A DNA stretch of 64,000 nt, from positions 1 through 64,000 of the forward strand of contig NZ_JACJKN010000009.1 of the NCBI RefSeq assembly GCF_016900775.1. Direction: 5' to 3'. Source of the DNA: Olsenella uli (lineage in GTDB: Bacteria > Actinomycetota > Coriobacteriia > Coriobacteriales > Atopobiaceae). Position numbers and translations under genes: made by a program. Below, piece after piece: positions 1 through 64,000 of this stretch. Each line of letters starts with the position of its first letter. Position 1 is the first letter of the stretch. Under the pieces are notes generated by a model. It ran no database searches. It worked only from the letters and a program-made list of their open reading frames with translations, and had not been told where the DNA came from.

Positions 1-246
1 GTAGCTCGGGGCGATGCCCTCGGCGTAGGTGCCGAACGTGTAGCCCTCGGCGCCGTTCACCGCCGTGATCTCGGTCGTCTCGTCGGTGTCATAGAAGTGC
101 ACCTTGTAGGTGACTGATCTAGACATCGAAGTTCCCTCATAATTTCCATCGTCCTGCGCCAACGCGACCGCAGGCACGCTGGTAAGCACCATGGACAGAG
201 ACAAGCCCGCTGTCACCGCCGCATTGAATACACGCTTCTTGTCCAT
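1..246 (-). CDS. Secreted protein, N-terminal part (runs off the window)
   Basis: The first 82 codons of a minus-strand gene are visible; the rest lies left of the window. It opens with MDKKRVFNAAVTAG, a hydrophobic stretch and an AxA-like cut site near VALAQ, which is a typical Sec signal peptide. The mature part (VTYKVHFYDTDETTEI...) looks like a beta-rich extracellular domain and recalls bacterial surface repeat modules. AAGGAG lies five bases before the ATG at 244-246, which fixes the start. The function cannot be named from this fragment. The signal peptide is sure and the domain resemblance is weak. Confidence 0.75.
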   Translation of the reverse strand, partial: MDKKRVFNAAVTAGLSLSMVLTSVPAVALAQDDGNYEGTSMSRSVTYKVHFYDTDETTEITAVNGAEGYTFGTYAEGIAPSY

Positions 247-526
247 TTGAACTCCTTTTCCCGTTTTATCCCCACTCGCTCGATAGAGACGAGTAGATGA
301 GCCCATCGGTTGATGTGCTAGTTCATTCCAACACCGGGTTTCAGGAGTCTGTTGCGCAACATTACGGGTTTCGTTCAGTCTGCTTCCTCGTAACAAACAT
401 GCTGGTATACATGCAACTATGCTGCGTTATATACCGACCACTTACTGAACTACCCTTGAATCCCACTCTGTCCTTGCGGTACAAAGCTCTTGTTGCACAA
501 CAATTATTGAGCGTTAGACAAACGTC

Positions 527-1540
527 ATGTGCACGATAGGCATCGGGAAGTCTTGTGAGAGAGACGCGCGGGAGGTGACACTCATAGAGACGCCAAGCTC
601 CTACATGTTCTCCGACCTCCGGAAGTTTGGTAGACTCACCAACCGCGACGCCGCCCAGGAGCTCCTGAGCGCAACCGTCACGTATGGCGGCAAGGCTCCG
701 CGCATGAGGATTACTGACCGCACGTTCCTCTCGCGCCAGATTGTCCACGCGCTCCCCGGCCAAACGCACCCGGAGCTGTTCGCCGACTTCTTCCAGAGTT
801 CCCAGACGCTGACGTCTCGCATCATCGCCAACCGCCCCAACCCCGTAACCGCGCGCGAGGAGGTTCGCGATCACTACTGCGGCGAGGCGGCACTGGGCAT
901 GCAGCAGGTCCTGCGCGACTTTGACCTTGACGACACGCTCTACGCCAATGCCATCAGCCGCATCGCCGCGGCGAAGTTCCGCACCGAGTCTGACAGGACC
1001 GTCCTCTACGTGATGCTCTTCCTCGCCACGGGGTGCCTCGCCGACCCGCAGCGCGCCGTCTCTATCGTGGAGCGCTTCGTGGAGTACAAGCTCGCCATGG
1101 ACATCGGCACGGTGGAGATGGACGTGGGCGCGGAGTACGAGGACCGTCCCGGTTCGGAGCGTGACGAGGTCGTCCTTGGGCTGCTGCGCATCTCCGGTGA
1201 CACGGCCCGACCGCCCATCCACCCGCTTGCCACGACCGACGAGGGCACCCTCGTGGGCTCGCTCGCCGACGGCGAGAGCGTCATCAATGACGTGGACGTT
1301 GACGTGAGCCGCCGCCACCTGCGCATATGGCGGGATGGCGCGCGCTGGTACGCGCAGGGCCTCGGGTCCACCAACGGAACCATGCTCATTCCCGGCGACG
1401 GCACCGACCCCGTTGTCATTGAGCCGCCGCGCGCCAAGCGAGCGCATGACGGCAGCTACCCGCCCGTTGAGATCAGCAACAGCGACGTCTTGTGCCTCGG
1501 CGCCACGACGCGCTTCCTGGTAATGCGGATAACGTCCTAG
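527..1540 (+). CDS. FHA-domain protein
   Basis: A cytoplasmic protein of up to 337 residues. Residues about 241-332 form a forkhead-associated domain, the module that binds phosphothreonine: the SRRH motif is at 261-264 and GSTNGT at 280-285. The first 230 residues are alpha-helical in character and match nothing I recognise. The gene ends immediately before an open frame that encodes a Ser/Thr kinase, so it is probably a substrate or adaptor of that kinase (inferred from adjacency). The start is uncertain: ATG 527 has no clear ribosome site, and GTG 575 or ATG 605 are alternatives. A GGGAGGTG stretch at 570-577 fits none of them well. Confidence 0.75.
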   Translation: MCTIGIGKSCERDAREVTLIETPSSYMFSDLRKFGRLTNRDAAQELLSATVTYGGKAPRMRITDRTFLSRQIVHALPGQTHPELFADFFQSSQTLTSRIIANRPNPVTAREEVRDHYCGEAALGMQQVLRDFDLDDTLYANAISRIAAAKFRTESDRTVLYVMLFLATGCLADPQRAVSIVERFVEYKLAMDIGTVEMDVGAEYEDRPGSERDEVVLGLLRISGDTARPPIHPLATTDEGTLVGSLADGESVINDVDVDVSRRHLRIWRDGARWYAQGLGSTNGTMLIPGDGTDPVVIEPPRAKRAHDGSYPPVEISNSDVLCLGATTRFLVMRITS

Positions 1541-2980
1541 ATGACGCAGCTAACGCGCAGCATACAGGGTCCTTCTCGGCATCGGCGCGCCCGCTGGCGA
1601 GAAGGACCTCGCACGCTCCGCGCCAGCCGCCCACTAGAACGACGCAACGTCGCTCATACGACATACACAATTCAACAGCGAGACGTTGCGCAACTTGAAT
1701 CAAAGTGCTGTTTCTACGATTGTCTCGACCTGTTCCAAACGTTTGGAACCGGGAAGAGGCGGCCTTTGGGATCGTTAGGCAGCGGCAGAAATCAGGACTG
1801 CCCAACAGAGATAGTTCGGATTCGCAACTTCACACCCGCGTTTGGAATCTTGCCGACGCGGGCCGGTGAGGTGCGTCGGCGGTTTGAGACACTGCTTATT
1901 CCCGCCGTGCCGCGCGAGGGTCTCTCGGACGGTGCCGTCCTCAGGGCGCAGAATACCTCGGGGGAGGTGTTTGCGCTCAAGGTCCTCCGCGCGCCCGCGC
2001 CCACCCACGGCCTTGGGGACAAGACCCCGGACACCGAGGCGCTGCGCCTGGTAGAGTCAAGCCGCGAGCTGGCGTTTACGGAGGAGTACCGCAGCATGCT
2101 CGCCGTTTCCTTTCTGAGGGGGTTCCCGAGGGTCTACGGGTTTGGACTCGCCGCAAGCTCCCTGGACGGCCACGAGGAGGAGAAGCCGGCCATCATCATG
2201 GAGTGGGTCGAGGGACTCACCCTGAGGGAGGCAACAACCCTGCTCCCCGCGCGAACGTACGCGGACGAGAACGCCCGCCCGCGGCGGTCCGTCCTCCCCG
2301 AGACCGTCGCCGCGCTGGGGACGGCGCTGCTGGACATCCTGCTGAGCACGAGCGAGCTTGACTGTCGCTTCCTTCACCGGGACCTCTCCCCGCGCAACGT
2401 CATCGTGCGGACGTCTGCCGTGCCCATCGCCGAGCAGATCGCCTCGTCCTCGTTTGACCTGCGCATCGTGGACCTGGGCAGCTCCTCCGTCCTGCGGGAT
2501 GGGGAGCGCGGCACCACCCTCACGCACGACATCTGGCGCTTTGGCACCGTGGAGTATGCTGCTCCCGAGATGCTGACGCGTGACGTGCCCGAGGTCTCCC
2601 GCCTGCGTCATTCGCAGACCGTGGACACCTACGCCGTCTGCAGCATGCTGTACGAGCTGGTCTGCGACCAGACGCCCTTTGAGCTGTCGCGGCGGCCCAA
2701 CGCGTCCCCGTACCTCACGAAGATGGTGGAGCGGCCCGAGGTTCCCGCATGGCTTGATAACAACGCCCGCTCCCTTGCCGACCTTCTTGTCCGCGGGCTC
2801 AACGCCGAGCAGCCCAAGCGGTACACGACCCTCGCCCTCAGGGAGGCACTGGCCGCATGGCCGGGCGGCGCGGCGGCGCCCTCAGGCGCGCCATCGCAGC
2901 GCGGGAGGCGCCGCTCGCTCTTCTCGGCCCTCGCAAGCGCCGCTGCCGAGTGGGCTCGCGAGCGCCGGAGGGACGGATAG
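1541..2980 (+). CDS. Serine/threonine protein kinase (Hanks type), start uncertain
   Basis: Phosphorylates Ser/Thr residues of partner proteins; the FHA protein encoded just upstream is the obvious candidate partner. In the 479-codon frame the ATP-binding lysine sits in VFALKVL (K147), the catalytic loop is HRDLSPRN (D281, N286), the metal site is DLG (311-313) in place of DFG, and APE is at 341-343. The glycine-rich loop is degenerate (REGLSDGAV). There is no transmembrane segment or sensor domain, so it is probably cytosolic. The frame begins one base after the FHA stop, but its first ~95 residues are unlike a kinase and the DNA there carries an 18 bp palindrome, so the true start is probably a non-ATG codon around 1830-1870. 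Confidence 0.82.
   Translation: MTQLTRSIQGPSRHRRARWREGPRTLRASRPLERRNVAHTTYTIQQRDVAQLESKCCFYDCLDLFQTFGTGKRRPLGSLGSGRNQDCPTEIVRIRNFTPAFGILPTRAGEVRRRFETLLIPAVPREGLSDGAVLRAQNTSGEVFALKVLRAPAPTHGLGDKTPDTEALRLVESSRELAFTEEYRSMLAVSFLRGFPRVYGFGLAASSLDGHEEEKPAIIMEWVEGLTLREATTLLPARTYADENARPRRSVLPETVAALGTALLDILLSTSELDCRFLHRDLSPRNVIVRTSAVPIAEQIASSSFDLRIVDLGSSSVLRDGERGTTLTHDIWRFGTVEYAAPEMLTRDVPEVSRLRHSQTVDTYAVCSMLYELVCDQTPFELSRRPNASPYLTKMVERPEVPAWLDNNARSLADLLVRGLNAEQPKRYTTLALREALAAWPGGAAAPSGAPSQRGRRRSLFSALASAAAEWARERRRDG
1732..1749. promoter_or_regulatory. 18 bp perfect palindrome before the kinase domain
   Basis: GTTCCAAACGTTTGGAAC is perfectly self-complementary. It lies inside the open frame of the kinase but ahead of the recognisable domain. 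A looser inverted pair (GACGCAACGTC near 1640 and GACGTTGCGC near 1682) precedes it. This looks like a promoter/operator region between the FHA and kinase genes, not coding sequence. Confidence 0.4.
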
Positions 2981-2992
2981 CGGCCTCCGCGC

Positions 2993-3076
2993 CAAAATTA
3001 ATCCGCCCTTGGAGTCCCTCTGACGGCGTTTTCCCAGTTGAGTTTTCCGGGAGACGCCTTCAGGGCGGATTAATTT
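2993..3076. repeat. Inverted repeat between convergent genes
   Basis: AAATTAATCCGCCC at 2993-3006 is repeated in inverted form at 3063-3076. A weaker inner pairing (GGCGT/ACGCC) lies inside. It sits between the kinase gene and a convergent membrane-protein gene, so it may act as a bidirectional terminator. There is no strong T-run. The AT-rich arm is unlike the GC-rich terminators nearby. Confidence 0.4.
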
Positions 3077-3162
3077 CCCGGCACCGCCGAAGAGAGGCCT
3101 TGAAACGCAAGAGGGCGCGCCGCCATGCCGCGGCGCGCCTCTCGTCTGACGCTCAGATGCCC

Positions 3163-3960
3163 CTAGTTGCCGCTCAGAATCTGGACCGGCGTGAAGGACG
3201 TGGTGATCTTGTCGCGCAGCTCGCCCTGGATGGACTCGTCCAGGCCCGTGATGTGCAGCGAGAGCTGGACGCCGTCCGCGGACTGCGTCTTGGTCCACAC
3301 GTACGTGATGTACGAGGTCACGTCCCCCGTGGGCTTGAGGAAGCCAAAGAGCGCGGACTGCTGAATCTCCCCGTCTGCGCTCATGTGCACGTTGACGTGG
3401 TACACGACGGTGTTGATATTGGGATTGAGCAGGCAGTTCACCGCAAACGCCTGAGCCTGCACGCCGGAGCCCGCAAAGCACTCGAGCGCGTTCTCCGAGC
3501 TCGTGTCCGTGACGGTGACCTCCACGCGGCCGGTGTTCTCGTCCGCCTCCTGGACGGAGAAGTCCTCCGGGAACTGAGTGAAGCCGTTGCCCCACTCCAC
3601 GCCGCCGCGCAGGGCCGAGGCCACGGTGCGCACGGTGACGCTCTCCGTGAGGTTGGACGTGTTGGCGCGGCGGATGAAGCCAAAGGCCACCTGGCCCACC
3701 ACCACGGCAACGAGGAAAATCAGCACAAAGGAGACCGCGGTCTTGGTGATGACCTTGCCCACGTTGGAGCCGGAGGGGTCCTCCTCGGACAGGGGGTCAA
3801 TATCGAGCGAGACGCCCTTCTCCTTGCGGTGCGCGCGCTGACGACGGGCACGCTCCTCGTCGGAGTGACCGGTGTGGTCGACGGTCGCAAACAGCGCCTC
3901 GGCCTCGTCGGGCGTGAGCGCGCCCTTCTGGATGCGCGCAATCTCGCGTTTCTTTGCCAT
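3163..3960 (-). CDS. Single-pass membrane protein of unknown function
   Basis: A 265-residue protein with a charged cytoplasmic N-terminus (1-70, rich in Arg, Lys and Asp/Glu), one transmembrane helix at about 72-96 (AVSFVLIFLVAVVVGQVAF) and an extracytoplasmic domain of about 165 residues. The outer part has two cysteines (ECF and NCLL) that could form a disulfide. I do not recognise the family. A purine-rich GGGGAAGAGAGAG precedes the ATG. The 210 bp upstream hold a cluster of TGTCGC palindromes (4134-4173) that could regulate it. Confidence 0.7.
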   Translation of the reverse strand: MAKKREIARIQKGALTPDEAEALFATVDHTGHSDEERARRQRAHRKEKGVSLDIDPLSEEDPSGSNVGKVITKTAVSFVLIFLVAVVVGQVAFGFIRRANTSNLTESVTVRTVASALRGGVEWGNGFTQFPEDFSVQEADENTGRVEVTVTDTSSENALECFAGSGVQAQAFAVNCLLNPNINTVVYHVNVHMSADGEIQQSALFGFLKPTGDVTSYITYVWTKTQSADGVQLSLHITGLDESIQGELRDKITTSFTPVQILSGN

Positions 3961-4133
3961 CTCTCTCTTCCCCGTCGCAGGACCCGGCGGCCAAGAAGGC
4001 AGCGCGCGGTCACAACAGACCCTGTTTCAGTATACGCAATCGCACCCCGACCTGCCGAACTTGACAGTTTGCTCAGGGTCAACCGTCAGGTTTTCCATGC
4101 GGGCAGGAGGATACCGAGCACGGCGTCTGCGGG

Positions 4134-4173
4134 GATGCGACAGTGTCGCATCGGCTGTCGCGACATTGTCGCG
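4134..4173. promoter_or_regulatory. Clustered TGTCGC palindromes (candidate operator)
   Basis: GATGCGACAGTGTCGCATC (4134-4152) is a 19 nt palindrome with one central base. TGTCGCGACA (4156-4165) is a perfect 10 bp palindrome, and TGTCGCG (4167-4173) is a further half site. They lie between the stop of the gene at 4176 and the start of the membrane-protein gene at 3960. Dense dyads of this kind usually bind a dimeric repressor. No cognate regulator is evident. Confidence 0.4.
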
Positions 4174-4175
4174 TT

Positions 4176-5144
4176 CTAAGCCATCGTGTAGTGATGCGCC
4201 CTGCCATCCCTCTCCGCAACGAATCCATTGTTGAGCATCCGCCGGATGTAGCGCTGCGCGGTTCTTGTTGTCACATCAAGATATTCCGCAAGAGTCGCGG
4301 CGGTGAAGTCCCCATCCCGAGCGGTCAGTATCGCCGCCGCCTCATGCGCGCCGTCGACGCCCTTCGACGCAAAAATCGGCGTGACGGGCACAGACGCGCG
4401 GAAGACGTCCCCGTCCTCAAGAATGGCGGGCTTCCCACTGTACGCGCGCGAATACTTCTGGAGATTGCGCATCCCGCTGCCCAATTCCTCGGCATAGCCA
4501 ATCTGGGAAAACACCCCGGCAATGTTGGGGTTTTTGGAGATGGGATTAAAGTCGCGGAGAGTGAGCCTACCCTCGTATATCGAGCGACTTGCGTTCTCCG
4601 TGCGCAGCTCAGAGCGCCCGATAACCAACTTGGCAGGAAACGGGCTGATGTACTCGCGGTGTATCAGGAGGTTTGACACCAGCTCTCTCACGATGATGTC
4701 ACGCGCGCTTACTCGCTGTCCTGACTCAACAACAAATCTGTCGGGTAGGTTAGCAGCCGCAAACTCGACGAGCCTCGGATAGGCTTCGATGAGGTTGCAG
4801 GTCAACGTGAGCCTGTCATCGTAGCGGTCCATGTTTTCCCTACGCGCGATGGTGTCGGTCTTGTACGCCGGACAAACGTCGGAGATTACCTCGTCCGTGC
4901 CAAAGAGCAGAACGGCCGCGAGCGTATAGACCTCGTCGCCCGTCCTACGGTCTTTGGCATATACCCTGGCGCTTCTTAGCAGCTCCTCATCGCCCATGGA
5001 TTCCCACGGATGGCCAGGGACCCTCTTCGAAGCAAGCTCTCGTGCCTTGTCGATTGTTTTTGCATTAAAATCATTAATATTTACATAGCGGAATATTCTA
5101 CGTTCAGAGTATTCATTCTGCTTTCGCAGATAGAGGGGCGTCAT
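4176..5144 (-). pseudogene. 5'-truncated AlbA_2/RecG-like ATP-binding regulator
   Basis: The 322 codons match the C-terminal part of the 'putative DNA-binding/ATP-dependent helicase RecG-like' family: an LxLLFG-type segment (AAVLLFGTDEVIS), a GHKL-like block (VRELVSNLLIHREY, then EELGSGMRNL) and a C-terminal winged helix (LAEYLDVTTRTAQRYIRRML). The N-terminal AlbA_2 DNA-binding domain of about 110 residues is missing. The frame continues upstream of the ATG through IFKVSGAEQ, which looks like lost coding sequence, and then reaches a TGA inside the palindrome at 5171-5236. This suggests that a rearrangement or repeat insertion removed the 5' end. The remnant has no ribosome site. Confidence 0.65.
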
Positions 5145-5170
5145 CTGCTCCGCCCCGGAGACCTTAAATA

Positions 5171-5236
5171 TGAGTGACAGGCCTTGAACGGATGAGGCAC
5201 CGCAGAAGGCGCCATCCGTTCAAGGCCTGTCACTCA
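5171..5236. repeat. Family B palindrome, intact copy
   Basis: The perfect 24 nt arms are 5171-5194 and 5213-5236 (outer end TGAGTGACAGGCCTTGAACG), with an 18 nt loop. It sits exactly at the broken 5' end of the AlbA/RecG-like gene and downstream of the ABC transporter, for which it could serve as terminator. A decayed relative lies at 7732-7796. Confidence 0.8.
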
Positions 5237-5290
5237 CCCAAACAAGCTCAACCAAGCAAGCTGCCAGGCGCCGGGAAGGTCCCTGCCGCG

Positions 5291-7051
5291 CTACCCCGCG
5301 AACTGCATGGCGTAGTAGCGCGCATAGGTGCCGCCGCGCGCGAGGAGCTCCTCGTGGGTCCCGCGCTCGGAGACACTGCCATTCTCCATGGTGACGATCT
5401 CGTCCGCGTTCTTGATGGTGGAGAGGCGGTGGGCAATCACCAGCGTGGTGCGTCCGCGCGCGAGCTCGGACAGGGACTCCTGAACGGCCTGCTCGGACTC
5501 GTTGTCCAGCGCGGACGTCGCCTCATCAAAGATAAGGATCGGCGGGTTCTTGAGGAAGACGCGGGCGATGGCGATGCGCTGCTTCTGACCGCCGGAGAGG
5601 TGGCTTCCGCGCTCGCCGACCTCGGTCTCGTAGCCGTCCGGCAGGCTCTCCACATACTCCGCGATGTTGGCCTTGCGCGCCGCGTCCTGAATCTCCTCGA
5701 GCGTGGCATCCGGGCTTCCGTAGGCAATGTTCTCCGCGATGGTGCCGTCAAACAGGTAGACATCCTGCTGGACAAGGCCAATGGACTCGCGCAGGCTCCG
5801 CTGCGTGACGTCGCGCACGTCCTGGCCGTCAATGGTGATGGAGCCGGAGTCCACGTCGTAGAAGCGCGGGAGCAGCGAGCACGTGGTGGACTTTCCGCCT
5901 CCGGAGGGGCCCACGAGCGCGATGGTCTCGCCGGGCGCGATGTCCAGATTGAGGTGGCGGATTACCACGTCATCCTTCTCGCCCTTTGCTCCGGGATAGG
6001 CGAAGCAGACGTCGTGATAGCTGACCGCGCCCTTGGTGACGCTCAGCTCCGGGGCGCCCGGCTTGTCCTGGATGTCCGGCTGGGTCTCAATCACCTCGTG
6101 GAATCGCTTGAACCCGGCAATGGCCTTCTGGAAGGTCTCCGTAAAGTCCAGGATGCTCGTGATGGGCGTGGTGAAGAGAGAGATGTAGAGCGCGTAGGTG
6201 GCGAGGTCGATGGCATGCATCTGCCCGTTGGCAATCAGCCAGCCGCCAAACACCACCACAGCCGTGTTGAGCGCGCCCATCATCACCGCAATTGCCGCCT
6301 GGTAGCGGCCCATGGCGCGATACATCCGGGTCTTGGAGTCCAGATAGGCGTTGTTGCTGCGACGGAACTTGTCACGCTCCACGTCCTCGGCGGCAAAGCT
6401 CTTGACCACGCGAACGCCGGCGAGGGAGTCCTCCAGGCGGCTGTTCACGCCGGAGATGCGAACGCGGTTCTCGGTATAGACGGCGCGCATCTGCCAGTTT
6501 GCGTACACGTTATAGACCACAAGCAGACACGCAATGAGCGCGAGCACGCCCGTGAGCGGCAGATTGATGGTGGAAAGGATCACAAACGAGCCCGCCACCT
6601 CCACGATGCCAATAAGGATGAACTCCGGCCCATGGTGAGCCGCCTCGGAGATGTCAAAGAGGTCAGAGACCAGGCGGCTCATAAGGTCGCCGGACTTGTG
6701 GTGGTCAAAATAGGAGAAACTCATACGCTCGTAGGCGTCGAAGAGGTCCTCGCGCATGCGGCTCTCCATGCGCGCGCCCATGACGTGACCCCAGAAGATG
6801 ACAAAGTAGCGGCAAACAAAGCGCAGGGCGTACATGCAGACAAGTCCCACAGCAAGATACGCGAGCGCGCCCATGATGGCATCTGAGCCCTCGGTAAAGA
6901 GCCCGCCCGTAAGGGTCCGCAGGATCTGCGGGAAGGCAAGATCGATGGCGGCAACGGTCACGGCGGCAATGATGTCGATGACAAACAGGTGCCGCTGCCC
7001 GCGATAGTACGAGAGGAACGATCGGAAGAGCGAGCGATGCTGAGCAGGCAT
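5291..7051 (-). CDS. ABC half-transporter (fused permease and ATPase)
   Basis: A 586-residue exporter-type protein that works as a homo- or heterodimer in the cytoplasmic membrane. The N-terminal ~320 residues hold about six transmembrane helices, ending near DFTETFQKAIAGFKRF. The ATPase has Walker A GPSGGGKST (about 381-389), the signature LSGGQ (about 485), Walker B ILIFDEATSALD (about 506-517) and the H-loop VIAHRLST (about 538). The start at 7051 follows AAGGAG by five bases, although the frame is open further upstream. The layout resembles MsbA/MdlB lipid or drug exporters. The substrate cannot be inferred, and no partner half-transporter is adjacent. Confidence 0.9.
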   Translation of the reverse strand: MPAQHRSLFRSFLSYYRGQRHLFVIDIIAAVTVAAIDLAFPQILRTLTGGLFTEGSDAIMGALAYLAVGLVCMYALRFVCRYFVIFWGHVMGARMESRMREDLFDAYERMSFSYFDHHKSGDLMSRLVSDLFDISEAAHHGPEFILIGIVEVAGSFVILSTINLPLTGVLALIACLLVVYNVYANWQMRAVYTENRVRISGVNSRLEDSLAGVRVVKSFAAEDVERDKFRRSNNAYLDSKTRMYRAMGRYQAAIAVMMGALNTAVVVFGGWLIANGQMHAIDLATYALYISLFTTPITSILDFTETFQKAIAGFKRFHEVIETQPDIQDKPGAPELSVTKGAVSYHDVCFAYPGAKGEKDDVVIRHLNLDIAPGETIALVGPSGGGKSTTCSLLPRFYDVDSGSITIDGQDVRDVTQRSLRESIGLVQQDVYLFDGTIAENIAYGSPDATLEEIQDAARKANIAEYVESLPDGYETEVGERGSHLSGGQKQRIAIARVFLKNPPILIFDEATSALDNESEQAVQESLSELARGRTTLVIAHRLSTIKNADEIVTMENGSVSERGTHEELLARGGTYARYYAMQFAG

Positions 7052-7304
7052 GAAACTCCTTGTGAATCGGCGAAAACGTGCGCAAACAAGGGTATCACCT
7101 CGGGCACGCCACCTCGCCGACCCAAAGAAAATGCCAGCAAAATGGGGACGCCCGCCTCTGAAGCGAGGACGGGCGCAGGGAGGGAAGATGTGATTTTCAC
7201 AATAGGCCATCGCACGCAGGTTCCGGTAACCAGGCAGTAAGGCATCGGTAAACCTGACGACCCGCCGCGATGGCCCACGAGCGTATGGAGATCTTCCCCC
7301 GGGG

Positions 7305-7310
7305 TATACT
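7305..7310 (+). promoter_or_regulatory. Candidate -10 box for the holin-like peptide gene
   Basis: TATACT lies about 65 bases before the ribosome site of the small peptide gene. No good -35 hexamer is visible. Confidence 0.3.
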
Positions 7311-7374
7311 CCCCACACGACTCGGCGGTCCGAACCGCGTACCGAGGGCAGCGCCGTACCCGAGAGGGGAGGTG

Positions 7375-7494
7375 ATGCCTATGGACGTCTCTGAGGTCGT
7401 TGTTCTTCTGACGAGTGTTCTTAACCTCGTTATCGCGATAGTAAGTCTCGTTCGAGAGGTGCGAAGGAGGTCCGATGAAAGGAACGGCCGCTAG
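7375..7494 (+). CDS. 39-residue holin-like membrane peptide, possible type I toxin
   Basis: The peptide MPMDVSEVVVLLTSVLNL... has one hydrophobic helix (about 8-26) and a strongly basic tail (REVRRRSDERNGR). GAGGGGAGG stands directly before ATG 7375, with ATG 7381 as a close alternative. Size, layout and tail resemble the putative holin-like toxins of Gram-positive type I toxin-antitoxin systems, whose mRNA is silenced by an antisense RNA over its 3' end. Its stop codon lies inside a stable hairpin (7486-7513), as expected for a short free-standing transcript. No antisense promoter was convincingly seen. The resemblance is by shape, not by a diagnostic motif. Confidence 0.5.
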   Translation: MPMDVSEVVVLLTSVLNLVIAIVSLVREVRRRSDERNGR

Positions 7495-7513
7495 CGCGTA
7501 AGCGCGAGCGGCC
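7486..7513 (+). terminator. Hairpin overlapping the holin-like gene stop
   Basis: GGCCGCTAGCGC pairs with GCGCGAGCGGCC across a four-base loop with one mismatch. The TAG stop is within the left arm. No T-run follows, so it may be an mRNA-stabilising end or an antisense target. Confidence 0.4.
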
Positions 7514-7850
7514 AACTACGAGTAACGGCACTGCCTAGGTTCCCCAACGTAGGCGGCCGTCGAGCCTATTGTACCCTCCCCCGGCGGTTTAGTCTCGCCG
7601 TTTTGACCCCTTTGGCAATTCCCGAGGACAAGCCCAGGGCATCCCCCGGATGGTCATAGGCCGGCCTGCGTCCCGCAAGTACGTGGCTCCGACTCGACAG
7701 AGTAACGACCCCGTAGAGCGACTGCCCAGCAGAGTGACTACTTTTGAACGGACGGCGACCCTTTGACGGCCCAGTTTGTTCAATACCTGTCACTCACGTA
7801 GCAGAAGGCGCACCCAGATGCTCTCTCCACTGCCCTGGCTGAGAATAGGC
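7514..7850. other. Intergenic stretch without a supported gene
   Basis: No frame here has a ribosome site plus a believable protein. It holds CCTAGG/CCTA-type short dyads near 7540, AAGTAACGACC-like repeats and, at its right end, the decayed family B palindrome (7732-7796). It could contain the antisense RNA of the holin-like gene, but nothing proves this. Confidence 0.4.
7732..7796. repeat. Family B palindrome, decayed copy
   Basis: The right end reads GTTCAATACCTGTCACTCA and the left end GAGTGACTACTTTTGAACGG. Both match the arms of the intact copy at 5171-5236 with several mismatches. Together the two copies bracket the ABC transporter and the holin-like gene. Confidence 0.6.
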
Positions 7851-8129
7851 TCACTCCTGTGCAACGAGCGGCGTGCCCATAGCTGCCAGGCGATAGGCGT
7901 TTGCAAGCTGGGCCCCGTTCTCGTCGTAGCAAGGCTCAGAGAGGAGCAGCCCATACGCACGCAGGCGCGAGATGGACTTGCTCACCGTCACCTTGCTGCG
8001 CCCCAGAATCGCAGCGAGCTCCTCCTTAGAGCATGCCTCGCCCTCGTGATCGAGCACGTACGCAAGGATGCTACGCTCCGTCGGCGTCAGCCGGCGCGGA
8101 GAGTAGATGATGACCGTGTTCCCAGACAT
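7851..8129 (-). CDS. Small winged-helix DNA-binding protein
   Basis: A 92-residue protein consisting of little more than a winged helix: LTPTERSILAYVLDHEG, then a helix-turn-helix SKEELAAILGRSKVTVSKSI and a wing region (RLRAYGLLLSEP). This is the MarR/LexA-like fold used for DNA binding, with no effector domain. It lies 26 bases after the last pilus gene on the same strand, so it is probably co-transcribed with the pilus operon and may regulate it (inference). Start MSGNTVIIYS at 8129 is preceded only by a weak CGAGG. A longer reading from 8210 would overlap the upstream gene. Confidence 0.7.
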   Translation of the reverse strand: MSGNTVIIYSPRRLTPTERSILAYVLDHEGEACSKEELAAILGRSKVTVSKSISRLRAYGLLLSEPCYDENGAQLANAYRLAAMGTPLVAQE

Positions 8130-8155
8130 CCTCGCGTCCCAGCAGCAATCCGCAG

Positions 8156-8800
8156 CTAGCGGCGCGCGCGACGAGCAAGCAGGGCAATGCCAACAAACAC
8201 CACGCCGCACACCGCAAACGCAACAATGGGCATCGCAGGCTCGCCCGTCTCGGGCGCACCCTCCTCCGTGGGCGGCGTCACGGGCTTCTTCTGCAGCTCG
8301 AGCTTGGGGCTCGCGTCAATCTCGTACACGTACGCGCCGTCCTCAGTCAGCGGCATGCCAATGAGGAAGGGGTCGATAGCATAGTACCCAGACGCCGGAT
8401 CATGCTGCACCATGACGTAAAGGCCCAGGGCAACGTCCGTGAACGTTGCCGTACCGTCGTCGCCAATCTCAACCGTGGTGCCGGCAATGTCGTGGGAGGC
8501 CACCCACGCCGCAAGCGCCTCGGCAGCGTCCGGAGACTGCAGGTCGTCAAGCGAGACACCGCTGTCGGCGCAGGCGTCGTTAAGCGCAAACAGGTAGTCG
8601 CCGTCATCAGAGACAACGTCGCCCACGCGATACAGTGTCACCGTGCCGCCCGGCACCTGCTGCCCGTCATACTTCATGCTGACGGAAATCGTCCCCGTAC
8701 GTGACGGATCGGGCACCTCATGCGCGTAGGCCACAACGCCCGTAAGGCTCAAAGCGAGCACCGTCATCACGAGTGCCGAGAGTCTCCTGAGCCACTTCAT
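8156..8800 (-). CDS. Small cell-wall-anchored pilin-like protein
   Basis: A 214-residue surface protein, last structural gene of the pilus operon. The signal peptide is residues 1-26 (MKWLRRLSALVMTVLAL... cut near AYA-HE). The middle is a beta-rich pilin or collagen-binding-like domain (GTISVSMKYDGQQVPGGTVTLYRVGD) of the kind found in basal and minor pilins. The C-terminus has a sorting signal: a Pro/Glu-rich spacer, GAPETGEP, a hydrophobic helix and RRARR. The sortase box thus reads APETG instead of LPxTG. It probably acts as the pilus base or accessory subunit, processed by the sortase encoded upstream or by a housekeeping sortase. Confidence 0.75.
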   Translation of the reverse strand: MKWLRRLSALVMTVLALSLTGVVAYAHEVPDPSRTGTISVSMKYDGQQVPGGTVTLYRVGDVVSDDGDYLFALNDACADSGVSLDDLQSPDAAEALAAWVASHDIAGTTVEIGDDGTATFTDVALGLYVMVQHDPASGYYAIDPFLIGMPLTEDGAYVYEIDASPKLELQKKPVTPPTEEGAPETGEPAMPIVAFAVCGVVFVGIALLARRARR

Positions 8801-8812
8801 ACGATGTCCCTC

Positions 8813-9628
8813 CTAGTTCTTCCTGCGAGAAAGGGCTCGCAGAGCAATTCCAGCCGCAACCAAGACGCCACCCGCAACCGCCATGGGCACAGCGGGGCTC
8901 ATCTGCCGAGAAGAACTCTCGTCCTCCACGGCCCGATTGGGCACCCGATGCCCGCGGACGAGCAGGCGATGCGTGTTGATGCCATACGGCGTGCACGTGA
9001 CGAGCGTGCAGTAGTCCTGCTGCGGATCGATGGCAAGCGCGTCCATGTCATACGGGTCAACCGTGAGAATCTGGTCGACCTCATACGTCATGGTGCGGTC
9101 GAGCACGGTCAGCACAAACACGTCGCCGACCTCGAGCTTGTCAATGTCAGTGAACAGCTCGGAACTCGGCAGCCCGCGGTGACCCGAGAGCACGCAATGC
9201 GTCCCCAACCCACCCGTGGGCAGCGAGCTTCCCTCAAGGTGCCCAGCGCCAACCTGCAGGACGGATTCCTCCGTGCCGTGGTAGATGGGGATGGACACGC
9301 CGAGGCTTGGGATGTCGATGTAGCCCATGATGCCGGTGTCGGACACCCTGAGCTGGCTCTCGTAGTCCGCACGCTCAGAGTTGGTCATTTGAAAGCGGTT
9401 GGGGTTCTGGGCGAGCTCCTGGTTGTAGCGTTCCGCACGCTCCCAGAACGCCGTGTAGTCCTGCGCGTTCATGTCCGACACCTCCTCCGAGTAATCGACG
9501 ATCGCCTGCGACATGTGCATCGAGTTCCAAAGGTTGCTGACCGTTGGGTACAGCAGCAGGGACAAACCAGCAATAAGAAGGACGATAAGAACGACGTTTG
9601 ATGCGGTTCTCTTGGTGCTCTTGCTCAC
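8813..9628 (-). CDS. srtC: Class C (pilin-polymerising) sortase
   Basis: A membrane-bound cysteine transpeptidase of 271 residues that joins pilin subunits by isopeptide bonds. It has an N-terminal membrane helix (about 11-31), the catalytic domain with His150 (LSGHRG), Cys212 (TLVTCTPYG) and Arg221 (NTHRLLVRG), and a second C-terminal membrane helix (about 245-263), which is the class C arrangement. It sits between the major pilin and the small pilin genes. The start is GTG 9628 with GGAGAGG upstream. Two hairpins separate it from the major pilin gene and may lower its expression relative to pilin. Confidence 0.93.
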   Translation of the reverse strand: MSKSTKRTASNVVLIVLLIAGLSLLLYPTVSNLWNSMHMSQAIVDYSEEVSDMNAQDYTAFWERAERYNQELAQNPNRFQMTNSERADYESQLRVSDTGIMGYIDIPSLGVSIPIYHGTEESVLQVGAGHLEGSSLPTGGLGTHCVLSGHRGLPSSELFTDIDKLEVGDVFVLTVLDRTMTYEVDQILTVDPYDMDALAIDPQQDYCTLVTCTPYGINTHRLLVRGHRVPNRAVEDESSSRQMSPAVPMAVAGGVLVAAGIALRALSRRKN

Positions 9629-9681
9629 GCTGGCCTCTCCTTGCCACTGTAGCCGTAAGGCTATCGTGGTCTCTCGCGTCC

Positions 9682-9734
9682 GCCGGGGAGGGAGCGCCTC
9701 CCCGGCGGCGTCGAGACTGCCTGCTTACGCAGGC
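9682..9734 (-). promoter_or_regulatory. Tandem hairpins between major pilin and sortase genes
   Basis: The first stem pairs GCCGGGGAGG with CCTCCCCGGC (9682-9706), and the second pairs GCCTGC with GCAGGC (9719-9734). On the minus strand they follow the pilin stop and precede the sortase start. With no strong T-run, partial termination or protection of the pilin mRNA is more likely than full termination. Confidence 0.5.
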
Positions 9735-9744
9735 TTATGCATAC

Positions 9745-11193
9745 TTACTGGTTGCTCTCCATACGCTTGCGGTACACGAGCGTCGCAGCAACGGCAATCA
9801 CGATGGCGCCGCCAGCCACGTAGAAGATCGTGGTGCCCATGCCACCGGTTTCCGGCAGAAGGGAACCGGCCTTGTTGACGACGTGGATGCCGCCGCTAGT
9901 CCACGTGCCGCCATCAACGGTCGCGTCAAGGTTGACGTCCATGATGGCGATCTCCTTGCGACCAGCGAGCTTGTTGTATCCCTCGGGGGCCTTGGTCTCC
10001 TCGAGCCAATAGGTGGTGTTGGCATCAAAGCCCTTGATCTCCACCTGGCCGTCCTTGGTAGTAATGACCTCTCCCTGCTCGCCATCCTTGGCAAGGCGAT
10101 ACTGCCCGTCAGCAATCTTCACGACGGGGACCTCGTTCCCACCGTTCTCAGCGTCGTAGAGCTTGAACTCGGCGCCGTCAAGCACCTTGTTGTCACCGTC
10201 AGTCTTCACGACATCGACCTTGTAGGTGTAGGTCTTGGTCTCATCCCACGTGGTCTCGTCACGGTGATCCTCGCCAAACGCCAGCTTGGTCTTGTTGGTG
10301 TTGGCGTCATCAAAGATGACGGCATTCTCGTTCACCACAGCGCTGTAGGTCACGACGATGTCGGTATCCGCGGTGATGGTATCGAGGTAGCTCTGAGCAA
10401 ACTCAATCTCAAAGGTGCAGCCGTCGTTCAGGCCGGCCGCCTTGAGGGTGTAGTTAGCCGCAGCAAGATCGGAACCGCCAACCTGAACCTTGATGGAGTC
10501 AGCGTTGAGCGTCAGGCCCTTGGACATGACATCGTGGAGGACGTAGCTCTCCGCGCCCTTCTTGGCGGTGATGGTGGTCTTGAACTCGACGGTATCGCCA
10601 ATCTCGGCGGTATTCTTGTCGCCCCACTCACCGGTGTCGTCCTCCTTGACCTCCTTCTTCACAGGAGGCAGCTCGTTCTTCTCCTCCATCGTGGCGCTAG
10701 GAGTGGTGGTGTCAAGCGAGCAGAGCGTGCCGACCGTGGTGTCAACGAGGTAGTAACCGAGGTTCAGGTTGCTAAACGTGACGGTGGAGTACTGCGCGCC
10801 TTCAGCGGCAGCGGGGGCCGTCTGAGTGCCCTTTGCAGCAATCTGGGCCTCCTTGGCGTGCGCAAGGGCAGCCTTGGCGAAAGCAGCAACGTCGGCATCC
10901 TTGACCCAAGTCACATAGCCCTGGTCATCAATGGAGACGTACTGAGTCTGGGTCTCGAGCCACTTAGCCCAGTCAGGGTTCGCCTTGTAGGAATAGGCCT
11001 TGGCATCGGTGTCGTAGCTCTCGAGGACGAGAACCTGATACGCGTTGTAGGTGTGGCCGGGCTCAGCGTCGTTGATGGTGATGGAGCCGGTGTTGTTGTT
11101 GGTGCCGTTCGCGGCGAACGCAGGCGTCACGGTCATGGCAAAGACCATGAGCGCGGCAACAATCGCCCCTATGAACTTCTTCAAATGCCTCAT
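9745..11193 (-). CDS. Major pilin subunit (SpaA/FimA type), LPETG-anchored
   Basis: A 482-residue shaft pilin. The signal peptide is 1-27 (cut after TPAFA). The N-terminal domain carries PPVKKEVKED followed by IGDTVEFKTTI, so one of the KK pair is the likely lysine used in polymerisation (inferred by position, since a canonical YPK motif is absent). The middle and C-terminal parts look like isopeptide-forming CnaB/CnaA modules, with an E-box-like YWLEETKAPEGYN near 405-420. The sorting signal LPETG is at 446-450 and is followed by a membrane helix and YRKRMESNQ. AGAGGAAG precedes the ATG. It is second in the operon, after the tip protein. Confidence 0.9.
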   Translation of the reverse strand: MRHLKKFIGAIVAALMVFAMTVTPAFAANGTNNNTGSITINDAEPGHTYNAYQVLVLESYDTDAKAYSYKANPDWAKWLETQTQYVSIDDQGYVTWVKDADVAAFAKAALAHAKEAQIAAKGTQTAPAAAEGAQYSTVTFSNLNLGYYLVDTTVGTLCSLDTTTPSATMEEKNELPPVKKEVKEDDTGEWGDKNTAEIGDTVEFKTTITAKKGAESYVLHDVMSKGLTLNADSIKVQVGGSDLAAANYTLKAAGLNDGCTFEIEFAQSYLDTITADTDIVVTYSAVVNENAVIFDDANTNKTKLAFGEDHRDETTWDETKTYTYKVDVVKTDGDNKVLDGAEFKLYDAENGGNEVPVVKIADGQYRLAKDGEQGEVITTKDGQVEIKGFDANTTYWLEETKAPEGYNKLAGRKEIAIMDVNLDATVDGGTWTSGGIHVVNKAGSLLPETGGMGTTIFYVAGGAIVIAVAATLVYRKRMESNQ

Positions 11194-11253
11194 GGGTTAC
11201 TTCCTCTCATTCCTTCCCATTTGGTACTTGCTTACAGAACCCGATTCAATCGC

Positions 11254-14200
11254 TCAGCGAGAAGAACGCTTCCGCTGATAGAACCCATACGTAAGACCGG
11301 TCGCAATGACGGCGGCTCCGCCAAGGGTGAAGATGAGTGCTCCCGGTCCGCCGGTGTCAGGCAGCTTGGGTCGTGCCGTGTTGGTGAACAACACGAAGTT
11401 GCTAATGCCCGGAGCTATCGTGCCGACTACCGTCTCAGACTTGTTTGTGGTGCCGTAATCAATTTGGTTGCTGACTTCAAAGCCTTCAGCGCCCGTTTCC
11501 TTAATTGTGTACTTGGTCCCATGCTGCAGGTAGTCGATGATTACGTACTCGTTGGCCTTGAGCTTGAAGGAGCCCTTACCGCCGGTCAGCAGCGAGCTTT
11601 CGACGCGGTTGCCCTCTGCGTCGTAGCGGACGATTGAATAGTCAGAACCTTCAACTACCTCGTTCTCATGCTCGATGCTGATATCAAAGCTGAACTCGGT
11701 ATTGGGATCTGCGCTGCCTACGACTTCCTTCTGAACCTTCAGCTGGCTGTTCTGATAGGAAGGGGTGTTAGAGGAGACGGACGGCAGGGTGAACTGCATG
11801 TAGCACGTGGAGCCAGAGAGACCGCGCTCGGTGTAGTAGAACTTGAGCGTGTGCTCGCCTGCATCGCCCTGCTTGATGTAGTCCCACAGGTTGACATACA
11901 TGCCAACAGAGCTGTGCACGCCACCGATATCGCAGATCAGCCTGCCATCGAGAAATACCCACATGTCATCGTCGCCGAAGAAGTAGTACTCCAGCGGCCC
12001 GACGTAGTCCTCAGTCAGCTTAAAGTTAACGCTGTACACCATTCCGAACAGGTTATTGTGAGCCTTGCTGTCATCACTTGGCGGATACATATCATTGCCG
12101 CCATACCCGACGAAATCGCCTCGGTTATAGTATTCGCCGGTTAGGCCATCAGTGCCTTGGTTTCCGTCCATCGGCCAGAAGTTATTTGTATAAATTACCC
12201 TGTTCTGCCAGAACATCTCACCGTTGACATAGCGATCAAGTCTCGTAAAGTTCTCAAGATTGTCGAGTCCTGCGCCACTTACTGCGGAGAGCGTATAAGT
12301 ATCCCCAGCTCGATTAAAGTCGAGAGAATAATTGGTTATTTCCCTCTTTCCAATTGCCGAACCGTCGTCGAAGAGCTTGGGAGCGCTTATGTCGTCGGCA
12401 TATACAATATGCCCCTGGTCATCGAGGCCCTTCACCAGGCCGAACGTACAGCCTTCGATGCTCGCGTTGTTATACTTGTTGAGCGTGTTACCGTTCCAGG
12501 TTTGGTTGTCCAGACCCGTGCCCGTATTGGCATTACCAAAGGCGAGCTTAGCTCCAGTACCCTGGTAATTACTATTGCTGTTGATTCCATGGGCACCGTT
12601 CGTCCCATCCCAAGTATTTCTACCGTCGTTTGTGATGTCATAATCATAGAACGTAGCGGCATTGTTGTAGTTGCTCTCCGTCTGATCTGCGACCAGGCGA
12701 ATGACCATTCCATCCTCAATATAGATGGTGTCCGGATCGTCCTTCTTATCGGGATTGTTCGTAAAGTGAAGCTCAGTCGCCTGTCCGATGGGCCCGTAGG
12801 TCTCCCAGTCATCAGGGTTCGTGCTCGACGCCAACTTGCCGTCCTTCAGCACCCAGACCTCTTTAGCAGTGTAGTTTCCATTATCACGGAAGATGTTCAC
12901 ATACGGCAGACCCGGAGCATCAAAGTAGTTAAAGCTCTTCTCCTTGTATAGCTGCATAAGAGTCGTCGTGGACTCGAGGGAGCCATCGTCCTCGACATAA
13001 AGGCCTGTTTGCGGCAAACTTCCGCCATTCGTCGGGAGATTGCCCCCCGTACCGTCACCATTACCGCTTGTGTCAAGAATTCTCAGATATCCGTCATCGT
13101 TTCGGACAAGCGTTGTGAGATTCGCGTAATACTGCACCGTAAACGTAGGATTCAGTGCCTCGCGAGCCACAAGCTGCAGCGCGGGCGCGGCGGCATCGAG
13201 CGCGAGCGTCATCGTCGGGCGCTCGGTCGCGTCCTTCTCGACCAGCACGGTGTCGAGCTCCTCGGCCTCGCTGCTCTCAGCGCTCTGGAGCGCGGTCAGG
13301 GCAACGCCGACCTCGGCCTCGTCGGACGTGTCCTCATCGGTCTCGATGGCGTTGGCCGCCTCCTGGAGCTTGTCGCTCGGCGTGACCTCGGCGGTCACCT
13401 CGCAGTCGGAGACGTCGAGGGCCTGGCCGTTGTAGACGAACTCGAACTCGAGGGCGGAGACGCTGATCACGCTCTCGGGGTCGCTGTCCTCGACGTAGGC
13501 CTCGGCGGCCTGGTACTCCGGAGTGCTGGCGTCCAGTGCGACCGTCTCCATGGAGAGGCCCTCCGCCTCTTTGGCGGGCATAGCGTCCTCTGAGACCGTA
13601 GCCTCACCGGAGACCTTCACGGCAACGGTGTAGTCCTCGGCCTCGTAGGTGAGCGTGTTGTCCAGCGTCACCGTGTCATCAGCATCGGCGCCCTCGGCGG
13701 TAACATCATCCGCCGGCTGCTCGGGGAGCAGGCCGTAGCCGAGGATGCTCTCATCATCAAGGTCGTAGGCGGTCTCAACAACCGCACCGTCAACGTCGCC
13801 CTCAACGACCTTCATCTGGGCCGGCGCCTCGTCGGTGGCCTCGGTCACCTCGGACACAATGCCCACGCGGGCCGCCTCGTTCTTCTCGCCCTCGTCCGAG
13901 CGGAAGAACACAAGGTCGCCGGGCTCGGGAGCGTGATCGGCCGCGGCAACGTACAGCGAGGGATCGCTCTGCTGCAGCTTCTCTGCCCACGCCTGTGCGT
14001 CGGCGTCCTGCGGCATGCCCTCAACGCCCGCGTTCTCAAGGCAGAAGGATGCAAAGAGCGTGTTCCACTCCGCAGAGGGCTCACCGGCCCACTCGCCATA
14101 GCGCGAGAAGAACGTGGGCTCCTCATTGGCCTGCGCATCCGCAACGGCGGGCGCGGACTCCTCCGCATAGCCAACCTGACTCTGCGCCACGGCTACGACG

Positions 14201-14397
14201 GCGTCATTCCAACGGGAGGGGATGTCTTTGGGAAGGGAGGACTCCCAGCTTGCAGTGGCGCTCGACTCTGTCGTCGCCTCTTCGGCAAGCGTTGCGGAGG
14301 GAAGGATGAGCGTGTTACCAACGCTCAGAACCGCGGCCAGGCATATGGCTGCGAGCAACCCTCCCCCAGTCACAATTTTGCTTCGTTTGGCGTCCAC
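11254..14397 (-). CDS. Large pilus tip/adhesin protein with degenerate CHAP-like and fibro-slime domains
   Basis: A 1047-residue LPxTG protein, first gene of the pilus operon. The signal region is residues 1-38. Residues about 62-225 align with amidase domains of the CHAP/NlpC type (VAVAQSQVGYAEE, then RYGEWAGEPSAEWNTLFASFCLENAG, PEPGDLVFFRSDE, RVGIVSEV). However, the position of the catalytic Cys is Asn112 and that of the His is Arg177, so it should be inactive. A fibro-slime/PA14-like segment follows around 740-880 (YYFFGDDDMWVFLDGRLICD), then a Cna-like domain and LPDTG at 1012-1016 with a membrane helix and RKRSSR. It is likely the tip adhesin that contacts host or other bacteria. Confidence 0.85.
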   Translation of the reverse strand: MDAKRSKIVTGGGLLAAICLAAVLSVGNTLILPSATLAEEATTESSATASWESSLPKDIPSRWNDAVVAVAQSQVGYAEESAPAVADAQANEEPTFFSRYGEWAGEPSAEWNTLFASFCLENAGVEGMPQDADAQAWAEKLQQSDPSLYVAAADHAPEPGDLVFFRSDEGEKNEAARVGIVSEVTEATDEAPAQMKVVEGDVDGAVVETAYDLDDESILGYGLLPEQPADDVTAEGADADDTVTLDNTLTYEAEDYTVAVKVSGEATVSEDAMPAKEAEGLSMETVALDASTPEYQAAEAYVEDSDPESVISVSALEFEFVYNGQALDVSDCEVTAEVTPSDKLQEAANAIETDEDTSDEAEVGVALTALQSAESSEAEELDTVLVEKDATERPTMTLALDAAAPALQLVAREALNPTFTVQYYANLTTLVRNDDGYLRILDTSGNGDGTGGNLPTNGGSLPQTGLYVEDDGSLESTTTLMQLYKEKSFNYFDAPGLPYVNIFRDNGNYTAKEVWVLKDGKLASSTNPDDWETYGPIGQATELHFTNNPDKKDDPDTIYIEDGMVIRLVADQTESNYNNAATFYDYDITNDGRNTWDGTNGAHGINSNSNYQGTGAKLAFGNANTGTGLDNQTWNGNTLNKYNNASIEGCTFGLVKGLDDQGHIVYADDISAPKLFDDGSAIGKREITNYSLDFNRAGDTYTLSAVSGAGLDNLENFTRLDRYVNGEMFWQNRVIYTNNFWPMDGNQGTDGLTGEYYNRGDFVGYGGNDMYPPSDDSKAHNNLFGMVYSVNFKLTEDYVGPLEYYFFGDDDMWVFLDGRLICDIGGVHSSVGMYVNLWDYIKQGDAGEHTLKFYYTERGLSGSTCYMQFTLPSVSSNTPSYQNSQLKVQKEVVGSADPNTEFSFDISIEHENEVVEGSDYSIVRYDAEGNRVESSLLTGGKGSFKLKANEYVIIDYLQHGTKYTIKETGAEGFEVSNQIDYGTTNKSETVVGTIAPGISNFVLFTNTARPKLPDTGGPGALIFTLGGAAVIATGLTYGFYQRKRSSR

Positions 14398-14484
14398 GGT
14401 GGCACTCCCTCACAACTCGGAGCCTTGCGGCCCCGTCCTACTTTCCGGCCGTGGTTGCGGTCCGTCCCATACAGAAACATGACC

Positions 14485-14663
14485 CCTCCCACATTTTGTC
14501 GTGTCTCGTATCTTAACCTTCGGCTAGGCAAAATGTTTTGAGAAGTTTGAGATGTTTCCAAGAGCTAGATGTAGGTGCGCAAAATTGGGAACCAAATGAC
14601 GTCATAGGGAACAAAGACTGTTTTGGTTTAATTCAGAGGTTATATGGGTCCTCCCACAGTTTG
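14485..14663. promoter_or_regulatory. Direct repeat CCTCCCACANTTTG upstream of the pilus operon
   Basis: CCTCCCACATTTTG at 14485-14498 and CCTCCCACAGTTTG at 14650-14663 match at 13 of 14 positions. Each is preceded by a C-rich GACCC or GGGTC. The pair lies 88 and 253 bases before the tip gene start, which fits a regulator binding site in the pilus promoter region. Confidence 0.4.
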
Positions 14664-15031
14664 ATATGACCCGTTTGTGAGGTGGACGTAAAGGGGCAGC
14701 GGGCGGCTAGCCGGGTTCAACGCATCTCTCATGCCTCAACGCAGATTGCAGGGTAATTCTTGAAGCGTGCGTTCTGCGTATAGGGGTTGCATCAACTGGT
14801 CAAATGGCCGAACGGGCGCGAAGAATGTGCGCTATCAGGCGCATGCGCCCGACTTAACGCGGGCTCTCACGCCGCCCCAAGAGACCACACGCGGACGAGC
14901 CCGGATCCGTTGCGACTCATGGGCTTGCCCTGCCGCGCACTTCTGGATGCGATGCTCGTTCCCCTTGACAAGGAACCCGAGTGTTCTGTGATAGGTGGCT
15001 GATAACGAGAAGGCCAGTAAGAGACAAGTAA

Positions 15032-15070
15032 AATCAGCACGAGGCCTCTTTTGGCGGCCCCGCGCTGATT
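15032..15070 (-). terminator. Terminator of the NUDIX hydrolase gene
   Basis: AATCAGC (15032-15038) pairs with GCTGATT (15064-15070), with further GGCC/GGCC pairing inside. On the minus strand the stem is followed by TTTTACTT. Confidence 0.65.
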
Positions 15071-15100
15071 CGAATTAACCTGTTGAGAGCTGGTGCTCGT

Positions 15101-15862
15101 CTATTCCTCGGAGAGACGACGAGAGATGGCGTCACAGAGCAGCGCGCCGACGACGGTCTTGGCGTCCTCGATGCGTCCGTCGAGAACGGCGTCGATGAGC
15201 TCGCCCACCTCGACGAGGTCAACGTTGATGAACTCGTCCGCGTCCGGGCTGGACTTGGAGAAGCTGAGGCCGGTGGCCATGTAGATGTGAATGAGCTCGT
15301 CGGTGAAGCCGTCCGAGGTGGCGATGGTGGTGAGATACGCGATCTTCTCGGCCTCCATGCCGGTCTCCTCGAGGAGCTCGCGGCTTGCGCACTCGAGCGG
15401 GTCCTCGCCCGGGTCGAGCTTGCCGGCGGGAATCTCAACGGTCACGCGGCCGAGCGCCGTGCGGTACTGGCGCACGAGGCAGATACGACCCTCCTCGGTC
15501 AGGGCCACAATGGCAACGGCGCCGGGATGGCGCACCACATCACGGATGGCGTTGCGGCCGTCCGGGAGCTGCACCTGGAGACGGTCGACGTTGAAGATGC
15601 GGCCCGTCCAGACCACGTCCTCGGTGAGGGGGCGTTCGGCGAGGCCGGCGTCGCGCGGATCGTCATCGCCGAGTACGAGATCGCGCTCCACGGGCGCTCC
15701 GGACAGGTGGTCCTGACTCATGCGGTCGCCGTCATAGGTGAAGGCGGCAACGGAGTCCTTGATGTCATCAACGGCGTTGCCGAAGTCCTCGCGCGTGGGC
15801 TCGGGAACCTCGACCGTGCCGGATTCCCTGTGCGAGGAGGGGTTCTTATCTGCGTCGGACAT
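15101..15862 (-). CDS. NUDIX hydrolase, probable ADP-ribose pyrophosphatase
   Basis: Hydrolyses nucleoside diphosphates linked to another group, most likely ADP-ribose to AMP and ribose-5-phosphate. The Nudix box GX5EX7REUXEEXGU is complete at residues 147-169 (GKLDPGEDPLE...RELLEETGM). It is preceded by RHPGAVAIVALTEEGRICLVRQYR and VEIPAGK, typical of the NudF group. About 75 extra residues at the N-terminus, acidic and of low complexity, precede the domain; the usual family length is near 180-210, so a later start is possible. The gene is monocistronic with its own terminator. Confidence 0.88.
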   Translation of the reverse strand: MSDADKNPSSHRESGTVEVPEPTREDFGNAVDDIKDSVAAFTYDGDRMSQDHLSGAPVERDLVLGDDDPRDAGLAERPLTEDVVWTGRIFNVDRLQVQLPDGRNAIRDVVRHPGAVAIVALTEEGRICLVRQYRTALGRVTVEIPAGKLDPGEDPLECASRELLEETGMEAEKIAYLTTIATSDGFTDELIHIYMATGLSFSKSSPDADEFINVDLVEVGELIDAVLDGRIEDAKTVVGALLCDAISRRLSEE

Positions 15863-16243
15863 AGGTCCTCCCGTGTTCGTTCTTCTCGGCCATAAGACCT
15901 TGCGACTACTCTAGCCCAAGTGGTCATGAGCGACCGTCTTGTGACCAAAAGGGTACACAACCGACCAAAACCGCCCTGCTGGATGGTCGTCTCCCCTTGA
16001 TAGGGGAGCCTCCATCTGCATGGCCGATTGTTCGTCCGAGATTTTCAATCTGGTCGAACACTTATTTCTTGTATAGAGATTGGCTTTGCTTGGGAGCCTT
16101 GTTTACTCATCGTCCACCCGCGTGACTATATTGCATATCTCAGTCGATTATTGGTTGATGGCGGGTATACATCTCCTCACCCACTCGTATAATCGATGTT
16201 CAATCAAACATGGGCATCTACGCCCAACCAGCGAGGAGCGCAC
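15863..16243. other. Control region of the HTH/coiled-coil gene, rich in GTCGAACA-type repeats
   Basis: TGTTCG (16029-16034) and GTCGAACA (16053-16060) form an interrupted dyad with GATT/AATC inside. TATAAT at 16188-16193 is a good -10 box. TGTTCAATCAAACA at 16198-16211 follows the likely transcription start. Two GACCAAAA words occur near 15949-15981. No gene is supported. Confidence 0.5.
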
Positions 16244-16723
16244 ATGGGAGTCACCAAGAGGGAAGTCGCCGACCAGCTTGGCGTTGCCAAGCAGACCGTG
16301 GTCAACTACATAGAGAAGCTCGGCCTTGCTCCGGAGCACGTCACCCGCGTGGGCAAGACCGACGTGCTCGACGACTTTGCCGTCTCTGCGCTGGCCGACG
16401 CGCTGGGCAAGAACGTCGTTCCGAGGCCGGCGCAGGATGATGCGTCTGACCAGCGCGACTCCGTGATTTCTGCCCTCAATGCCCGCATTGCTGACCTTAA
16501 GGAGCAAAACGATCGGCTTGTTGCCGAGATTGCAGAGATGAGGTCGTCTCGCGAGCGCGAACTGGGCGAGCTGAGAGACCAGCTTGCAAGCGCCAACGAC
16601 CGCGCTGCGCGCCTGGCCGAGCGCGTGGCGGGTATCGCCGAACGCCAGCAGGCAATAGCCGCACTCCCCTGGTGGAGACGAAGCTACTTTGCCACCAAGC
16701 TCCTTAATTCGGGCGCTGAGTAG
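16244..16723 (+). CDS. Plasmid-type HTH/coiled-coil DNA-binding protein
   Basis: A 159-residue protein: an N-terminal helix-turn-helix (GVTKREVADQLGVAKQTVVNYIEKLG, 2-27), a short linker, a long coiled coil (about 75-140, heptads rich in Leu, Ala and Glu) and a tail WWRRSYFATKLL. The architecture resembles DUF536/RepX-like proteins carried by small Gram-positive plasmids. GAGGAGC precedes ATG 16244, and a frame open from 16196 is probably leader. GTCGAACA repeats on both sides could be its binding sites. It is flanked by genes of unrelated function on the other strand. The role (plasmid-like partition, copy control or autoregulation) is unknown. Confidence 0.7.
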   Translation: MGVTKREVADQLGVAKQTVVNYIEKLGLAPEHVTRVGKTDVLDDFAVSALADALGKNVVPRPAQDDASDQRDSVISALNARIADLKEQNDRLVAEIAEMRSSRERELGELRDQLASANDRAARLAERVAGIAERQQAIAALPWWRRSYFATKLLNSGAE

Positions 16724-17038
16724 GCTTGTTTAGTCGAACATAGTCAGTAGTTGAACATCGACCAAACACAACCCTCTACCTAATGCTGTCGAGAAGTTCG
16801 TCGGTGTGCTCTCTGAGCTACTAGCACACGTATGAAATGGCAAAAGTTGCCTTGATATAGGCGATTTGTTCGATGAGAGCGGCGCTTATGAGCCGCCGGC
16901 TGTACGAAACGACGTCACATTGCGGCATAACAGGCGGATATTCTGTCCGCTGCATCCCTAAAGAGCGTCCTGTCCGCCCCGACAGAAAGCCTCTCGATTG
17001 GCAAAGGCTAGCAAGGCTAGCAAGGTTGGCAGGATGGC
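16724..17038. other. Intergenic stretch with GTCGAACA repeats and a GCTAGCAAG tandem
   Basis: GTCGAACA (16733-16740), TTGAACA (16751-16757), a nearby GACCAAACA and TTGTTCGA (16866-16873) continue the repeat set seen upstream of the HTH gene. Near 17005-17030, GGCTAGCAA occurs twice in tandem and then as GGTTGGCA. No gene is supported. Confidence 0.45.
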
Positions 17039-17440
17039 TCAGCTGGTAAGGGTCACTCCATAGCGGGCCAGAAGCGCGCTTTCCAACCTCTCAAATTCGG
17101 GGATGTATTGGTGAAGTACGCTGTTGACCAGCCGCTTGGCAGCCCCGACGTCATAGATGTGCGTCGTACTGCTGCGGTATCGCAGCATGGAGAGCCACGT
17201 TTCCTCGTCGAGGAAATCGAAATGGCTGTACGCCTCCGTGATAATCTCACGCGGGGAGCCGGATGCCGCGCGCGCATCGCCCTCGTACGAGAGCACTCGC
17301 TTCAACAGCTTCCAGCTCAGCTCAAACTGCAGGGCAAATTTACCGATAATTCCGCTCTGCACAAACTCACTGTTCAGGTCCTGAAAAGGCGCCTCCCTGA
17401 GGACTTTCAACGCTGAGACGTAGTTCTCATACTTCCTCAT
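17039..17440 (-). CDS. hepT: HepT-like HEPN toxin (RNase) of a MntA-HepT system
   Basis: A helical HEPN-fold protein of about 133 residues, homologous to HI0074/HepT. The catalytic motif RX4HXY is intact in RSSTTHIYD. In characterised systems the Arg and His cut RNA, and the Tyr is AMPylated by the partner nucleotidyltransferase, which neutralises the toxin. Here the partner gene lies directly upstream and overlaps by 14 bases. The start MRKYENYVSAL at 17440 has AAAGG eight bases ahead; a frame from 17455 is open but less well placed. The N-terminal helix EFVQSGIIGKFALQFELSWKLLK matches the family. Confidence 0.88.
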   Translation of the reverse strand: MRKYENYVSALKVLREAPFQDLNSEFVQSGIIGKFALQFELSWKLLKRVLSYEGDARAASGSPREIITEAYSHFDFLDEETWLSMLRYRSSTTHIYDVGAAKRLVNSVLHQYIPEFERLESALLARYGVTLTS

Positions 17441-17714
17441 AGAGAACCTTTCCATCGCGGGCTATCTCCTTCCTCAGCTCCTCCGATACAGTCCCATCCA
17501 AATCAACTACGTCAACCTTAAGTAGGCTCCAGAGGTCGTTCTGCAATGCGTCGTAGAGACGGCCAAAGTTCTGGCACCCCTCAACAGCAAGGTCTATGTC
17601 ACTTTTGGGAAAGTTATCTCCACGAGCCCGCGAGCCAAAGAGAATCACACGACGGGCTCTCTCACGGCGCGCGATGTCAGCAATCTGCTGGTAAACATCC
17701 TCGATGGAAACCAT
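17427..17714 (-). CDS. mntA: MntA-like minimal nucleotidyltransferase antitoxin
   Basis: A 95-residue nucleotidyltransferase of the MNT group. The motif GSX10DXD is exact in GSRARGDNFPKSDIDLAV, giving the metal-binding aspartates. In characterised type VII systems this enzyme transfers AMP from ATP to the tyrosine of HepT. It is first in the two-gene operon, translationally coupled to the toxin. Start MVSIEDVYQQ at 17714 lies just after the purD terminator, so the pair must have its own promoter in a gap of about 30 bases or be read through from purD. Confidence 0.88.
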   Translation of the reverse strand: MVSIEDVYQQIADIARRERARRVILFGSRARGDNFPKSDIDLAVEGCQNFGRLYDALQNDLWSLLKVDVVDLDGTVSEELRKEIARDGKVLYEEV

Positions 17715-17742
17715 GTGGCCTCCCCAGGACAGGGCGGGGGTG

Positions 17743-17782
17743 ACACGGGGACGGAGCGGTGACAAGCCCTCCGTCCCCGTGT
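17743..17782 (-). terminator. Terminator of purD
   Basis: ACACGGGGACGGAG (17743-17756) pairs perfectly with CTCCGTCCCCGTGT (17769-17782). It stands four bases after the purD stop. Confidence 0.75.
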
Positions 17783-17786
17783 ATGT

Positions 17787-19073
17787 TTACCGGATGGCGC
17801 GCAGGCCGATGTCCGTGCGGAAGGTCTTGCCCTCAAAGTCGATGAGCTCACAGGCGGCGTAGGCCTTGGCGCGGGCCTCCTCGAAGGTGGGGGCCACGGC
17901 CGTGACGTCGAGCACGCGGCCGCCGCTGGTGACGATCTGACCGTCCTTCTCGGCGGTGCCGGCGTGGTAGACGGTGACGCCCTCCATTGCCTCGGCCTTC
18001 TCGATACCGGTGATGACCTTGCCCTTCTCATAGCCGCCAGGGTAGCCGGCGGAGGTGAGGACCACGGAGACCGCCCAGTCGTCATCCCAGGAGACCATGT
18101 CCTCGGTGAGGGTGCCGTTGTCGCAGGCCATGAAGACGCTCACGAGGTCGGCCTTCATGCGCGGCAGCACGACCTGGGTCTCCGGATCGCCAAAGCGGGC
18201 GTTGAACTCCAGAACCTTGGGGCCGTCCTTCGTGAGCATGAAACCGCCGTAGAGGCAGCCGGAGTAGGTGATGCCCTCGCGCGCGAGCTCGGCAACGACC
18301 TTCTTCTCAATCTCGACCATCGTGGCCAGCTCCTCGGCGGAGACGAGGTGCTCGGGGACGGGGGAGTACACGCCCATGCCGCCGGTGTTGGGGCCCTTGT
18401 CGCCATCGAGAGCGCGCTTGTGGTCCTGGGAGGTGGCAAGCGGCACTACCGTCGTGCCGTCCGTGAGGGCGAGAAGGGAGCACTCGGGGCCCTCGAGGGT
18501 CTCCTCGATCACGACGGTGGCACCGGCGTCGCCAAACGCGCCGGAGAAGCACTCATGCACGCCCTCGAGCGCCTCCTCGGTGGTCTTGGCCACGATCACG
18601 CCCTTGCCGGCGGCCAGGCCGTCCGCCTTGACCACCACGGGGCCCCCTACCTGGCGCACGTACGCCGCCGCGGTCTCCTCGTCGGTGAAGCTGCGATAGG
18701 CCGCGGTGGGCACGCCGGCACGGGCCATGACCTGCTTGGCGAACTTCTTGGAGCCCTCCATCTGGGCCGCGTTGCCGTTGGGGCCAAAGCACGGGATGCC
18801 CGCGGAGCGCACGGCGTCGGCCACGCCCGCCACGAGCGGCGCCTCGGGACCAATGACCACGAGGCCGATGCCGCGCTGGCTCGCCCACTGGGCAACGTCA
18901 ACGGGGGAGTTGATGTCGAGGTCCTCGACGGGGGTGGCCATGGCGTTCATGCCGCCGTTGCCGGGGGCCACGTAGAGCTTGCCCGCGCGGGGCGACTCGG
19001 CGAGCTTGGCGAGAAGCGCGTGCTCGCGCCCGCCTGAGCCGAGCAGCAGGATGTCAGTCTTCTGGGTGTTCAT
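17787..19073 (-). CDS. purD: Phosphoribosylamine-glycine ligase
   Basis: The second step of purine synthesis: joins glycine to phosphoribosylamine using ATP, forming GAR. The 428 residues match the family length. It begins TDILLLGSGGREHALLAKL (the GSGGREHA fingerprint) and continues with GPEAPLVAGVAD, the ATP-grasp part (VVKADGLAAGKGV) and the signature LEFNARFGDPETQ. ATG 19073 is preceded by AAGGAGG at proper spacing. The start overlaps the end of the DegV gene by 20 bases, so the two are translationally coupled. With purA close by, this is a small purine cluster. Confidence 0.96.
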   Translation of the reverse strand: MNTQKTDILLLGSGGREHALLAKLAESPRAGKLYVAPGNGGMNAMATPVEDLDINSPVDVAQWASQRGIGLVVIGPEAPLVAGVADAVRSAGIPCFGPNGNAAQMEGSKKFAKQVMARAGVPTAAYRSFTDEETAAAYVRQVGGPVVVKADGLAAGKGVIVAKTTEEALEGVHECFSGAFGDAGATVVIEETLEGPECSLLALTDGTTVVPLATSQDHKRALDGDKGPNTGGMGVYSPVPEHLVSAEELATMVEIEKKVVAELAREGITYSGCLYGGFMLTKDGPKVLEFNARFGDPETQVVLPRMKADLVSVFMACDNGTLTEDMVSWDDDWAVSVVLTSAGYPGGYEKGKVITGIEKAEAMEGVTVYHAGTAEKDGQIVTSGGRVLDVTAVAPTFEEARAKAYAACELIDFEGKTFRTDIGLRAIR

Positions 19074-19995
19074 GGGATGCCTCCTTATTTGGGCAGTTCT
19101 CCGACAGCACGGGATCACATTCGTGCGTGCCTCCCGGCTGCTCACGGTCTGATTGCGCGGCATCCCCGGATAGGGAGTCGCCCCAGTAGTCTTGCGCGGG
19201 AACAAAGGCCACGCCCACTGCCCCCTGGCCAACAACATGCTCCACGCCCTGCGTCACGCGGAGCGTCCCCAGGCAGCGGGAGTCAAACTCGTTGGTGTCG
19301 AGCGGCTTTGTGAGCGAGCGGAGGGCCTGCTTGTCCCCCGTCTCAACGCACGCGTAGACGAGCGACCCCTCGTTGGCCGCGACCGCACTCATGGCACGGG
19401 CAAGGCGTCCGGTGAGGTCGGCCAGGTCAACAGAGCGCGCGAGCTGCGTGAGCTCCCCGTTGGCAAGCAGGTAGAGGCCACGCTCGCCCGAGAGGCGCAC
19501 CCTGATGGAGGACGTGGCGCGGCGGATGAGCGCCGTTCCCTTGCGGCGGGCACGACGGTCCGGAAAGCGTGGCGAGCGGGCGGGGATCACGAGCAGGCGG
19601 ACCTTCTCGGCGAGGGCGCGGGCGCGCGTGACGGCATCCTCGAACGGCATGCCGTCCTGCCGTAAGCAGGCAAGCCGGAAGACGACCATGCCCGTCGCGG
19701 CGCTTGCCGCAGCGGACTCCACGACGCGCACCTCCGCCACGTCGACGCAGGACGCCGCCGCCCTGCAGGCGCAGGCGACCTCCAGCGAGAAGGCCGGCGA
19801 CGAGTGGACCGCGGCGATCTGTGTGACGCCTTCCCGGGCGAGCGCGCGATACGCCGCCTCGTAGCGAGCGGTCAGCTCCTGCTCGTCGTTCTTCTCGGCA
19901 CAGCCGTCCACGAGCACGGCCCCCATGCGCTCCAGATAGCGCGCAGGGAGGTCGCACCCCGCATCACAGACGATGGCAAAGCTCTTCTCGGACAC
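19054..19995 (-). CDS. DegV-family lipid-binding protein (divergent)
   Basis: A 313-residue protein starting AIVCDAGCDLPARYLERMGAVLV, the typical opening of DegV proteins, which bind a fatty acid in a two-domain fold and in some bacteria supply the fatty-acid kinase FakA. The middle part (ESAAASAATGMVVFRLACLRQDG) matches the family's SxxxSxG-type binding segment loosely. The C-terminal ~35 residues, rich in Asp, Gly and His, look like an unstructured extension. It sits between purA and purD in one minus-strand operon, and its stop overlaps the purD start. The purine link is positional only. Confidence 0.7.
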   Translation of the reverse strand: MSEKSFAIVCDAGCDLPARYLERMGAVLVDGCAEKNDEQELTARYEAAYRALAREGVTQIAAVHSSPAFSLEVACACRAAASCVDVAEVRVVESAAASAATGMVVFRLACLRQDGMPFEDAVTRARALAEKVRLLVIPARSPRFPDRRARRKGTALIRRATSSIRVRLSGERGLYLLANGELTQLARSVDLADLTGRLARAMSAVAANEGSLVYACVETGDKQALRSLTKPLDTNEFDSRCLGTLRVTQGVEHVVGQGAVGVAFVPAQDYWGDSLSGDAAQSDREQPGGTHECDPVLSENCPNKEASHEHPED

Positions 19996-20013
19996 GTCGT
20001 GCGAACCGTGCCG

Positions 20014-21294
20014 TTAGTGCCAGTAGCGATCGATGGTCTGCTCGCGGTCCGGGCCCACCGTGATGATGGAGACGCGGACGCCCGCGAGCTGCTCGAGGAA
20101 GTCGATGTAGTCCTTGGCCTCGCGCGGGAGCTGGTAGAAGTTGCGGACGCCGGAGATGTCGCAGCTCCAGCCGGGCAGGGTCTCGTAGACCGGCTTGGCG
20201 TGATAGAAGACGCTCTGGTGCTCGGGCACGGTGTGGTACTCCACGCCATCGCACTCGTAGGCCACGCAGACCTTGATCTCATCCAGGCAACCGAGGACGT
20301 CGAGCTTGGTGATGGCGAGGTCGGTGAGGCCGTTCACGCGGGCGGCGTAGTTCACCACGACGGCGTCATACCAGCCGCAGCGGCGCTTGCGGCCGGTGGT
20401 CACGCCGTACTCGTGGCCAACCTCACCGAGCTTGTCGCCCACCTCGTCGAAGAGCTCCGTGGGGAAGGGGCCCGAGCCCACGCGCGTGAGGTAGGCCTTG
20501 GCCACGCCGAGGACGCGGTCGATGTTGGTGGGACCCACGCCCGAGCCGGTGACGGCGCCGCCGGCGGTGCAGTTGGAGCTGGTGACGAAGGGGTAGGTGC
20601 CGTGGTCGATGTCCAGCATCGTGGCCTGGGCGCCCTCAAAGAGGATGTTCTTGCCGCTCTCGAGCTGCTCGTTGAGGAAGAGGGAGCTCTCGACGATGTA
20701 GGGGCGGATGCGCTCGGCGTAGGGCAGATAGGTCTCGCAAATCTGCTCGACGGTGTAGGTGGGTAGCTCGTAGACCTTCTCCAGGATGGGGTTGGTGTAG
20801 GCGAGCGCGCTCTCGAGCTTCTGGCGGAAGATCTTCTCGTCCAGCATGTCCTGGATGCGCAGGCCCGTGCGGTTCATCTTGTCCATGTAGCAGGGACCCA
20901 CGCCGCGCTTGGTGGTGCCGATGAGGTTCTTGCCGAGCTTCTTCTCGTGCGCGCCGTCGAGGTCCTTGTGGTAGGGCATGACGATGTGCGCGTTGCCGGA
21001 GATCTTGAGGCGCTCGGCCGAGATGCCCTGATCGGCGAGCATGTCAATCTCCTGGAGGAGAACCTCCGGGTCGACGATGCAGCCGTTGCCGATCACGGGG
21101 TAGGTGCCCTCGTACATGACGCCGGAGGGAACCTGGTGCAGGGCCAGCTTCTTTCCGTTTGCGATGACGGTGTGACCGGCGTTGGCGCCACCGGCATAGC
21201 GGCAGACCACGTCAAAGTCGCCGGAGATGAGATCGGTGACCTTGCCCTTGCCCTCGTCGCCCCACTGAGTTCCCACGAGCACTGATGCCGACAT
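20014..21294 (-). CDS. purA: Adenylosuccinate synthetase
   Basis: GTP-dependent condensation of IMP with aspartate, the first step to AMP. The 426 residues are the standard length. The P-loop region reads VGTQWGDEGKGKVTDL near the N-terminus, followed by GGANAGHTV. The GTKRGVGPCYMDK and TTGRKRRCGW motifs of the active site are present. ATG 21294 starts MSASVLVGTQW. A TATAAT box lies about 38 bases upstream on the minus strand. It is followed at 18 bases by the DegV gene, suggesting a purA-degV-purD operon. Confidence 0.97.
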   Translation of the reverse strand: MSASVLVGTQWGDEGKGKVTDLISGDFDVVCRYAGGANAGHTVIANGKKLALHQVPSGVMYEGTYPVIGNGCIVDPEVLLQEIDMLADQGISAERLKISGNAHIVMPYHKDLDGAHEKKLGKNLIGTTKRGVGPCYMDKMNRTGLRIQDMLDEKIFRQKLESALAYTNPILEKVYELPTYTVEQICETYLPYAERIRPYIVESSLFLNEQLESGKNILFEGAQATMLDIDHGTYPFVTSSNCTAGGAVTGSGVGPTNIDRVLGVAKAYLTRVGSGPFPTELFDEVGDKLGEVGHEYGVTTGRKRRCGWYDAVVVNYAARVNGLTDLAITKLDVLGCLDEIKVCVAYECDGVEYHTVPEHQSVFYHAKPVYETLPGWSCDISGVRNFYQLPREAKDYIDFLEQLAGVRVSIITVGPDREQTIDRYWH

Positions 21295-21331
21295 GAGTGT
21301 CCCTCTCGTCGCGATTCACATACGAATCTAC

Positions 21332-21337
21332 ATTATA
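21332..21337 (-). promoter_or_regulatory. -10 box of the purA promoter
   Basis: TATAAT on the minus strand, about 38 bases before the purA ATG. A matching -35 hexamer is not clear. Confidence 0.45.
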
Positions 21338-21372
21338 GGGCAGACGGACGAGAGGGAGGGGACGGTGAACAA

Positions 21373-21407
21373 GGGCGTGCAAAAGCGGTCGTCCCCCTTG
21401 CACGCCC
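21373..21407 (-). terminator. Terminator of dnaB
   Basis: GGGCGTGCAA (21373-21382) pairs with TTGCACGCCC (21398-21407), 23 bases after the dnaB stop. Confidence 0.65.
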
Positions 21408-21429
21408 CCCACAGCCTGTCAGGATGCGC

Positions 21430-22818
21430 TTAGTCGTGGAAGGTGTCCACCTCGACGAACTTGGTCGAGCCGGGAAGGAAGGTGAGCGGGACGTCCGCGA
21501 GGGCACCGGAGCGGTTCTTGGCGATGATGAAGGTGGTCTCGTTCATCGCGGGGCGATCCTCTCGCGACGCCTCGTCCTCGTTCATCGAACGGTCGAGCAG
21601 CGCAACGACGTCTGCGTCCTGCTCGATGGAGCCGGACTCGCGTAGGTCGGAGAGCTGCGGGCGCTTGCCCGTGCGGTTCTCGACGGTACGGTTGAGCTGG
21701 GAGAGGGCCACGACGGGCACGCCGAGGTCCTTGGCCATAATCTTGATGCCGCGGCTCATCTCAGAGACCTCGGTGGCGCGGCTGTCCGCGCGGTGGCCGC
21801 CGGACGGCGGAGAGATGAGCTGCAGATAGTCGATGATCACCAGGCCGAGCGGCTTGCCGCGCAGGATGCGGCGCGCCTTGGCTCGAATCTCGGTCACCGT
21901 GGTACCCGGCGTGTCGTCGATCATGATGTCGAGCTGGGAGAGGTCGTTGGTCGCCTGGAGGATCTGGGGCCACTGCTCGTTTCTGATGCGAGCGGAGCGG
22001 ATCTCCTGCAGGCCCACGCGCGCGTTGGCCGCGAGCAGGCGCTGCGCGATCTCCACCTTTGACATCTCGAGCGAGAACATGGCCACGCTCGCCCCATTGA
22101 AGGCGGCGTTGGTCATGAGATTCAGGGCGAAGGAGGTCTTGCCGACGCCGGGTCGGGCGCCGATGACGATCATCTGGCCGGGCCGCAGGCCGAGCAGGCA
22201 CTCGTCGATGCGCGGAAACCCCGTGAGGACGCCGAGGGGCTTGTCGTGGTTGGCGGCGTTCTGGCCGAGCTCCTCGTAGAGGTCGGCCATGATCTCCTCG
22301 AGAGACTGCTCGTTCTTGTGCACGTCACGGTTGGTGACGTCGAGCAGCATCTTCTCGGCGCGGTCAACGACCTCCTTGGTGTCCTCCGGGGCGTCGTAGG
22401 CAAGCGCCGTGATCTGCGCGGAGGCGCTGATCATCTTGCGCAGCGTGGTGTCGCGATGCAGCATCTCAACGTGGCGGCGCCACCCCACGAGCGCGAGCGA
22501 GTTGTTGCCCAGGCCCAGAAGGAAGCTCCTGCCGCCCACGCGCTCTAGCTCGCCGGCGCTCTTGAGGTAGTCGGCGAGCGAGATGGTGTCGATCGGCATA
22601 TTCTTGTCGAACATCTCGCGCATGGCCGAGAAGACGGTGCGGTTGGAGGGGAAGTAGAAGTCATCCGGCGTGAGCTCGATCAGGCACTCCTGGAGTGCCT
22701 CGGTCGAGACCATCATGGCTGAGAGGACCGAGGCCTCGGCCTCCGGGTCCTGTGGCATCGCCGCATCCTGGTTGGCTCTCATCCGCGTGGGATTGACGTC
22801 ATACTCGCTCTGGGCCAC
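21430..22818 (-). CDS. dnaB: Replicative DNA helicase
   Basis: The hexameric 5'-3' helicase of the replication fork. The 462 residues have the N-terminal primase-binding domain (PQDPEAEASVLSAMM...ETTLRK-like region) and a RecA-type ATPase with Walker A GARPGVGKTSFALN, FSLEM, Walker B VIIDYLQLIS and the arginine-finger region SQLNRTVE-RTGKRPQLSDLRESG. The start is GTG 22818 behind a perfect GAGGAGG. It is monocistronic, about 200 bases upstream of purA. The 700 bp upstream hold a family C repeat and TTTTCAACA words resembling the DnaA boxes at the origin. Confidence 0.97.
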   Translation of the reverse strand: MAQSEYDVNPTRMRANQDAAMPQDPEAEASVLSAMMVSTEALQECLIELTPDDFYFPSNRTVFSAMREMFDKNMPIDTISLADYLKSAGELERVGGRSFLLGLGNNSLALVGWRRHVEMLHRDTTLRKMISASAQITALAYDAPEDTKEVVDRAEKMLLDVTNRDVHKNEQSLEEIMADLYEELGQNAANHDKPLGVLTGFPRIDECLLGLRPGQMIVIGARPGVGKTSFALNLMTNAAFNGASVAMFSLEMSKVEIAQRLLAANARVGLQEIRSARIRNEQWPQILQATNDLSQLDIMIDDTPGTTVTEIRAKARRILRGKPLGLVIIDYLQLISPPSGGHRADSRATEVSEMSRGIKIMAKDLGVPVVALSQLNRTVENRTGKRPQLSDLRESGSIEQDADVVALLDRSMNEDEASREDRPAMNETTFIIAKNRSGALADVPLTFLPGSTKFVEVDTFHD

Positions 22819-22920
22819 GAATCCTCCTCGGGTGACTGTTCCGGGGTCCCATTATCGCATTCTGCCGCCGTCCAAACGATCGGATGATGCCACAGGCGGG
22901 GTCCTCGCTCGCCCGTGGCA

Positions 22921-23152
22921 GCGCAATCAGGCCCTTGGTGCGAAAGGTGGGCGTTCTCCTGCGCAATCGGCGCGTTGGTGCGAAGCGATTTCCACGCTTG
23001 TCCGAAGTGCGCCAACCAAAAACCTGCGCAAACAATTTGTCTAGTGCAGGTAGCATTTTGTAAAACCAGCACGTAGACGGAAACGTGCTTCGCACCAAGA
23101 CGGTGACTGCGCAGGAGAACGCCCGTCTTTCGCACCAAGGGCCTGATTGCGC
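22921..23152. repeat. Family C element, copy 1 (four-unit inverted structure)
   Basis: Four 26 nt units: GCGCAATCAGGCCCTTGGTG... (22921-22946) and TGCGCAATCGGCGCGTTGGT... (22960-22985) in forward orientation, then CTTCGCACCAAGACGGTGAC... (23088-23113) and CTTTCGCACCAAGGGCCTGA... (23127-23152) inverted. A spacer of about 100 bp separates the pairs. Outer units 1 and 4 are perfect reverse complements. The same plan recurs at 31710-31954. Confidence 0.75.
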
Positions 23153-23273
23153 AAGCAAGGACCGATGGCCACTCCACCCCTGCTGTCAAGAGGCAAAAAT
23201 GCCGCCTCCGGCCCTCCGAGAGGCCTTGTCGAGAAGAAGGGGCACCTGAACGGGCCTTTCTTCCTTTTCGACG

Positions 23274-23380
23274 TTTTCAACAAATTTTTTTCCTGCGGAA
23301 ATGACGAGTTTTCAACACGATTCTTTACCGCTAGAAGAGCCCTCAACCGCTGCTCACACACCACTCGTCTGGTTTCAACA
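23274..23380. promoter_or_regulatory. TTTTCAACA cluster upstream of dnaB (candidate DnaA boxes)
   Basis: TTTTCAACA occurs at 23274-23282 and 23309-23317, and GTTTCAACA at 23372-23380. It is the reverse complement of TGTTGAAAA found in the origin gaps. DnaA control of dnaB, or DnaA titration, is possible; the AT-rich context also makes chance matches plausible. Confidence 0.35.
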
Positions 23381-23438
23381 TCGGCATACCAGTATAAAAG
23401 CGCAGGTAGATGGCATATGTGCTGGGTGTTGCACAACA

Positions 23439-23471
23439 ATGCCCCGTGAGTCGGTAAGACTCACGGGGCAT
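23439..23471 (-). terminator. Terminator of the rpsF-ssb-rpsR-rplI operon
   Basis: ATGCCCCGTGAGTC (23439-23452) pairs perfectly with GACTCACGGGGCAT (23458-23471). On the minus strand it is followed by TGTTGTG. It lies 70 bases after the rplI stop. Confidence 0.75.
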
Positions 23472-23540
23472 CACCTTACATGGTGCTGACCTGCGGATAT
23501 TGTAGAAATCCCCAGCTCAGACGTGGACGTCGAAAAGTGG

Positions 23541-24059
23541 TTACTCCTCGACCTCGGTGGTCTCGACCTCGGCGACCTCGGCGGTCTCCTCGGCCTCCTC
23601 CGCCGGCTCCTCCTCGGTCACGCCAACGAGGACGTTGACCACCGCGGTAATCTCGCGGTAGAGGTTGACCTCGACGGCGTGCTTGCCGGAGGTCTTGATG
23701 TTGTTCCCGCGGCCGACGCGCTTGCGGTCGACCTCGATGCCGAGCTGAGCCTGAATGGCGTCGGCAATCTGGGACGGGGTAACGGAGCCGAAGAGCTGGC
23801 CCTCGTCGCCGATCTTGGCGTCGACGGTCACCGACTTGCCATCGAGAGCGGCCTTGGTGGCCTCGGCGACAGAGATGCGCTCGGCCTCACGCTTCTCGAT
23901 GTTGTGACGGCGCTCCTCGAGCTGCTTGATGTTGCCCGGGGTAGCGGGCTGGGCGATCTTGTTGGGGAACAGGTAGTTCTCCGCAAAGCCCTGTGCGACG
24001 TCGACGATGTCGCCCTCGCCGCCCTTGCCCCGAAGCTCACCCAAGAGGATGACTTTCAT
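23541..24059 (-). CDS. rplI: Ribosomal protein bL9
   Basis: Binds 23S rRNA domain V and reaches out from the 50S subunit. The N-terminal domain MKVILLGELRGKGGEGDIVDVAQGFAENYLFPNKIA is diagnostic, followed by the connecting helix and the C-terminal domain (FGSVTPSQIADAI). The 172 residues exceed the usual ~150 because of an acidic tail rich in Glu and Val (EEEPAEEAEETAEVAEVE), an extension seen in some Actinomycetota. AAGGAG precedes the ATG. Last gene of the operon. Confidence 0.95.
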   Translation of the reverse strand: MKVILLGELRGKGGEGDIVDVAQGFAENYLFPNKIAQPATPGNIKQLEERRHNIEKREAERISVAEATKAALDGKSVTVDAKIGDEGQLFGSVTPSQIADAIQAQLGIEVDRKRVGRGNNIKTSGKHAVEVNLYREITAVVNVLVGVTEEEPAEEAEETAEVAEVETTEVEE

Positions 24060-24074
24060 GGGATACTCCTTCGA

Positions 24075-25163
24075 TCAGCCGGGCTGACCCGGCTTTTTGT
24101 CCTGCGCTGTCGTGTCGTCCGAGGCCAGCGTGCCACGCTGGAGGTGGCGGAAGTTGGCCCAGACGTCGACGACGCCGACAACGGTCAAAACGACGAACTG
24201 CACTTCGAGATAGAGCGCTGCGACCCAGACGAGGACCCTCGCAAACGGGCCGAGGTCCCTTCCCCTCAGGAGCCAGACGAGCACAGCGGCTCCCTGAATC
24301 GCAAACGCGATCCTCAGGGCCATGGCCAGATTGGCCGAGACCATAAGGACGAGCTGCGGCGCCGAGGGGACCGTCAGGGAGACGGCCAGGCCGGCCGCCG
24401 CCGCGACGAGCACCGCGACGACCCATAGGGGCAGGTCGTAGTTTGCGATGCCCTCCTCGGTGCGAGGGGAGTCCGCCCTTCTCAGCGCAAGATGCGCGCC
24501 GACAAGGCCTGCCGCGAGTTCCCCTGCGGAGACGACCACATAGGCCGTCGGCCAGAGGATGCCCACGAGCGAGGACACGGTCTCGACCTGAGCGGAGCTC
24601 GTGGGGGAAGCCTCGGTGAAGGCCTCCCGATAGAACTCGATCAGCTCCGCCATGGTCTGGGGGAGCGTGGTGCCGCTCATGAGCGCGAACACCGAGTCCG
24701 CCCCGATGTGAGCCGCAAACAGCACGGCCACTATGAGGCACCCAGTGCCCGGGGTCAGACGACCCTTCCAACAGACGAGCGCAACGATGAGTCCCGCAAG
24801 GCATGCGATGACAGCCCCGACCCCCTGAGCCGCCCCGAGGGGAAGCCCCAAGGCGAGCGCCGCCGCGAGGGCGATGCCCGTGCCGAGCGCCGTCATGCGC
24901 GCGCCCCCTCGTGCATGGGCCACGCAGAGCCCATATCCCACGAGCGCGGGTGCGGCCACAGACATCGAGGAGGATGCCGCCGCGCCTCCGATGGCGCAGG
25001 TCAGCAGGGCAAGGGGAAGCGAGGCCGCTCCGCGGTTGCCCTCCTCGTTGTTCTGCTGGCCAAAGGGGGTGATGGCACCCCCGGACCGCACGGAGCCAGC
25101 AGACGGAAGCTCGCCCATGCCATCAGGCGTGGGTGGAACACCGTTGTTGGACCATGCGCTCAT
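24075..25163 (-). CDS. DUF2232 multi-pass membrane protein (YybS-like)
   Basis: A 362-residue membrane protein with about eight hydrophobic segments between residues 45 and 335 and short hydrophilic ends. Position between rpsR and rplI and the layout fit the DUF2232/YybS family, which occurs at this place in many Gram-positive bacteria; its biochemical role is not known. A conserved-looking acidic stretch (LIEFYREAFTEASP) sits between helices. There is only a weak ribosome site, and it is 15 bases from rplI, so co-translated expression with the ribosomal genes is likely. Confidence 0.75.
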   Translation of the reverse strand: MSAWSNNGVPPTPDGMGELPSAGSVRSGGAITPFGQQNNEEGNRGAASLPLALLTCAIGGAAASSSMSVAAPALVGYGLCVAHARGGARMTALGTGIALAAALALGLPLGAAQGVGAVIACLAGLIVALVCWKGRLTPGTGCLIVAVLFAAHIGADSVFALMSGTTLPQTMAELIEFYREAFTEASPTSSAQVETVSSLVGILWPTAYVVVSAGELAAGLVGAHLALRRADSPRTEEGIANYDLPLWVVAVLVAAAAGLAVSLTVPSAPQLVLMVSANLAMALRIAFAIQGAAVLVWLLRGRDLGPFARVLVWVAALYLEVQFVVLTVVGVVDVWANFRHLQRGTLASDDTTAQDKKPGQPG

Positions 25164-25195
25164 CGTGCGCGCGCTCTTCTCTCGTGCGCGCGGCG

Positions 25196-25468
25196 CTAGC
25201 CGCGGTTACGGCCGCCGCGGCTGGAGACCACGGGGACGGTGTAGGGGAGAAGCGCCATCTCGCGGGCGCGCTTGATCGCCAGCGCGATGTCGTGCTGATG
25301 CTGCGTGCAGGCGCCAGTGACGCGACGCGGCTTGATCTTGCCACGATCGGTCATGTACTTGCGGAGAAGCTGCACATCCTTGTAGTCGATGTACTCGGTC
25401 TCCTCCTTGCAGAACTGGCAGTACTTGCGACGCGGCTGGCGCTGAAAATCCTGCTTCTGCTGAGCCAT
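25196..25468 (-). CDS. rpsR: Ribosomal protein bS18, zinc-finger form
   Basis: A small 30S protein that pairs with S6. The 90 residues contain [20 protein letters not shown] and the core [20 protein letters not shown], diagnostic for S18. CxxC plus a downstream Cys marks the zinc-binding (C+) form; Actinomycetota often also carry a zinc-free paralogue used under zinc starvation, which is not seen here. It is third in the operon, after ssb. Confidence 0.95.
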
Positions 25469-25510
25469 GTCTAGTTGCCTTTCTGTTGGCGGCCGAGCGG
25501 CCGCCGGTGA

Positions 25511-26044
25511 TTAGAACGGGATGTCCTCGTCGTAGACGTCGGTCTCCGGCGGGGTCTGGACGGGCGCCTGCTGCATCTGCGGCTGCGGCGCGTAGCCACC
25601 CTGCGGGGCGGACGGCACCGGCGCGGAGGCGACGGGCGCGGCGTACGCGGGCGCGGGGGCCTGCTGGAAGGCGGGCGCACCGGCATTCTGCTGGTACCCT
25701 CCGCCCTGCTGGTTTCTCGAGCTCAGAAACTCGACCTCGTCGACGACGACCTCGAGCTTGCTGCGACGCTGACCGTCCTTGGTCTCCCAGGAGCTGTAAC
25801 GAAGCTTGCCCTCGACGGCAACCTTCGTGCCCTTGGAGAGGAAGCGGGAGAGCGGTTCGGCGCGGGCGCCAAACACCACGCAGTCGACGAAGTTGGGGTA
25901 GTCCTCCCACTCGCCCGTCTGCTGGTTGCGGCGACGGTCGTTCACGGCAACGCCGAAGGAAAGAATCTGCGAGCCGCTGGCCGTGGCCCTGAGCTCGGGG
26001 TCCCTCGTGAGGTTACCCGAGATGTTAACCCTGTTGATGCTCAT
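25511..26044 (-). CDS. ssb: Single-stranded DNA-binding protein
   Basis: Coats single-stranded DNA and recruits partner proteins through its C-terminal tip. The OB fold spans about 1-105 (INRVNISGNLTRDPELRATASG, WEDYPNFVDCVVFG, VEGKLRYSSWETKDGQRRSKLEVVVDEVEFL). A Gln/Pro/Ala-rich linker follows, and the tip reads DVYDEDIPF. Start MSINRVNIS at 26044 has GGAGG upstream; an earlier in-frame ATG at 26062 is not needed. It lies between rpsF and rpsR, the usual arrangement. Confidence 0.96.
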   Translation of the reverse strand: MSINRVNISGNLTRDPELRATASGSQILSFGVAVNDRRRNQQTGEWEDYPNFVDCVVFGARAEPLSRFLSKGTKVAVEGKLRYSSWETKDGQRRSKLEVVVDEVEFLSSRNQQGGGYQQNAGAPAFQQAPAPAYAAPVASAPVPSAPQGGYAPQPQMQQAPVQTPPETDVYDEDIPF

Positions 26045-26091
26045 GGTCTCACTTCCTCCCACCCGCGGGCCTTATGCCCGCGCTTCCTTGC

Positions 26092-26382
26092 CTAGTCCTT
26101 GTCGACGCGGCGCACGACCATGTGGCGCTTGACGGCGTCGTTGATGCGCAGAACTCGGTCGAGCTCGGCGATGTGCTCGGGATCAGCGTGGAAGTTGATG
26201 AGGGTGTAGTCACCCTCAGTGAGATCGTCGACCTCAAAGGCGAGCTTGCGCTTGCCCCAGTCCTCGACGCTGTCGACCTTGCCAGTCTCGCCGAGAGCAA
26301 CCTCGATGCGCTTCATGACGCCGGCGCGGGTCTCCTCGTTGCACGTGGGGTCGACAAAGTAGAGCAGTTCATAAGCCTTCAT
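26092..26382 (-). CDS. rpsF: Ribosomal protein bS6
   Basis: A 96-residue 30S protein, partner of S18. Diagnostic pieces are MKAYELLYFVDPTCNEE at the N-terminus, VEDWGKRKLAFEVDDLTEGDYTLINF in the middle and LRINDAVKRHMVVR near the end. GGAGG stands before ATG 26382. First gene of the rpsF-ssb-rpsR-DUF2232-rplI operon. Confidence 0.96.
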   Translation of the reverse strand: MKAYELLYFVDPTCNEETRAGVMKRIEVALGETGKVDSVEDWGKRKLAFEVDDLTEGDYTLINFHADPEHIAELDRVLRINDAVKRHMVVRRVDKD

Positions 26383-26658
26383 TCGATTCACCTCCTCTGG
26401 GCTAGTGGCCCCGGGACATGAAGGCTCGCCCGGGGCAGGAAAGGTTCGGCGAAGCATCATACCACAGAAGGCTCTTCTCGCTGTATCCCCTCCACAACAT
26501 CCCTGCATATAGCCTACATGCTGGCGGTTACCAGAGGCTGCCACCAGGCACACGCGTCTCTGACGGGCAGGGGAGGTTCGCCGCGCTCCGGGCGGGCGGG
26601 ACTCTTGATGCGCGGCCCTCCGAGGGTCTCGGCGCGCACAGCATCTCCAAACATGAGG

Positions 26659-26712
26659 GCGGGGGCGGGAGTGGAATCGCAGGACATTGCGATTCCGCGC
26701 CCGCCCCCGCCA
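26659..26712. terminator. Strong bidirectional hairpin
   Basis: GGCGGGGGCGGG (26659-26670) pairs with CCCGCCCCCGCC (26701-26712), with an inner stem GGAATCGCA/TGCGATTCC (26674-26682 and 26689-26697). It is downstream of the DUF4013 gene and ahead of the rpsF promoter. There is no T-run, so it may be a repeat-derived insulator. Confidence 0.55.
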
Positions 26713-26729
26713 TGAGGACGTGCCTGGAC

Positions 26730-27845
26730 CTACTCGTTTGAGCGCGGCTCCTCGGGGCCGTCTTCCGGCGCCGGGACCGGCTCGATGGAGGAGGGGTCGC
26801 CGGCGTCAAATGGAGTTGCCTCCTCCGACGGAGGGGCCGGGACCATCTCCGCGGACGCGGCAGGGGTCACGGGACTGGGCGCGGCCTGGGGCTCGGGCGC
26901 AGGTCGCGGCGCCGCCTGGGGCTCGGGAGACACGGGGCGCGCGGCCCCGTCGGGCTGCTGCGGCACGCCATACTGCCAGCTTCCCGCCTGCTGCGCCGCA
27001 TCTCTCGGGTCGCTGACAAACGGCGGCAGCGGGTCCTCGTCCCTGCCCCATGCGGTGACGTTGAACTGCCGCATCCACAGCGCGACGGCGTTCATGCACA
27101 CGAGCGAGATGATTGAGCCGAGAAAGCCGCACACGAGAATGAGCACGATGAGCGTCGGACCGATGGCGGAAAGCACGGAAAACGCCGCCTGCATCGCGAT
27201 ACGCGCCTGCATGCCGCTGGAGAGCACCGAGGAATACTCAAGGTACTCGACCATGGTGACGAGGCTGGGAATGATGCTGAACAGGACCGGGAGCAGGGCG
27301 ATCGTCATGACCGCGCCGATGATTATGCCGCCGATGATCTGGATTCCCGCGATCCTGGCGAGGCCGGCGGGGTCATGGGAGATCATCTTCCAGATGGTCG
27401 GGACGCGCAGGCCGGGCACGATCTTCTGGTAGACCGTCGCACGCATCGCCGCGACGCTGGCGATAAGGGCAAAGCAGACGGTCACGAGCGTCCAGACAAA
27501 ATCGAGGAGGTCACCGATCACCGGGACGCTCAGCAGGATGCCCGAGACGATGGTAAAGCCCACATACCAGACGAGGCACACCACGAAGACGCGCCACCCG
27601 CTTGCGATGCACTCGCCCACGCGCACGCCCTTCTGCTTGGGTGCCGAATTGACGCCCCACGCCGTGAGGCGCGCCCACTCGTAGACGTAGCCCATCACGC
27701 CGAGTGCGCCGACAAAGGGCACGAGCAGGGAGACCGTCATGAGAAGAACCGGCTTGATCCAGCCGCGGTCCCTCGTGAGAAGCGCCCACGAGCGCGCGAA
27801 GTAGCGGTCGCGCCTAAATCCCTCGAGCTCAGACTCGCCAACCAT
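26730..27845 (-). CDS. DUF4013-like multi-pass membrane protein with Pro-rich tail
   Basis: A 371-residue protein. Residues 1-260 carry about six hydrophobic segments arranged as in DUF4013/YIP1-like proteins: a start ELEGFRRDRYFARSWALLTRDRGW before helix 1, then GYVYEWAR and PTIWKMISHDPAGLARI. After residue 265 comes a cytoplasmic low-complexity tail rich in Pro, Ala and Glu (SPEPQAAPRPAPEPQ). GAAAGGGG precedes the ATG. The function is unknown. Single-gene unit ended by the hairpin at 26659. Confidence 0.65.
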   Translation of the reverse strand: MVGESELEGFRRDRYFARSWALLTRDRGWIKPVLLMTVSLLVPFVGALGVMGYVYEWARLTAWGVNSAPKQKGVRVGECIASGWRVFVVCLVWYVGFTIVSGILLSVPVIGDLLDFVWTLVTVCFALIASVAAMRATVYQKIVPGLRVPTIWKMISHDPAGLARIAGIQIIGGIIIGAVMTIALLPVLFSIIPSLVTMVEYLEYSSVLSSGMQARIAMQAAFSVLSAIGPTLIVLILVCGFLGSIISLVCMNAVALWMRQFNVTAWGRDEDPLPPFVSDPRDAAQQAGSWQYGVPQQPDGAARPVSPEPQAAPRPAPEPQAAPSPVTPAASAEMVPAPPSEEATPFDAGDPSSIEPVPAPEDGPEEPRSNE

Positions 27846-27983
27846 AGATTCCCCTTTCAGCGGAGGGTGGATTCACACACGTACCCTGTAGCGTACCCTA
27901 AACGTGCGCGAGACTGACGTTCTTCTCGCCGCGCATGCCGAGATATGAAAAAAGCCGGTCAGATAGACCGGCTCTCTCGTCAA

Positions 27984-28073
27984 TGGCGGAGGAGGAGGGA
28001 TTCGAACCCTCGTACCCCCGAAGGGGTAAACGGTTTTCGAGACCGCCGCATTCAACCACTCTGCCACCCCTCC
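27984..28073 (-). tRNA. tRNA-Ser (anticodon CGA)
   Basis: A 90 nt class II tRNA. The acceptor stem GGAGGGG pairs with CTCCTCC, the anticodon loop is CTCGAAA, there is a long variable arm (TTACCCCTTCGGGGGTA) and the T-loop is GGTTCGAATCC. CCA is encoded. Confidence 0.95.
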
Positions 28074-28082
28074 GAAGGGTGA

Positions 28083-28104
28083 CGTGGCGCCCGAAGGCGC
28101 CACG
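28083..28104. terminator. Hairpin between the two tRNA-Ser genes
   Basis: CGTGGCGCC pairs with GGCGCCACG across a CGAA loop. There is no strong T-run. Confidence 0.4.
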
Positions 28105-28112
28105 GTAAGTTC

Positions 28113-28203
28113 TGGCGGAGAGTCAGGGATTTGAACCCTGGAGACGCTTTAGGCGCCTACACGATTTCCAATCGTGCTCCTTCGGCCACTCGGACAACTC
28201 TCC
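28113..28203 (-). tRNA. tRNA-Ser (anticodon GGA)
   Basis: A 91 nt class II tRNA. The acceptor stem GGAGAGT pairs with ACTCTCC, the anticodon loop is TTGGAAA, there is a long variable arm (TAGGCGCCTAAAGCGTC) and CCA is encoded. Confidence 0.95.
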
Positions 28204-28261
28204 ATGAGAAGGTGCAGCGGTCAATATAGCATAAGTGCCGCGGTTTTGAAAACACTTTTCT

Positions 28262-28290
28262 TGATGAAAAGGGACTGTCCCTTTTCATCA
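28262..28290. repeat. 29 nt perfect palindrome upstream of the TRIC-like gene
   Basis: Arms TGATGAAAAGGGAC and GTCCCTTTTCATCA surround a single T. It lies between tRNA-Ser and the plus-strand membrane-protein gene. It may be an operator, a terminator end or a small repeat element. Confidence 0.55.
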
Positions 28291-28343
28291 CGGTGCGCAA
28301 CAATGTACGAGCGCCGCCCGCACCTGACCGCGAGGAGACACCC

Positions 28344-29129
28344 GTGCCAGAGATCTTCTCAACCTATAGCCCAGAAGTCGCCGCCGTCTCGCTGCCGACG
28401 TGGGTCGACCTCGCGTCCGTCGTCGTGGGATCTGCCGGTGGGGTCATGGTGGCCCGGGCGCGGCACCTGGACGCCGTCGGCTTTGTGGGCCTTGCGCTCC
28501 TGTGCGGCCTTGGCGGCGGCCTCATCCGCGACGTGATGATGCAGGTGGGCAGGATCTACATGCTCACCTCGCCCTTCGCCATCCCTGTGAGCGTTGCCAC
28601 GGGACTCGTGGCGTTCCTCTTTCCCCGGCCGCTCGACCGCGCCGCAAACCTCCTCGAGTGGCTCGACATCATGGCCGTGGCGCTCTTTGCCCTCGTCGGC
28701 ACCGACAAGGCCATCGTCCACGGCTTCTACCCGGCGTCATGCGTGCTCATGGGCATCATGACCGGCGTAGGGGGAGGCATGCTGCGCGACGTCTTCCTCG
28801 GCGAGGTGCCCCGAATCTTCCAGAAGTCAAACCTGTACGCCGTGTGCGCGCTGGCGGGCGGCGTGGTGTATTACCTTGCCGTCGTGTGCTGCTCGGTCAA
28901 CAAGCTGTGGGGGTCCCTGCTCTGCATCGCCGTCACCATAGGGCTCAGGCGCTGGTCGCTGCACTTCAACGTGCAGACCCCCGCAGACGTCGACCTAGGC
29001 CCGCAGGTGGCCGCGCCGGTGCGGCGCGTGAGCCGCTACGTACGCGTCACCCGCTGGCGCACGAGCAAGTACGAGAAGGACCGGCCGGTCCGCAACGTGA
29101 CCTCGCCGAAGGGCGGGCGCAAATCCTGA
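28344..29129 (+). CDS. TRIC-family (UPF0126) membrane protein
   Basis: A 261-residue protein with two related halves, each holding three transmembrane helices and a glycine-rich motif: LCGLGGGLIRDVMM and MTGVGGGMLRDVFLGEVP. This is the fold of prokaryotic TRIC cation channels (PF03458); the bacterial substrate or ion in this species is unknown. The last ~55 residues are a basic tail (RRVSRYVRVTRWRTSKYEKD) that usual members lack. The start is GTG 28344 with GAGGAG nine bases upstream. It ends just before a family A palindrome that separates it from convergent typA. Confidence 0.85.
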   Translation: MPEIFSTYSPEVAAVSLPTWVDLASVVVGSAGGVMVARARHLDAVGFVGLALLCGLGGGLIRDVMMQVGRIYMLTSPFAIPVSVATGLVAFLFPRPLDRAANLLEWLDIMAVALFALVGTDKAIVHGFYPASCVLMGIMTGVGGGMLRDVFLGEVPRIFQKSNLYAVCALAGGVVYYLAVVCCSVNKLWGSLLCIAVTIGLRRWSLHFNVQTPADVDLGPQVAAPVRRVSRYVRVTRWRTSKYEKDRPVRNVTSPKGGRKS

Positions 29130-29143
29130 CGAGGGTGCCGTGC

Positions 29144-29218
29144 GAGCCTGACAAAGGTGCCGGGGCAGACTGTCATGAATCTTTCACGACAGTCTGCCCC
29201 GGCACCTTTGTCAGGCTC
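29144..29218. repeat. Family A palindrome, copy 1
   Basis: Perfectly complementary 31 nt arms, 29144-29174 and 29188-29218, around a 13 nt loop. The left arm starts GAGCCTGACAAAGGTGCCGG. It is placed between convergent genes and could terminate both. Confidence 0.85.
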
Positions 29219-29267
29219 ACCCCCGGCGCTGCCGCCGGCAGGCCCAGGTTCTTCTCGGCAGCTGTGC

Positions 29268-31106
<1,839 letters not shown>

Positions 31107-31182
31107 ATGTCCCCTCACCTAAGGCGCATGTGTAATCCCGACCGCATCGGCCGACGGTTGCTATTTATCGACATACGGTACT

Positions 31183-31605
31183 TTACAGCAGCGGGGGCAG
31201 CTCTCCTGCCGGCGCGGGGTCGGTCCACGTGAAACCATCACCTGCGCCCTTGCCGTCGACGAGCGAGAAGGCCGAGTAGCTGCGATAGCCACGCTCGCCA
31301 AACTCGAGGAGGAGCGCGTCGGAGAAAGATCCGTCATCACCCTCTATCGCGCCCTCATAGCAGATGGCGTAGCGCACGGCGTCCTTGAGCTCAGCCACCT
31401 TGGCGCGGGCGCCCTCGAGGCACGCCTCGGGGCCGTCGTCAACGAACTCGAAGCTCATCACCTCGCCCGTGGACCCCTGCACCGCGAGAAGGACCTCGAA
31501 CGCCTCGCCGGCGGCAAGAAGATCGAGCGCGTCTCCCATCAGCGTACTTGCCAGCTCGTCGGTCTGGGGCGACACGCCCTCACGAAGCCCGCTCGTCTCT
31601 GCCAT
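31183..31605 (-). CDS. Conserved-looking small acidic protein, function unknown
   Basis: A 140-residue cytoplasmic protein, strongly acidic, with no membrane segment. It begins SGLREGVSPQTDELASTLMGDALDLLAAGEAFEVLLAVQ. The middle VMSFEFVDDGPEACLEGARAKVAEL and RYAICYEGAIEGDDG suggests a compact alpha/beta fold. I do not recognise a family. A GAGGGACC stretch lies directly before the ATG. It is located upstream of typA on the same strand. Sequence around 31222-31235 (GGTCCACGTGAAAC) resembles a parS site. Confidence 0.6.
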   Translation of the reverse strand: MAETSGLREGVSPQTDELASTLMGDALDLLAAGEAFEVLLAVQGSTGEVMSFEFVDDGPEACLEGARAKVAELKDAVRYAICYEGAIEGDDGSFSDALLLEFGERGYRSYSAFSLVDGKGAGDGFTWTDPAPAGELPPLL

Positions 31606-31640
31606 GGTCCCTCCTCACGCCGATTTCTGCTGCGATGATA

Positions 31641-31707
31641 CCTGACAAAGGTGACGGGGGCGTTTGTCATGTTTTTCATGACAAACGCCCCCGTCACCTT
31701 TGTCAGG
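31641..31707. repeat. Family A palindrome, copy 2
   Basis: Perfect 31 nt arms, 31641-31671 and 31677-31707, around a TTTTT loop. The left arm starts CCTGACAAAGGTGACGGGGG. It lies directly upstream of the acidic-protein gene, next to a family C element. Confidence 0.85.
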
Positions 31708-31709
31708 CG

Positions 31710-31954
31710 TGTGCAGATGCGGCCTTGGTGCGAAGACTTGGGCGCGCTGTGCGCAATCAGCCCCTTGGTGCGAAGAGCTTTTGGTCGACCATTCCCCATC
31801 TTGCCTTGTTCGATTTGGTCAAGGAATGCATAACCGCTGGTACAGAGGTTGTCGGAAGAACGGAATAGGGGAGCTCCCCTCAAAAACCCTTCGCACCAAG
31901 GGGCTGATTGCGCAGAACCGCCGTATAGCTTCGCACCAAGGAGGATTCTGCGCA
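31710..31954. repeat. Family C element, copy 2
   Basis: Units of 26 nt at 31710-31735 and 31750-31775 (TGCGCAATCAGCCCCTTGGT...) face right, and units at 31889-31914 (CTTCGCACCAAGGGGCTGAT...) and 31929-31954 face left, with a spacer of about 113 bp. The two inner units are perfect reverse complements. The element lies three bases from a family A palindrome and 64 bases from tRNA-Ala. Confidence 0.75.
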
Positions 31955-32017
31955 AAAACGGACCTTGGCCCTCGGGCAAAGACAAAGGCCGGACCCGAAG
32001 GCCCGGCCCTGACATTG

Positions 32018-32093
32018 TGGTGGAGACGATGGGGTTCGAACCCACGGCCTCAGGCTTGCAAAGCCCGCGCTCTCCCAGCTGAGCTACGTCCCC
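32018..32093 (-). tRNA. tRNA-Ala (anticodon TGC)
   Basis: A 76 nt tRNA with acceptor GGGGACG, D-arm GCTCAGCTGGGAGAGC, anticodon loop TTTGCAA, T-loop GGTTCGAACCC and encoded CCA. Confidence 0.95.
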
Positions 32094-32125
32094 GCTCTGC
32101 CCGACGTATCGCCGGAAATGAATAA

Positions 32126-32160
32126 TCACCCCAGCGGCGACTCGGCTAACGCTGGGGTGA
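32126..32160 (-). terminator. Hairpin between tRNA-Ile and tRNA-Ala
   Basis: TCACCCCAGCG (32126-32136) pairs perfectly with CGCTGGGGTGA (32150-32160). On the minus strand it is followed by TTATTCATTTCC. Confidence 0.6.
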
Positions 32161-32174
32161 CTATTGTCAAAAAA

Positions 32175-32251
32175 TGGTGGGCCTGACAAGGTTCGAACTT
32201 GTGACCTCCCGGTTATCAGCCGGACGCTCTGACCAACTGAGCTACAGGCCC
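32175..32251 (-). tRNA. tRNA-Ile (anticodon GAT)
   Basis: A 77 nt tRNA with acceptor GGGCCTG/CAGGCCC, anticodon loop CTGATAA, T-loop GTTCGAAC and encoded CCA. With tRNA-Ala(TGC) this is the pair often found inside rRNA operons, but no rRNA is here. Confidence 0.95.
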
Positions 32252-32384
32252 AACGCAAGGAGATATACTACACGGGCAATCGGCTCCGGTCAACGACTTT
32301 TTTGACTTTTTCTTTCCAATCTCTTGCAAGCAGCTGACGACCCGCACAATTGGGTAGGATATGCGGTCGAGAGAAAGGAAGAAC

Positions 32385-32921
32385 GTGCCGCTGCAGAGGA
32401 TGGACATAGAGAGCGTCGTCGTGGGCACGGGCCCGCTGGCCTCGCTCATCGTTCTCAAGGCCCAGGAGCCCGGCGCCGGGAGCGCCGCGCCCGAGCTGCC
32501 CATTCAGATCGGCTCCTTCGAGGCGAGCGCCATCAGCATGGGCGTCGCGCCGCGCGAGGGGGGCCGTCCCATGACGCATGACCTCCTCAAGTCGACCATA
32601 TCCGCGCTCGGGGCGTCCTGCGTCTCCGTTCGCATCAACGACGTCAAGGGGACGACGTTCTTCGCGCAGGTCGAGCTCATGCGCGAGGACGGTCGGCAGG
32701 TCCTCGTTGACGCGCGGCCCTCTGACGCCATCGCGCTCGCCGTGCGCGAGGAGGTGCCCGTCTTCGCCGAGCGGTCCGTTCTCGAGACGGCGTCCCTGCC
32801 CGACTTCCGCGGGGTCGAGCGCGACGAGCGGGAGCGGGAGCTCGCCCAGTTCCACGACTTCGTCGAGTCGCTCTCCCCGGAGGACTTCACCGTCACCCAG
32901 GAGGAGAAGGACGGCGAGTAG
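32385..32921 (+). CDS. Bifunctional nuclease-domain protein (DUF151/BFN)
   Basis: A 178-residue protein whose first ~135 residues form the BFN domain: LPIQIGSFEASAIS, RPMTHDLLKSTISALGA, FFAQVELMREDG, VDARPSDAIALAVREEVPVF. The family is linked to DNase/RNase activity in plants and to DNA metabolism near other bacterial genes; bacterial function is poorly defined. The C-terminal 40 residues are acidic. GTG 32385 with AGGAAG six bases ahead is the better start; an in-frame ATG at 32361 lacks spacing. Convergent with gyrA. Confidence 0.88.
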   Translation: MPLQRMDIESVVVGTGPLASLIVLKAQEPGAGSAAPELPIQIGSFEASAISMGVAPREGGRPMTHDLLKSTISALGASCVSVRINDVKGTTFFAQVELMREDGRQVLVDARPSDAIALAVREEVPVFAERSVLETASLPDFRGVERDERERELAQFHDFVESLSPEDFTVTQEEKDGE

Positions 32922-32927
32922 CCGTAC

Positions 32928-32988
32928 GCGAAACGGGCAGGCGCCCCTGCACGCTGAAAACGTGTGCGGGGGCGCCTGCCCGTTTCGC
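32928..32988. terminator. Long hairpin between the BFN gene and gyrA
   Basis: GCGAAACGGGCAGGCGCCCC (32928-32947) pairs with its exact complement at 32969-32988. It serves convergent genes and is probably a bidirectional terminator. Confidence 0.7.
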
Positions 32989-33037
32989 ACGGCCTCCGCA
33001 CACCGGCCGCCCGTGGGCGGCCGGCGGCTTCTTCTCG

Positions 33038-35828
<2,791 letters not shown>

Positions 35829-35833
<5 letters not shown>

Positions 35834-35930
35834 GACAAAGGTGACAGGGTCGTTTGTCACGTTTGTCATGCTGCTGGTAACGGTCTCCTCTGACAAACGT
35901 GACAAACGACCCTGTCACCTTTGTCATGTC
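35829..35930. repeat. Family A palindrome, copy 3 (between gyrB and gyrA)
   Basis: Perfect 40 nt arms, 35829-35868 and 35891-35930, with a 22 nt loop containing GAGGAG on the minus strand. The left arm starts GACATGACAAAGGTGACAGG. The inner end adds a second GTTTGTCA word. It lies in the gyrB-gyrA message and covers the gyrA start. Confidence 0.88.
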
Positions 35931-35936
35931 GGGCGT

Positions 35937-37970
35937 CTACGCGTCGAGGAACCTCGCGTCGTGCGCGTGGCGCTCGATGTAGTCGCGGCGGTACTCGACC
36001 TGGCTGCCCATGAGCTCGCGCACGGCGCGCTCGGCGGCCGAGGCGTCCTCGATGGTCACGCGCTGCAGGATGCGGGTGCGCGGGTCCATCGTGGTGGAGG
36101 CCAGCTGCTTGGGGTCCATCTCGCCGAGGCCCTTGTAGCGCTGGACGGTGTAGGCCTTCTTGCGCTTCTTGCCCTTACCGTTGACGGACTCGTCCTCTTC
36201 CTCCTCGTCGTAGGAGAAGCCCAGCTCGCGGATCGTGCGCTTGAGGATCTCCTCCTCCGGCTCGCGGCCGTTGGGGTAGACGTAGTGAATCTTCTTGCGC
36301 ACCTTGATGCCAAAGATCGGCGGGCACGCCACGTACACGTAGCCGGCGTCGATGAGCGGCCGCATGTACTTGTAGAAGAAGGTGAGCAGCAGGATGCGGA
36401 TGTGCGCGCCGTCGACGTCGGCGTCGGTCATGATGATGATCTTGTGGTAGCGGGCCTTGGAGATGTCGAAGTCGCCCCCCTCGCCGCCGGCGCCGGTCAC
36501 GCCCGTGCCGATGGCGGTAATGAGGGACTGGATGGTGTCGGAGGAGAAGGCGCGGTGGTCGCCCACGCGCTCGACGTTCAAGATCTTGCCGCGCAGGGGC
36601 AGGATCGCCTGGATGTCCCGGCGACGGCCGTCCTTGGCCGAGCCGCCTGCCGAGTCGCCCTCCACGATGAAGAGCTCGGTGACCTCGGCGTCGCGCACGG
36701 AGCAGTCCGCGAGCTTGCCAGGCAGGTGGGCGGTCTCGAGCAGGGACTTGCGGCGCGTGGCCTCGCGGGCTTTGCGCGCGGCGGTGCGGGCCTTGGACGC
36801 CTGCATCGCCTTGTTCACGATGGTGCGGCCCTGCTTGGGGTGCTCCTCGAGGTACTCGGCCAGGCCGTCGGCCACGACCTTCATCACGAGCGGGCGCATG
36901 AAGGAGCTGCCGAGCTTGGCCTTGGTCTGGCCCTCGAACTGTGGGTCGCCGAGCTTGACGGAGATGACCGCGGCCAGGCCCTCGCGGATGTCGTCGCCGG
37001 TGAGGTTGGCGTCCTTCTCCTTGAGGATGTTCTGCTTGCGCGCGTAGTCGTTGATGACGCGCGTGAGCGCCGTGCGGAAGCCCTCGAGGTGCATGCCGCC
37101 CTCGGGGGTGTAGATGTTGTTGGCGAAGCTCATGACGGTCTCGGAGTAGGAGGTGTTCCACTGGATGGCCACCTCGACCTCGCCCGCCTTGGCGGGGTCC
37201 GTGCCCTCGTCGGTCTTGCCCGCGAGGTAGATGGGCTTCTTGAGGCCGTCGGCGACCTCCTTGCCCTCGTTCAGGAACTTCACGAAGTCCACGATGCCGC
37301 CCGCGTAGCAGAACTCCTCCACGCGCGGGGTGAGCTCGCGCTCGTCCGTGAGCGTGATCTTGAGGTTGCGGTTGAGAAACGCCATCTCCTGCAGGCGGTC
37401 ATGCAGGGTGTCGAAGTCGTAGACCGTGGTCTCGAAGATCTCCTCGTCGGGCCAGAAGGTCGTGGTGGTGCCCGTGGCCTTGGAGGTGCCGACCTTCTCC
37501 ATCTTGCGGACGGTCTTGCCGCGCGCGAACTCCATCTCGTAGATGCCGCCGTCGCGCTTGACCTGCACCACCAGGCGCTTGGAGAGCGCGTTCACGACGG
37601 AGATGCCCACGCCGTGCAGGCCGCCGGACACCTTGTAGGCGTTGTTGTCGAACTTGCCGCCCGCGTGGAGGATCGTCATGACGACCTCGAGCGTGGGGAT
37701 CTTCTTCACGGGGTGCTTGCCCACGGGGATGCCGCGGCCGTTGTCCACGACGGTGATGGAGTTGTCCGCGTGGATGGTCACGGAGATCTTGGTGCAGAAC
37801 CCGGCGAGCGCCTCGTCGACGGAGTTGTCCACGACCTCGTAGACGAGGTGGTGGAGTCCGCTCGCGCTCGTGGAGCCGATGTACATGCCCGGGCGCTTGC
37901 GCACCGCCTCGAGGCCCTCGAGGATCTTGATCTCCCCGGCGCCGTATTCGTTCTCGTTCTTCTTCGCCAC
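35937..37970 (-). CDS. gyrB: DNA gyrase subunit B
   Basis: The ATPase subunit of gyrase. The GHKL domain has YEVVDNSVDEALAG and DNGRGIPVG, and the TOPRIM domain has LFIVEGDSAGGSAKDGRRR and IIIMTDADVDGAHI. The C-terminal signature RYKGLGEMDPKQL is present. A length of 677 residues is normal, with a short charged insert (DEEEEDESVNGKGKKRKK) before the tail. It is followed on the same strand by a palindrome and gyrA. Confidence 0.98.
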   Translation of the reverse strand: MAKKNENEYGAGEIKILEGLEAVRKRPGMYIGSTSASGLHHLVYEVVDNSVDEALAGFCTKISVTIHADNSITVVDNGRGIPVGKHPVKKIPTLEVVMTILHAGGKFDNNAYKVSGGLHGVGISVVNALSKRLVVQVKRDGGIYEMEFARGKTVRKMEKVGTSKATGTTTTFWPDEEIFETTVYDFDTLHDRLQEMAFLNRNLKITLTDERELTPRVEEFCYAGGIVDFVKFLNEGKEVADGLKKPIYLAGKTDEGTDPAKAGEVEVAIQWNTSYSETVMSFANNIYTPEGGMHLEGFRTALTRVINDYARKQNILKEKDANLTGDDIREGLAAVISVKLGDPQFEGQTKAKLGSSFMRPLVMKVVADGLAEYLEEHPKQGRTIVNKAMQASKARTAARKAREATRRKSLLETAHLPGKLADCSVRDAEVTELFIVEGDSAGGSAKDGRRRDIQAILPLRGKILNVERVGDHRAFSSDTIQSLITAIGTGVTGAGGEGGDFDISKARYHKIIIMTDADVDGAHIRILLLTFFYKYMRPLIDAGYVYVACPPIFGIKVRKKIHYVYPNGREPEEEILKRTIRELGFSYDEEEEDESVNGKGKKRKKAYTVQRYKGLGEMDPKQLASTTMDPRTRILQRVTIEDASAAERAVRELMGSQVEYRRDYIERHAHDARFLDA

Positions 37971-38096
37971 GCGACCGTCCTTCCCAGAAGCGTCACATTA
38001 GTTAAAACCCTGTGTGATATTAGGCCAGACGAATCTATGATACCGCTTCTGGACGCCCTGAGAGGCCCTGTGAGGCCACGTTCACGATTTTCGCTC

Positions 38097-38633
38097 TTAT
38101 GTATCGCGCTGGCACCGATACGAGGCTCTCATCGCCCGAGAGACGCTTTCACGCAGCGTTGAGGGCAGCCCCGCGCAGGCCCGCTCGATCTCGGCCGCCT
38201 CCTCGGGAGAGAGGGGCGCCGGCGGCGCGGCGGGCGAGAAGGACGTGCGGGCAGCGGCCTTCTCCGCCCGGGGCTGCGCGTCCGCGCCGCGCGCCGGGTA
38301 CTTGCTCAGGCGGAACTCGACCTTGGAGAACGAGAGGCCGGCGTTGGCCAGGCGGGCCACGTAGACCTCGCTGTTGGCCGCGAAGTCCGTGGCGCGCGAG
38401 CGCGAGTCCACGTAGACCACGAGCACCGGCCCGTCCTCGCCGCGCCGCGGCTCGCGCACGAAGGTGCCCGTGGTGTGGGCGCGCTCGATGTCCCCGTTGA
38501 CGGCGTGCCACGCGCGGGTCACGCGCCAGGAGGCGTCCGCCCGGGCGTCGAGCATCGAGGAGAGGATCCCCGAGAGCCCCGCGGGGGCGGCCTCGCGGCG
38601 CGCGAGCGCGGCGGTGAGCTCATCGGCCATCAA
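38097..38633 (-). CDS. dciA: DUF721/DciA-like protein
   Basis: A 178-residue protein between recF and gyrB, the standard place for DUF721 in Actinomycetota. The domain spans about 15-110 (LSSMLDARADASWRVTRAWHAVNGDIERAHTT, then VLVVYVDSRSRATDFAANSEVYVARLN-like). DciA homologues are the ancestral loaders or operators of replicative helicase DnaB. An Ala/Pro-rich linker and a helical C-terminus follow. Its start overlaps the end of recF by 14 bases, indicating translational coupling. Confidence 0.82.
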   Translation of the reverse strand: MMADELTAALARREAAPAGLSGILSSMLDARADASWRVTRAWHAVNGDIERAHTTGTFVREPRRGEDGPVLVVYVDSRSRATDFAANSEVYVARLANAGLSFSKVEFRLSKYPARGADAQPRAEKAAARTSFSPAAPPAPLSPEEAAEIERACAGLPSTLRESVSRAMRASYRCQRDT

Positions 38634-39711
38634 AGCTCACCACCTCTGAGGCGTCGAGCAGCTCGGGCGAGAAGTACCCGAGGTTCGTCGTGGTGATGAC
38701 GGTCTGGATCCCCCGCTGCGCGAAGCGCACGACGGCGTTCCTGCGCCGCTCGTCGAGCTCGCTCATCACGTCGTCGAGCAGCAGCAGCGGGCGCGACCCC
38801 ACGATCTCGGCCGCGAGCTCGACCTCGGCCATCTTGAGCGCGAGCGCCACCGAGCGCTGCTGGCCCTGGGAGCCGTAGGTCCGGGCGTCACGCCCGTCGA
38901 TGAGGAAGGCCACGTCGTCGCGGTGCGGCCCCGCACAGGTCTGCTGCCGGCGCAGGTCCTCCTGCCGGCGCGATGCCAGGGCCGCGGAGAAGACGTCGCG
39001 GATCTCGTCCCTCGTCATGCCAAAGACGTCGTCGCCGAGGGTGCTCACGTACGAGCAGGTCAGCTCCTCGCCGCCGGAGACCTCGGCGTAGATGGCGCTG
39101 ACCTTCTCGGCGAGGCGCGCAAAGAGCCTGAGGCGCGCCTCCAGGAGCGTGGCGCCTCCCAGGGAGACCGAGGCGTCCCACGCCTCGAGCAGCCCCTCGT
39201 CCGGGAACTCCTCGCGCAGGAGGCGGTTTCGCTGCTCGACGGAGCGCGTGTAGGCCGCGAGCACGTTGGCGTAGCCCCGGTTGGCCTGGCGGCCAAAGCC
39301 GTCGAGCTCGTCGCGCCTCCCCGAGGCTCCGCGCTTCACCAGCGCGAGGTCGTCCGGCGAGAAGAGCACCGACATCAGCGCCGAGGGCATGTCGGAGGCC
39401 TGGCAGCGCTTGCCGTTGAGCGAAAAGGACCGGCGGCCCGCCACCACGTCGCAGCGCGCGTCCAGCACGCGGCCGTCGCCCTCGAGCCGGGCGTCGATCC
39501 GCGCGGACTCGGCGCCCTCGCGCACGAGCTCGCGCGGCCGCGGGCGCCGGAAGGACGCGCCGGCCGTGAGCAGCTGAAGGGCCTCCACGGTGTTGGTCTT
39601 GCCCGCGGCGTTGGGCCCCACGAGGACGGTCGTCGTGGCCGAGGGGGTCAGCTCGAGCCGCTCGAAGGACCTGAAGTCCGCGAGCGAGAGGCGGGTGACG
39701 AGAAGCCCCAT
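38620..39711 (-). CDS. recF: Recombination protein RecF
   Basis: An SMC-like ATPase that loads RecA at gaps. Walker A is VGPNAAGKTN, the signature region is YGSQGQQRSVALALKMAE and Walker B is LLLLDDVMSELD. It begins MGLLVTRLSLADFRSFE at 39711, five bases after the dnaN stop; an open frame extends further up but overlaps dnaN. The 363 residues are normal for the family. Confidence 0.96.
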   Translation of the reverse strand: MGLLVTRLSLADFRSFERLELTPSATTTVLVGPNAAGKTNTVEALQLLTAGASFRRPRPRELVREGAESARIDARLEGDGRVLDARCDVVAGRRSFSLNGKRCQASDMPSALMSVLFSPDDLALVKRGASGRRDELDGFGRQANRGYANVLAAYTRSVEQRNRLLREEFPDEGLLEAWDASVSLGGATLLEARLRLFARLAEKVSAIYAEVSGGEELTCSYVSTLGDDVFGMTRDEIRDVFSAALASRRQEDLRRQQTCAGPHRDDVAFLIDGRDARTYGSQGQQRSVALALKMAEVELAAEIVGSRPLLLLDDVMSELDERRRNAVVRFAQRGIQTVITTTNLGYFSPELLDASEVVSFDGR

Positions 39712-39716
39712 GAGCG

Positions 39717-40817
39717 CTAGAGCCTCACGGGCATGAGCAGGTAGAGGTAGTTCACCTTGCCGTTGCACTTGAAGATGCCCGGCTGCACGGACCCCTGCAG
39801 CTCGAGGCGCATCTCTCCCGAGCCGGAGACCGCGTTCACGCAGTCGAACACGTAGTGGTAGTTGAGCGCGATGGACAGGCTCTGGCCCTCCACCTCGACC
39901 GGCAGCAGCTCGGAGGACTCGCCCTGCTCGGGGGAGCTCGCTGAGAGGCGCATGAGGCCGCCGTCGGCGTCTATGTCAAAGCGCACGGCGGCGTTCTGGA
40001 GGGCGATCACCGAGACGCGCTTGAGCGCCGCGGAGAACTCCGCCACGTCGAGCGTCACCGCGGTGCCGCAGGTGGGCGGCAGCAGCTGCTTGTAGTCGGG
40101 GAAGTTGCCCTCGATCCTGCGCGCCACGAAGGTGGTGTTGCCAAAGGTGAAGACCACCTGGCTCTCCGTGGTGCCAATCTGGATGGTCTCGTCCGAGGAG
40201 GGCATCGTGAGCACGTCGTGGAACACGGTGCCGCCCACGATGGCGCGGAACGACTCGCCCGCCGGGGACTCCACGGAGGAGTCGCAGACGGCCAGGCGGA
40301 AGGAGTCCGTGGCCACGAGGCGGATGGTGTTGTCCTCCACCGTGAGCAGGATGCCCTGGAGGATGGGGCGCGAGGTCTCGCGCGAGGTCACCTTGTAGAC
40401 CTTGTCCACCATGCGCGAGAGCAGCTCGCCGGGGAGCTCGATCGTGCGGTCGGGCGCGAGGTCCGGGAAGGCGGGCCAGTCCGCCGGGTTGAGCGTGTTG
40501 AGCCGGAAGGTGGACTTGTCGCACGAGACGGTGATCGTGCGGTCGGACCCCTCGAAGGTCACGGCGGAGTCCGAGAGCGTCTTCACGATGTTGGTGATCA
40601 CCTTGCCGGAGACCACCGTCTCGCCCGGCTCCTCGACGTTGGCGGGGATGAGGTGGCGGATGGAGATCGTGAGGTTGTTCGTCTGGAACTCGAGCGTGCC
40701 GTCCTGCGCGCGCACGTAGATGCCCGAGAGGATGGGCAGCGTGGAGTTGGTCCCCATGCCCTTGGCCACCACGGTGAGGGCCTTCATGAGGGAGGACTGG
40801 CTGACGGTGAACTTCAT
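39717..40817 (-). CDS. dnaN: DNA polymerase III sliding clamp (beta)
   Basis: The ring-shaped processivity factor. It starts MKFTVSQSSLMKALTVVAKG, shows the three-domain repeat typical of the clamp (LPILSGIYVRAQDGTLEFQTNN in domain 1) and ends LYLLMPVRL, the usual C-terminus. The 366 residues are standard. A gap of about 245 bp separates it from dnaA and carries candidate DnaA boxes. Confidence 0.98.
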   Translation of the reverse strand: MKFTVSQSSLMKALTVVAKGMGTNSTLPILSGIYVRAQDGTLEFQTNNLTISIRHLIPANVEEPGETVVSGKVITNIVKTLSDSAVTFEGSDRTITVSCDKSTFRLNTLNPADWPAFPDLAPDRTIELPGELLSRMVDKVYKVTSRETSRPILQGILLTVEDNTIRLVATDSFRLAVCDSSVESPAGESFRAIVGGTVFHDVLTMPSSDETIQIGTTESQVVFTFGNTTFVARRIEGNFPDYKQLLPPTCGTAVTLDVAEFSAALKRVSVIALQNAAVRFDIDADGGLMRLSASSPEQGESSELLPVEVEGQSLSIALNYHYVFDCVNAVSGSGEMRLELQGSVQPGIFKCNGKVNYLYLLMPVRL

Positions 40818-40877
40818 GTGCGGCCCTTTCTATTAGTTCTTTAGTAGATATTTAAGGACAGTAGTAGTAATAGGGTC

Positions 40878-41054
40878 TGTAGAAAAGTCAAAAAGGGCGA
40901 GAAGAACGAGGTGAGAGGCACTGTCTGCCGCCCCTCGGAAGGCCCCCTCCACTCGACACGATTCGACATCCCCCTTCTGTTGAAAACTTCTTCGACACAA
41001 GCCGACGGTTTTTCTCGATGTTCCCACAAGCTTGCGACACGATTGTCGACAATC
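40878..41054. promoter_or_regulatory. dnaA-dnaN gap with candidate DnaA boxes
   Basis: TGTAGAAAA at 40878-40886 and TGTTGAAAA at 40978-40986 fit the pattern TGTWGAWAA. GATTGTCGACAATC (41041-41054) is a perfect 14 bp palindrome just after the dnaA stop. The gap also contains an AT-rich TTTAGTAGATATTTAA stretch next to dnaN, a possible unwinding element. Confidence 0.5.
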
Positions 41055-41062
41055 CGCCCGGC

Positions 41063-42631
41063 CTAGGAGTTGCCGGTTATGGCGTCCCTGATCTGCATGA
41101 GGCGGTCGTAGAAGACCTTGTCGTCGCGCTTGGCCTCGTCCACCACGCTGATGCTGTGCATGATCGTGGCGTGGCTCCTGCCGCCGAAGTGCTTGCCGAT
41201 GTCGGCGAGCGTCCGGTCGCAGAGCTCGCGCGAGAGCCAGATGGCCACGTGGCGGGCCTCCATGAGCCCCTTGTGGCGCTTGTTGCCCACGAGGCTCGCG
41301 TGGTCGATGTCGTAGTACTTCTCCACGGCCTTCTGCACGTCCTCGATGGAGACCGAGCGCATGGAGCTCGGCCAGCACTCCTTGGCGAGCGAGCCGATCT
41401 CCTCGCGGCTGATCTCGCCGCCTCGCCCCTCGGCCGCGGTGGCCGCGAAGAGGCAGCGCTGGCAGAAGCCCTCGATGACGCGGATGTTGGTGCCGGCGAG
41501 CTCGGCCATGTAGCGCATGGCCTCGGGCGGCACGGTCCCCGAGAGCGCGGGCACGTTCTCGCGCTCGGCGTCCTCGCGCATGCGCTCGCAGAAGGTCTCG
41601 ATGAGGCGCAGCTTGAGCTCGTAGCTCGGCACCTGGACGGGCGTGGTGAAGCCCGAGCCCAGCCGGCTCGTCACGCGCTCGTCGAAGCCGTCCTTGCCCA
41701 TGCCGAGCTGCGCCGGCGTACGGTCGGCGGCGAGCACGATCTGCTTGCCGTTGCCGATGAGCTCGTTGAAGGTGTCGAAGAAGAAGCCCACGGTGCCGGC
41801 CTTGCCGGCCATCTTCTGGATGTCGTCGATGATGAGGACGTCGATGTCGGCGTAGTTCTGGCGCAGCACCGCCGCGGCCGAGCGCTCGGAGTGGCGCATG
41901 GCCTCGGTGTAGTCGGTGATGAAGGACGAGGCGTCGCGGTAGACGCACAGGCGCGAGGGGTCGTTGCGCGCGATGTAGTTCTGGATGGCGCGCAGCAGGT
42001 GCGTCTTGCCGAGGCCGCTCTTGCCGTAGATGAACAGCGGGTTGTACGTGCTGTTCATGCCGTTGGCCACCTGGAGCGCCGCCTGGTAGGCGATGTCGTT
42101 CTCGTCTCCGCGGACAAAGCGCTCGAAGGTGAGCTTGGAGGTCGCGGCGGCTATGTCCTCGACGAGGGGGTTGCGCTCGCGGCGCCGGCGGTTCTCTTCC
42201 TCGCGCGCCTCCTGGGCGCGGCGCTCGTCCCAGGTGTCCTCGGCGATGCTCCTCGGCGTGGCGCGCTCGTCCCGGCTGCGCGCGGGGCCCTCGACGTCGG
42301 CCATCCAGGCGCGGGCCTCCTCGCGCGACATGCTCGACGCCGCGGCGGGCACCGGCGCCGCGGCCTGGGCGGGCGCGAAGGAGATCTCGAGCCGCATGGG
42401 CTCGAAGGCGGCCTGCGTGAGGCACTCCTCCACCACGGCGGCGTTCTTCGACACCGTCTTGAGCACGAGCCGCATGGGCGTCGTCACGCGGAGGGTGCCC
42501 CCGTCCATGGACTCGGGCGTGCAGTTCCTGAGCATGGCGAGCACCGACTCGGGCACGCGCTGCTGCGCGGCGAGAAGGTCGAGCGCGTCCTGCCAGAGGG
42601 CCTCGGCGTCTGACTCGAGGGAAAGTTCCAT
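41063..42631 (-). CDS. dnaA: Chromosomal replication initiator
   Basis: Binds DnaA boxes and opens the origin. The 522 residues have an N-terminal domain I (LWQDALDLLAAQQRVPESVLAML), a variable linker, AAA+ domain III (Walker A FIYGKSGLGKTHL, Walker B VLIIDDIQ, then LPPELVTR-equivalent GFDERVTSRLGSG) and domain IV for DNA binding ending GGRSHATIMHSISVVDEAKRDD. Start MELSLESDAEAL at 42631; the upstream open frame is leader and runs into a palindrome. Confidence 0.98.
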   Translation of the reverse strand: MELSLESDAEALWQDALDLLAAQQRVPESVLAMLRNCTPESMDGGTLRVTTPMRLVLKTVSKNAAVVEECLTQAAFEPMRLEISFAPAQAAAPVPAAASSMSREEARAWMADVEGPARSRDERATPRSIAEDTWDERRAQEAREEENRRRRERNPLVEDIAAATSKLTFERFVRGDENDIAYQAALQVANGMNSTYNPLFIYGKSGLGKTHLLRAIQNYIARNDPSRLCVYRDASSFITDYTEAMRHSERSAAAVLRQNYADIDVLIIDDIQKMAGKAGTVGFFFDTFNELIGNGKQIVLAADRTPAQLGMGKDGFDERVTSRLGSGFTTPVQVPSYELKLRLIETFCERMREDAERENVPALSGTVPPEAMRYMAELAGTNIRVIEGFCQRCLFAATAAEGRGGEISREEIGSLAKECWPSSMRSVSIEDVQKAVEKYYDIDHASLVGNKRHKGLMEARHVAIWLSRELCDRTLADIGKHFGGRSHATIMHSISVVDEAKRDDKVFYDRLMQIRDAITGNS

Positions 42632-42650
42632 GGGTCCCACAATCCTTGTA

Positions 42651-42688
42651 TGTTGAAAAGTGTCACCCAGTATAGCGATTGTTGATAA
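42651..42688. promoter_or_regulatory. Candidate DnaA boxes upstream of dnaA
   Basis: TGTTGAAAA at 42651-42659 and TGTTGATAA at 42680-42688. The second differs from the reverse complement of the E. coli consensus (TGTGGATAA) by one base. Their position, 20-57 bases before the dnaA ATG, suits autoregulation. Confidence 0.5.
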
Positions 42689-42724
42689 CCCTGCGCGCGG
42701 GTGAGCCGGGAGTGGCTTGGCCGG

Positions 42725-42813
42725 GGTGCCGGGGCATGACAAAGGTGTCAGGGGAAACTGTCATGAAAGGTTCATGACAGTTTCCCCTGACACCTTTGTC
42801 ATGCCCCGGCACC
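42725..42813. repeat. Family A palindrome, copy 4 (longest arms)
   Basis: Perfect 42 nt arms, 42725-42766 and 42772-42813, with a five-base loop. The inner part carries the family core (TGACAAAGGTGTCAGGGG); outside it a second CACCTTTGTCAGG word continues to 42823 on the right. That extra word supplies the stop codon of the ATPase gene. Confidence 0.88.
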
Positions 42814-42817
42814 TTTG

Positions 42818-43864
42818 TCAGGTCGCGAGCAGGCGCCCGAACTCGGTGGGCTGGTACTTCTGGCCGACCTTCATGACCGCGCCCTGGGCCGCGAGCGACG
42901 CGAGCGCGCGCGACCACGTGGCCGCCGAGGAGCCGTACGCCTGGACGAGGTCCGTGGGACCGGCCGCGCCCCGCTCGAGGACGAGCGCGAGCGCCTGCCT
43001 GCCGCGGTCGTCGAGGCTCACGTCCGCGGCTCCGGCCCACGCGGGCTGTTGCGCGGGCGGCTGCGGCGCCTGCTGCCAGCCGGGCTGCGGGTAGCCGGGC
43101 TGCTGGTAGGGGGCCTGCGGGTAGGGCTGCTGCGGGTAGGGCTGCTGCGGGTAGGGAGCCTGCTGGTAGCCCGGGTAGCCCGCCGGCTGCTGGGGCCACG
43201 GCGCGCCCTGCTGCCACGGCTGCGCCCAGGCCCCCTGGGCGGGCGCGTGGGCGGGGTACGCCCCCTGCGCCTGGCCGGCCCAGCCGGCCGGCGCGTCCTT
43301 CTCGCCCCCTGCGTTGGAGAGGTCGCGGGCGTCCGTTGCCGGGCGGGTTGAGATGGTCACCACCGTGCCGCCCGAGATGTTGTCCTCTATCTCGAGGCTG
43401 CCGCCCTTGTCCTCCATGTACTGCTGGGCGTACGGAAGCCCCGAGCCCACCCCGCGGATGTAGCGGCGCATGTCCTCCGTTGCCGAGGTGGTGCCAAACT
43501 CGAGCGCGAGCGACTTCTCCTTGATGCCGGGGCCCTGGTCCGAGAAGCGGATGGTGTTGCCGCCGTCGAGGATGGTGATGGTGGGCGCCTGGAAGTAGGC
43601 GTGGATGAAGTTCTCCACGATCTCGCGTATCACCATGAAGGGGATGGTGCCGCCCTGCTCGTGCGAGAGGCGGTTGACCGTCGCGGTGATCTCCTCGAGG
43701 TAGGCGCGCACGTCCTTGGGCTCCACGACGACCACGCGGGGCGCGGCGGCGGGGTCGTCGTAGACGGCGATTCGCGCGGGGTGCTGCACGACGAGCCCCT
43801 CGCCCTCCGGAGCGCCCCCGTCCTTCTCGCCGTCCTCCACGAAGGGGAAAAAGTCCCGCGCCAC
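42818..43864 (-). CDS. GHKL ATPase with Pro/Gln/Tyr-rich linker and winged helix, beside the origin
   Basis: A 348-residue protein. Residues about 55-190 form a histidine-kinase-type ATPase fold: N-box REIVENFIHAYFQ, G1 DQGPGI and G2 GVGSGLPYAQQYM. There is no phosphoacceptor His, so it resembles anti-sigma or switch kinases more than sensor kinases. A low-complexity linker (YPQQPYPQQPYPQAPYQQ) at about 225-285 leads to a C-terminal winged helix (ALVLERGAAGPTDLVQAYGSSAATWSRALASLAAQGAV). GTG 43864 has AAAGGGGAG upstream. It lies between dnaA and rpmH, where the function might be linked to initiation or DNA organisation; this is inferred from place only. Confidence 0.8.
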   Translation of the reverse strand: MARDFFPFVEDGEKDGGAPEGEGLVVQHPARIAVYDDPAAAPRVVVVEPKDVRAYLEEITATVNRLSHEQGGTIPFMVIREIVENFIHAYFQAPTITILDGGNTIRFSDQGPGIKEKSLALEFGTTSATEDMRRYIRGVGSGLPYAQQYMEDKGGSLEIEDNISGGTVVTISTRPATDARDLSNAGGEKDAPAGWAGQAQGAYPAHAPAQGAWAQPWQQGAPWPQQPAGYPGYQQAPYPQQPYPQQPYPQAPYQQPGYPQPGWQQAPQPPAQQPAWAGAADVSLDDRGRQALALVLERGAAGPTDLVQAYGSSAATWSRALASLAAQGAVMKVGQKYQPTEFGRLLAT

Positions 43865-44194
43865 CGTGTCTCCCCTTTCGACAGTCGCTTGACATTTGTA
43901 GAAAACTTTTCACTGAGAATTCGATGTGAGAGAAAGTTTTCTACAGACGATAAAAACATGTTGAAAACTGGTAGAACCCTTGTGAAACGACGCGAAAAAT
44001 CATAGCACGGAGGCCGCAGATTTCACCTCTATGCAAAGATGGATTCAAACGTGTGCAAAACGCATCGCGCGCGTTTGTCAAGAGTGCGAGGAGATTTCTC
44101 ACGCAGGAAATTGACAGGTCAGCGGCAAGACCCTTACAATCTCTGGGCTTATTGCTCTATTGGAAGTTCATACCCACAACCGGGAGGAATAGCT
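43865..44194. promoter_or_regulatory. oriC: Origin-proximal intergenic region (part of oriC) with DnaA-box-like repeats
   Basis: This 330 bp gap lies where gene direction switches. TGTAGAAAA (43897-43905) and its reverse complement TTTTCTACA (43937-43945) form a dyad, and TGTTGAAAA is at 43959-43967. An AT-rich GATAAAAACATG lies between them. With the two gaps around dnaA it makes a split origin of the Gram-positive type. The assignment rests on motifs and context, not on a skew calculation. Confidence 0.6.
44111..44140 (+). promoter_or_regulatory. rpmH promoter
   Basis: TTGACA (44111-44116), an 18 base spacer and TACAAT (44135-44140). It precedes rpmH by 54 bases and would drive rpmH-rnpA-yidD-yidC-jag. 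Confidence 0.65.
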
Positions 44195-44329
44195 ATGAAG
44201 CGTACGTATCAGCCGAACAAGCGCAAGCGCGCCACCACGCACGGGTTCCGTGCCCGCATGGCCACCAAGGGCGGCCGTGCCGTCCTGGCCCGTCGTCGCG
44301 CCAAGGGCCGCAAGCGCCTCACCGTCTAG
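44195..44329 (+). CDS. rpmH: Ribosomal protein bL34
   Basis: A 44-residue, very basic 50S protein: [20 protein letters not shown] and [20 protein letters not shown] are diagnostic. GGGAGGAA precedes ATG 44195. First gene of the rightward origin operon; its stop is nine bases before rnpA. Confidence 0.98.
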
Positions 44330-44338
44330 CAAGGGCCG

Positions 44339-44659
44339 ATGAAGACCATCAAATCCAAGAGAGATTTTGAGAGGGTCTTCTCGCGTGGGAGGCGGTTCAA
44401 CGACCAGCTCCTGCGAATCCGCGTGGCAGCGTGCGACGAGGGCGCATCCGCAGGGGTCGCCTTCGTCGCCGCGAAGAGGCTCGGCAACGCCGTCTTCAGG
44501 AACCGGTGCAAGCGCGTGCTCCGCGAGGCGGCGCGCCTGTGCGGGCTTCCCGGGGACGGCCATGACGTTCTCCTCTTCGCCACGGCACGGACTCATGACA
44601 GCTCGCCGGAACAGGTCGCTTCCTCGCTGAGGAAGCTGCTCAAGAGGGCGGGGCTCTAG
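44339..44659 (+). CDS. rnpA: Ribonuclease P protein component
   Basis: The protein subunit that helps the RNase P RNA cut tRNA 5' leaders. It begins MKTIKSKRDFERVFSRGRRF and carries the RNA-binding motif KRLGNAVFRNRCKRVLREA. A length of 106 residues is normal. It runs directly into yidD with no gap (stop 44657-44659, ATG 44660). Confidence 0.95.
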   Translation: MKTIKSKRDFERVFSRGRRFNDQLLRIRVAACDEGASAGVAFVAAKRLGNAVFRNRCKRVLREAARLCGLPGDGHDVLLFATARTHDSSPEQVASSLRKLLKRAGL

Positions 44660-44878
44660 ATGGCCGTCGGCGCCCGCGTGGCGCTTGCGGCCATTCGCTT
44701 CTATCAGAGCCGGATCTCGCCGCTTCTGGGGGCACGCTGCATCTACGTGCCCACCTGCTCCGAGTACGCGCGCCAGGCCATAGCCCGCTACGGCCTGGCC
44801 AAGGGGGGATGGCTCGCGCTTCGCAGGATTCTGCGGTGCCACCCCTTGCACGCCGGCGGTTACGATCCCGTCCCCTAG
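44660..44878 (+). CDS. yidD: Membrane protein insertion efficiency factor YidD
   Basis: A 72-residue amphipathic protein with the family core [28 protein letters not shown] and [17 protein letters not shown]. Three Cys are conserved. It is encoded between rnpA and yidC, as usual, and is thought to assist YidC. Confidence 0.96.
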
Positions 44879-44896
44879 GGACGGAGCGGAGGAACC

Positions 44897-45655
44897 ATGT
44901 GGGATTGGTTTATTAACTTTCTGACTGCGGTGCTCGCGGGCATCGAGGGCTTCGTCGGCGACTGGGGCCTTGCGGTCATCATCCTGACCGTCATCATCCG
45001 CCTGATCCTGACGCCGCTCATGGCGCACTCGACCAAGTCGACGGCGCGCATGCAGGTGATGCAGCCCAAGCTCCAGGAGATCCAGGAGCGCTACGCGGAC
45101 AACCCCGAGCGCCAGGCCGAGGAGCTGCGCAAGGTCTACGCCGAGATGAAGTTCAACCCGCTCGGGGGATGCCTCCCCATCTTCCTGCAGATGCCGGTCT
45201 TCTTTGGCTTGTTCACCGTGGCCAAGCAGGTCCCCGCTGATGCGTCGTTCTTCGGCATCCTGCCGTCCATCTCGCTTTCCGTCTCCCAGGTCATCGAGGC
45301 GAGCGGCTGGATGGCGGCCGCCCCCTACATCCTCTTTGACGTGCTCTTTGGCGTGCTCACCTTCGTGCCGATGGTGCTCAACGTGAGCACCCAGGCCGAG
45401 TCCCAGCGCAGCCAAACCATGACCATGGGCGCCGTGATGGCCATTATGATGCTCTTCTTTGGCTGGAGCGTCCCGGCGGCCGTCCTGCTCTACTACGTCA
45501 CCTCATCGCTCTGGCAGGTGGTGCAGCAGAAGGTCATCACGCAGCGCGTGATGGAGAAGGCCAAGGCCGACGCCGAGGCCGAGGCGGCGAGCAGGCCCAT
45601 CGAGGTCGACGTTGTGCGCAAGGAGAAGAAGGCTCGTCCTCATAAGAAGAGCTAA
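44897..45655 (+). CDS. yidC: Membrane protein insertase YidC/Oxa1
   Basis: Inserts and folds membrane proteins. The 252 residues have five membrane segments and the Oxa1 core: GLAVIILTVIIRLILTPLMAHSTKS (with the functional Arg in IIRLILTPL), MQVMQPKLQEIQERY, FNPLGGCLPIFLQMPVFFGLF. There is no lipobox cysteine near the start (MWDWFINFLTAVLAG), so it is the non-lipoprotein actinobacterial form. The basic C-terminal tail (RKEKKARPHKKS) likely contacts ribosomes. Confidence 0.96.
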   Translation: MWDWFINFLTAVLAGIEGFVGDWGLAVIILTVIIRLILTPLMAHSTKSTARMQVMQPKLQEIQERYADNPERQAEELRKVYAEMKFNPLGGCLPIFLQMPVFFGLFTVAKQVPADASFFGILPSISLSVSQVIEASGWMAAAPYILFDVLFGVLTFVPMVLNVSTQAESQRSQTMTMGAVMAIMMLFFGWSVPAAVLLYYVTSSLWQVVQQKVITQRVMEKAKADAEAEAASRPIEVDVVRKEKKARPHKKS

Positions 45656-45713
45656 TGAGCTTTCTACCACTGTCTTTACCGATATTTTGATTTAAAAATA
45701 TTTGGAGGTTACC

Positions 45714-46286
45714 ATGGGGGAAGAGGTCATCGTGCCCGAGGGCGAGGCTGTCGAGGAGATGGCGGCGCCTGACGAGTTCTCCTCCATCCGCGAGCGCTAC
45801 GAGTCCGGCGAGGCGCTGAGCGATGCCGAGATGGACAAGATCGCCGACCTTGCCGTCTCCTATCTCAAGGGCATCCTCGGGCTGTTTGGCGAGACCTCGT
45901 CCTCCATTGACGAGTATGACGGCGATGACGGCGAGCTGATTCTTGACGTCAACGGCGGGGACCTTGCCGTGCTCATCGGCCGCCACGGCCGCACGCTCGA
46001 TGCCCTGCAGGCCGTCCTCACCTCGCTGCTGAGCAGCCGCATCAAGTTCTACTATCCCGTCGTCGTTGATATCGAGGGGTACAAGAGCCGCCGTCGCAAC
46101 AAGCTCGAGGACATCGCTCGCTCTGCTGCCGAGCGCGCTAAGCGCCGTCACGGCAAGGTGTCGCTCGCTCCGATGAACGCCTACGAGCGTCGCCTGGTTC
46201 ACCTCGCCCTTCGTGGGGATGAGGGCGTCGTCACTCATTCGGAGGGTGAGGAGCCCGATCGTCACGTCGTGGTGACGGCCGTCTAA
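45714..46286 (+). CDS. khpB: Jag/KhpB RNA-binding protein
   Basis: 190 residues with a KH domain (DVNGGDLAVLIGRHGRTLDALQAVL) and a C-terminal R3H domain (PMNAYERRLVHLALRGDEGVVTHSEGEEPDRHVVV). The N-terminal Jag_N segment is short and acidic. KhpB binds RNA with KhpA and affects cell elongation in streptococci. Start ATG 45714 has GGAGG ahead; an earlier in-frame ATG is unlikely. Follows yidC as usual. Confidence 0.94.
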   Translation: MGEEVIVPEGEAVEEMAAPDEFSSIRERYESGEALSDAEMDKIADLAVSYLKGILGLFGETSSSIDEYDGDDGELILDVNGGDLAVLIGRHGRTLDALQAVLTSLLSSRIKFYYPVVVDIEGYKSRRRNKLEDIARSAAERAKRRHGKVSLAPMNAYERRLVHLALRGDEGVVTHSEGEEPDRHVVVTAV

Positions 46287-46387
46287 TCCCGTCAGACTAA
46301 CGTTTCTTGCGAGGGAGGGTGTGTTGAGCATCCTCCCTTTTTCTGTGACAATTTCTTTTGATGCGTGAGTTTTTGTCAGGAGGAACC

Positions 46388-47122
46388 ATGGATACGAGCC
46401 TCGCCCAGCGACTTGAGTGTCAGCTCATTGCAGAGCTTTCGGAGTTTGGGATAGCCTGTGATGCACGTCAGGCGTCTCTTCTTATCCGTCATCTCTCTCT
46501 TGTGATCGAGAAGAACCGTGTGGTAAACCTTACGCGGATTGTCGAGCCTGAGGAGGCGGTGACGCTCCACATTGTTGACTCCCTGCTGCCTCTCGCCTCA
46601 TGCAAGCTGAACCTTGGTGTTGAGAGCAGATACCTCGACATCGGTACTGGTGCCGGATTCCCCGGTATTCCTCTTGGCATCATGACGGGTGCCCATGGCC
46701 TGCTTATAGACTCAGTCGGCAAGAAGGTCACGGCGGTTAATGAGTTCGTCCAAGAGTTGGGACTCTCCCAGGTGTGTGCTCGTCAGGTGCGAGCAGAGGA
46801 CCTTGCCCGTGAGAGTGAGCACCATGACGCCGTCTTTGCTCGTGCCGTTGCTCAGTCCAATGTTCTTATCGAGTATGCTACTCCACTTCTCAAGAAAGGT
46901 GGTCTCTGTTTACTCGAGAAGGCCCATGTTCACGACGATGAGCTCAGTGCCGCTCAGCAGGCTGCTGACATCTGCGGGCTCTCGCTTGTTTCACGTGAAA
47001 CGTTTGAGCTTCCTCATGAGTTGGGTCACCGTGAGATTCTCATATTCCAGAAGCAGAGAGGGTCTCGGATTAAACTGCCGAGAAGAACCGGTGAGGCAAA
47101 GAGGTCCCCGCTTGGTTTGTAG
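46388..47122 (+). CDS. rsmG: 16S rRNA (guanine527-N7)-methyltransferase
   Basis: SAM-dependent methylation of G527 in 16S rRNA. The 244 residues show VNLTRI, VDSLLPL, the SAM motif YLDIGTGAGFPGIPLGI and DAVFARAVAQSNVLIEYATPLLKKGG. AGGAGG precedes ATG 46388. A parS site (46988-47001) lies inside the coding region, read in frame as LVSRETFE. Loss of this enzyme in other bacteria gives low-level streptomycin resistance. Confidence 0.95.
   Translation: MDTSLAQRLECQLIAELSEFGIACDARQASLLIRHLSLVIEKNRVVNLTRIVEPEEAVTLHIVDSLLPLASCKLNLGVESRYLDIGTGAGFPGIPLGIMTGAHGLLIDSVGKKVTAVNEFVQELGLSQVCARQVRAEDLARESEHHDAVFARAVAQSNVLIEYATPLLKKGGLCLLEKAHVHDDELSAAQQAADICGLSLVSRETFELPHELGHREILIFQKQRGSRIKLPRRTGEAKRSPLGL
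46988..47001. promoter_or_regulatory. parS: parS site inside rsmG
   Basis: GTTTCACGTGAAAC, an exact 14 bp palindrome that matches the ParB-binding consensus; the flanks read T...G. Confidence 0.88.
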
Positions 47123-47142
47123 CTGATGGGTTGAATTGCTCG

Positions 47143-47192
47143 ATATAAGAACTCCCTGACGTTTCACGTGAAACCTCAGGGAGTTCTTATAT
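47143..47192 (+). terminator. rsmG terminator whose loop is a parS site
   Basis: The arms ATATAAGAACTCCCTGA (47143-47159) and TCAGGGAGTTCTTATAT (47176-47192) are perfectly complementary. The 16 nt between them contain GTTTCACGTGAAAC (47161-47174), itself a palindrome and a parS match. The hairpin follows the rsmG stop by 20 bases, and AT-rich DNA follows. Confidence 0.8.
47161..47174. promoter_or_regulatory. parS: parS site in the hairpin loop
   Basis: GTTTCACGTGAAAC, exact palindrome flanked by C on both sides. Second of four sites in 350 bp. Confidence 0.88.
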
Positions 47193-47272
47193 CAAAAATC
47201 GGATAACGACAATCACCTTCACATGTCGAGATGATTTGGCTTGAAAGGAGGAACAACATACGAAAAGACATT

Positions 47273-47286
47273 GTTTCACATGAAAC
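47273..47286. promoter_or_regulatory. parS: parS site, variant centre
   Basis: GTTTCACATGAAAC: one base differs from the consensus (CA in place of CG at the centre). Confidence 0.7.
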
Positions 47287-47319
47287 GTCCTGTGGTGGAT
47301 AGCAATCGAGATTGTCAGC

Positions 47320-47333
47320 GTTTCACGTGAAAC
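47320..47333. promoter_or_regulatory. parS: parS site upstream of parA
   Basis: GTTTCACGTGAAAC, exact palindrome, 53 bases before the parA ATG. Confidence 0.88.
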
Positions 47334-47385
47334 CATACCGTATAGTTAGGAAAGGCACCAAGCATCAGGTCAACGGAGGATAGAA

Positions 47386-48186
47386 ATGAACTATAAAGAT
47401 GCAAAAAGAGGTCTTCCGCAGCGTGACAGCAAGGTTCTTGCTGTCATCAACCAAAAGGGCGGTGTCGGCAAGTCAACGACAGTCGTAAATCTCTCGGCAT
47501 GTCTTGGTGAGGGCAAGAAAAAGGTTCTCGTCATTGACTTTGACCCCCAGGGGAACTCGACGAGCGGGTTTGGTGTCGAGAAGGATGAGCTGGAGCATGA
47601 CATCTATGACGTCATCCTGCATGATGAGCCCATTGAGAACGTCATTCGAGAGACCTGTCAGCCGAATGTGTTCATTGTGCCCGCGACTATTCAGCTTGCG
47701 ACCGCGGAAATAGAGCTCGTTTCTGCAATGGCTCGTGAGTCAATACTGAAGGATGCCATTTCGGCAGTACGTGACGAATTTGACTACGTCTTTATTGACT
47801 GCCCTCCTTCGCTCGGCCTTCTTACCATCAATGCGCTTGTTGCTGCGGATGCGCTCATCATTCCGATTCAGTGCGAGTATTATGCCCTTGAGGGTGTTGC
47901 TAAGCTGCTTGAGTCCATGCAGATGGTGAAGCGTCGCATGAATCCGAATCTCGAGATATTTGGCGTGGTCATGACGATGTTTGACTCGCGGACTACGCTT
48001 TCCAAGCAGGTCGTCGACGAGGTTCAGGCCTACTTTGGCAAGAAGGTCTTCAAGACGGTCATTCCGCGCAACGTCAAGCTCTCCGAGGCGCCGAGCCATG
48101 GTCTTCCCGTCTCGCTCTATGCCAGAGTGAGCAAGGGTGCCCTGGCCTATTCAAAACTTGCGCGGGAGGTGGTCGCTCGTGGCTAA
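47386..48186 (+). CDS. parA: Chromosome partitioning ATPase ParA/Soj
   Basis: A P-loop ATPase that moves origin-ParB complexes and regulates DnaA in some bacteria. 266 residues with the deviant Walker A KGGVGKSTTVVNL, a Walker A' region FDPQGNSTSGFG, Walker B FIDCPPSLGLLTINAL and PRNVKLSEAPSHGLPV. Start ATG 47386 follows AACGGAGGATAGA. The stop overlaps the parB start by eight bases. Confidence 0.97.
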   Translation: MNYKDAKRGLPQRDSKVLAVINQKGGVGKSTTVVNLSACLGEGKKKVLVIDFDPQGNSTSGFGVEKDELEHDIYDVILHDEPIENVIRETCQPNVFIVPATIQLATAEIELVSAMARESILKDAISAVRDEFDYVFIDCPPSLGLLTINALVAADALIIPIQCEYYALEGVAKLLESMQMVKRRMNPNLEIFGVVMTMFDSRTTLSKQVVDEVQAYFGKKVFKTVIPRNVKLSEAPSHGLPVSLYARVSKGALAYSKLAREVVARG

Positions 48187-49045
48187 GAAAAGCGGACTGG
48201 GACGGGGTCTTGGCCTCCTCGTTGGCGAGGCTGACGCCGAGACGGCTGGAATGAGGCCTGACTCCACGCTTCCCATAGACGAGATCAAGCCGAACAAGGG
48301 ACAACCAAGAAAGACGTTTCGTGCCGAGGAGCTGGCAGAGCTTGCGGACTCCATCAAGCAGAACGGCATACTGCAGCCACTGTTGGTGCGCAAGAAGGGC
48401 ACGGGATATGAGATTGTGGCCGGAGAGCGACGCTATCAGGCTGCAAAGGCAGCGGGACTGACTGAGGTTCCTGTTGTCATTCGTGAGATCTCAGATGACG
48501 ACGTGTTCAAGCTCGCCCTCATTGAGAACCTTCAGAGGTCGGACCTGAGCCCGCTCGAGGAGGCGCAGGGCTACCGTCAGCTCATCAAGGAGAAGGGGCT
48601 GACGCAGGAGGAGCTTGCCAAGATTCTCTCCAAGTCACGCTCTGCGATAACCAATACGCTGCGGCTGCTCGACCTCCCAAGAGAGGTGCAGGAACTCGTG
48701 GAGGAGGGCAAGCTCACGGCCGGGCATGCCCGTGCGATCCTTGCCGTCCCGAGCGAGGAGGGGCGGATACAGCTCGCCCAGAAGGTCGTGGCAGAGCGTT
48801 TGTCGGTCAGGCAGACAGAAAGTCTCGCTCCGTTGTTTTCTGTCAGCAAGAGCAAGGAACCGGTGCGGAGGGCGCCTGTCCCCCAGTCGTTCAAGCGCGC
48901 TGCCCGGCAGATCAGGCTTGCGCTTGACACCAACGTCAAGGTGAAGAACGTGCGCGGCAAGAACAAGATAGAGATTGAGTTTGCGTCTGAGGACCAGCTG
49001 GCGCATATCGTTGACCTTCTCGCTGGACCGGGATCGTGGTCATAG
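48179..49045 (+). CDS. parB: Chromosome partitioning protein ParB/Spo0J
   Basis: Binds parS and spreads as a CTP-dependent clamp. The 288 residues begin AKKSGLGRGLGLLV, then DEIKPNKGQPRK, the CTPase/arginine motif YEIVAGERRYQAAK, ENLQRSDLSPLEEA and the helix-turn-helix LTQEELAKILSKSRSAITNTLRLL. The C-terminal dimer domain ends with DQLAHIVDLLAG. GTG 48179 lies within the parA stop region and has GGGAGG upstream. Confidence 0.97.
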   Translation: MAKKSGLGRGLGLLVGEADAETAGMRPDSTLPIDEIKPNKGQPRKTFRAEELAELADSIKQNGILQPLLVRKKGTGYEIVAGERRYQAAKAAGLTEVPVVIREISDDDVFKLALIENLQRSDLSPLEEAQGYRQLIKEKGLTQEELAKILSKSRSAITNTLRLLDLPREVQELVEEGKLTAGHARAILAVPSEEGRIQLAQKVVAERLSVRQTESLAPLFSVSKSKEPVRRAPVPQSFKRAARQIRLALDTNVKVKNVRGKNKIEIEFASEDQLAHIVDLLAGPGSWS

Positions 49046-49285
49046 ATGAGACGTGTGAGAAACGCGATGGTTCTTCTCGCCCTACTTGGGGCTGCCGGCT
49101 GGCTCTCATACCGGTATCTGCTCTCGGATGAGGCCAAAATAGGACTTCATGATGCCGCGCGCAATGCGAAGGACGCATATGAGCACATCACGGAGGTTAT
49201 GAGGGCAGCACAGGGCACGTACGTCAAGGAGGACCTCCCCAACCGCCGCCAGACCGAGGCCCAGTGGGAGGAACTCGGTCTATAA
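49046..49285 (+). CDS. Small single-pass membrane protein after parB
   Basis: 79 residues: a basic start MRRVRN, one hydrophobic helix (about 7-26) and a helical, charged remainder (HDAARNAKDAYEHITEVMRAAQG). The ATG directly follows the parB stop, so translation is coupled. I do not recognise a family. It ends 37 bases before a terminator, so it is the last gene of the parAB unit. Confidence 0.7.
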   Translation: MRRVRNAMVLLALLGAAGWLSYRYLLSDEAKIGLHDAARNAKDAYEHITEVMRAAQGTYVKEDLPNRRQTEAQWEELGL

Positions 49286-49322
49286 ACATAATAGAACATA
49301 TGTTCTTTATTTGGTAAGAGAA

Positions 49323-49351
49323 GAGCCCTCCGGGACTGTCCCGGGGGGCTC
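49323..49351. terminator. Bidirectional terminator of parAB and rlmN
   Basis: GAGCCC(T)CCGGGAC (49323-49336) pairs with GTCCCGG(G)GGGCTC (49338-49351). It is between convergent units. Confidence 0.7.
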
Positions 49352-49371
49352 GCTGTGTGAGGGGATGGGGC

Positions 49372-50445
49372 CTACCTGCGGGAGAGGCGCTGCTTGAGCT
49401 GCCCGCAGGCGGCGTCGATGTCGGACCCGCGGGAGTTGCGGATGGTGGCCTCGACGCCGACGTTGGCAAGCCTGCGCACGAAGTCCTGCGCGCGGAGCTC
49501 CGTGGAGGGGCGGAACTTGGAGCCCTCAACCTCGTTGAGCTGGATGAGGTTGACGTGCGCGAGAGTACCCTCGCAGAAGTCGCAGAGGGCCTGGAGCTCG
49601 CTTTCGGTGTCGTTGACGCCGGCGATGAGGGCGTACTCGTAGGTGGGGCGACGCCCCGTCTTGTTGACGTACTCTCCCATGACGTTGTAGAGGTTGATGA
49701 GGGAGTACTTGCGCACGCCGGGCATGAGGGCGTTTCTCGTGCGCTGCACCGCGGAGTGGAGCGAGATGGCGAGCGTGAACTGCTCGGGCTCGTTGGCAAA
49801 GCGCATAATCTGCGGTATGACGCCGCAGGTGGAGACCGTGAGGTGGCGCGCGCCGATGCCCGCCCCCTCGGGGTCGTTGAGGCGGCGCAGCGCCCCGAGC
49901 GAGGCGTCATAGTTCATGAAGGGCTCGCCCTGGCCCATGAGCACGACGCTCGTGACGCGGTCATTGAAGTCGTCGCGCACGTGCATGACCTGCTCGTAGA
50001 TCTCTGAGGCGGTGAGGGAGCGCGTGAGGCCCGCGGCTCCCGTCGCGCAGAAGGCGCAGCCCATGGCGCACCCCGCCTGGGTGGAGGCGCACACGGCGAG
50101 CCGCCCGCGCGAGGGCATGCCCACGCACTCCACGGAGACGCCGTCGGGGTATCTGAGCAGGTACTTCCTGCTGCCGTCAACGGAGACCTGGCGCGCGACC
50201 TCCTCGACGCCCCCGAGCGTGAGCCTTGCCGCGAGCTCCTCGCGCAGCGCCTTGGGGAGGTTGGTCATGTCGTCGAAGGACTGGGCGTTCTTTGCCCAGA
50301 CCCACTCCTCGACCTGCTTGACGCGGAAGGCGGGCTGGCCGAGGGATGAGAGGATCTCGGTGAGCTCGCCGTGGGTGAGCGTGTGGAGGTCCCGCCTCCC
50401 GGCATCCGCCCCGAGCGGTTGGTTCTTCTCGTCAGCCGTTGGCAT
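49372..50445 (-). CDS. rlmN: Radical SAM 23S rRNA/tRNA methyltransferase RlmN
   Basis: Methylates C2 of A2503 in 23S rRNA and A37 of some tRNAs. The cluster motif CAMGCAFCATG (CX3CX2C) is present near residue 125, together with MGQGEPFMNYD, STCGVIP and IAGVNDTESE. The C-terminal Cys needed for resolution is in the region DAACGQL. The 357 residues include a short N-terminal extension. Convergent with parAB. Confidence 0.95.
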   Translation of the reverse strand: MPTADEKNQPLGADAGRRDLHTLTHGELTEILSSLGQPAFRVKQVEEWVWAKNAQSFDDMTNLPKALREELAARLTLGGVEEVARQVSVDGSRKYLLRYPDGVSVECVGMPSRGRLAVCASTQAGCAMGCAFCATGAAGLTRSLTASEIYEQVMHVRDDFNDRVTSVVLMGQGEPFMNYDASLGALRRLNDPEGAGIGARHLTVSTCGVIPQIMRFANEPEQFTLAISLHSAVQRTRNALMPGVRKYSLINLYNVMGEYVNKTGRRPTYEYALIAGVNDTESELQALCDFCEGTLAHVNLIQLNEVEGSKFRPSTELRAQDFVRRLANVGVEATIRNSRGSDIDAACGQLKQRLSRR

Positions 50446-50551
50446 TTCTGGGTCCTCCGCGTTCGTCGTGTCACGTCACTGGAGTATTCTCTTGGGGTAA
50501 CACTCCACCTGAGAGTCTAGCGTACGGGCACCGCCCGCCGGAGGAGCTTTG

Positions 50552-51523
50552 ATGGACAGACAGGAACTGCTGAGCAAGAGGGTCGTCGTCATCTGCGGGG
50601 GGTGGTCGGACGAGCGGGACATCTCGGTCCTCTCGGCCAGGGAGTGCCATGACGCGCTCGTGACCGCGGGGTTTGCGACCGTCGACGTCGTCGACCTCGC
50701 GAGCAGGGACTTCATCCCCCGCCTCCTGAGCGGCGGCTACGACGTGGCCTTCGTGGCCATGCACGGTGCCTATGGCGAGGACGGCTGCGTCCAGGGGCTT
50801 CTCGAGGTGCTTCACCTGCCCTACACCTTCTCGGGTGTGGCGGCCTCCGCCGTGGCGTCGGAAAAGCAGCTCTCCAAGGCCGTCTACGAGGCGGAGAAGA
50901 TCCGCGCGCCCCGGGGCGTCGACCTCGCGGCGGGCACGGTCCTCACGGACGACCAGCTCGACACCCTCGTGGAGACCCTGGGCCTGCCGCTCTTTGTGAA
51001 GCCCGCGGCGAACGGCTCCTCCTTCGGCATCTCGCGCGTGACGGAGCGCGCGGGCGTCAACGCGGCCATCGAGCTCGCCTCGGCCGGCGGCGGGCGCGTG
51101 CTCGTGGAGGAGTGCGTCGAGGGGGTTGAGATCTCGGTCCCGGTCATCGGCAACGATGACGCCCGCGCGCTGCCCATCGTGGAGATCGTGACGGGCGCCG
51201 AGTTCTACGACCTCAAGGTGAAGTACGAGCCCTCCTCGATGCACCACGTCATCCCCGCGCGCCTGGAGCCGGGCGTCTACGCGAAGGCGCAGGACCTCGC
51301 CGTCCGCGCGCACCGCGCGCTCGGCTGCCGGGGCTGCTCGCGCAGCGACTTCATCGTGACGCCCGAGGGCGAGCCGGTGATCCTGGAGACCAACACGATT
51401 CCGGGCATGACGGCCGAGAGCCTGCTCCCGGACTCGGCGCGCCACGGCGGTATCGAGTTCCCCGAGCTCTGCACGCGCTTCGTCGAGTACGCGCTCGAGC
51501 GCGATCGGGGCGCGGCCAGGTGA
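50552..51523 (+). CDS. ddl: D-alanine-D-alanine ligase
   Basis: An ATP-grasp enzyme that makes the D-Ala-D-Ala end of the peptidoglycan precursor. 323 residues: VVVICGGWSDERDISVLSA, AMHGAYGEDGCVQGLLE, FVKPAANGSSFGISRV, RSDFIVTPEGEPVILETNTIPGMT. GGAGGAGC precedes ATG 50552. The stop overlaps the ATG of the following helicase gene by one base. The ligase specificity residues (Tyr/Phe type) were not resolved by eye. Confidence 0.93.
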   Translation: MDRQELLSKRVVVICGGWSDERDISVLSARECHDALVTAGFATVDVVDLASRDFIPRLLSGGYDVAFVAMHGAYGEDGCVQGLLEVLHLPYTFSGVAASAVASEKQLSKAVYEAEKIRAPRGVDLAAGTVLTDDQLDTLVETLGLPLFVKPAANGSSFGISRVTERAGVNAAIELASAGGGRVLVEECVEGVEISVPVIGNDDARALPIVEIVTGAEFYDLKVKYEPSSMHHVIPARLEPGVYAKAQDLAVRAHRALGCRGCSRSDFIVTPEGEPVILETNTIPGMTAESLLPDSARHGGIEFPELCTRFVEYALERDRGAAR

Positions 51524-54459
51524 TGGCGGGGGGTGCCGGCGTGACCCTCGAGGGGATTATCCTCCCCGGGACGCCCGACGACGTGAGGCAGCGCTACCTG
51601 AGCCTCGCCCGCCGCGCGGCCGGCAGGGGGTTTGGCCCGCTCGAGGAGGACATCGTGGTCCTCGACACCGAGACCACGGGGCTCTCGTTCAAGGACTGCG
51701 AGCTCATAGAGATATCCGCCGCTCGCCTCTCCGGGCGCGAGGTGGTGGGGCGCTACGAGACGTTCGTGCACCCCACGGGGCCCATACCGGAGGAAATCTG
51801 CCGCCTCACGGGCATCTCGAACCTCGACGTGGCCGATGCCCCGAGCGCGCGCGACGCGGTGGCGGGGCTCGCGGACTTCGTGGCGGGCTCGCCCGTGCTC
51901 GCGCACAACGCGACCTTCGACCGCACCTTCATCGAGGCGGTCCCGGGCGGCGCCGAGGTCTCGGACACCTGGATAGATACGCTCTCGCTCTCGCGCATCG
52001 CACTCCCGCGGCTCTCCACGCACCGCCTGGCGGACATGGCGGCCGCCTTCGGCTGCGCGGGCGTGACGCACCGGGCCGGGGACGACGTCGACGCCCTCTC
52101 GGGGATGTGGCGGATTCTGCTGCTCGCCCTGAGCGACCTGCCGGACGGCCTGCTCGCCCTTCTCGCCTCCCTGCACGAGGAGGTCACGTGGTCGATGAGG
52201 CCCGTGCTGTCCTACCTGGCCACGGAGGGCGATGTCACGCCCCGGCCCTTCTCGCTCAAGGAGGTGCGCGCCTCGCTCGTGCGCGAGGCGCGCTCGGATC
52301 CTCGCCCGGACGCGGCCGAGCTGGACGCGCTCGTGGCGCCGGGGGCGGACGAGGTTGCCGCCGAGTTTGGCCCGGGCGGCGTGGTCTCCCGCATGTACGA
52401 GCGCATGGAGCGCCGGCCTGAGCAGGTCGCCATGGCGCGCGAGGTCGCCTCCGCGCTCGCGACCTCGACGCACCGCTCCATCGAGGCGGGGACGGGCGTG
52501 GGCAAGTCCATCGCGTACCTGCTGCCCGAGGCGCTCTTCGCCCGGAGGAACCACGTCACGGTGGGCGTGGCCACCAAGACCAACGCGCTCACCGACCAGC
52601 TCGTCTCCCACGAGCTGCCCGCGCTCGCCGAGGCCCTGCCCGGCGGGCTCACCTATGCGAGCCTCAAGGGGTACGACCACTATCCCTGCCTGCACCGGCT
52701 CGACCGCGCGACGCGGGAGGACCTGCCGCTCGCGGCCGTGCCGCACGACGGGAGGTCGGACAACGCCGTGGCGTGCGACATGCTCACGGCCATCGCGGTG
52801 ACCTATGCGTACGCCTGCCAGTCTCCCGACGGCGACCTCGACGCCCTCGGCATCAGGTGGCGCTACGTCCCGCGCGCGATGCTCACCACGACGCCCGGGG
52901 AGTGCCTGCGCGGGCGCTGCCCGTACTTCCCCAACGAGTGCCCGCTGCACGGGGCGCGCCGCCGCGCCGCGGCGGCTGACGTGGTGGTGACCAACCACTC
53001 GCTGCTGCTGAGAAACGTCATGGCGGAAGGCAAGATCCTCCCGCCGATCAGGAACTGGGTCGTCGACGAGGCGCACGGCTTCGAGGCCGAGGCGCGCCGG
53101 CAGTGGGCCGTCGAGGTCTCGGGCGAGGAGGCGCGCGCCGCCTTCGAGCTTCTGGGCGGCACGGGGTCGGGCGTCATCCACAACCTGATGGTCCAGGCGA
53201 TGTCCCTCGAGGGCTCCACGCTCGTGGTGGGGCTGCTCGCCAAGGCGGCGGCGACCCTCGCCCGCGCCTCCGTGAGCGTGGCCGACCTCTTCGTGGCGGT
53301 CCATGGCCTCGCGGGCGTGGCGCGCGGCGACGGCGGGTACGACTCGGTCACGCTGTGGATCGGGGAGGACGTGCGCAAGACGGCGGAGTGGCGCGAGGTC
53401 GCGGACGCCGGGGCGCGCGCCGCGGACGCGCTCGCGGAGGCGGTGAAGCAGCTCGCCGAGGCGGCGGAGGCCCTGGGCGAGGAGGCGCCCGCCGCCGCGG
53501 CCGACCTCGGGGAGTCCACGCGGTTCCTGCGCGACCTGCTCTTTGGCATCACGCTCGTCTGCGAGGGGACGGACGAGTCCTATGTGTACTCGGCGCAGCT
53601 CTCCCGCTCCAAGCGGCGCGCCTCGTCCGAGCGGCTCGTCGCCGAGAAGCTCGACGTGGGGTCAGACCTCGCCGCGCGGTGGCTGCCCGAGATGCAAAGC
53701 GTCGTCTTCACCTCGGCGACCATCGCCGTGGGGGACGACTTCTCGCACTTCAACCACGGCGTCGGGCTCGACCTCCTGGGCGAGGCGAGCCACCGGGACG
53801 TGCGGCTCGACTCGAGCTTTGACTTCGACGGGCACATGTCCGTCGTGCTGGCGCGTGACCTGCCCGCCCCGAACGACCGCGCCTACCTGCCGGCCCTCGA
53901 GGACCTCCTCTTTGACGTGCACGTGGCCATGGGGGGCTCCGTGCTCACCCTCTTCACCAACCGGCGCGACATGGAGCGCACCTACGAGGCGCTGCGGCCG
54001 CGCCTCGCCGCGGCGGGCCTCGAGGTCGTGTGCCAGAGCCGCGGCGCCTCCCCGCGGTGCCTGCGCCAGCGCTTCATGGAGGAGACCTCGCTCTCGCTGA
54101 TGGCGCTCCGCTCGTTCTGGGAGGGCTTTGACGCCACGGGGGACACCCTGCGCTGCGTGGTGATTCCCAAGCTGCCCTTTGCGAGCCCCAATGACCCGCT
54201 CGTCCGCGAGCGCGACCTGCGCGAGGACCGCGCGTGGTGGAAGTACTCGCTGCCGGACGCCGTCATCTCGGTCAAGCAGGCGGCCGGGCGGCTGATCCGC
54301 TCGTCGACAGACACCGGGGTCCTCGTCCTCGCGGACTCGCGGCTCGTGAGCAAGGGCTACGGGCGGCTCTTCGTGAGCTCGCTGCCGTCCAGGACCGTGA
54401 CGCGGCTCGAGAGCGTCAACGTGGGGCGCTACCTCTCGCTCTGGCGCGCGAGCCACTGA
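51523..54459 (+). CDS. dinG: DnaQ-like exonuclease fused to DinG-family helicase
   Basis: 978 residues. The N-terminal exonuclease (about 45-205) has the DEDDh pattern: VVLDTETTGLSF, LAHNATFDRTF and HRAGDDVDA. The helicase begins near 300: Walker A IEAGTGVGKSIAYLLPEA, a four-Cys iron-sulfur region (ECLRGRCPYFPNECPLHGA), DEAH box VVDEAHGFEAEA, then motifs IV-VI ending QAAGRLIRSSTDTGVLVLADSRL. This is the Gram-positive DinG layout with added exonuclease. In this group the fused protein can be an exonuclease with little helicase action. One-base overlap with ddl. Confidence 0.93.
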   Translation: MAGGAGVTLEGIILPGTPDDVRQRYLSLARRAAGRGFGPLEEDIVVLDTETTGLSFKDCELIEISAARLSGREVVGRYETFVHPTGPIPEEICRLTGISNLDVADAPSARDAVAGLADFVAGSPVLAHNATFDRTFIEAVPGGAEVSDTWIDTLSLSRIALPRLSTHRLADMAAAFGCAGVTHRAGDDVDALSGMWRILLLALSDLPDGLLALLASLHEEVTWSMRPVLSYLATEGDVTPRPFSLKEVRASLVREARSDPRPDAAELDALVAPGADEVAAEFGPGGVVSRMYERMERRPEQVAMAREVASALATSTHRSIEAGTGVGKSIAYLLPEALFARRNHVTVGVATKTNALTDQLVSHELPALAEALPGGLTYASLKGYDHYPCLHRLDRATREDLPLAAVPHDGRSDNAVACDMLTAIAVTYAYACQSPDGDLDALGIRWRYVPRAMLTTTPGECLRGRCPYFPNECPLHGARRRAAAADVVVTNHSLLLRNVMAEGKILPPIRNWVVDEAHGFEAEARRQWAVEVSGEEARAAFELLGGTGSGVIHNLMVQAMSLEGSTLVVGLLAKAAATLARASVSVADLFVAVHGLAGVARGDGGYDSVTLWIGEDVRKTAEWREVADAGARAADALAEAVKQLAEAAEALGEEAPAAAADLGESTRFLRDLLFGITLVCEGTDESYVYSAQLSRSKRRASSERLVAEKLDVGSDLAARWLPEMQSVVFTSATIAVGDDFSHFNHGVGLDLLGEASHRDVRLDSSFDFDGHMSVVLARDLPAPNDRAYLPALEDLLFDVHVAMGGSVLTLFTNRRDMERTYEALRPRLAAAGLEVVCQSRGASPRCLRQRFMEETSLSLMALRSFWEGFDATGDTLRCVVIPKLPFASPNDPLVRERDLREDRAWWKYSLPDAVISVKQAAGRLIRSSTDTGVLVLADSRLVSKGYGRLFVSSLPSRTVTRLESVNVGRYLSLWRASH

Positions 54460-54494
54460 GGCCCGGCGTCGGCGGCCCGGGGCGCGGTGGGGCG

Positions 54495-55439
54495 TCAGGC
54501 GTCAGCGCTGCGCCCGGCGGACAGGAGCGCGCGGGCGTAGTCCGCGGCAAGGCGCGTCACCTCCGCGTCCGTGGTGCGCGCGGCGCCCCCGCAGGCGGCG
54601 ATCATGCGGGGGAGCCACATGCCGCCGTAGTACTCCGTCCGCGCGATGACGGAGCCGTCCTCGCCGACGCGCGCCACCCGCAGGTCGTGCCAGGGGAGCA
54701 GGTCAAGGTAGCGCCGGTCGGAGAAGGTGATCTCGACGGCGCGAGACGTTTGCCTCCCGGGCGCGGCGTTGCCCGCCGCGGCGCGCCCGCCAACGAGCAC
54801 GTCCTCCATCCGGTCGAGCCGGAAGGTCCGCTCGCCGCATCGCTCGAGGTCATATGCGTCGAGGTACCAGACGTCGCCCTCGCACCTCAGCCCCCGCGGC
54901 ACGCAGGACCGCGCCTGCGCCGCCTCGTCCGCCGCGCCCCGGTACGAGAAGGAGAGCTCCCGCCGCTTGAGGAGGGAGCGGGCGCAGGCGGATATCGTCT
55001 CAGAGCAGGCGCCCGCGCCTGCGGCGACGACGCGGCGGACCACGTCCTCGCTCACGGGCTCGGCCGCGAGCGCCCCCTCGAGCCGCGCCCGCAGTGGGTC
55101 GTCCGCGCCCACGCCCAGGCGCTCGAGCGCGGCCGCTAGCGCGACGGTCTCCGTGCGGGTGAGGCGCAGGCGCCGGCCGCGCACCCCTCCCGAGAAGGCG
55201 AGCGTGGCCTCGCCGTCCCGGGAGGGGGTGAGGGGAAGGCCGACCCCGCCCGCAGAGGACGACGTCTCCACGAGCCCGATGAGCTTCTCGGCGCGCTCGG
55301 CCGTCGTTCCCAGCCGCGCGGCCACCGCCTCTGCCGAGAGCGCGTCCCCCGCCTCGGAGAGGCTCGAGACGAGGGCCACGAGCTCGCGCGCCTCGGCGAC
55401 GGCGCCCGTTCTGCCGGCCCGCGACTCCCTACGAGGCAT
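54495..55439 (-). CDS. WYL-domain transcriptional regulator (PafC-like)
   Basis: 314 residues with an N-terminal winged helix (LVALVSSLSEAGDALSAEAVAARLGTTAERAEKLIGLVE) and a WYL domain, in which the W-Y-L triad region reads VWYLDAYDLERCGERTFRLDRM. A C-terminal extension follows (SDRRYLDLLPWHDLRV). PafB/PafC pairs respond to single-stranded DNA and control the DNA-damage response in mycobacteria. The start MPRRESRAGRTG overlaps the upstream partner's stop by 11 bases. Convergent with the exonuclease-helicase gene. Confidence 0.82.
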   Translation of the reverse strand: MPRRESRAGRTGAVAEARELVALVSSLSEAGDALSAEAVAARLGTTAERAEKLIGLVETSSSAGGVGLPLTPSRDGEATLAFSGGVRGRRLRLTRTETVALAAALERLGVGADDPLRARLEGALAAEPVSEDVVRRVVAAGAGACSETISACARSLLKRRELSFSYRGAADEAAQARSCVPRGLRCEGDVWYLDAYDLERCGERTFRLDRMEDVLVGGRAAAGNAAPGRQTSRAVEITFSDRRYLDLLPWHDLRVARVGEDGSVIARTEYYGGMWLPRMIAACGGAARTTDAEVTRLAADYARALLSAGRSADA

Positions 55440-56394
55440 CCTCGAGCACCCCCTCGAGCACGGAGCGCCAGGCACCGACGAGCTCGGGCGGGCCAATCGG
55501 CACGACGCCCTCCGCCGCGGCCCAGCTGGCCGCGTCCGCGGCGGAGCTCATCTCAACCTCCCAGACGGTCTCACCGCCGCGCGAGAAGAACCTCCCGCAG
55601 CCGCCTGCCGCCTGCCGCACGTCCTTCTCGCGCTCCGGCGGGACCGCGAAGGTCGCGGTGCCAACGGGCGCGCCCATCTGGAAGGGGAGCCTCTTCCAGT
55701 CGGCCACGGAGAAGTCCTCCGGCACGCGGGCGGGCACGTCCGGAAGGACGCCCGCCCGCACGACCCGGTCTACGCGGTAGGTCCTCGTGCCGCCCTCGAT
55801 GGGGGTTCCCTCCTCGGACAGGCGGCCGGCCACGAGGTAGAGTCCCCCGTGCAGGCCGAAGAACCCGTACGGGGCGATGACGCGCTCGGACTCAGTCCCG
55901 CGGGCGTCGCGGTAGGAGATCTGCGCCGCGCAGCCCCCGGTGAGCGCCTCCCTGAGCACGGCCAGGGGGCGGCCGTCGTCCCGGGCGCCGGCCAGGGCGG
56001 GCGCGGCCTCGGCGAAGGCGCGCGTCAGCTTGGCGAGCGAGAAGCGCAGCTCCTCGGCGAGCGGGAACGCGGGGTCCTCAATGAGGGGCTGACACGCGAG
56101 CTCGAGCACCGCGGCGTCCGCGGGGCCGATCTCGGCGCCCTCCGGGTAGGAGGAGGCCTCGTCGACCGCCCATGAGGACTCGCTCCCGGCGTCCGAGCAC
56201 TCGCGGACGACGACCCCGCACGCGGCGAGGACCATGCGGTCTCGGGAGAACGCCCGACGGAAGCTATCTGCGGAAAGGCCGGGATAGAAGTCGCGTGCGA
56301 CGCCCGATGAGGGGATGGGCGTGCCCGCGTTCATGAAGGCGAGCGCGAGCGAGCAGACCCGCCTCGCCCGCTCGTCGTCCTTCGTGATCCTCAT
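55429..56394 (-). CDS. WYL-domain transcriptional regulator (PafB-like)
   Basis: 321 residues, partner of the next gene. It has an N-terminal helical DNA-binding region (RVCSLALAFMNAGTPIPSSGVARDFYPGLSADSFRRAFSRD), a WYL domain (PYGFFGLHGGLYLVAGRL, in which the canonical W-Y-L is partly replaced by GLYLVAG, then RTYRVDRV) and a C-terminal domain (EEMSSAADAASW-like). ATG 56394 has GGGGTG upstream; GTG 56403 is possible. It forms a two-gene operon by overlap with the PafC-like gene. Confidence 0.8.
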   Translation of the reverse strand: MRITKDDERARRVCSLALAFMNAGTPIPSSGVARDFYPGLSADSFRRAFSRDRMVLAACGVVVRECSDAGSESSWAVDEASSYPEGAEIGPADAAVLELACQPLIEDPAFPLAEELRFSLAKLTRAFAEAAPALAGARDDGRPLAVLREALTGGCAAQISYRDARGTESERVIAPYGFFGLHGGLYLVAGRLSEEGTPIEGGTRTYRVDRVVRAGVLPDVPARVPEDFSVADWKRLPFQMGAPVGTATFAVPPEREKDVRQAAGGCGRFFSRGGETVWEVEMSSAADAASWAAAEGVVPIGPPELVGAWRSVLEGVLEDAS

Positions 56395-56555
56395 GCCACA
56401 CACCCCTCATCCCGCTTCCGCTTGCCGAGCGGGCCCGCGCATCGCCCGGCGTATCTGCGTCTTTTTAACGAACGAAAAGCATAAGACGTATACTGTCTAG
56501 ATTGTATGCACCCGGATGAGCACGTCTTTCGAGACTCTTCAAAAGGACGCCCAGT

Positions 56556-59111
56556 ATGGCTATGACTCACGACTACTTGGATTACCTCAACCAGAGGGTC
56601 GGAATCGCCCCCGCGAACAGCCAGGAGGAGCTTCAGGCAGCCGAGACCATCGCGAGCCTCATGGGCCAGCATGACGTCGAGCCCGCCATCGAGGAGTTCG
56701 ACGCGCCCTCCGTCTCCGGGCTGGCGCCGGCGATCATCTCCATCGTGATGTTCCTCGGCATCCTCGTCTCCGGCTTTGGCATGGTGGCTCTCGCCCTCGT
56801 CGGGTTTGTCCTCGCCGCCGTCCCCGCCGCGCTCGCGCTGCTGAGGGCCTTCGGCAGGGAGCCCTCTCTCGCCCTCGGGCCGAGCGCGCGGAGCCAGAAC
56901 GTCGTCGCGGTGCACCGCGCCTCGGGCCCGCTCGTGGTCAAGGGCAGCCGCCCCATCGTGGTCGTGGCCCACTATGACACCCCCCACGAGAACTTCCTCT
57001 ATTCCTCTCCCATTGCGCCCTACCTCCCGCTCATCTCGCGCGCGGTCGCGCCGTGCTCGTATGCCGTCGCCCTCTGCGCGTTCATCCAGCTCCTCGGCTT
57101 CATTCCCGCGCCCGCCCGCATCGTGCTCTGGGTCGTGGGCATCCTTGCGTCCCTGCCCGCCGTCCTGCTCGCCGTCGGCGCGATCTACGAGCGCGTGTCC
57201 CCGTGCACCCTCGGCGCGAACGACAACAAGGCCGCCGTCGCGTCGCTTCTGGGCGTGATGGAGAACGTGAGCCCGAGCGGGCTCGTCCCCACGCCGCGCC
57301 CCGTCGTCGCGCCCGAGCCCGAGCCCGCCGAGGAGCCCGAGCTCGCCCCTGAGCCCATGGAGGCCACCGAGGAGGTTGCGCCCGCGGTCGAGCCGGACGT
57401 CGCTCCCACTGCCGCTCCGGAGGAGGAGCCCGCCGAGGCCGCGTCCTTTGTTCCCGAGCCCGCGCCCGAGCCGGCGGCTCCCGCCCCGGCCCCTGCCGCC
57501 GAGAAGGTCGTCGGCGTCCGCCACGGAGCCGAGGTTCTGCGCGAGCTCGACATCCTGCCTGAGGGGTGCGAGATAGAGTACGACCTCCCTGCCGCCCCGG
57601 CTCCTGCGCCCGCCCCGGCGCGTCCCACCACCTCGGCCCGCGCCGCCCAGGCGCCCGCGTCGCTGCCCATCGACGTGCCCGCCGCCGTTCCCGCGCCCGC
57701 TCCGGCCATGGTCCCCGAGCCCGTGGAGGGCTACGAGGACTCGCCGAGCCCGATCGAGACCATCCGCACCTTCGCCGAGGGCCTTGTCGAGCGCGTCTCG
57801 TCCCTCGTGCGCTCCATCATCCCCTCGAGGGATGCCACGGCCGAGGAGGCCGCGGAGCCCTCTCCCGAAGAGCGCGTTTCCGCCGAGGAGCCCCAGCCCG
57901 CGGAGCCCACCCCTGCGCCCGCTCCGCAGCAGGCCGAGCCGACCGCGGAGCAGCATGACGAGCCTGCCGAGAGCGTCGAGGCGACGGCCTCCTTCGCCCC
58001 GACCTCCGACGACCAGACCACGCGCGACGAGCTCCTCTCCACGGGCCGCTTCTCGCTCGTGATGGACGACGAGACGAGCCACGGCGTTGGGCCGAAGGAC
58101 CCCTCCGGCCTCACCGAGATGGGCGACACCGCGGTCGACCTCGACGCAACCCAGCCCACGGCGCCCGTGGCCGCGCCGCGCCCCGCGGCCCCGGAGGACC
58201 CGGAGTGGGGCAAGGCGAGCTACCGCCCCCAGGTCTCCAGTGTTGCCAAGAGGGCCACACTCTTCGACCTCCCCGATCCCACCGTGAGCTCCGTCGACCC
58301 GCTGGGGAGCACGGGCAAGGCCCGCCCCGTCGAGGCGCCCCGCAAGGCCGAGGCGTCCCGAGGCCCGGCGTCCCTTCCCGTCATCACCGCCGCGGACCTT
58401 CAGGATGCGGAGGCCCCCGCGCAGGAGGCTGCCCCGGACGCCCCCAGGGAGCGCCTCTCCGGCCTTCTTGACCGTGCCAAGGGCGCGTTCTCCCGTCTGA
58501 AGACGCAGGGCGACGCCGCCGACGCGCCGGCGGCCGGCGAGGACGACGACCCGATGTGGCGCGGCGGCGCAGCTCCGCGCGGCGGGCTCAGGCTCGTCGA
58601 GGACGACGTCCAGGCCCCGACCGAAGATGAGCTCCGCGATGCCGTCCTCTCCCTGGGCGACGACGAGCTCAACGCCCACGACATCTGGTTCGTCGCGCTC
58701 GGCGCGTCTTCGCTCGACCACGCCGGCATGAGGTCGTTCCTGAGGCAGCACCGCCACGATGTCCGCGGTGCCTTCGTTGTCAACCTCGACTGCGTCGGCG
58801 CGGGCGAGCTCAGCATCCTCACGCGCGAGGGCGTCGACGTCCCCCGCCGCTCGGACCGCCGCCTCGGTCGCCTTCTCTCCAACGCCGCCCGCGACCTCCA
58901 CGTGGAGATGGGGCAGGCCCGCTACGACTGGACCTCGACGGATGCCCACCCCGCCATGCGCTCCTCCATGCGCGCGGCCACCATCATGGGCATCGGCGAG
59001 AACGGCCTTCCGGCCCTCTCCCGCACGCTTGACGACGTGGCTGACAACGTCAGCGGGGACCAGGCCCACGCGGTCGCCGAGATCGTCACCGAGATGATTC
59101 GCCGCTCCTAG
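56556..59111 (+). CDS. M28 peptidase-like membrane protein, catalytic Glu pair missing
   Basis: 851 residues. The N-terminal part looks like the start of a zinc M28 aminopeptidase (VVVVAHYDTPHEN with the first His and Asp; GANDNKAAVASLLGVMENV with the bridging Asp), but four hydrophobic segments are placed around it (about 52-100 and 165-215). A Pro/Ala/Glu-rich insert of about 450 residues follows. The C-terminal part resumes the peptidase: DIWFVALGASSLDHAGMRSFL, NLDCVGAG and TDAHPAMRSS. The expected EE of GAEELG is SS, removing the general base and one zinc ligand. Thus it is probably a non-enzymatic or altered membrane protein. Confidence 0.72.
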   Translation: MAMTHDYLDYLNQRVGIAPANSQEELQAAETIASLMGQHDVEPAIEEFDAPSVSGLAPAIISIVMFLGILVSGFGMVALALVGFVLAAVPAALALLRAFGREPSLALGPSARSQNVVAVHRASGPLVVKGSRPIVVVAHYDTPHENFLYSSPIAPYLPLISRAVAPCSYAVALCAFIQLLGFIPAPARIVLWVVGILASLPAVLLAVGAIYERVSPCTLGANDNKAAVASLLGVMENVSPSGLVPTPRPVVAPEPEPAEEPELAPEPMEATEEVAPAVEPDVAPTAAPEEEPAEAASFVPEPAPEPAAPAPAPAAEKVVGVRHGAEVLRELDILPEGCEIEYDLPAAPAPAPAPARPTTSARAAQAPASLPIDVPAAVPAPAPAMVPEPVEGYEDSPSPIETIRTFAEGLVERVSSLVRSIIPSRDATAEEAAEPSPEERVSAEEPQPAEPTPAPAPQQAEPTAEQHDEPAESVEATASFAPTSDDQTTRDELLSTGRFSLVMDDETSHGVGPKDPSGLTEMGDTAVDLDATQPTAPVAAPRPAAPEDPEWGKASYRPQVSSVAKRATLFDLPDPTVSSVDPLGSTGKARPVEAPRKAEASRGPASLPVITAADLQDAEAPAQEAAPDAPRERLSGLLDRAKGAFSRLKTQGDAADAPAAGEDDDPMWRGGAAPRGGLRLVEDDVQAPTEDELRDAVLSLGDDELNAHDIWFVALGASSLDHAGMRSFLRQHRHDVRGAFVVNLDCVGAGELSILTREGVDVPRRSDRRLGRLLSNAARDLHVEMGQARYDWTSTDAHPAMRSSMRAATIMGIGENGLPALSRTLDDVADNVSGDQAHAVAEIVTEMIRRS

Positions 59112-59147
59112 GGCGTTTCCCCAGAGCCTCCCTCGAGGGTTCCGCGT

Positions 59148-59176
59148 GCCGCCGTCGCAGCTCATGCGACGGCGGC
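59148..59176 (+). terminator. Terminator of the M28-like gene
   Basis: GCCGCCGTCGCA (59148-59159) pairs with TGCGACGGCGGC (59165-59176) over a GCTCA loop. It is followed by GCGTCTTTG. Confidence 0.65.
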
Positions 59177-59508
59177 GCGTCTTTGGAGCTGGGCGCGCCC
59201 CGCATGGCCGACCGCAAGGGGGCTCCCGCCGAGCAGGCGGTCCCCGCCCGCGAGCGATGCCACCGGACCGGCGCGCACCCTTCTCTGGCATGCCGCCATC
59301 GTTCTTCTCGCCACGTTCGTGCCTTGCGTCCCTCTTGCCCTCATAGGCCCTCCCTTCCGCGTGGCGCATACGATACGAGCGGGCGCTTCCCGCCTCGTGA
59401 CGCCAAGATGACAGCCCGCTGCCGCAACGCCGACGCTCCGTGCGAGAAGGCCGGAGCCCCCGCAGCTCATGGGCCACGCCTGCTATGAAGATGAATGCCT
59501 ATGAGAAA
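59177..59508. other. Intergenic region without a supported gene
   Basis: Open frames exist on both strands but lack ribosome sites and protein-like composition. No tRNA, repeat or strong promoter was recognised here. Confidence 0.5.
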
Positions 59509-59530
59509 GGGCCCCGATCGATCGGGGCCC
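59509..59530 (-). terminator. Terminator of bioY
   Basis: A perfect 22 bp palindrome with GGGCCCCGATCG as left half. On the minus strand it is 44 bases after the bioY stop, followed by TTTCTCAT. Confidence 0.7.
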
Positions 59531-59574
59531 TGACGCTTCACACGCTCTCTATGGGATGGCTCGAGACGCCTCTC

Positions 59575-60117
59575 TTACGCGCCCTCCACCATGCCGGAGG
59601 CGCCGAGCGCGCGGCGCACGCGAAGCCCCACGGTCACGCCCACGCCGAGCTTGATGAGGTCCGGCAGCACAAACGGCACGACGGCCGAGAGTGCCGCGGC
59701 GGGCAGCGAGACGGAGAGGTAGGACGCGAGGTGCACCGTCCCGAGCACGTAGGACGTGACGAGCATCACGAGGGCGCACAGCGCGTGCCGCGCGAGCTCG
59801 GGCAGGGCCTTGAGCTCGAGCGCGAGGGCGCCCAGGGCGCTGCCCAGCAGAAAGCCCCAGAGAAAGCCGCCCGTCGGCCCGAGCAGCTGACCCACGCCGC
59901 CCGAGAAGCCTGAGAACACCGGCAGACCGACCGCGCCCACGAGCAGGTACAGCCCCACGGCGGCGACGGCGCCGCGGCCGCCGAGCACGGCGGGCAGCAT
60001 CGCGATCACGAGCGTCTGCAGGGTGAACGGCACGGGCCCAAGGGGGACCGTCACCATGGCGGACACGGCGAGCAGCGCCACCGACGCGCCAATGCGACAT
60101 ATCTGACCAGCACTCAT
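59575..60117 (-). CDS. bioY: Biotin ECF transporter S component BioY
   Basis: The membrane substrate-binding subunit for biotin uptake; works with a shared EcfA/EcfT energising module encoded elsewhere. 180 residues, six hydrophobic segments. Family motifs: GPVPFTLQTLVIAMLPAVLGGRGAVAAVGLYLLVGAVGLPVFSGFSGGVG and GPTGGFLWGF. There is no biotin synthesis gene nearby, so scavenging is suggested. Its upstream region contains the partial family A palindrome. Confidence 0.95.
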   Translation of the reverse strand: MSAGQICRIGASVALLAVSAMVTVPLGPVPFTLQTLVIAMLPAVLGGRGAVAAVGLYLLVGAVGLPVFSGFSGGVGQLLGPTGGFLWGFLLGSALGALALELKALPELARHALCALVMLVTSYVLGTVHLASYLSVSLPAAALSAVVPFVLPDLIKLGVGVTVGLRVRRALGASGMVEGA

Positions 60118-60132
60118 ATGACCTCCCGTAAG

Positions 60133-60165
60133 TCATGACAAAGGTGTCAGGGAACTTCGTCATGA
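60133..60165. repeat. Family A palindrome, partial copy
   Basis: TCATGACAAAGGTGTCAGGG... with terminal arms TCATGAC (60133-60139) and GTCATGA (60159-60165). Only half of the full structure is present. It lies 15 bases upstream of bioY. Confidence 0.65.
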
Positions 60166-60250
60166 TATTTTATTTGTGCTTCTCGGTGTCATGCGCTTGT
60201 CCGGACCCGTCGTATTTCTCGCCAACCTGTGCTAGAATGAGTCTTCGCAC

Positions 60251-60325
60251 GCGGGCATCGCCAAGTGGTAAGGCATCAGCTTCCCAAGCTGACATTCGCG
60301 GGTTCGAGTCCCGTTGCCCGCTCCA
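60251..60325 (+). tRNA. tRNA-Gly (anticodon CCC)
   Basis: A 75 nt tRNA with acceptor GCGGGCA/TGCCCGC, D-loop AGTGGTAAGGC, anticodon loop TTCCCAA, T-loop GGTTCGAGTCC and encoded CCA. Confidence 0.95.
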
Positions 60326-60335
60326 GGAATTGCCA

Positions 60336-60353
60336 GGGCCCCGAAAGGGGCCC
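60336..60353 (+). terminator. Terminator after tRNA-Gly
   Basis: GGGCCCC-GAAA-GGGGCCC followed by TTTCC. Confidence 0.7.
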
Positions 60354-60418
60354 TTTCCATGTGGGTAGAACCCCTATGCGCACAAGCGCGCCCCATGCGA
60401 TGGTAGAAAGGAAACACC

Positions 60419-61699
60419 GTGTCACCGCTGCCCATGACCGACGAGGAGTGCCGCGTCGCCACCGAGGCGCTCTCCAGCCAGCTGGATCTCTACGCCACCC
60501 TGCTCGTGAGGAAGGGCGTCTCCCTGCGCGAGGGCCAGGAGCTCGTCCTGCAGGCCCCCGTCGAGCGGGCTGACTTTGCCCGCCGCGTGGTCGCGGCCGC
60601 CTACCGCGCCGGAGCCGGCCACGTGACCGTCATCTGGGCCGACGACGTGGTGAGCCGCCTCACGTACGAGAACTGCCCGCTCGCGTTCTTCGAGCACACG
60701 CCCTCCTGGCAGGTCGAGCAGCTGAACTCCCTCGCGGAGGACGGCGCGGCGTTCCTCTTCCTCGAGGGCTCCGACCCCTCGGCGCTCAAGGGGATCGACC
60801 CCGCCAAGCCGGCGGCGGCCTCCAAGGCGCGCAACACCGAGTGCCGCGCCTTCCGCGACGGCATGGACTTCGGGCGCAACGCCTGGTGCATCGCGGGCGT
60901 GCCGGTGGAGGCCTGGGCGCGCGAGGTCTTCCCGGAACTCTCTCCCGCCGAGGCGGTCTACCGGCTGTGGCGTCTCATCCTCGAGGTCTCGCGCGCCGAC
61001 GGTGAGGACCCCGAGAGCGCCTGGGAGACGCACAACGCGTCCTTTGAGAAGACCAAGCGCTTCCTCAATTCCCACCGCTTCGACGCGCTGCGCTACGAGT
61101 CCGCAAACGGCACCGACCTCACGGTGGGCCTCACCGACGGCCACATCTGGGACGGCGGCGCCGGTCGCACGCAGGGCGGCGTGACCTTCTTCCCCAACAT
61201 CCCCACCGAGGAGGTCTTCACCTCGCCCGACCGCATGCGCGCCGAGGGCGTTGTCCACTCCGCCATGCCACTCGTGCGCGCGGGGCAGATCGTGCGCGAC
61301 TTCTGGCTGCGCTTCGAGGGCGGCCGCGTGGTCGACTACGGCGCCGAGCAGGGCAAGGAGGTCCTCCGCCACATCCTCGAGACCGACGAGGGCGCCCGTC
61401 GGCTCGGCGAGGTGGCGCTCGTCTCCAAGAACACGCCCATCCGCCAGAGCGACACGCTCTTCTACGACACCCTCTACGACGAGAACGCAAGCTGCCACCT
61501 GGCGCTCGGCATGGGCTTTCCCGAGTGCATCGCCGGCGGCGTCAGCCTCGGCAAGGACGACCTCCTCGCGCGCGGCGTCAACCAGAGCAGCACGCACGTC
61601 GACTTCATGATCGGCACGGACGACATGAACATCTACGGCGTGGCCGCCAACGGCACCGAGACCCCCGTCTTCGTGAACGGGCAGTGGGCCTGGGAGTAG
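60419..61699 (+). CDS. M29-family metallo-aminopeptidase
   Basis: Removes N-terminal residues from peptides using two metal ions. The 426 residues match the AmpS/aminopeptidase T family: LLVRKGVSLREGQELVLQAPVE, YDTLYDENASCHLALGMGF (the Glu and His ligands) and NQSSTHVDFMIGTDDMNIYG (His and Asp ligands). There is no signal peptide, so it acts in the cytosol. Start GTG 60419 has AAAGGA ahead; a later ATG is six codons in. It sits alone between tRNA-Gly and tRNA-Lys. Confidence 0.94.
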   Translation: MSPLPMTDEECRVATEALSSQLDLYATLLVRKGVSLREGQELVLQAPVERADFARRVVAAAYRAGAGHVTVIWADDVVSRLTYENCPLAFFEHTPSWQVEQLNSLAEDGAAFLFLEGSDPSALKGIDPAKPAAASKARNTECRAFRDGMDFGRNAWCIAGVPVEAWAREVFPELSPAEAVYRLWRLILEVSRADGEDPESAWETHNASFEKTKRFLNSHRFDALRYESANGTDLTVGLTDGHIWDGGAGRTQGGVTFFPNIPTEEVFTSPDRMRAEGVVHSAMPLVRAGQIVRDFWLRFEGGRVVDYGAEQGKEVLRHILETDEGARRLGEVALVSKNTPIRQSDTLFYDTLYDENASCHLALGMGFPECIAGGVSLGKDDLLARGVNQSSTHVDFMIGTDDMNIYGVAANGTETPVFVNGQWAWE

Positions 61700-61729
61700 C
61701 GGCCGCCGCCGTGATAGAATCAACCACGC

Positions 61730-61805
61730 GCGCCCTTAGCTCAGCTGGCAGAGCAGGGGACTTTTAATCCCAAGGCCCAGGGTTCGAACCCCTGAGGGCG
61801 CACCA
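61730..61805 (+). tRNA. tRNA-Lys (anticodon TTT), probable integration site
   Basis: A 76 nt tRNA with acceptor GCGCCCT/AGGGCGC, D-arm GCTCAGCTGGCAGAGC, anticodon loop CTTTTAA, T-loop GGTTCGAACCC and encoded CCA. Phage-like genes start right after it, so its 3' half is a likely attachment site. Confidence 0.95.
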
Positions 61806-61815
61806 TCGCATCGTG

Positions 61816-61848
61816 GCAGGTCAGAGGCCGTTTTGATCTCTGACCTGC
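61816..61848 (+). terminator. Hairpin after tRNA-Lys
   Basis: GCAGGTCAGAG (61816-61826) pairs with CTCTGACCTGC (61838-61848). Followed by TTTCGTTTC. The left arm word GCAGGTCAGAGG recurs at 62588-62599. Confidence 0.65.
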
Positions 61849-61864
61849 TTTCGTTTCTGATTGG

Positions 61865-61896
61865 TCGGTACCGTATCGGTACCGAAATCGGTACCA
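61865..61896. repeat. Three TCGGTACC repeats at about 11.5 bp spacing
   Basis: TCGGTACCG at 61865-61873 and 61876-61884, and TCGGTACCA at 61888-61896. Phasing near one helical turn suggests a protein-binding array (operator, iteron or integrase arm sites). Confidence 0.55.
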
Positions 61897-61975
61897 AACA
61901 CGGCGAATCCTTACCAAAAGGCGCGGTCTCCGAGGCCGCAGAGGAAGGCCCTGAGAGGGCCGGAAAGGGGTTCGT

Positions 61976-62236
61976 GTGGACGGGAAAAGAATGAGCAGGG
62001 CCGAGGCGGCGGACATGCTTTCAGATGTTCGGAGGTCTCTGTCTAGCATGAGCCTGCTTATATCGGCCTACATGACCGAAGAGGGATTGGGCAGCGAACA
62101 CGAGAACAGTGACCTGTGGGCGCTGGTTGAGCTTTGCGACCTGAACGCCGACAGGGCCGAGCGGGTCTATCGCTCACTCGTCTCTGATGGTTCTTCTGGA
62201 TCTGGCAAGCGTGCGGCAGAGGCGGCGACGGAATGA
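61976..62236 (+). CDS. Small hypothetical protein of the mobile element
   Basis: 86 residues from GTG 61976 (AAAGGGG upstream), or 81 from ATG 61991. Helical and acidic: RAEAADMLSDVRRSLSSMSLLIS, then LWALVELCDLNADRAERVYRSL. No family recognised. Its stop overlaps the start of the next tiny gene by three bases, which supports both being real. Confidence 0.5.
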   Translation: MDGKRMSRAEAADMLSDVRRSLSSMSLLISAYMTEEGLGSEHENSDLWALVELCDLNADRAERVYRSLVSDGSSGSGKRAAEAATE

Positions 62237-62358
62237 ACGCCGAGCATATCGCCTTCGGGGTGCTGATGGCTTTCATGTGGCTTGCTGGGTTCGTCATAGG
62301 GTGCTTTGCCGCTGATATTCTGTCGGGCATTCGTGGGATGAGGAGGCATGATGGGTGA
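62233..62358 (+). CDS. 41-residue membrane peptide
   Basis: The peptide MNAEHIAFGVLMAFMWLAGF... has one hydrophobic helix (about 6-27) and a basic tail (IRGMRRHDG). The ATG overlaps the previous stop (ATGA). It overlaps the next gene start as well. Function unknown; the small holin-like shape suits phage accessory genes. Confidence 0.5.
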   Translation: MNAEHIAFGVLMAFMWLAGFVIGCFAADILSGIRGMRRHDG

Positions 62359-62554
62359 GGAGAACATAACGAAGAACGCCGCGCTGTCATCGCTCGCGGA
62401 TGCGGCGGATGTGTGCGAGTTGATTTCAAGCGCTCTTCGTGGCGTGCAGGAGCCCCGTTCGAGGTATGACGCGGAGCCGATTGCGAAGGCCGCGGCGGAC
62501 CTGCTGGAGGACGTAAGCGCAAGCATCTCAAATGCGATATGTGCGCTGAGCTGA
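62348..62554 (+). CDS. Small hypothetical protein, third gene of the tiny operon
   Basis: 68 residues, or 67 from the second ATG, with GGAGG just before. Mixed helical: ITKNAALSSLADAADVCELI and AAADLLEDVSASISNAICAL. No known family. Overlaps the previous gene by 11 bases. Confidence 0.5.
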   Translation: MMGEENITKNAALSSLADAADVCELISSALRGVQEPRSRYDAEPIAKAAADLLEDVSASISNAICALS

Positions 62555-62760
62555 GGCGGAGGTAGCTAGGCGAGAGCCAGCAAACCCGCAGGTCAGAGGG
62601 GGAGGGTTACAGGACGGCCACGGGGCCTCCCTACCCAGCGGCCGACTCTGATTTTCTTGCGTGTACGTAATTGGGAGAAAACGAGTAACGGTTCTGTTAC
62701 GGAAGAGGGGCGACGAGCAAACCGGCTCGCCGCCCCTCTCTCCGCCTCATACTGCGGCTT
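62555..62760. other. Gap between convergent small-gene units, with terminator
   Basis: Contains a second GCAGGTCAGAGG (62588-62599), a GTAAC-GGTTCT-GTTAC dyad near 62685-62700 and a hairpin pairing AGAGGGGCG with CGCCCCTCT and CGAGC with GCTCG (62704-62739), which can end transcription from both sides. Confidence 0.6.
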
Positions 62761-63105
62761 TTACCCAGCCTTCGCGCGGCTCCTGCCGAGTTCTGCGGCT
62801 ATCCCTATCAGCTCCGCCCCCTTCTCTCCATCTCCCTCGTCGCAAAGCAGCACTGCGGGAATGAGGCTCTGGGCGAGACACGCCGCAAGAAGCTCCCTAA
62901 CGGTCAGATCCGTCACGCCATTCCTTGCCCTGCGCGCCGCGTCCTCATGGCCCCCAGCTTCGAACATCTCCGCCGCCTCGTCTGCGTCCAGCGGCGCGAG
63001 CATGTCCCCCACAGTCTCGAATAGCTCGGATAGGGCGGCTTCGTCATGCTCGTCTATCCGCCCCAGTTCCTGCTCCCACATCCGAAAGTCGTTGTCTGTA
63101 GCCAT
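62761..63105 (-). CDS. Acidic hypothetical protein of the mobile element
   Basis: 114 residues, helical and acidic. It begins MATDNDFRMWEQELGRIDEHDEAALSELFETVGDMLAPLDADE and ends ELIGIAAELGRSRAKAG. No membrane segment and no family recognised. AAAGGGGG stands before the ATG. On the same strand as, and downstream of, the DnaC-like gene. Confidence 0.55.
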   Translation of the reverse strand: MATDNDFRMWEQELGRIDEHDEAALSELFETVGDMLAPLDADEAAEMFEAGGHEDAARRARNGVTDLTVRELLAACLAQSLIPAVLLCDEGDGEKGAELIGIAAELGRSRAKAG

Positions 63106-63243
63106 TCCGGCCCCCTTTCAATGTGCCCGTGAGCCTCTGTGGCCCACATATAACGGTCGAATACGTGTTCTGTGGTACATGTGTGCGGAAATGTTGCCTC
63201 AACGTCTTAGAACGCCTCTCACGGCCTCTTGTCCCAAGAACGT

Positions 63244-63987
63244 CTAGCACGGAATCAGGTGCGCCGCCCTCTCGGCGCTGTTCCTGCCCATGGATTTTGC
63301 AATGGCCACGGACAGGGCTTCTCCTGAATCCCTTCCCGCCTCCGAACCCACGCGCCGCGCAATCTCGGACGGCCTCAGCTCCGCCGTGAACGCGGTCGGC
63401 AACCCGGCCTTTCTCCGCGAGTCGATGACCGACGAGAGCATAGAAGCGTTTCTTGCCGTCCATCCTCGCACCCCCATGCCGTCGAGCACGAGAAGAGAGT
63501 GTTCTTTCAGGTCAGAGAAAAGGCGGGATGCCCCTCCCGGCCCGAATCTGCCACGCCCGTCCGCCTCCATGAGTAGGGAAGGCACATCAACGAACGCGGA
63601 ACCCCTTACTATTCCGCAGAGGTATGCACCCGCGACGCTCGCCCGGTCTCCTCCGCCGAGCCATGCAGACTTCGGGTGCTTACCGGAGAGTTCGGCTGAA
63701 TAGGCTGCAAGCCCGCCGGATGGATTTAGCAAGAGCGCCGCGTCTGCGACGGCTCCGGGTACCCCTGCCGAGGACATGAGGACCGGGGAAGGCCCGAGCG
63801 GCGCGCTGTCAAGCTGTTCGCGGTACCACTCCGGCCTCTGGTCGGGTGGCAAGGCGTCAAGAATGGCCGCGTATTCCTCTTGGGTTACGCTCCCGCCGCC
63901 CTTGGGCCTCGTCCCCCTCACGCCGTTCACGGGGATGTTTGCGCCCACCAGGGCTATCTTCTTCTCCCTGTCCGGGTCTGAGGGCAA
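63244..63987 (-). CDS. DnaC/IstB-like protein without a normal Walker A motif
   Basis: A 248-codon open frame from a TTG; the frame stays open to the window edge, so the real start may lie outside. The second half resembles helicase-loader ATPases: HSLLVLDGMGVRGW at the Walker B position, then SVIDSRRKAGLPTAFTAELRPSEIARRV (sensor region) and a C-terminal end. The P-loop position reads LGGGDRASVAGAYL, without GKT/S, so ATP binding by the usual P-loop is unlikely. As the gene is phage-like, it may be a modified loader or inhibitor. Identification is moderate. Confidence 0.5.
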   Translation of the reverse strand: MPSDPDREKKIALVGANIPVNGVRGTRPKGGGSVTQEEYAAILDALPPDQRPEWYREQLDSAPLGPSPVLMSSAGVPGAVADAALLLNPSGGLAAYSAELSGKHPKSAWLGGGDRASVAGAYLCGIVRGSAFVDVPSLLMEADGRGRFGPGGASRLFSDLKEHSLLVLDGMGVRGWTARNASMLSSVIDSRRKAGLPTAFTAELRPSEIARRVGSEAGRDSGEALSVAIAKSMGRNSAERAAHLIPC

Positions 63988-64000
63988 CAGCGGCGGGAGT

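Follow-up and report, generated by a model that had tools for sequence, protein, structure and literature searches.

A membrane-anchored M28-fold protein of Olsenella uli and its relatives that is probably a platform rather than a peptidase

The 64,000-nucleotide stretch of Olsenella uli DNA analysed here (the window) contains a gene for an 851-residue membrane protein, which we interpret, with a probability of about two in three, as a membrane-anchored pseudo-M28 protein that serves as a platform for binding or assembly rather than as an enzyme. The first-pass annotation had suggested a pseudo-enzyme with a binding or scaffolding role at the membrane, and this is now the best-supported reading because none of 98 sites is intact, no replacement Glu was seen, the fold is kept, the core is under selection and the protein is near-universal. 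The features of the locus are listed in Table 1.

Table 1. Features of the M28-like gene, its product and the adjacent genes (window coordinates).
Feature	Coordinates	Strand	Basis
Whole gene: 851-aa membrane protein with a split pseudo-M28 domain	56556..59111	+	Open frame, Pfam M28, homologues
M28 first half-domain (residues 1-240), containing both membrane hairpins	56556..57275	+	AlphaFold model, profile, structural match
Membrane hairpin 1 (residues 56-98; two helices, 4-residue turn)	56721..56849	+	Model, family-wide hydropathy
H139-Y140-D141: M28 metal-ligand His and its Asp, retained	56970..56978	+	Sequence comparison
Membrane hairpin 2 (residues 154-214)	57015..57197	+	Model, hydropathy
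D223: bridging-metal Asp position (NDN), retained; D in 77/98 of the order	57222..57224	+	Sequence comparison
Disordered Pro/Ala/Glu-rich insert (~residues 241-688)	57276..58619	+	pLDDT mostly <50, insert lengths, composition
Insert motif 1, GVRHGAEVLRELDILPEGCEIEY (residues 320-342)	57513..57581	+	Counterparts recognisable in many class members
Insert motif 2, VAKRATLFDLPDPTVSSVD (residues 563-581); L569, D571, P573-P575 and D581 invariant in 50 sequences	58242..58298	+	
Insert motif 3, WRGGA (residues 668-672), remnant of a class-wide motif	58557..58571	+	
M28 second half-domain (residues 689-851)	58620..59108	+	Pfam, profile, model
S718-S719: in place of general-base Glu and ligand Glu; S718 position is Ser in 94/98	58707..58712	+	Sequence comparison
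D745: metal-ligand Asp position (NLD), retained	58788..58790	+	Sequence comparison
H798 (TDAHPAM): His cited in the first-pass annotation, off the M28 ligand position	58947..58949	+	Sequence comparison
R823 (PALSRTLDD): position of the last M28 ligand His, His lost	59022..59024	+	Sequence comparison
Divergent neighbour: WYL-domain regulator	55429..56403	-	Pfam WYL; synteny in the majority of Atopobiaceae loci
Further divergent neighbour, forming a pair with the WYL gene; WYL-like as judged from synteny	54495..55496	-	No NCBIfam match

A split M28 domain with two membrane hairpins

Pfam Peptidase_M28 (PF04389) matches only the C-terminal part of the protein, residues 707-846, with 23.3 bits against a curated cut-off of 21.3, and 21 of 23 homologues match the same family. 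It was the only Pfam family matched by the 851-residue protein, with no match to DUF4910; no NCBIfam family matched, and a PDB sequence search with the single protein as query gave no match. Profiles of the half-domains built from relatives did match Bacillus subtilis YwaD/BSAP and an Aneurinibacillus aminopeptidase in the PDB, and these alignments placed HYD, NDN, the Glu-Glu site, NLD and the last His all in order. An AlphaFold model built from 50 sequences has a confident core (pLDDT mostly above 85-90, with 272 residues at 90 or higher) that forms the M28 alpha/beta fold in two halves. The insert, which begins after the helix following NDN, lies between them, in agreement with the earlier proposal that about 450 residues split the domain. 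As that proposal recommended, the model was compared with M28 structures: with the halves joined, VIA-align superposed them as one M28 domain at Z scores of 27-30 (30.3 for glutaminyl cyclase 7d1e over 263 residues at 2.6 Å, 28.1 for B. subtilis BSAP 6hc6 and 27.6 for the Vibrio aminopeptidase 1amp), and a plain Foldseek search was concordant.

The hydrophobic segments had been described as flanking the insert. Both are instead helical hairpins in loops of the first half-domain, so that all four membrane helices (56-72/77-98 and 154-179/185-214, with turns of 4-5 residues) are N-terminal of the insert. The membrane loop on the domain side is rich in Lys and Arg (family mean 7.2 K+R versus 3.4 D+E), the turns are nearly uncharged, and no signal peptide is apparent at the N-terminus. 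These features favour a cytoplasmic M28 domain, although the charge argument is weak, the stretch immediately N-terminal of hairpin 1 being acidic. Most known M28 enzymes are extracytoplasmic, and the helical domain of the candidate partners described below is predicted to lie outside; together with the acidic segment, this would suit an M28 domain that faces outwards as a receptor for peptides or cell-wall stems, like a solute-binding domain. We consider such a receptor rather unlikely, given the N-terminus without an apparent signal peptide, the concentration of K+R in the domain-side loop and the resemblance of the insert to cytoplasmic disorder.

Loss of the peptidase site in a conserved protein

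Alignments confirmed that Ser718-Ser719 occupy the positions of the general-base Glu and the adjacent ligand Glu. The accompanying claim that the metal-binding His and Asp residues are kept holds for H139, D141, D223 and D745 but not for the later His: H798 is variable among close relatives (T, W, L or other), and the true position is that of R823, which aligns with the ligand His of YwaD and of intact homologues (NWHWxTDT). The protein thus has no general-base Glu, and of the five M28 ligands (H, D, E, D, H) it has H139, D223 and D745, with Ser719 in place of the Glu and Arg823 in place of the His. Judged by the Vibrio enzyme, we take this to mean that the base and one metal's own ligands are lost and that the three ligands of the other metal site remain. 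Since the H139/D223/D745 site is complete in the window protein, it could allow residual or different activity.

We then compared homologues across the order, as the first-pass annotation had advised. Among 98 Coriobacteriales sequences the base position is Ser in 94, Gly in 2, His in 1 and Glu in 1, Glu being absent from 97; the lone Glu (locus L050) sits in a GSELTQ motif, and the other ligands of that protein are broken. The ligand Glu is kept in 30 of the 98, the Asp at D745 in 57 and the last His in 48, and not one sequence has an intact M28 site. Nine keep all five ligands and lack the base alone, as would be expected of ordinary M28 aminopeptidases that use another acidic residue as general base. 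This explanation is very unlikely for the window protein, which also lacks the Glu and His ligands. Moreover, no newly conserved Glu or Asp occurs near the site in Coriobacteriales, the only newly conserved Glu residues of the core being E24 and E846, and a conserved Glu pair nearby that could replace the lost one was not seen at the sequence level.

An enzyme of changed chemistry, perhaps a different hydrolase, with one metal at H139/D223/D745 and Ser718 as a new functional residue, would account for the prevalence of Ser at that position and for the near-invariance of H139 and D141. It also has a parallel in CA_C2195, a bacterial M28-like protein that bound one Zn without the M28 active residues (PMC4000134). 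However, D223 is replaced by N, C, A, S or Y in 21 of the 98 sequences and D745 is replaced in 41, which counts against this reading because a shared chemistry would need those ligands; we regard it as unlikely.

The family is found in 187 of 197 Coriobacteriia genomes and in 168 of the 170 good ones, with a single match in nearly every genome, and the protein is present in 59 of 60 relatives from ten families of the order (homologues were assigned to class and order from named loci plus kinship ranks). A search for other M28 proteins in the window's genome found none, the single match being an M20-like peptidase frame. Conservation across the order extends to the substitution, the position of the insert and the hairpins, so these features are not due to chance. 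Pairwise comparisons gave dN/dS values of 0.07-0.32 for the core and 0.20-0.53 for the insert (ranges from valid pairs, excluding the L059 pair, which was aligned out of frame), and the folded core is under purifying selection. Residues conserved both in the intact class members and in Coriobacteriales include SQN 113-115, AHYD 138-141, G220, N224, WFVAxG 711-716, N743, G748, G750, E758-G759, R769 and D827. A decaying pseudogene or a sequencing artefact, including the error at the Ser-Ser site that the first reading had allowed for, is refuted by the open frame of 851 codons, dN/dS well below 1, conservation among the 98 homologues and the recurrence of the substitutions across dozens of independent assemblies. 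An apparent frameshift was seen in Thermophilibacter provencensis Marseille-P2912T (locus L099, ~6001-8527), where it falls within the low-complexity insert; it is the one observation in favour of this reading, whose probability is close to nil.

In 23 sequences from other orders of Coriobacteriia the insert is shorter (114-297 residues) and the site is fully intact in 15; in the remaining ones the base position is K, H, F or Y. Relatives outside the class have cores of ~370-420 residues with the same two hairpins and no insert, and 7 of 15 are intact, several of the sites being broken. The co-occurrence of insert and intact site in other orders indicates that the insert preceded the catalytic loss. 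In a tree built without the site columns, Coriobacteriales form one clade (100*), and the base-Glu state changes about 5 times, a number best taken as "several", given that the tree is a quick one and includes some long branches. Catalysis was therefore apparently lost several times while the protein was retained. In addition, insert-free relatives from other Actinomycetota classes (L179, L182, L183, L185, L186 and L187) have broken M28 sites too, with N, G, S or A at key positions, so that pseudoenzymes arise repeatedly among these membrane M28 proteins.

Insert motifs, a candidate partner and the proposed platform

The insert varies in length from 224 to more than 1,100 residues within Coriobacteriales, yet short motifs recur in it. 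Motif 1 has the consensus VRHGxEVLRxLGILPExCEIEY and is recognisable in members of other orders that have an intact site, as in PVRRSAEDAHQAGVVPQGAELRYSP; motif 2 reads ARRASLFDLPDPS..DP; and motif 3 has the class-wide form WLGVDxxFDxRxxGxxIGSWDNF...WKGGA, of which the window protein keeps WRGGA alone. Such a pattern suits putative binding sites on a flexible arm.

In other families of the class, a second family of membrane proteins (alignment A5, ~310-530 residues) is encoded upstream of the M28-like gene. Its members have a variable disordered start, one membrane helix and then a helical domain, according to a model of moderate confidence made from two sequences. The A5 family gave no convincing Pfam or PDB-sequence match and no significant Foldseek match. 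It is upstream and co-directional in 56 of the 61 genomes in which both genes were placed, at 22-212 bp (adjacent) in 30 and at 0.6-10 kb in 26; it adjoins the M28-like gene in Atopobium minutum and A. fossor (L156, L159). The family is class-wide (L216, L218 and others, also L224 and L223), and in L216 and L218 it is separated from the M28-like gene by a gene with an Hcp-like start (FCNQCEQT). The linkage spans members with intact and with broken sites, which argues that the pair functions together regardless of catalysis. In the window's genus A5 was not found, profile matches there being weak and of low complexity, so the partner is not needed there; the gene may have been lost from the genus or have diverged past recognition.

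Other neighbours were considered and rejected as clues to function. Of the 73 named loci with full-length copies, all except two have a WYL-like gene on the opposite strand upstream, but the WYL pair and dinG, although syntenic in Atopobiaceae, are divergent or distant and were not seen nearby in other orders. Genes for Cna-B-type surface proteins and sortases downstream are convergent and occur in part of the loci only; sortase-like genes immediately follow the M28-like gene, convergently, in L122, L134, L169 and L171. A riboswitch as the source of a conserved downstream segment was dismissed after no Rfam match was obtained. At 59165-59344 (minus strand) the window has a 60-residue ORF with the motif SxLxGGDxLxGGxPxxxGHAGR, found at the same place in L095, L103, L107 and L112. 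In 19 of 42 clustered proteins, the GHAGR motif forms the N-terminal segment just before the signal peptide of large downstream Cna-B-type surface proteins. It could act as a sorting motif associated with the signal peptide, of which the window would keep a remnant or a free small protein. Weak blastx matches in the window's genus probably reflect this short ORF or antisense frames.

For the M28-like protein, we propose a folded domain that would be unable to run the M28 reaction, with Ser718 for the base Glu, Ser719 for the ligand Glu and Arg823 for the ligand His. Because the hairpins and the insert emerge from loops of the domain, the fold would be seated on the membrane and carry a long disordered, motif-bearing arm, and its cleft and the arm motifs may hold partners there. 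The one-pass A5 protein, with its predicted external helical domain, would be the obvious candidate partner in most of the class. Class members with an intact site already have both the insert and the gene linkage, so the platform role is probably older than the peptidase role and probably outlasts it. More tentatively, Coriobacteriia may have a class-specific and nearly universal two-component membrane complex of a split M28-fold scaffold and a one-pass helical protein, in which the scaffold would be ancestral, the peptidase an accessory that was repeatedly lost, and the window's genus a member without the partner.

Relation to other M28-fold proteins

M28-fold pseudo-peptidases are best known from eukaryotes, in the transferrin receptor, nicastrin and nicalin. 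The transferrin receptor is a type II one-pass protein with large extra domains, and its ectodomain, a non-catalytic M28 fold used for protein binding, gave a VIA-align Z of about 24.5. With the M28 aminopeptidases (Vibrio 1amp, B. subtilis YwaD/BSAP 6hc6 and Streptomyces griseus 1cp7) the window protein shares the fold over both halves and the HYD, NDN and NLD positions. In contrast to them, it lacks the base Glu, the ligand Glu and the ligand His and has two intradomain hairpins and an insert. Other Actinomycetota have membrane M28 proteins that lack the insert (L178, L180, L181 and L184) and share the two-hairpin architecture and core length, but with an intact site; their neighbours in two loci examined are alpha/beta hydrolases.

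Nicalin and nicastrin would resemble the window protein as non-catalytic M28-fold membrane proteins that act in a complex. Nicalin belongs to the ER multipass translocon with TMEM147 and NOMO and adds a single membrane helix to the seven that TMEM147 provides, the eight having been assigned together (PMC7505659). Instead of a single helix, the window protein has four, in two hairpins inside the domain, and its candidate partner is a one-pass helical protein. The eukaryotic proteins pair with seven-helix partners, TMEM147 or APH1. A bacterial M28-like protein without the active residues is also already described: CA_C2195 of Clostridium acetobutylicum (DUF4910) has three domains, with a folded alpha+beta insert and a C-terminal wHTH (PMC4000134). 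Insert and tail differ here. In CA_C2195 a Ser replaces the Asp of the active pair rather than the Glu, and membrane hairpins are absent; the window protein, for its part, matched neither the DUF4910 profile nor a wHTH domain in the Pfam scan. We found no literature on an M28 pseudoenzyme in Coriobacteria among open-access papers, which is weak evidence of absence.

The window protein would thus represent a bacterial M28-fold pseudo-peptidase carried in one copy by nearly all members of a whole class, while sister orders still have relatives with an intact site. Together, the homologues form a natural series, from no insert with an intact site, through an insert with an intact site and an insert with the base lost, to an insert with ligands lost, which allows the successive changes to be placed in order. 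The match to Peptidase_M28 above the cut-off is probably a database trap, "peptidase" being the wrong label in Coriobacteriales. Moreover, the linked candidate partner gene makes an anonymous core gene of gut bacteria a directly testable complex.
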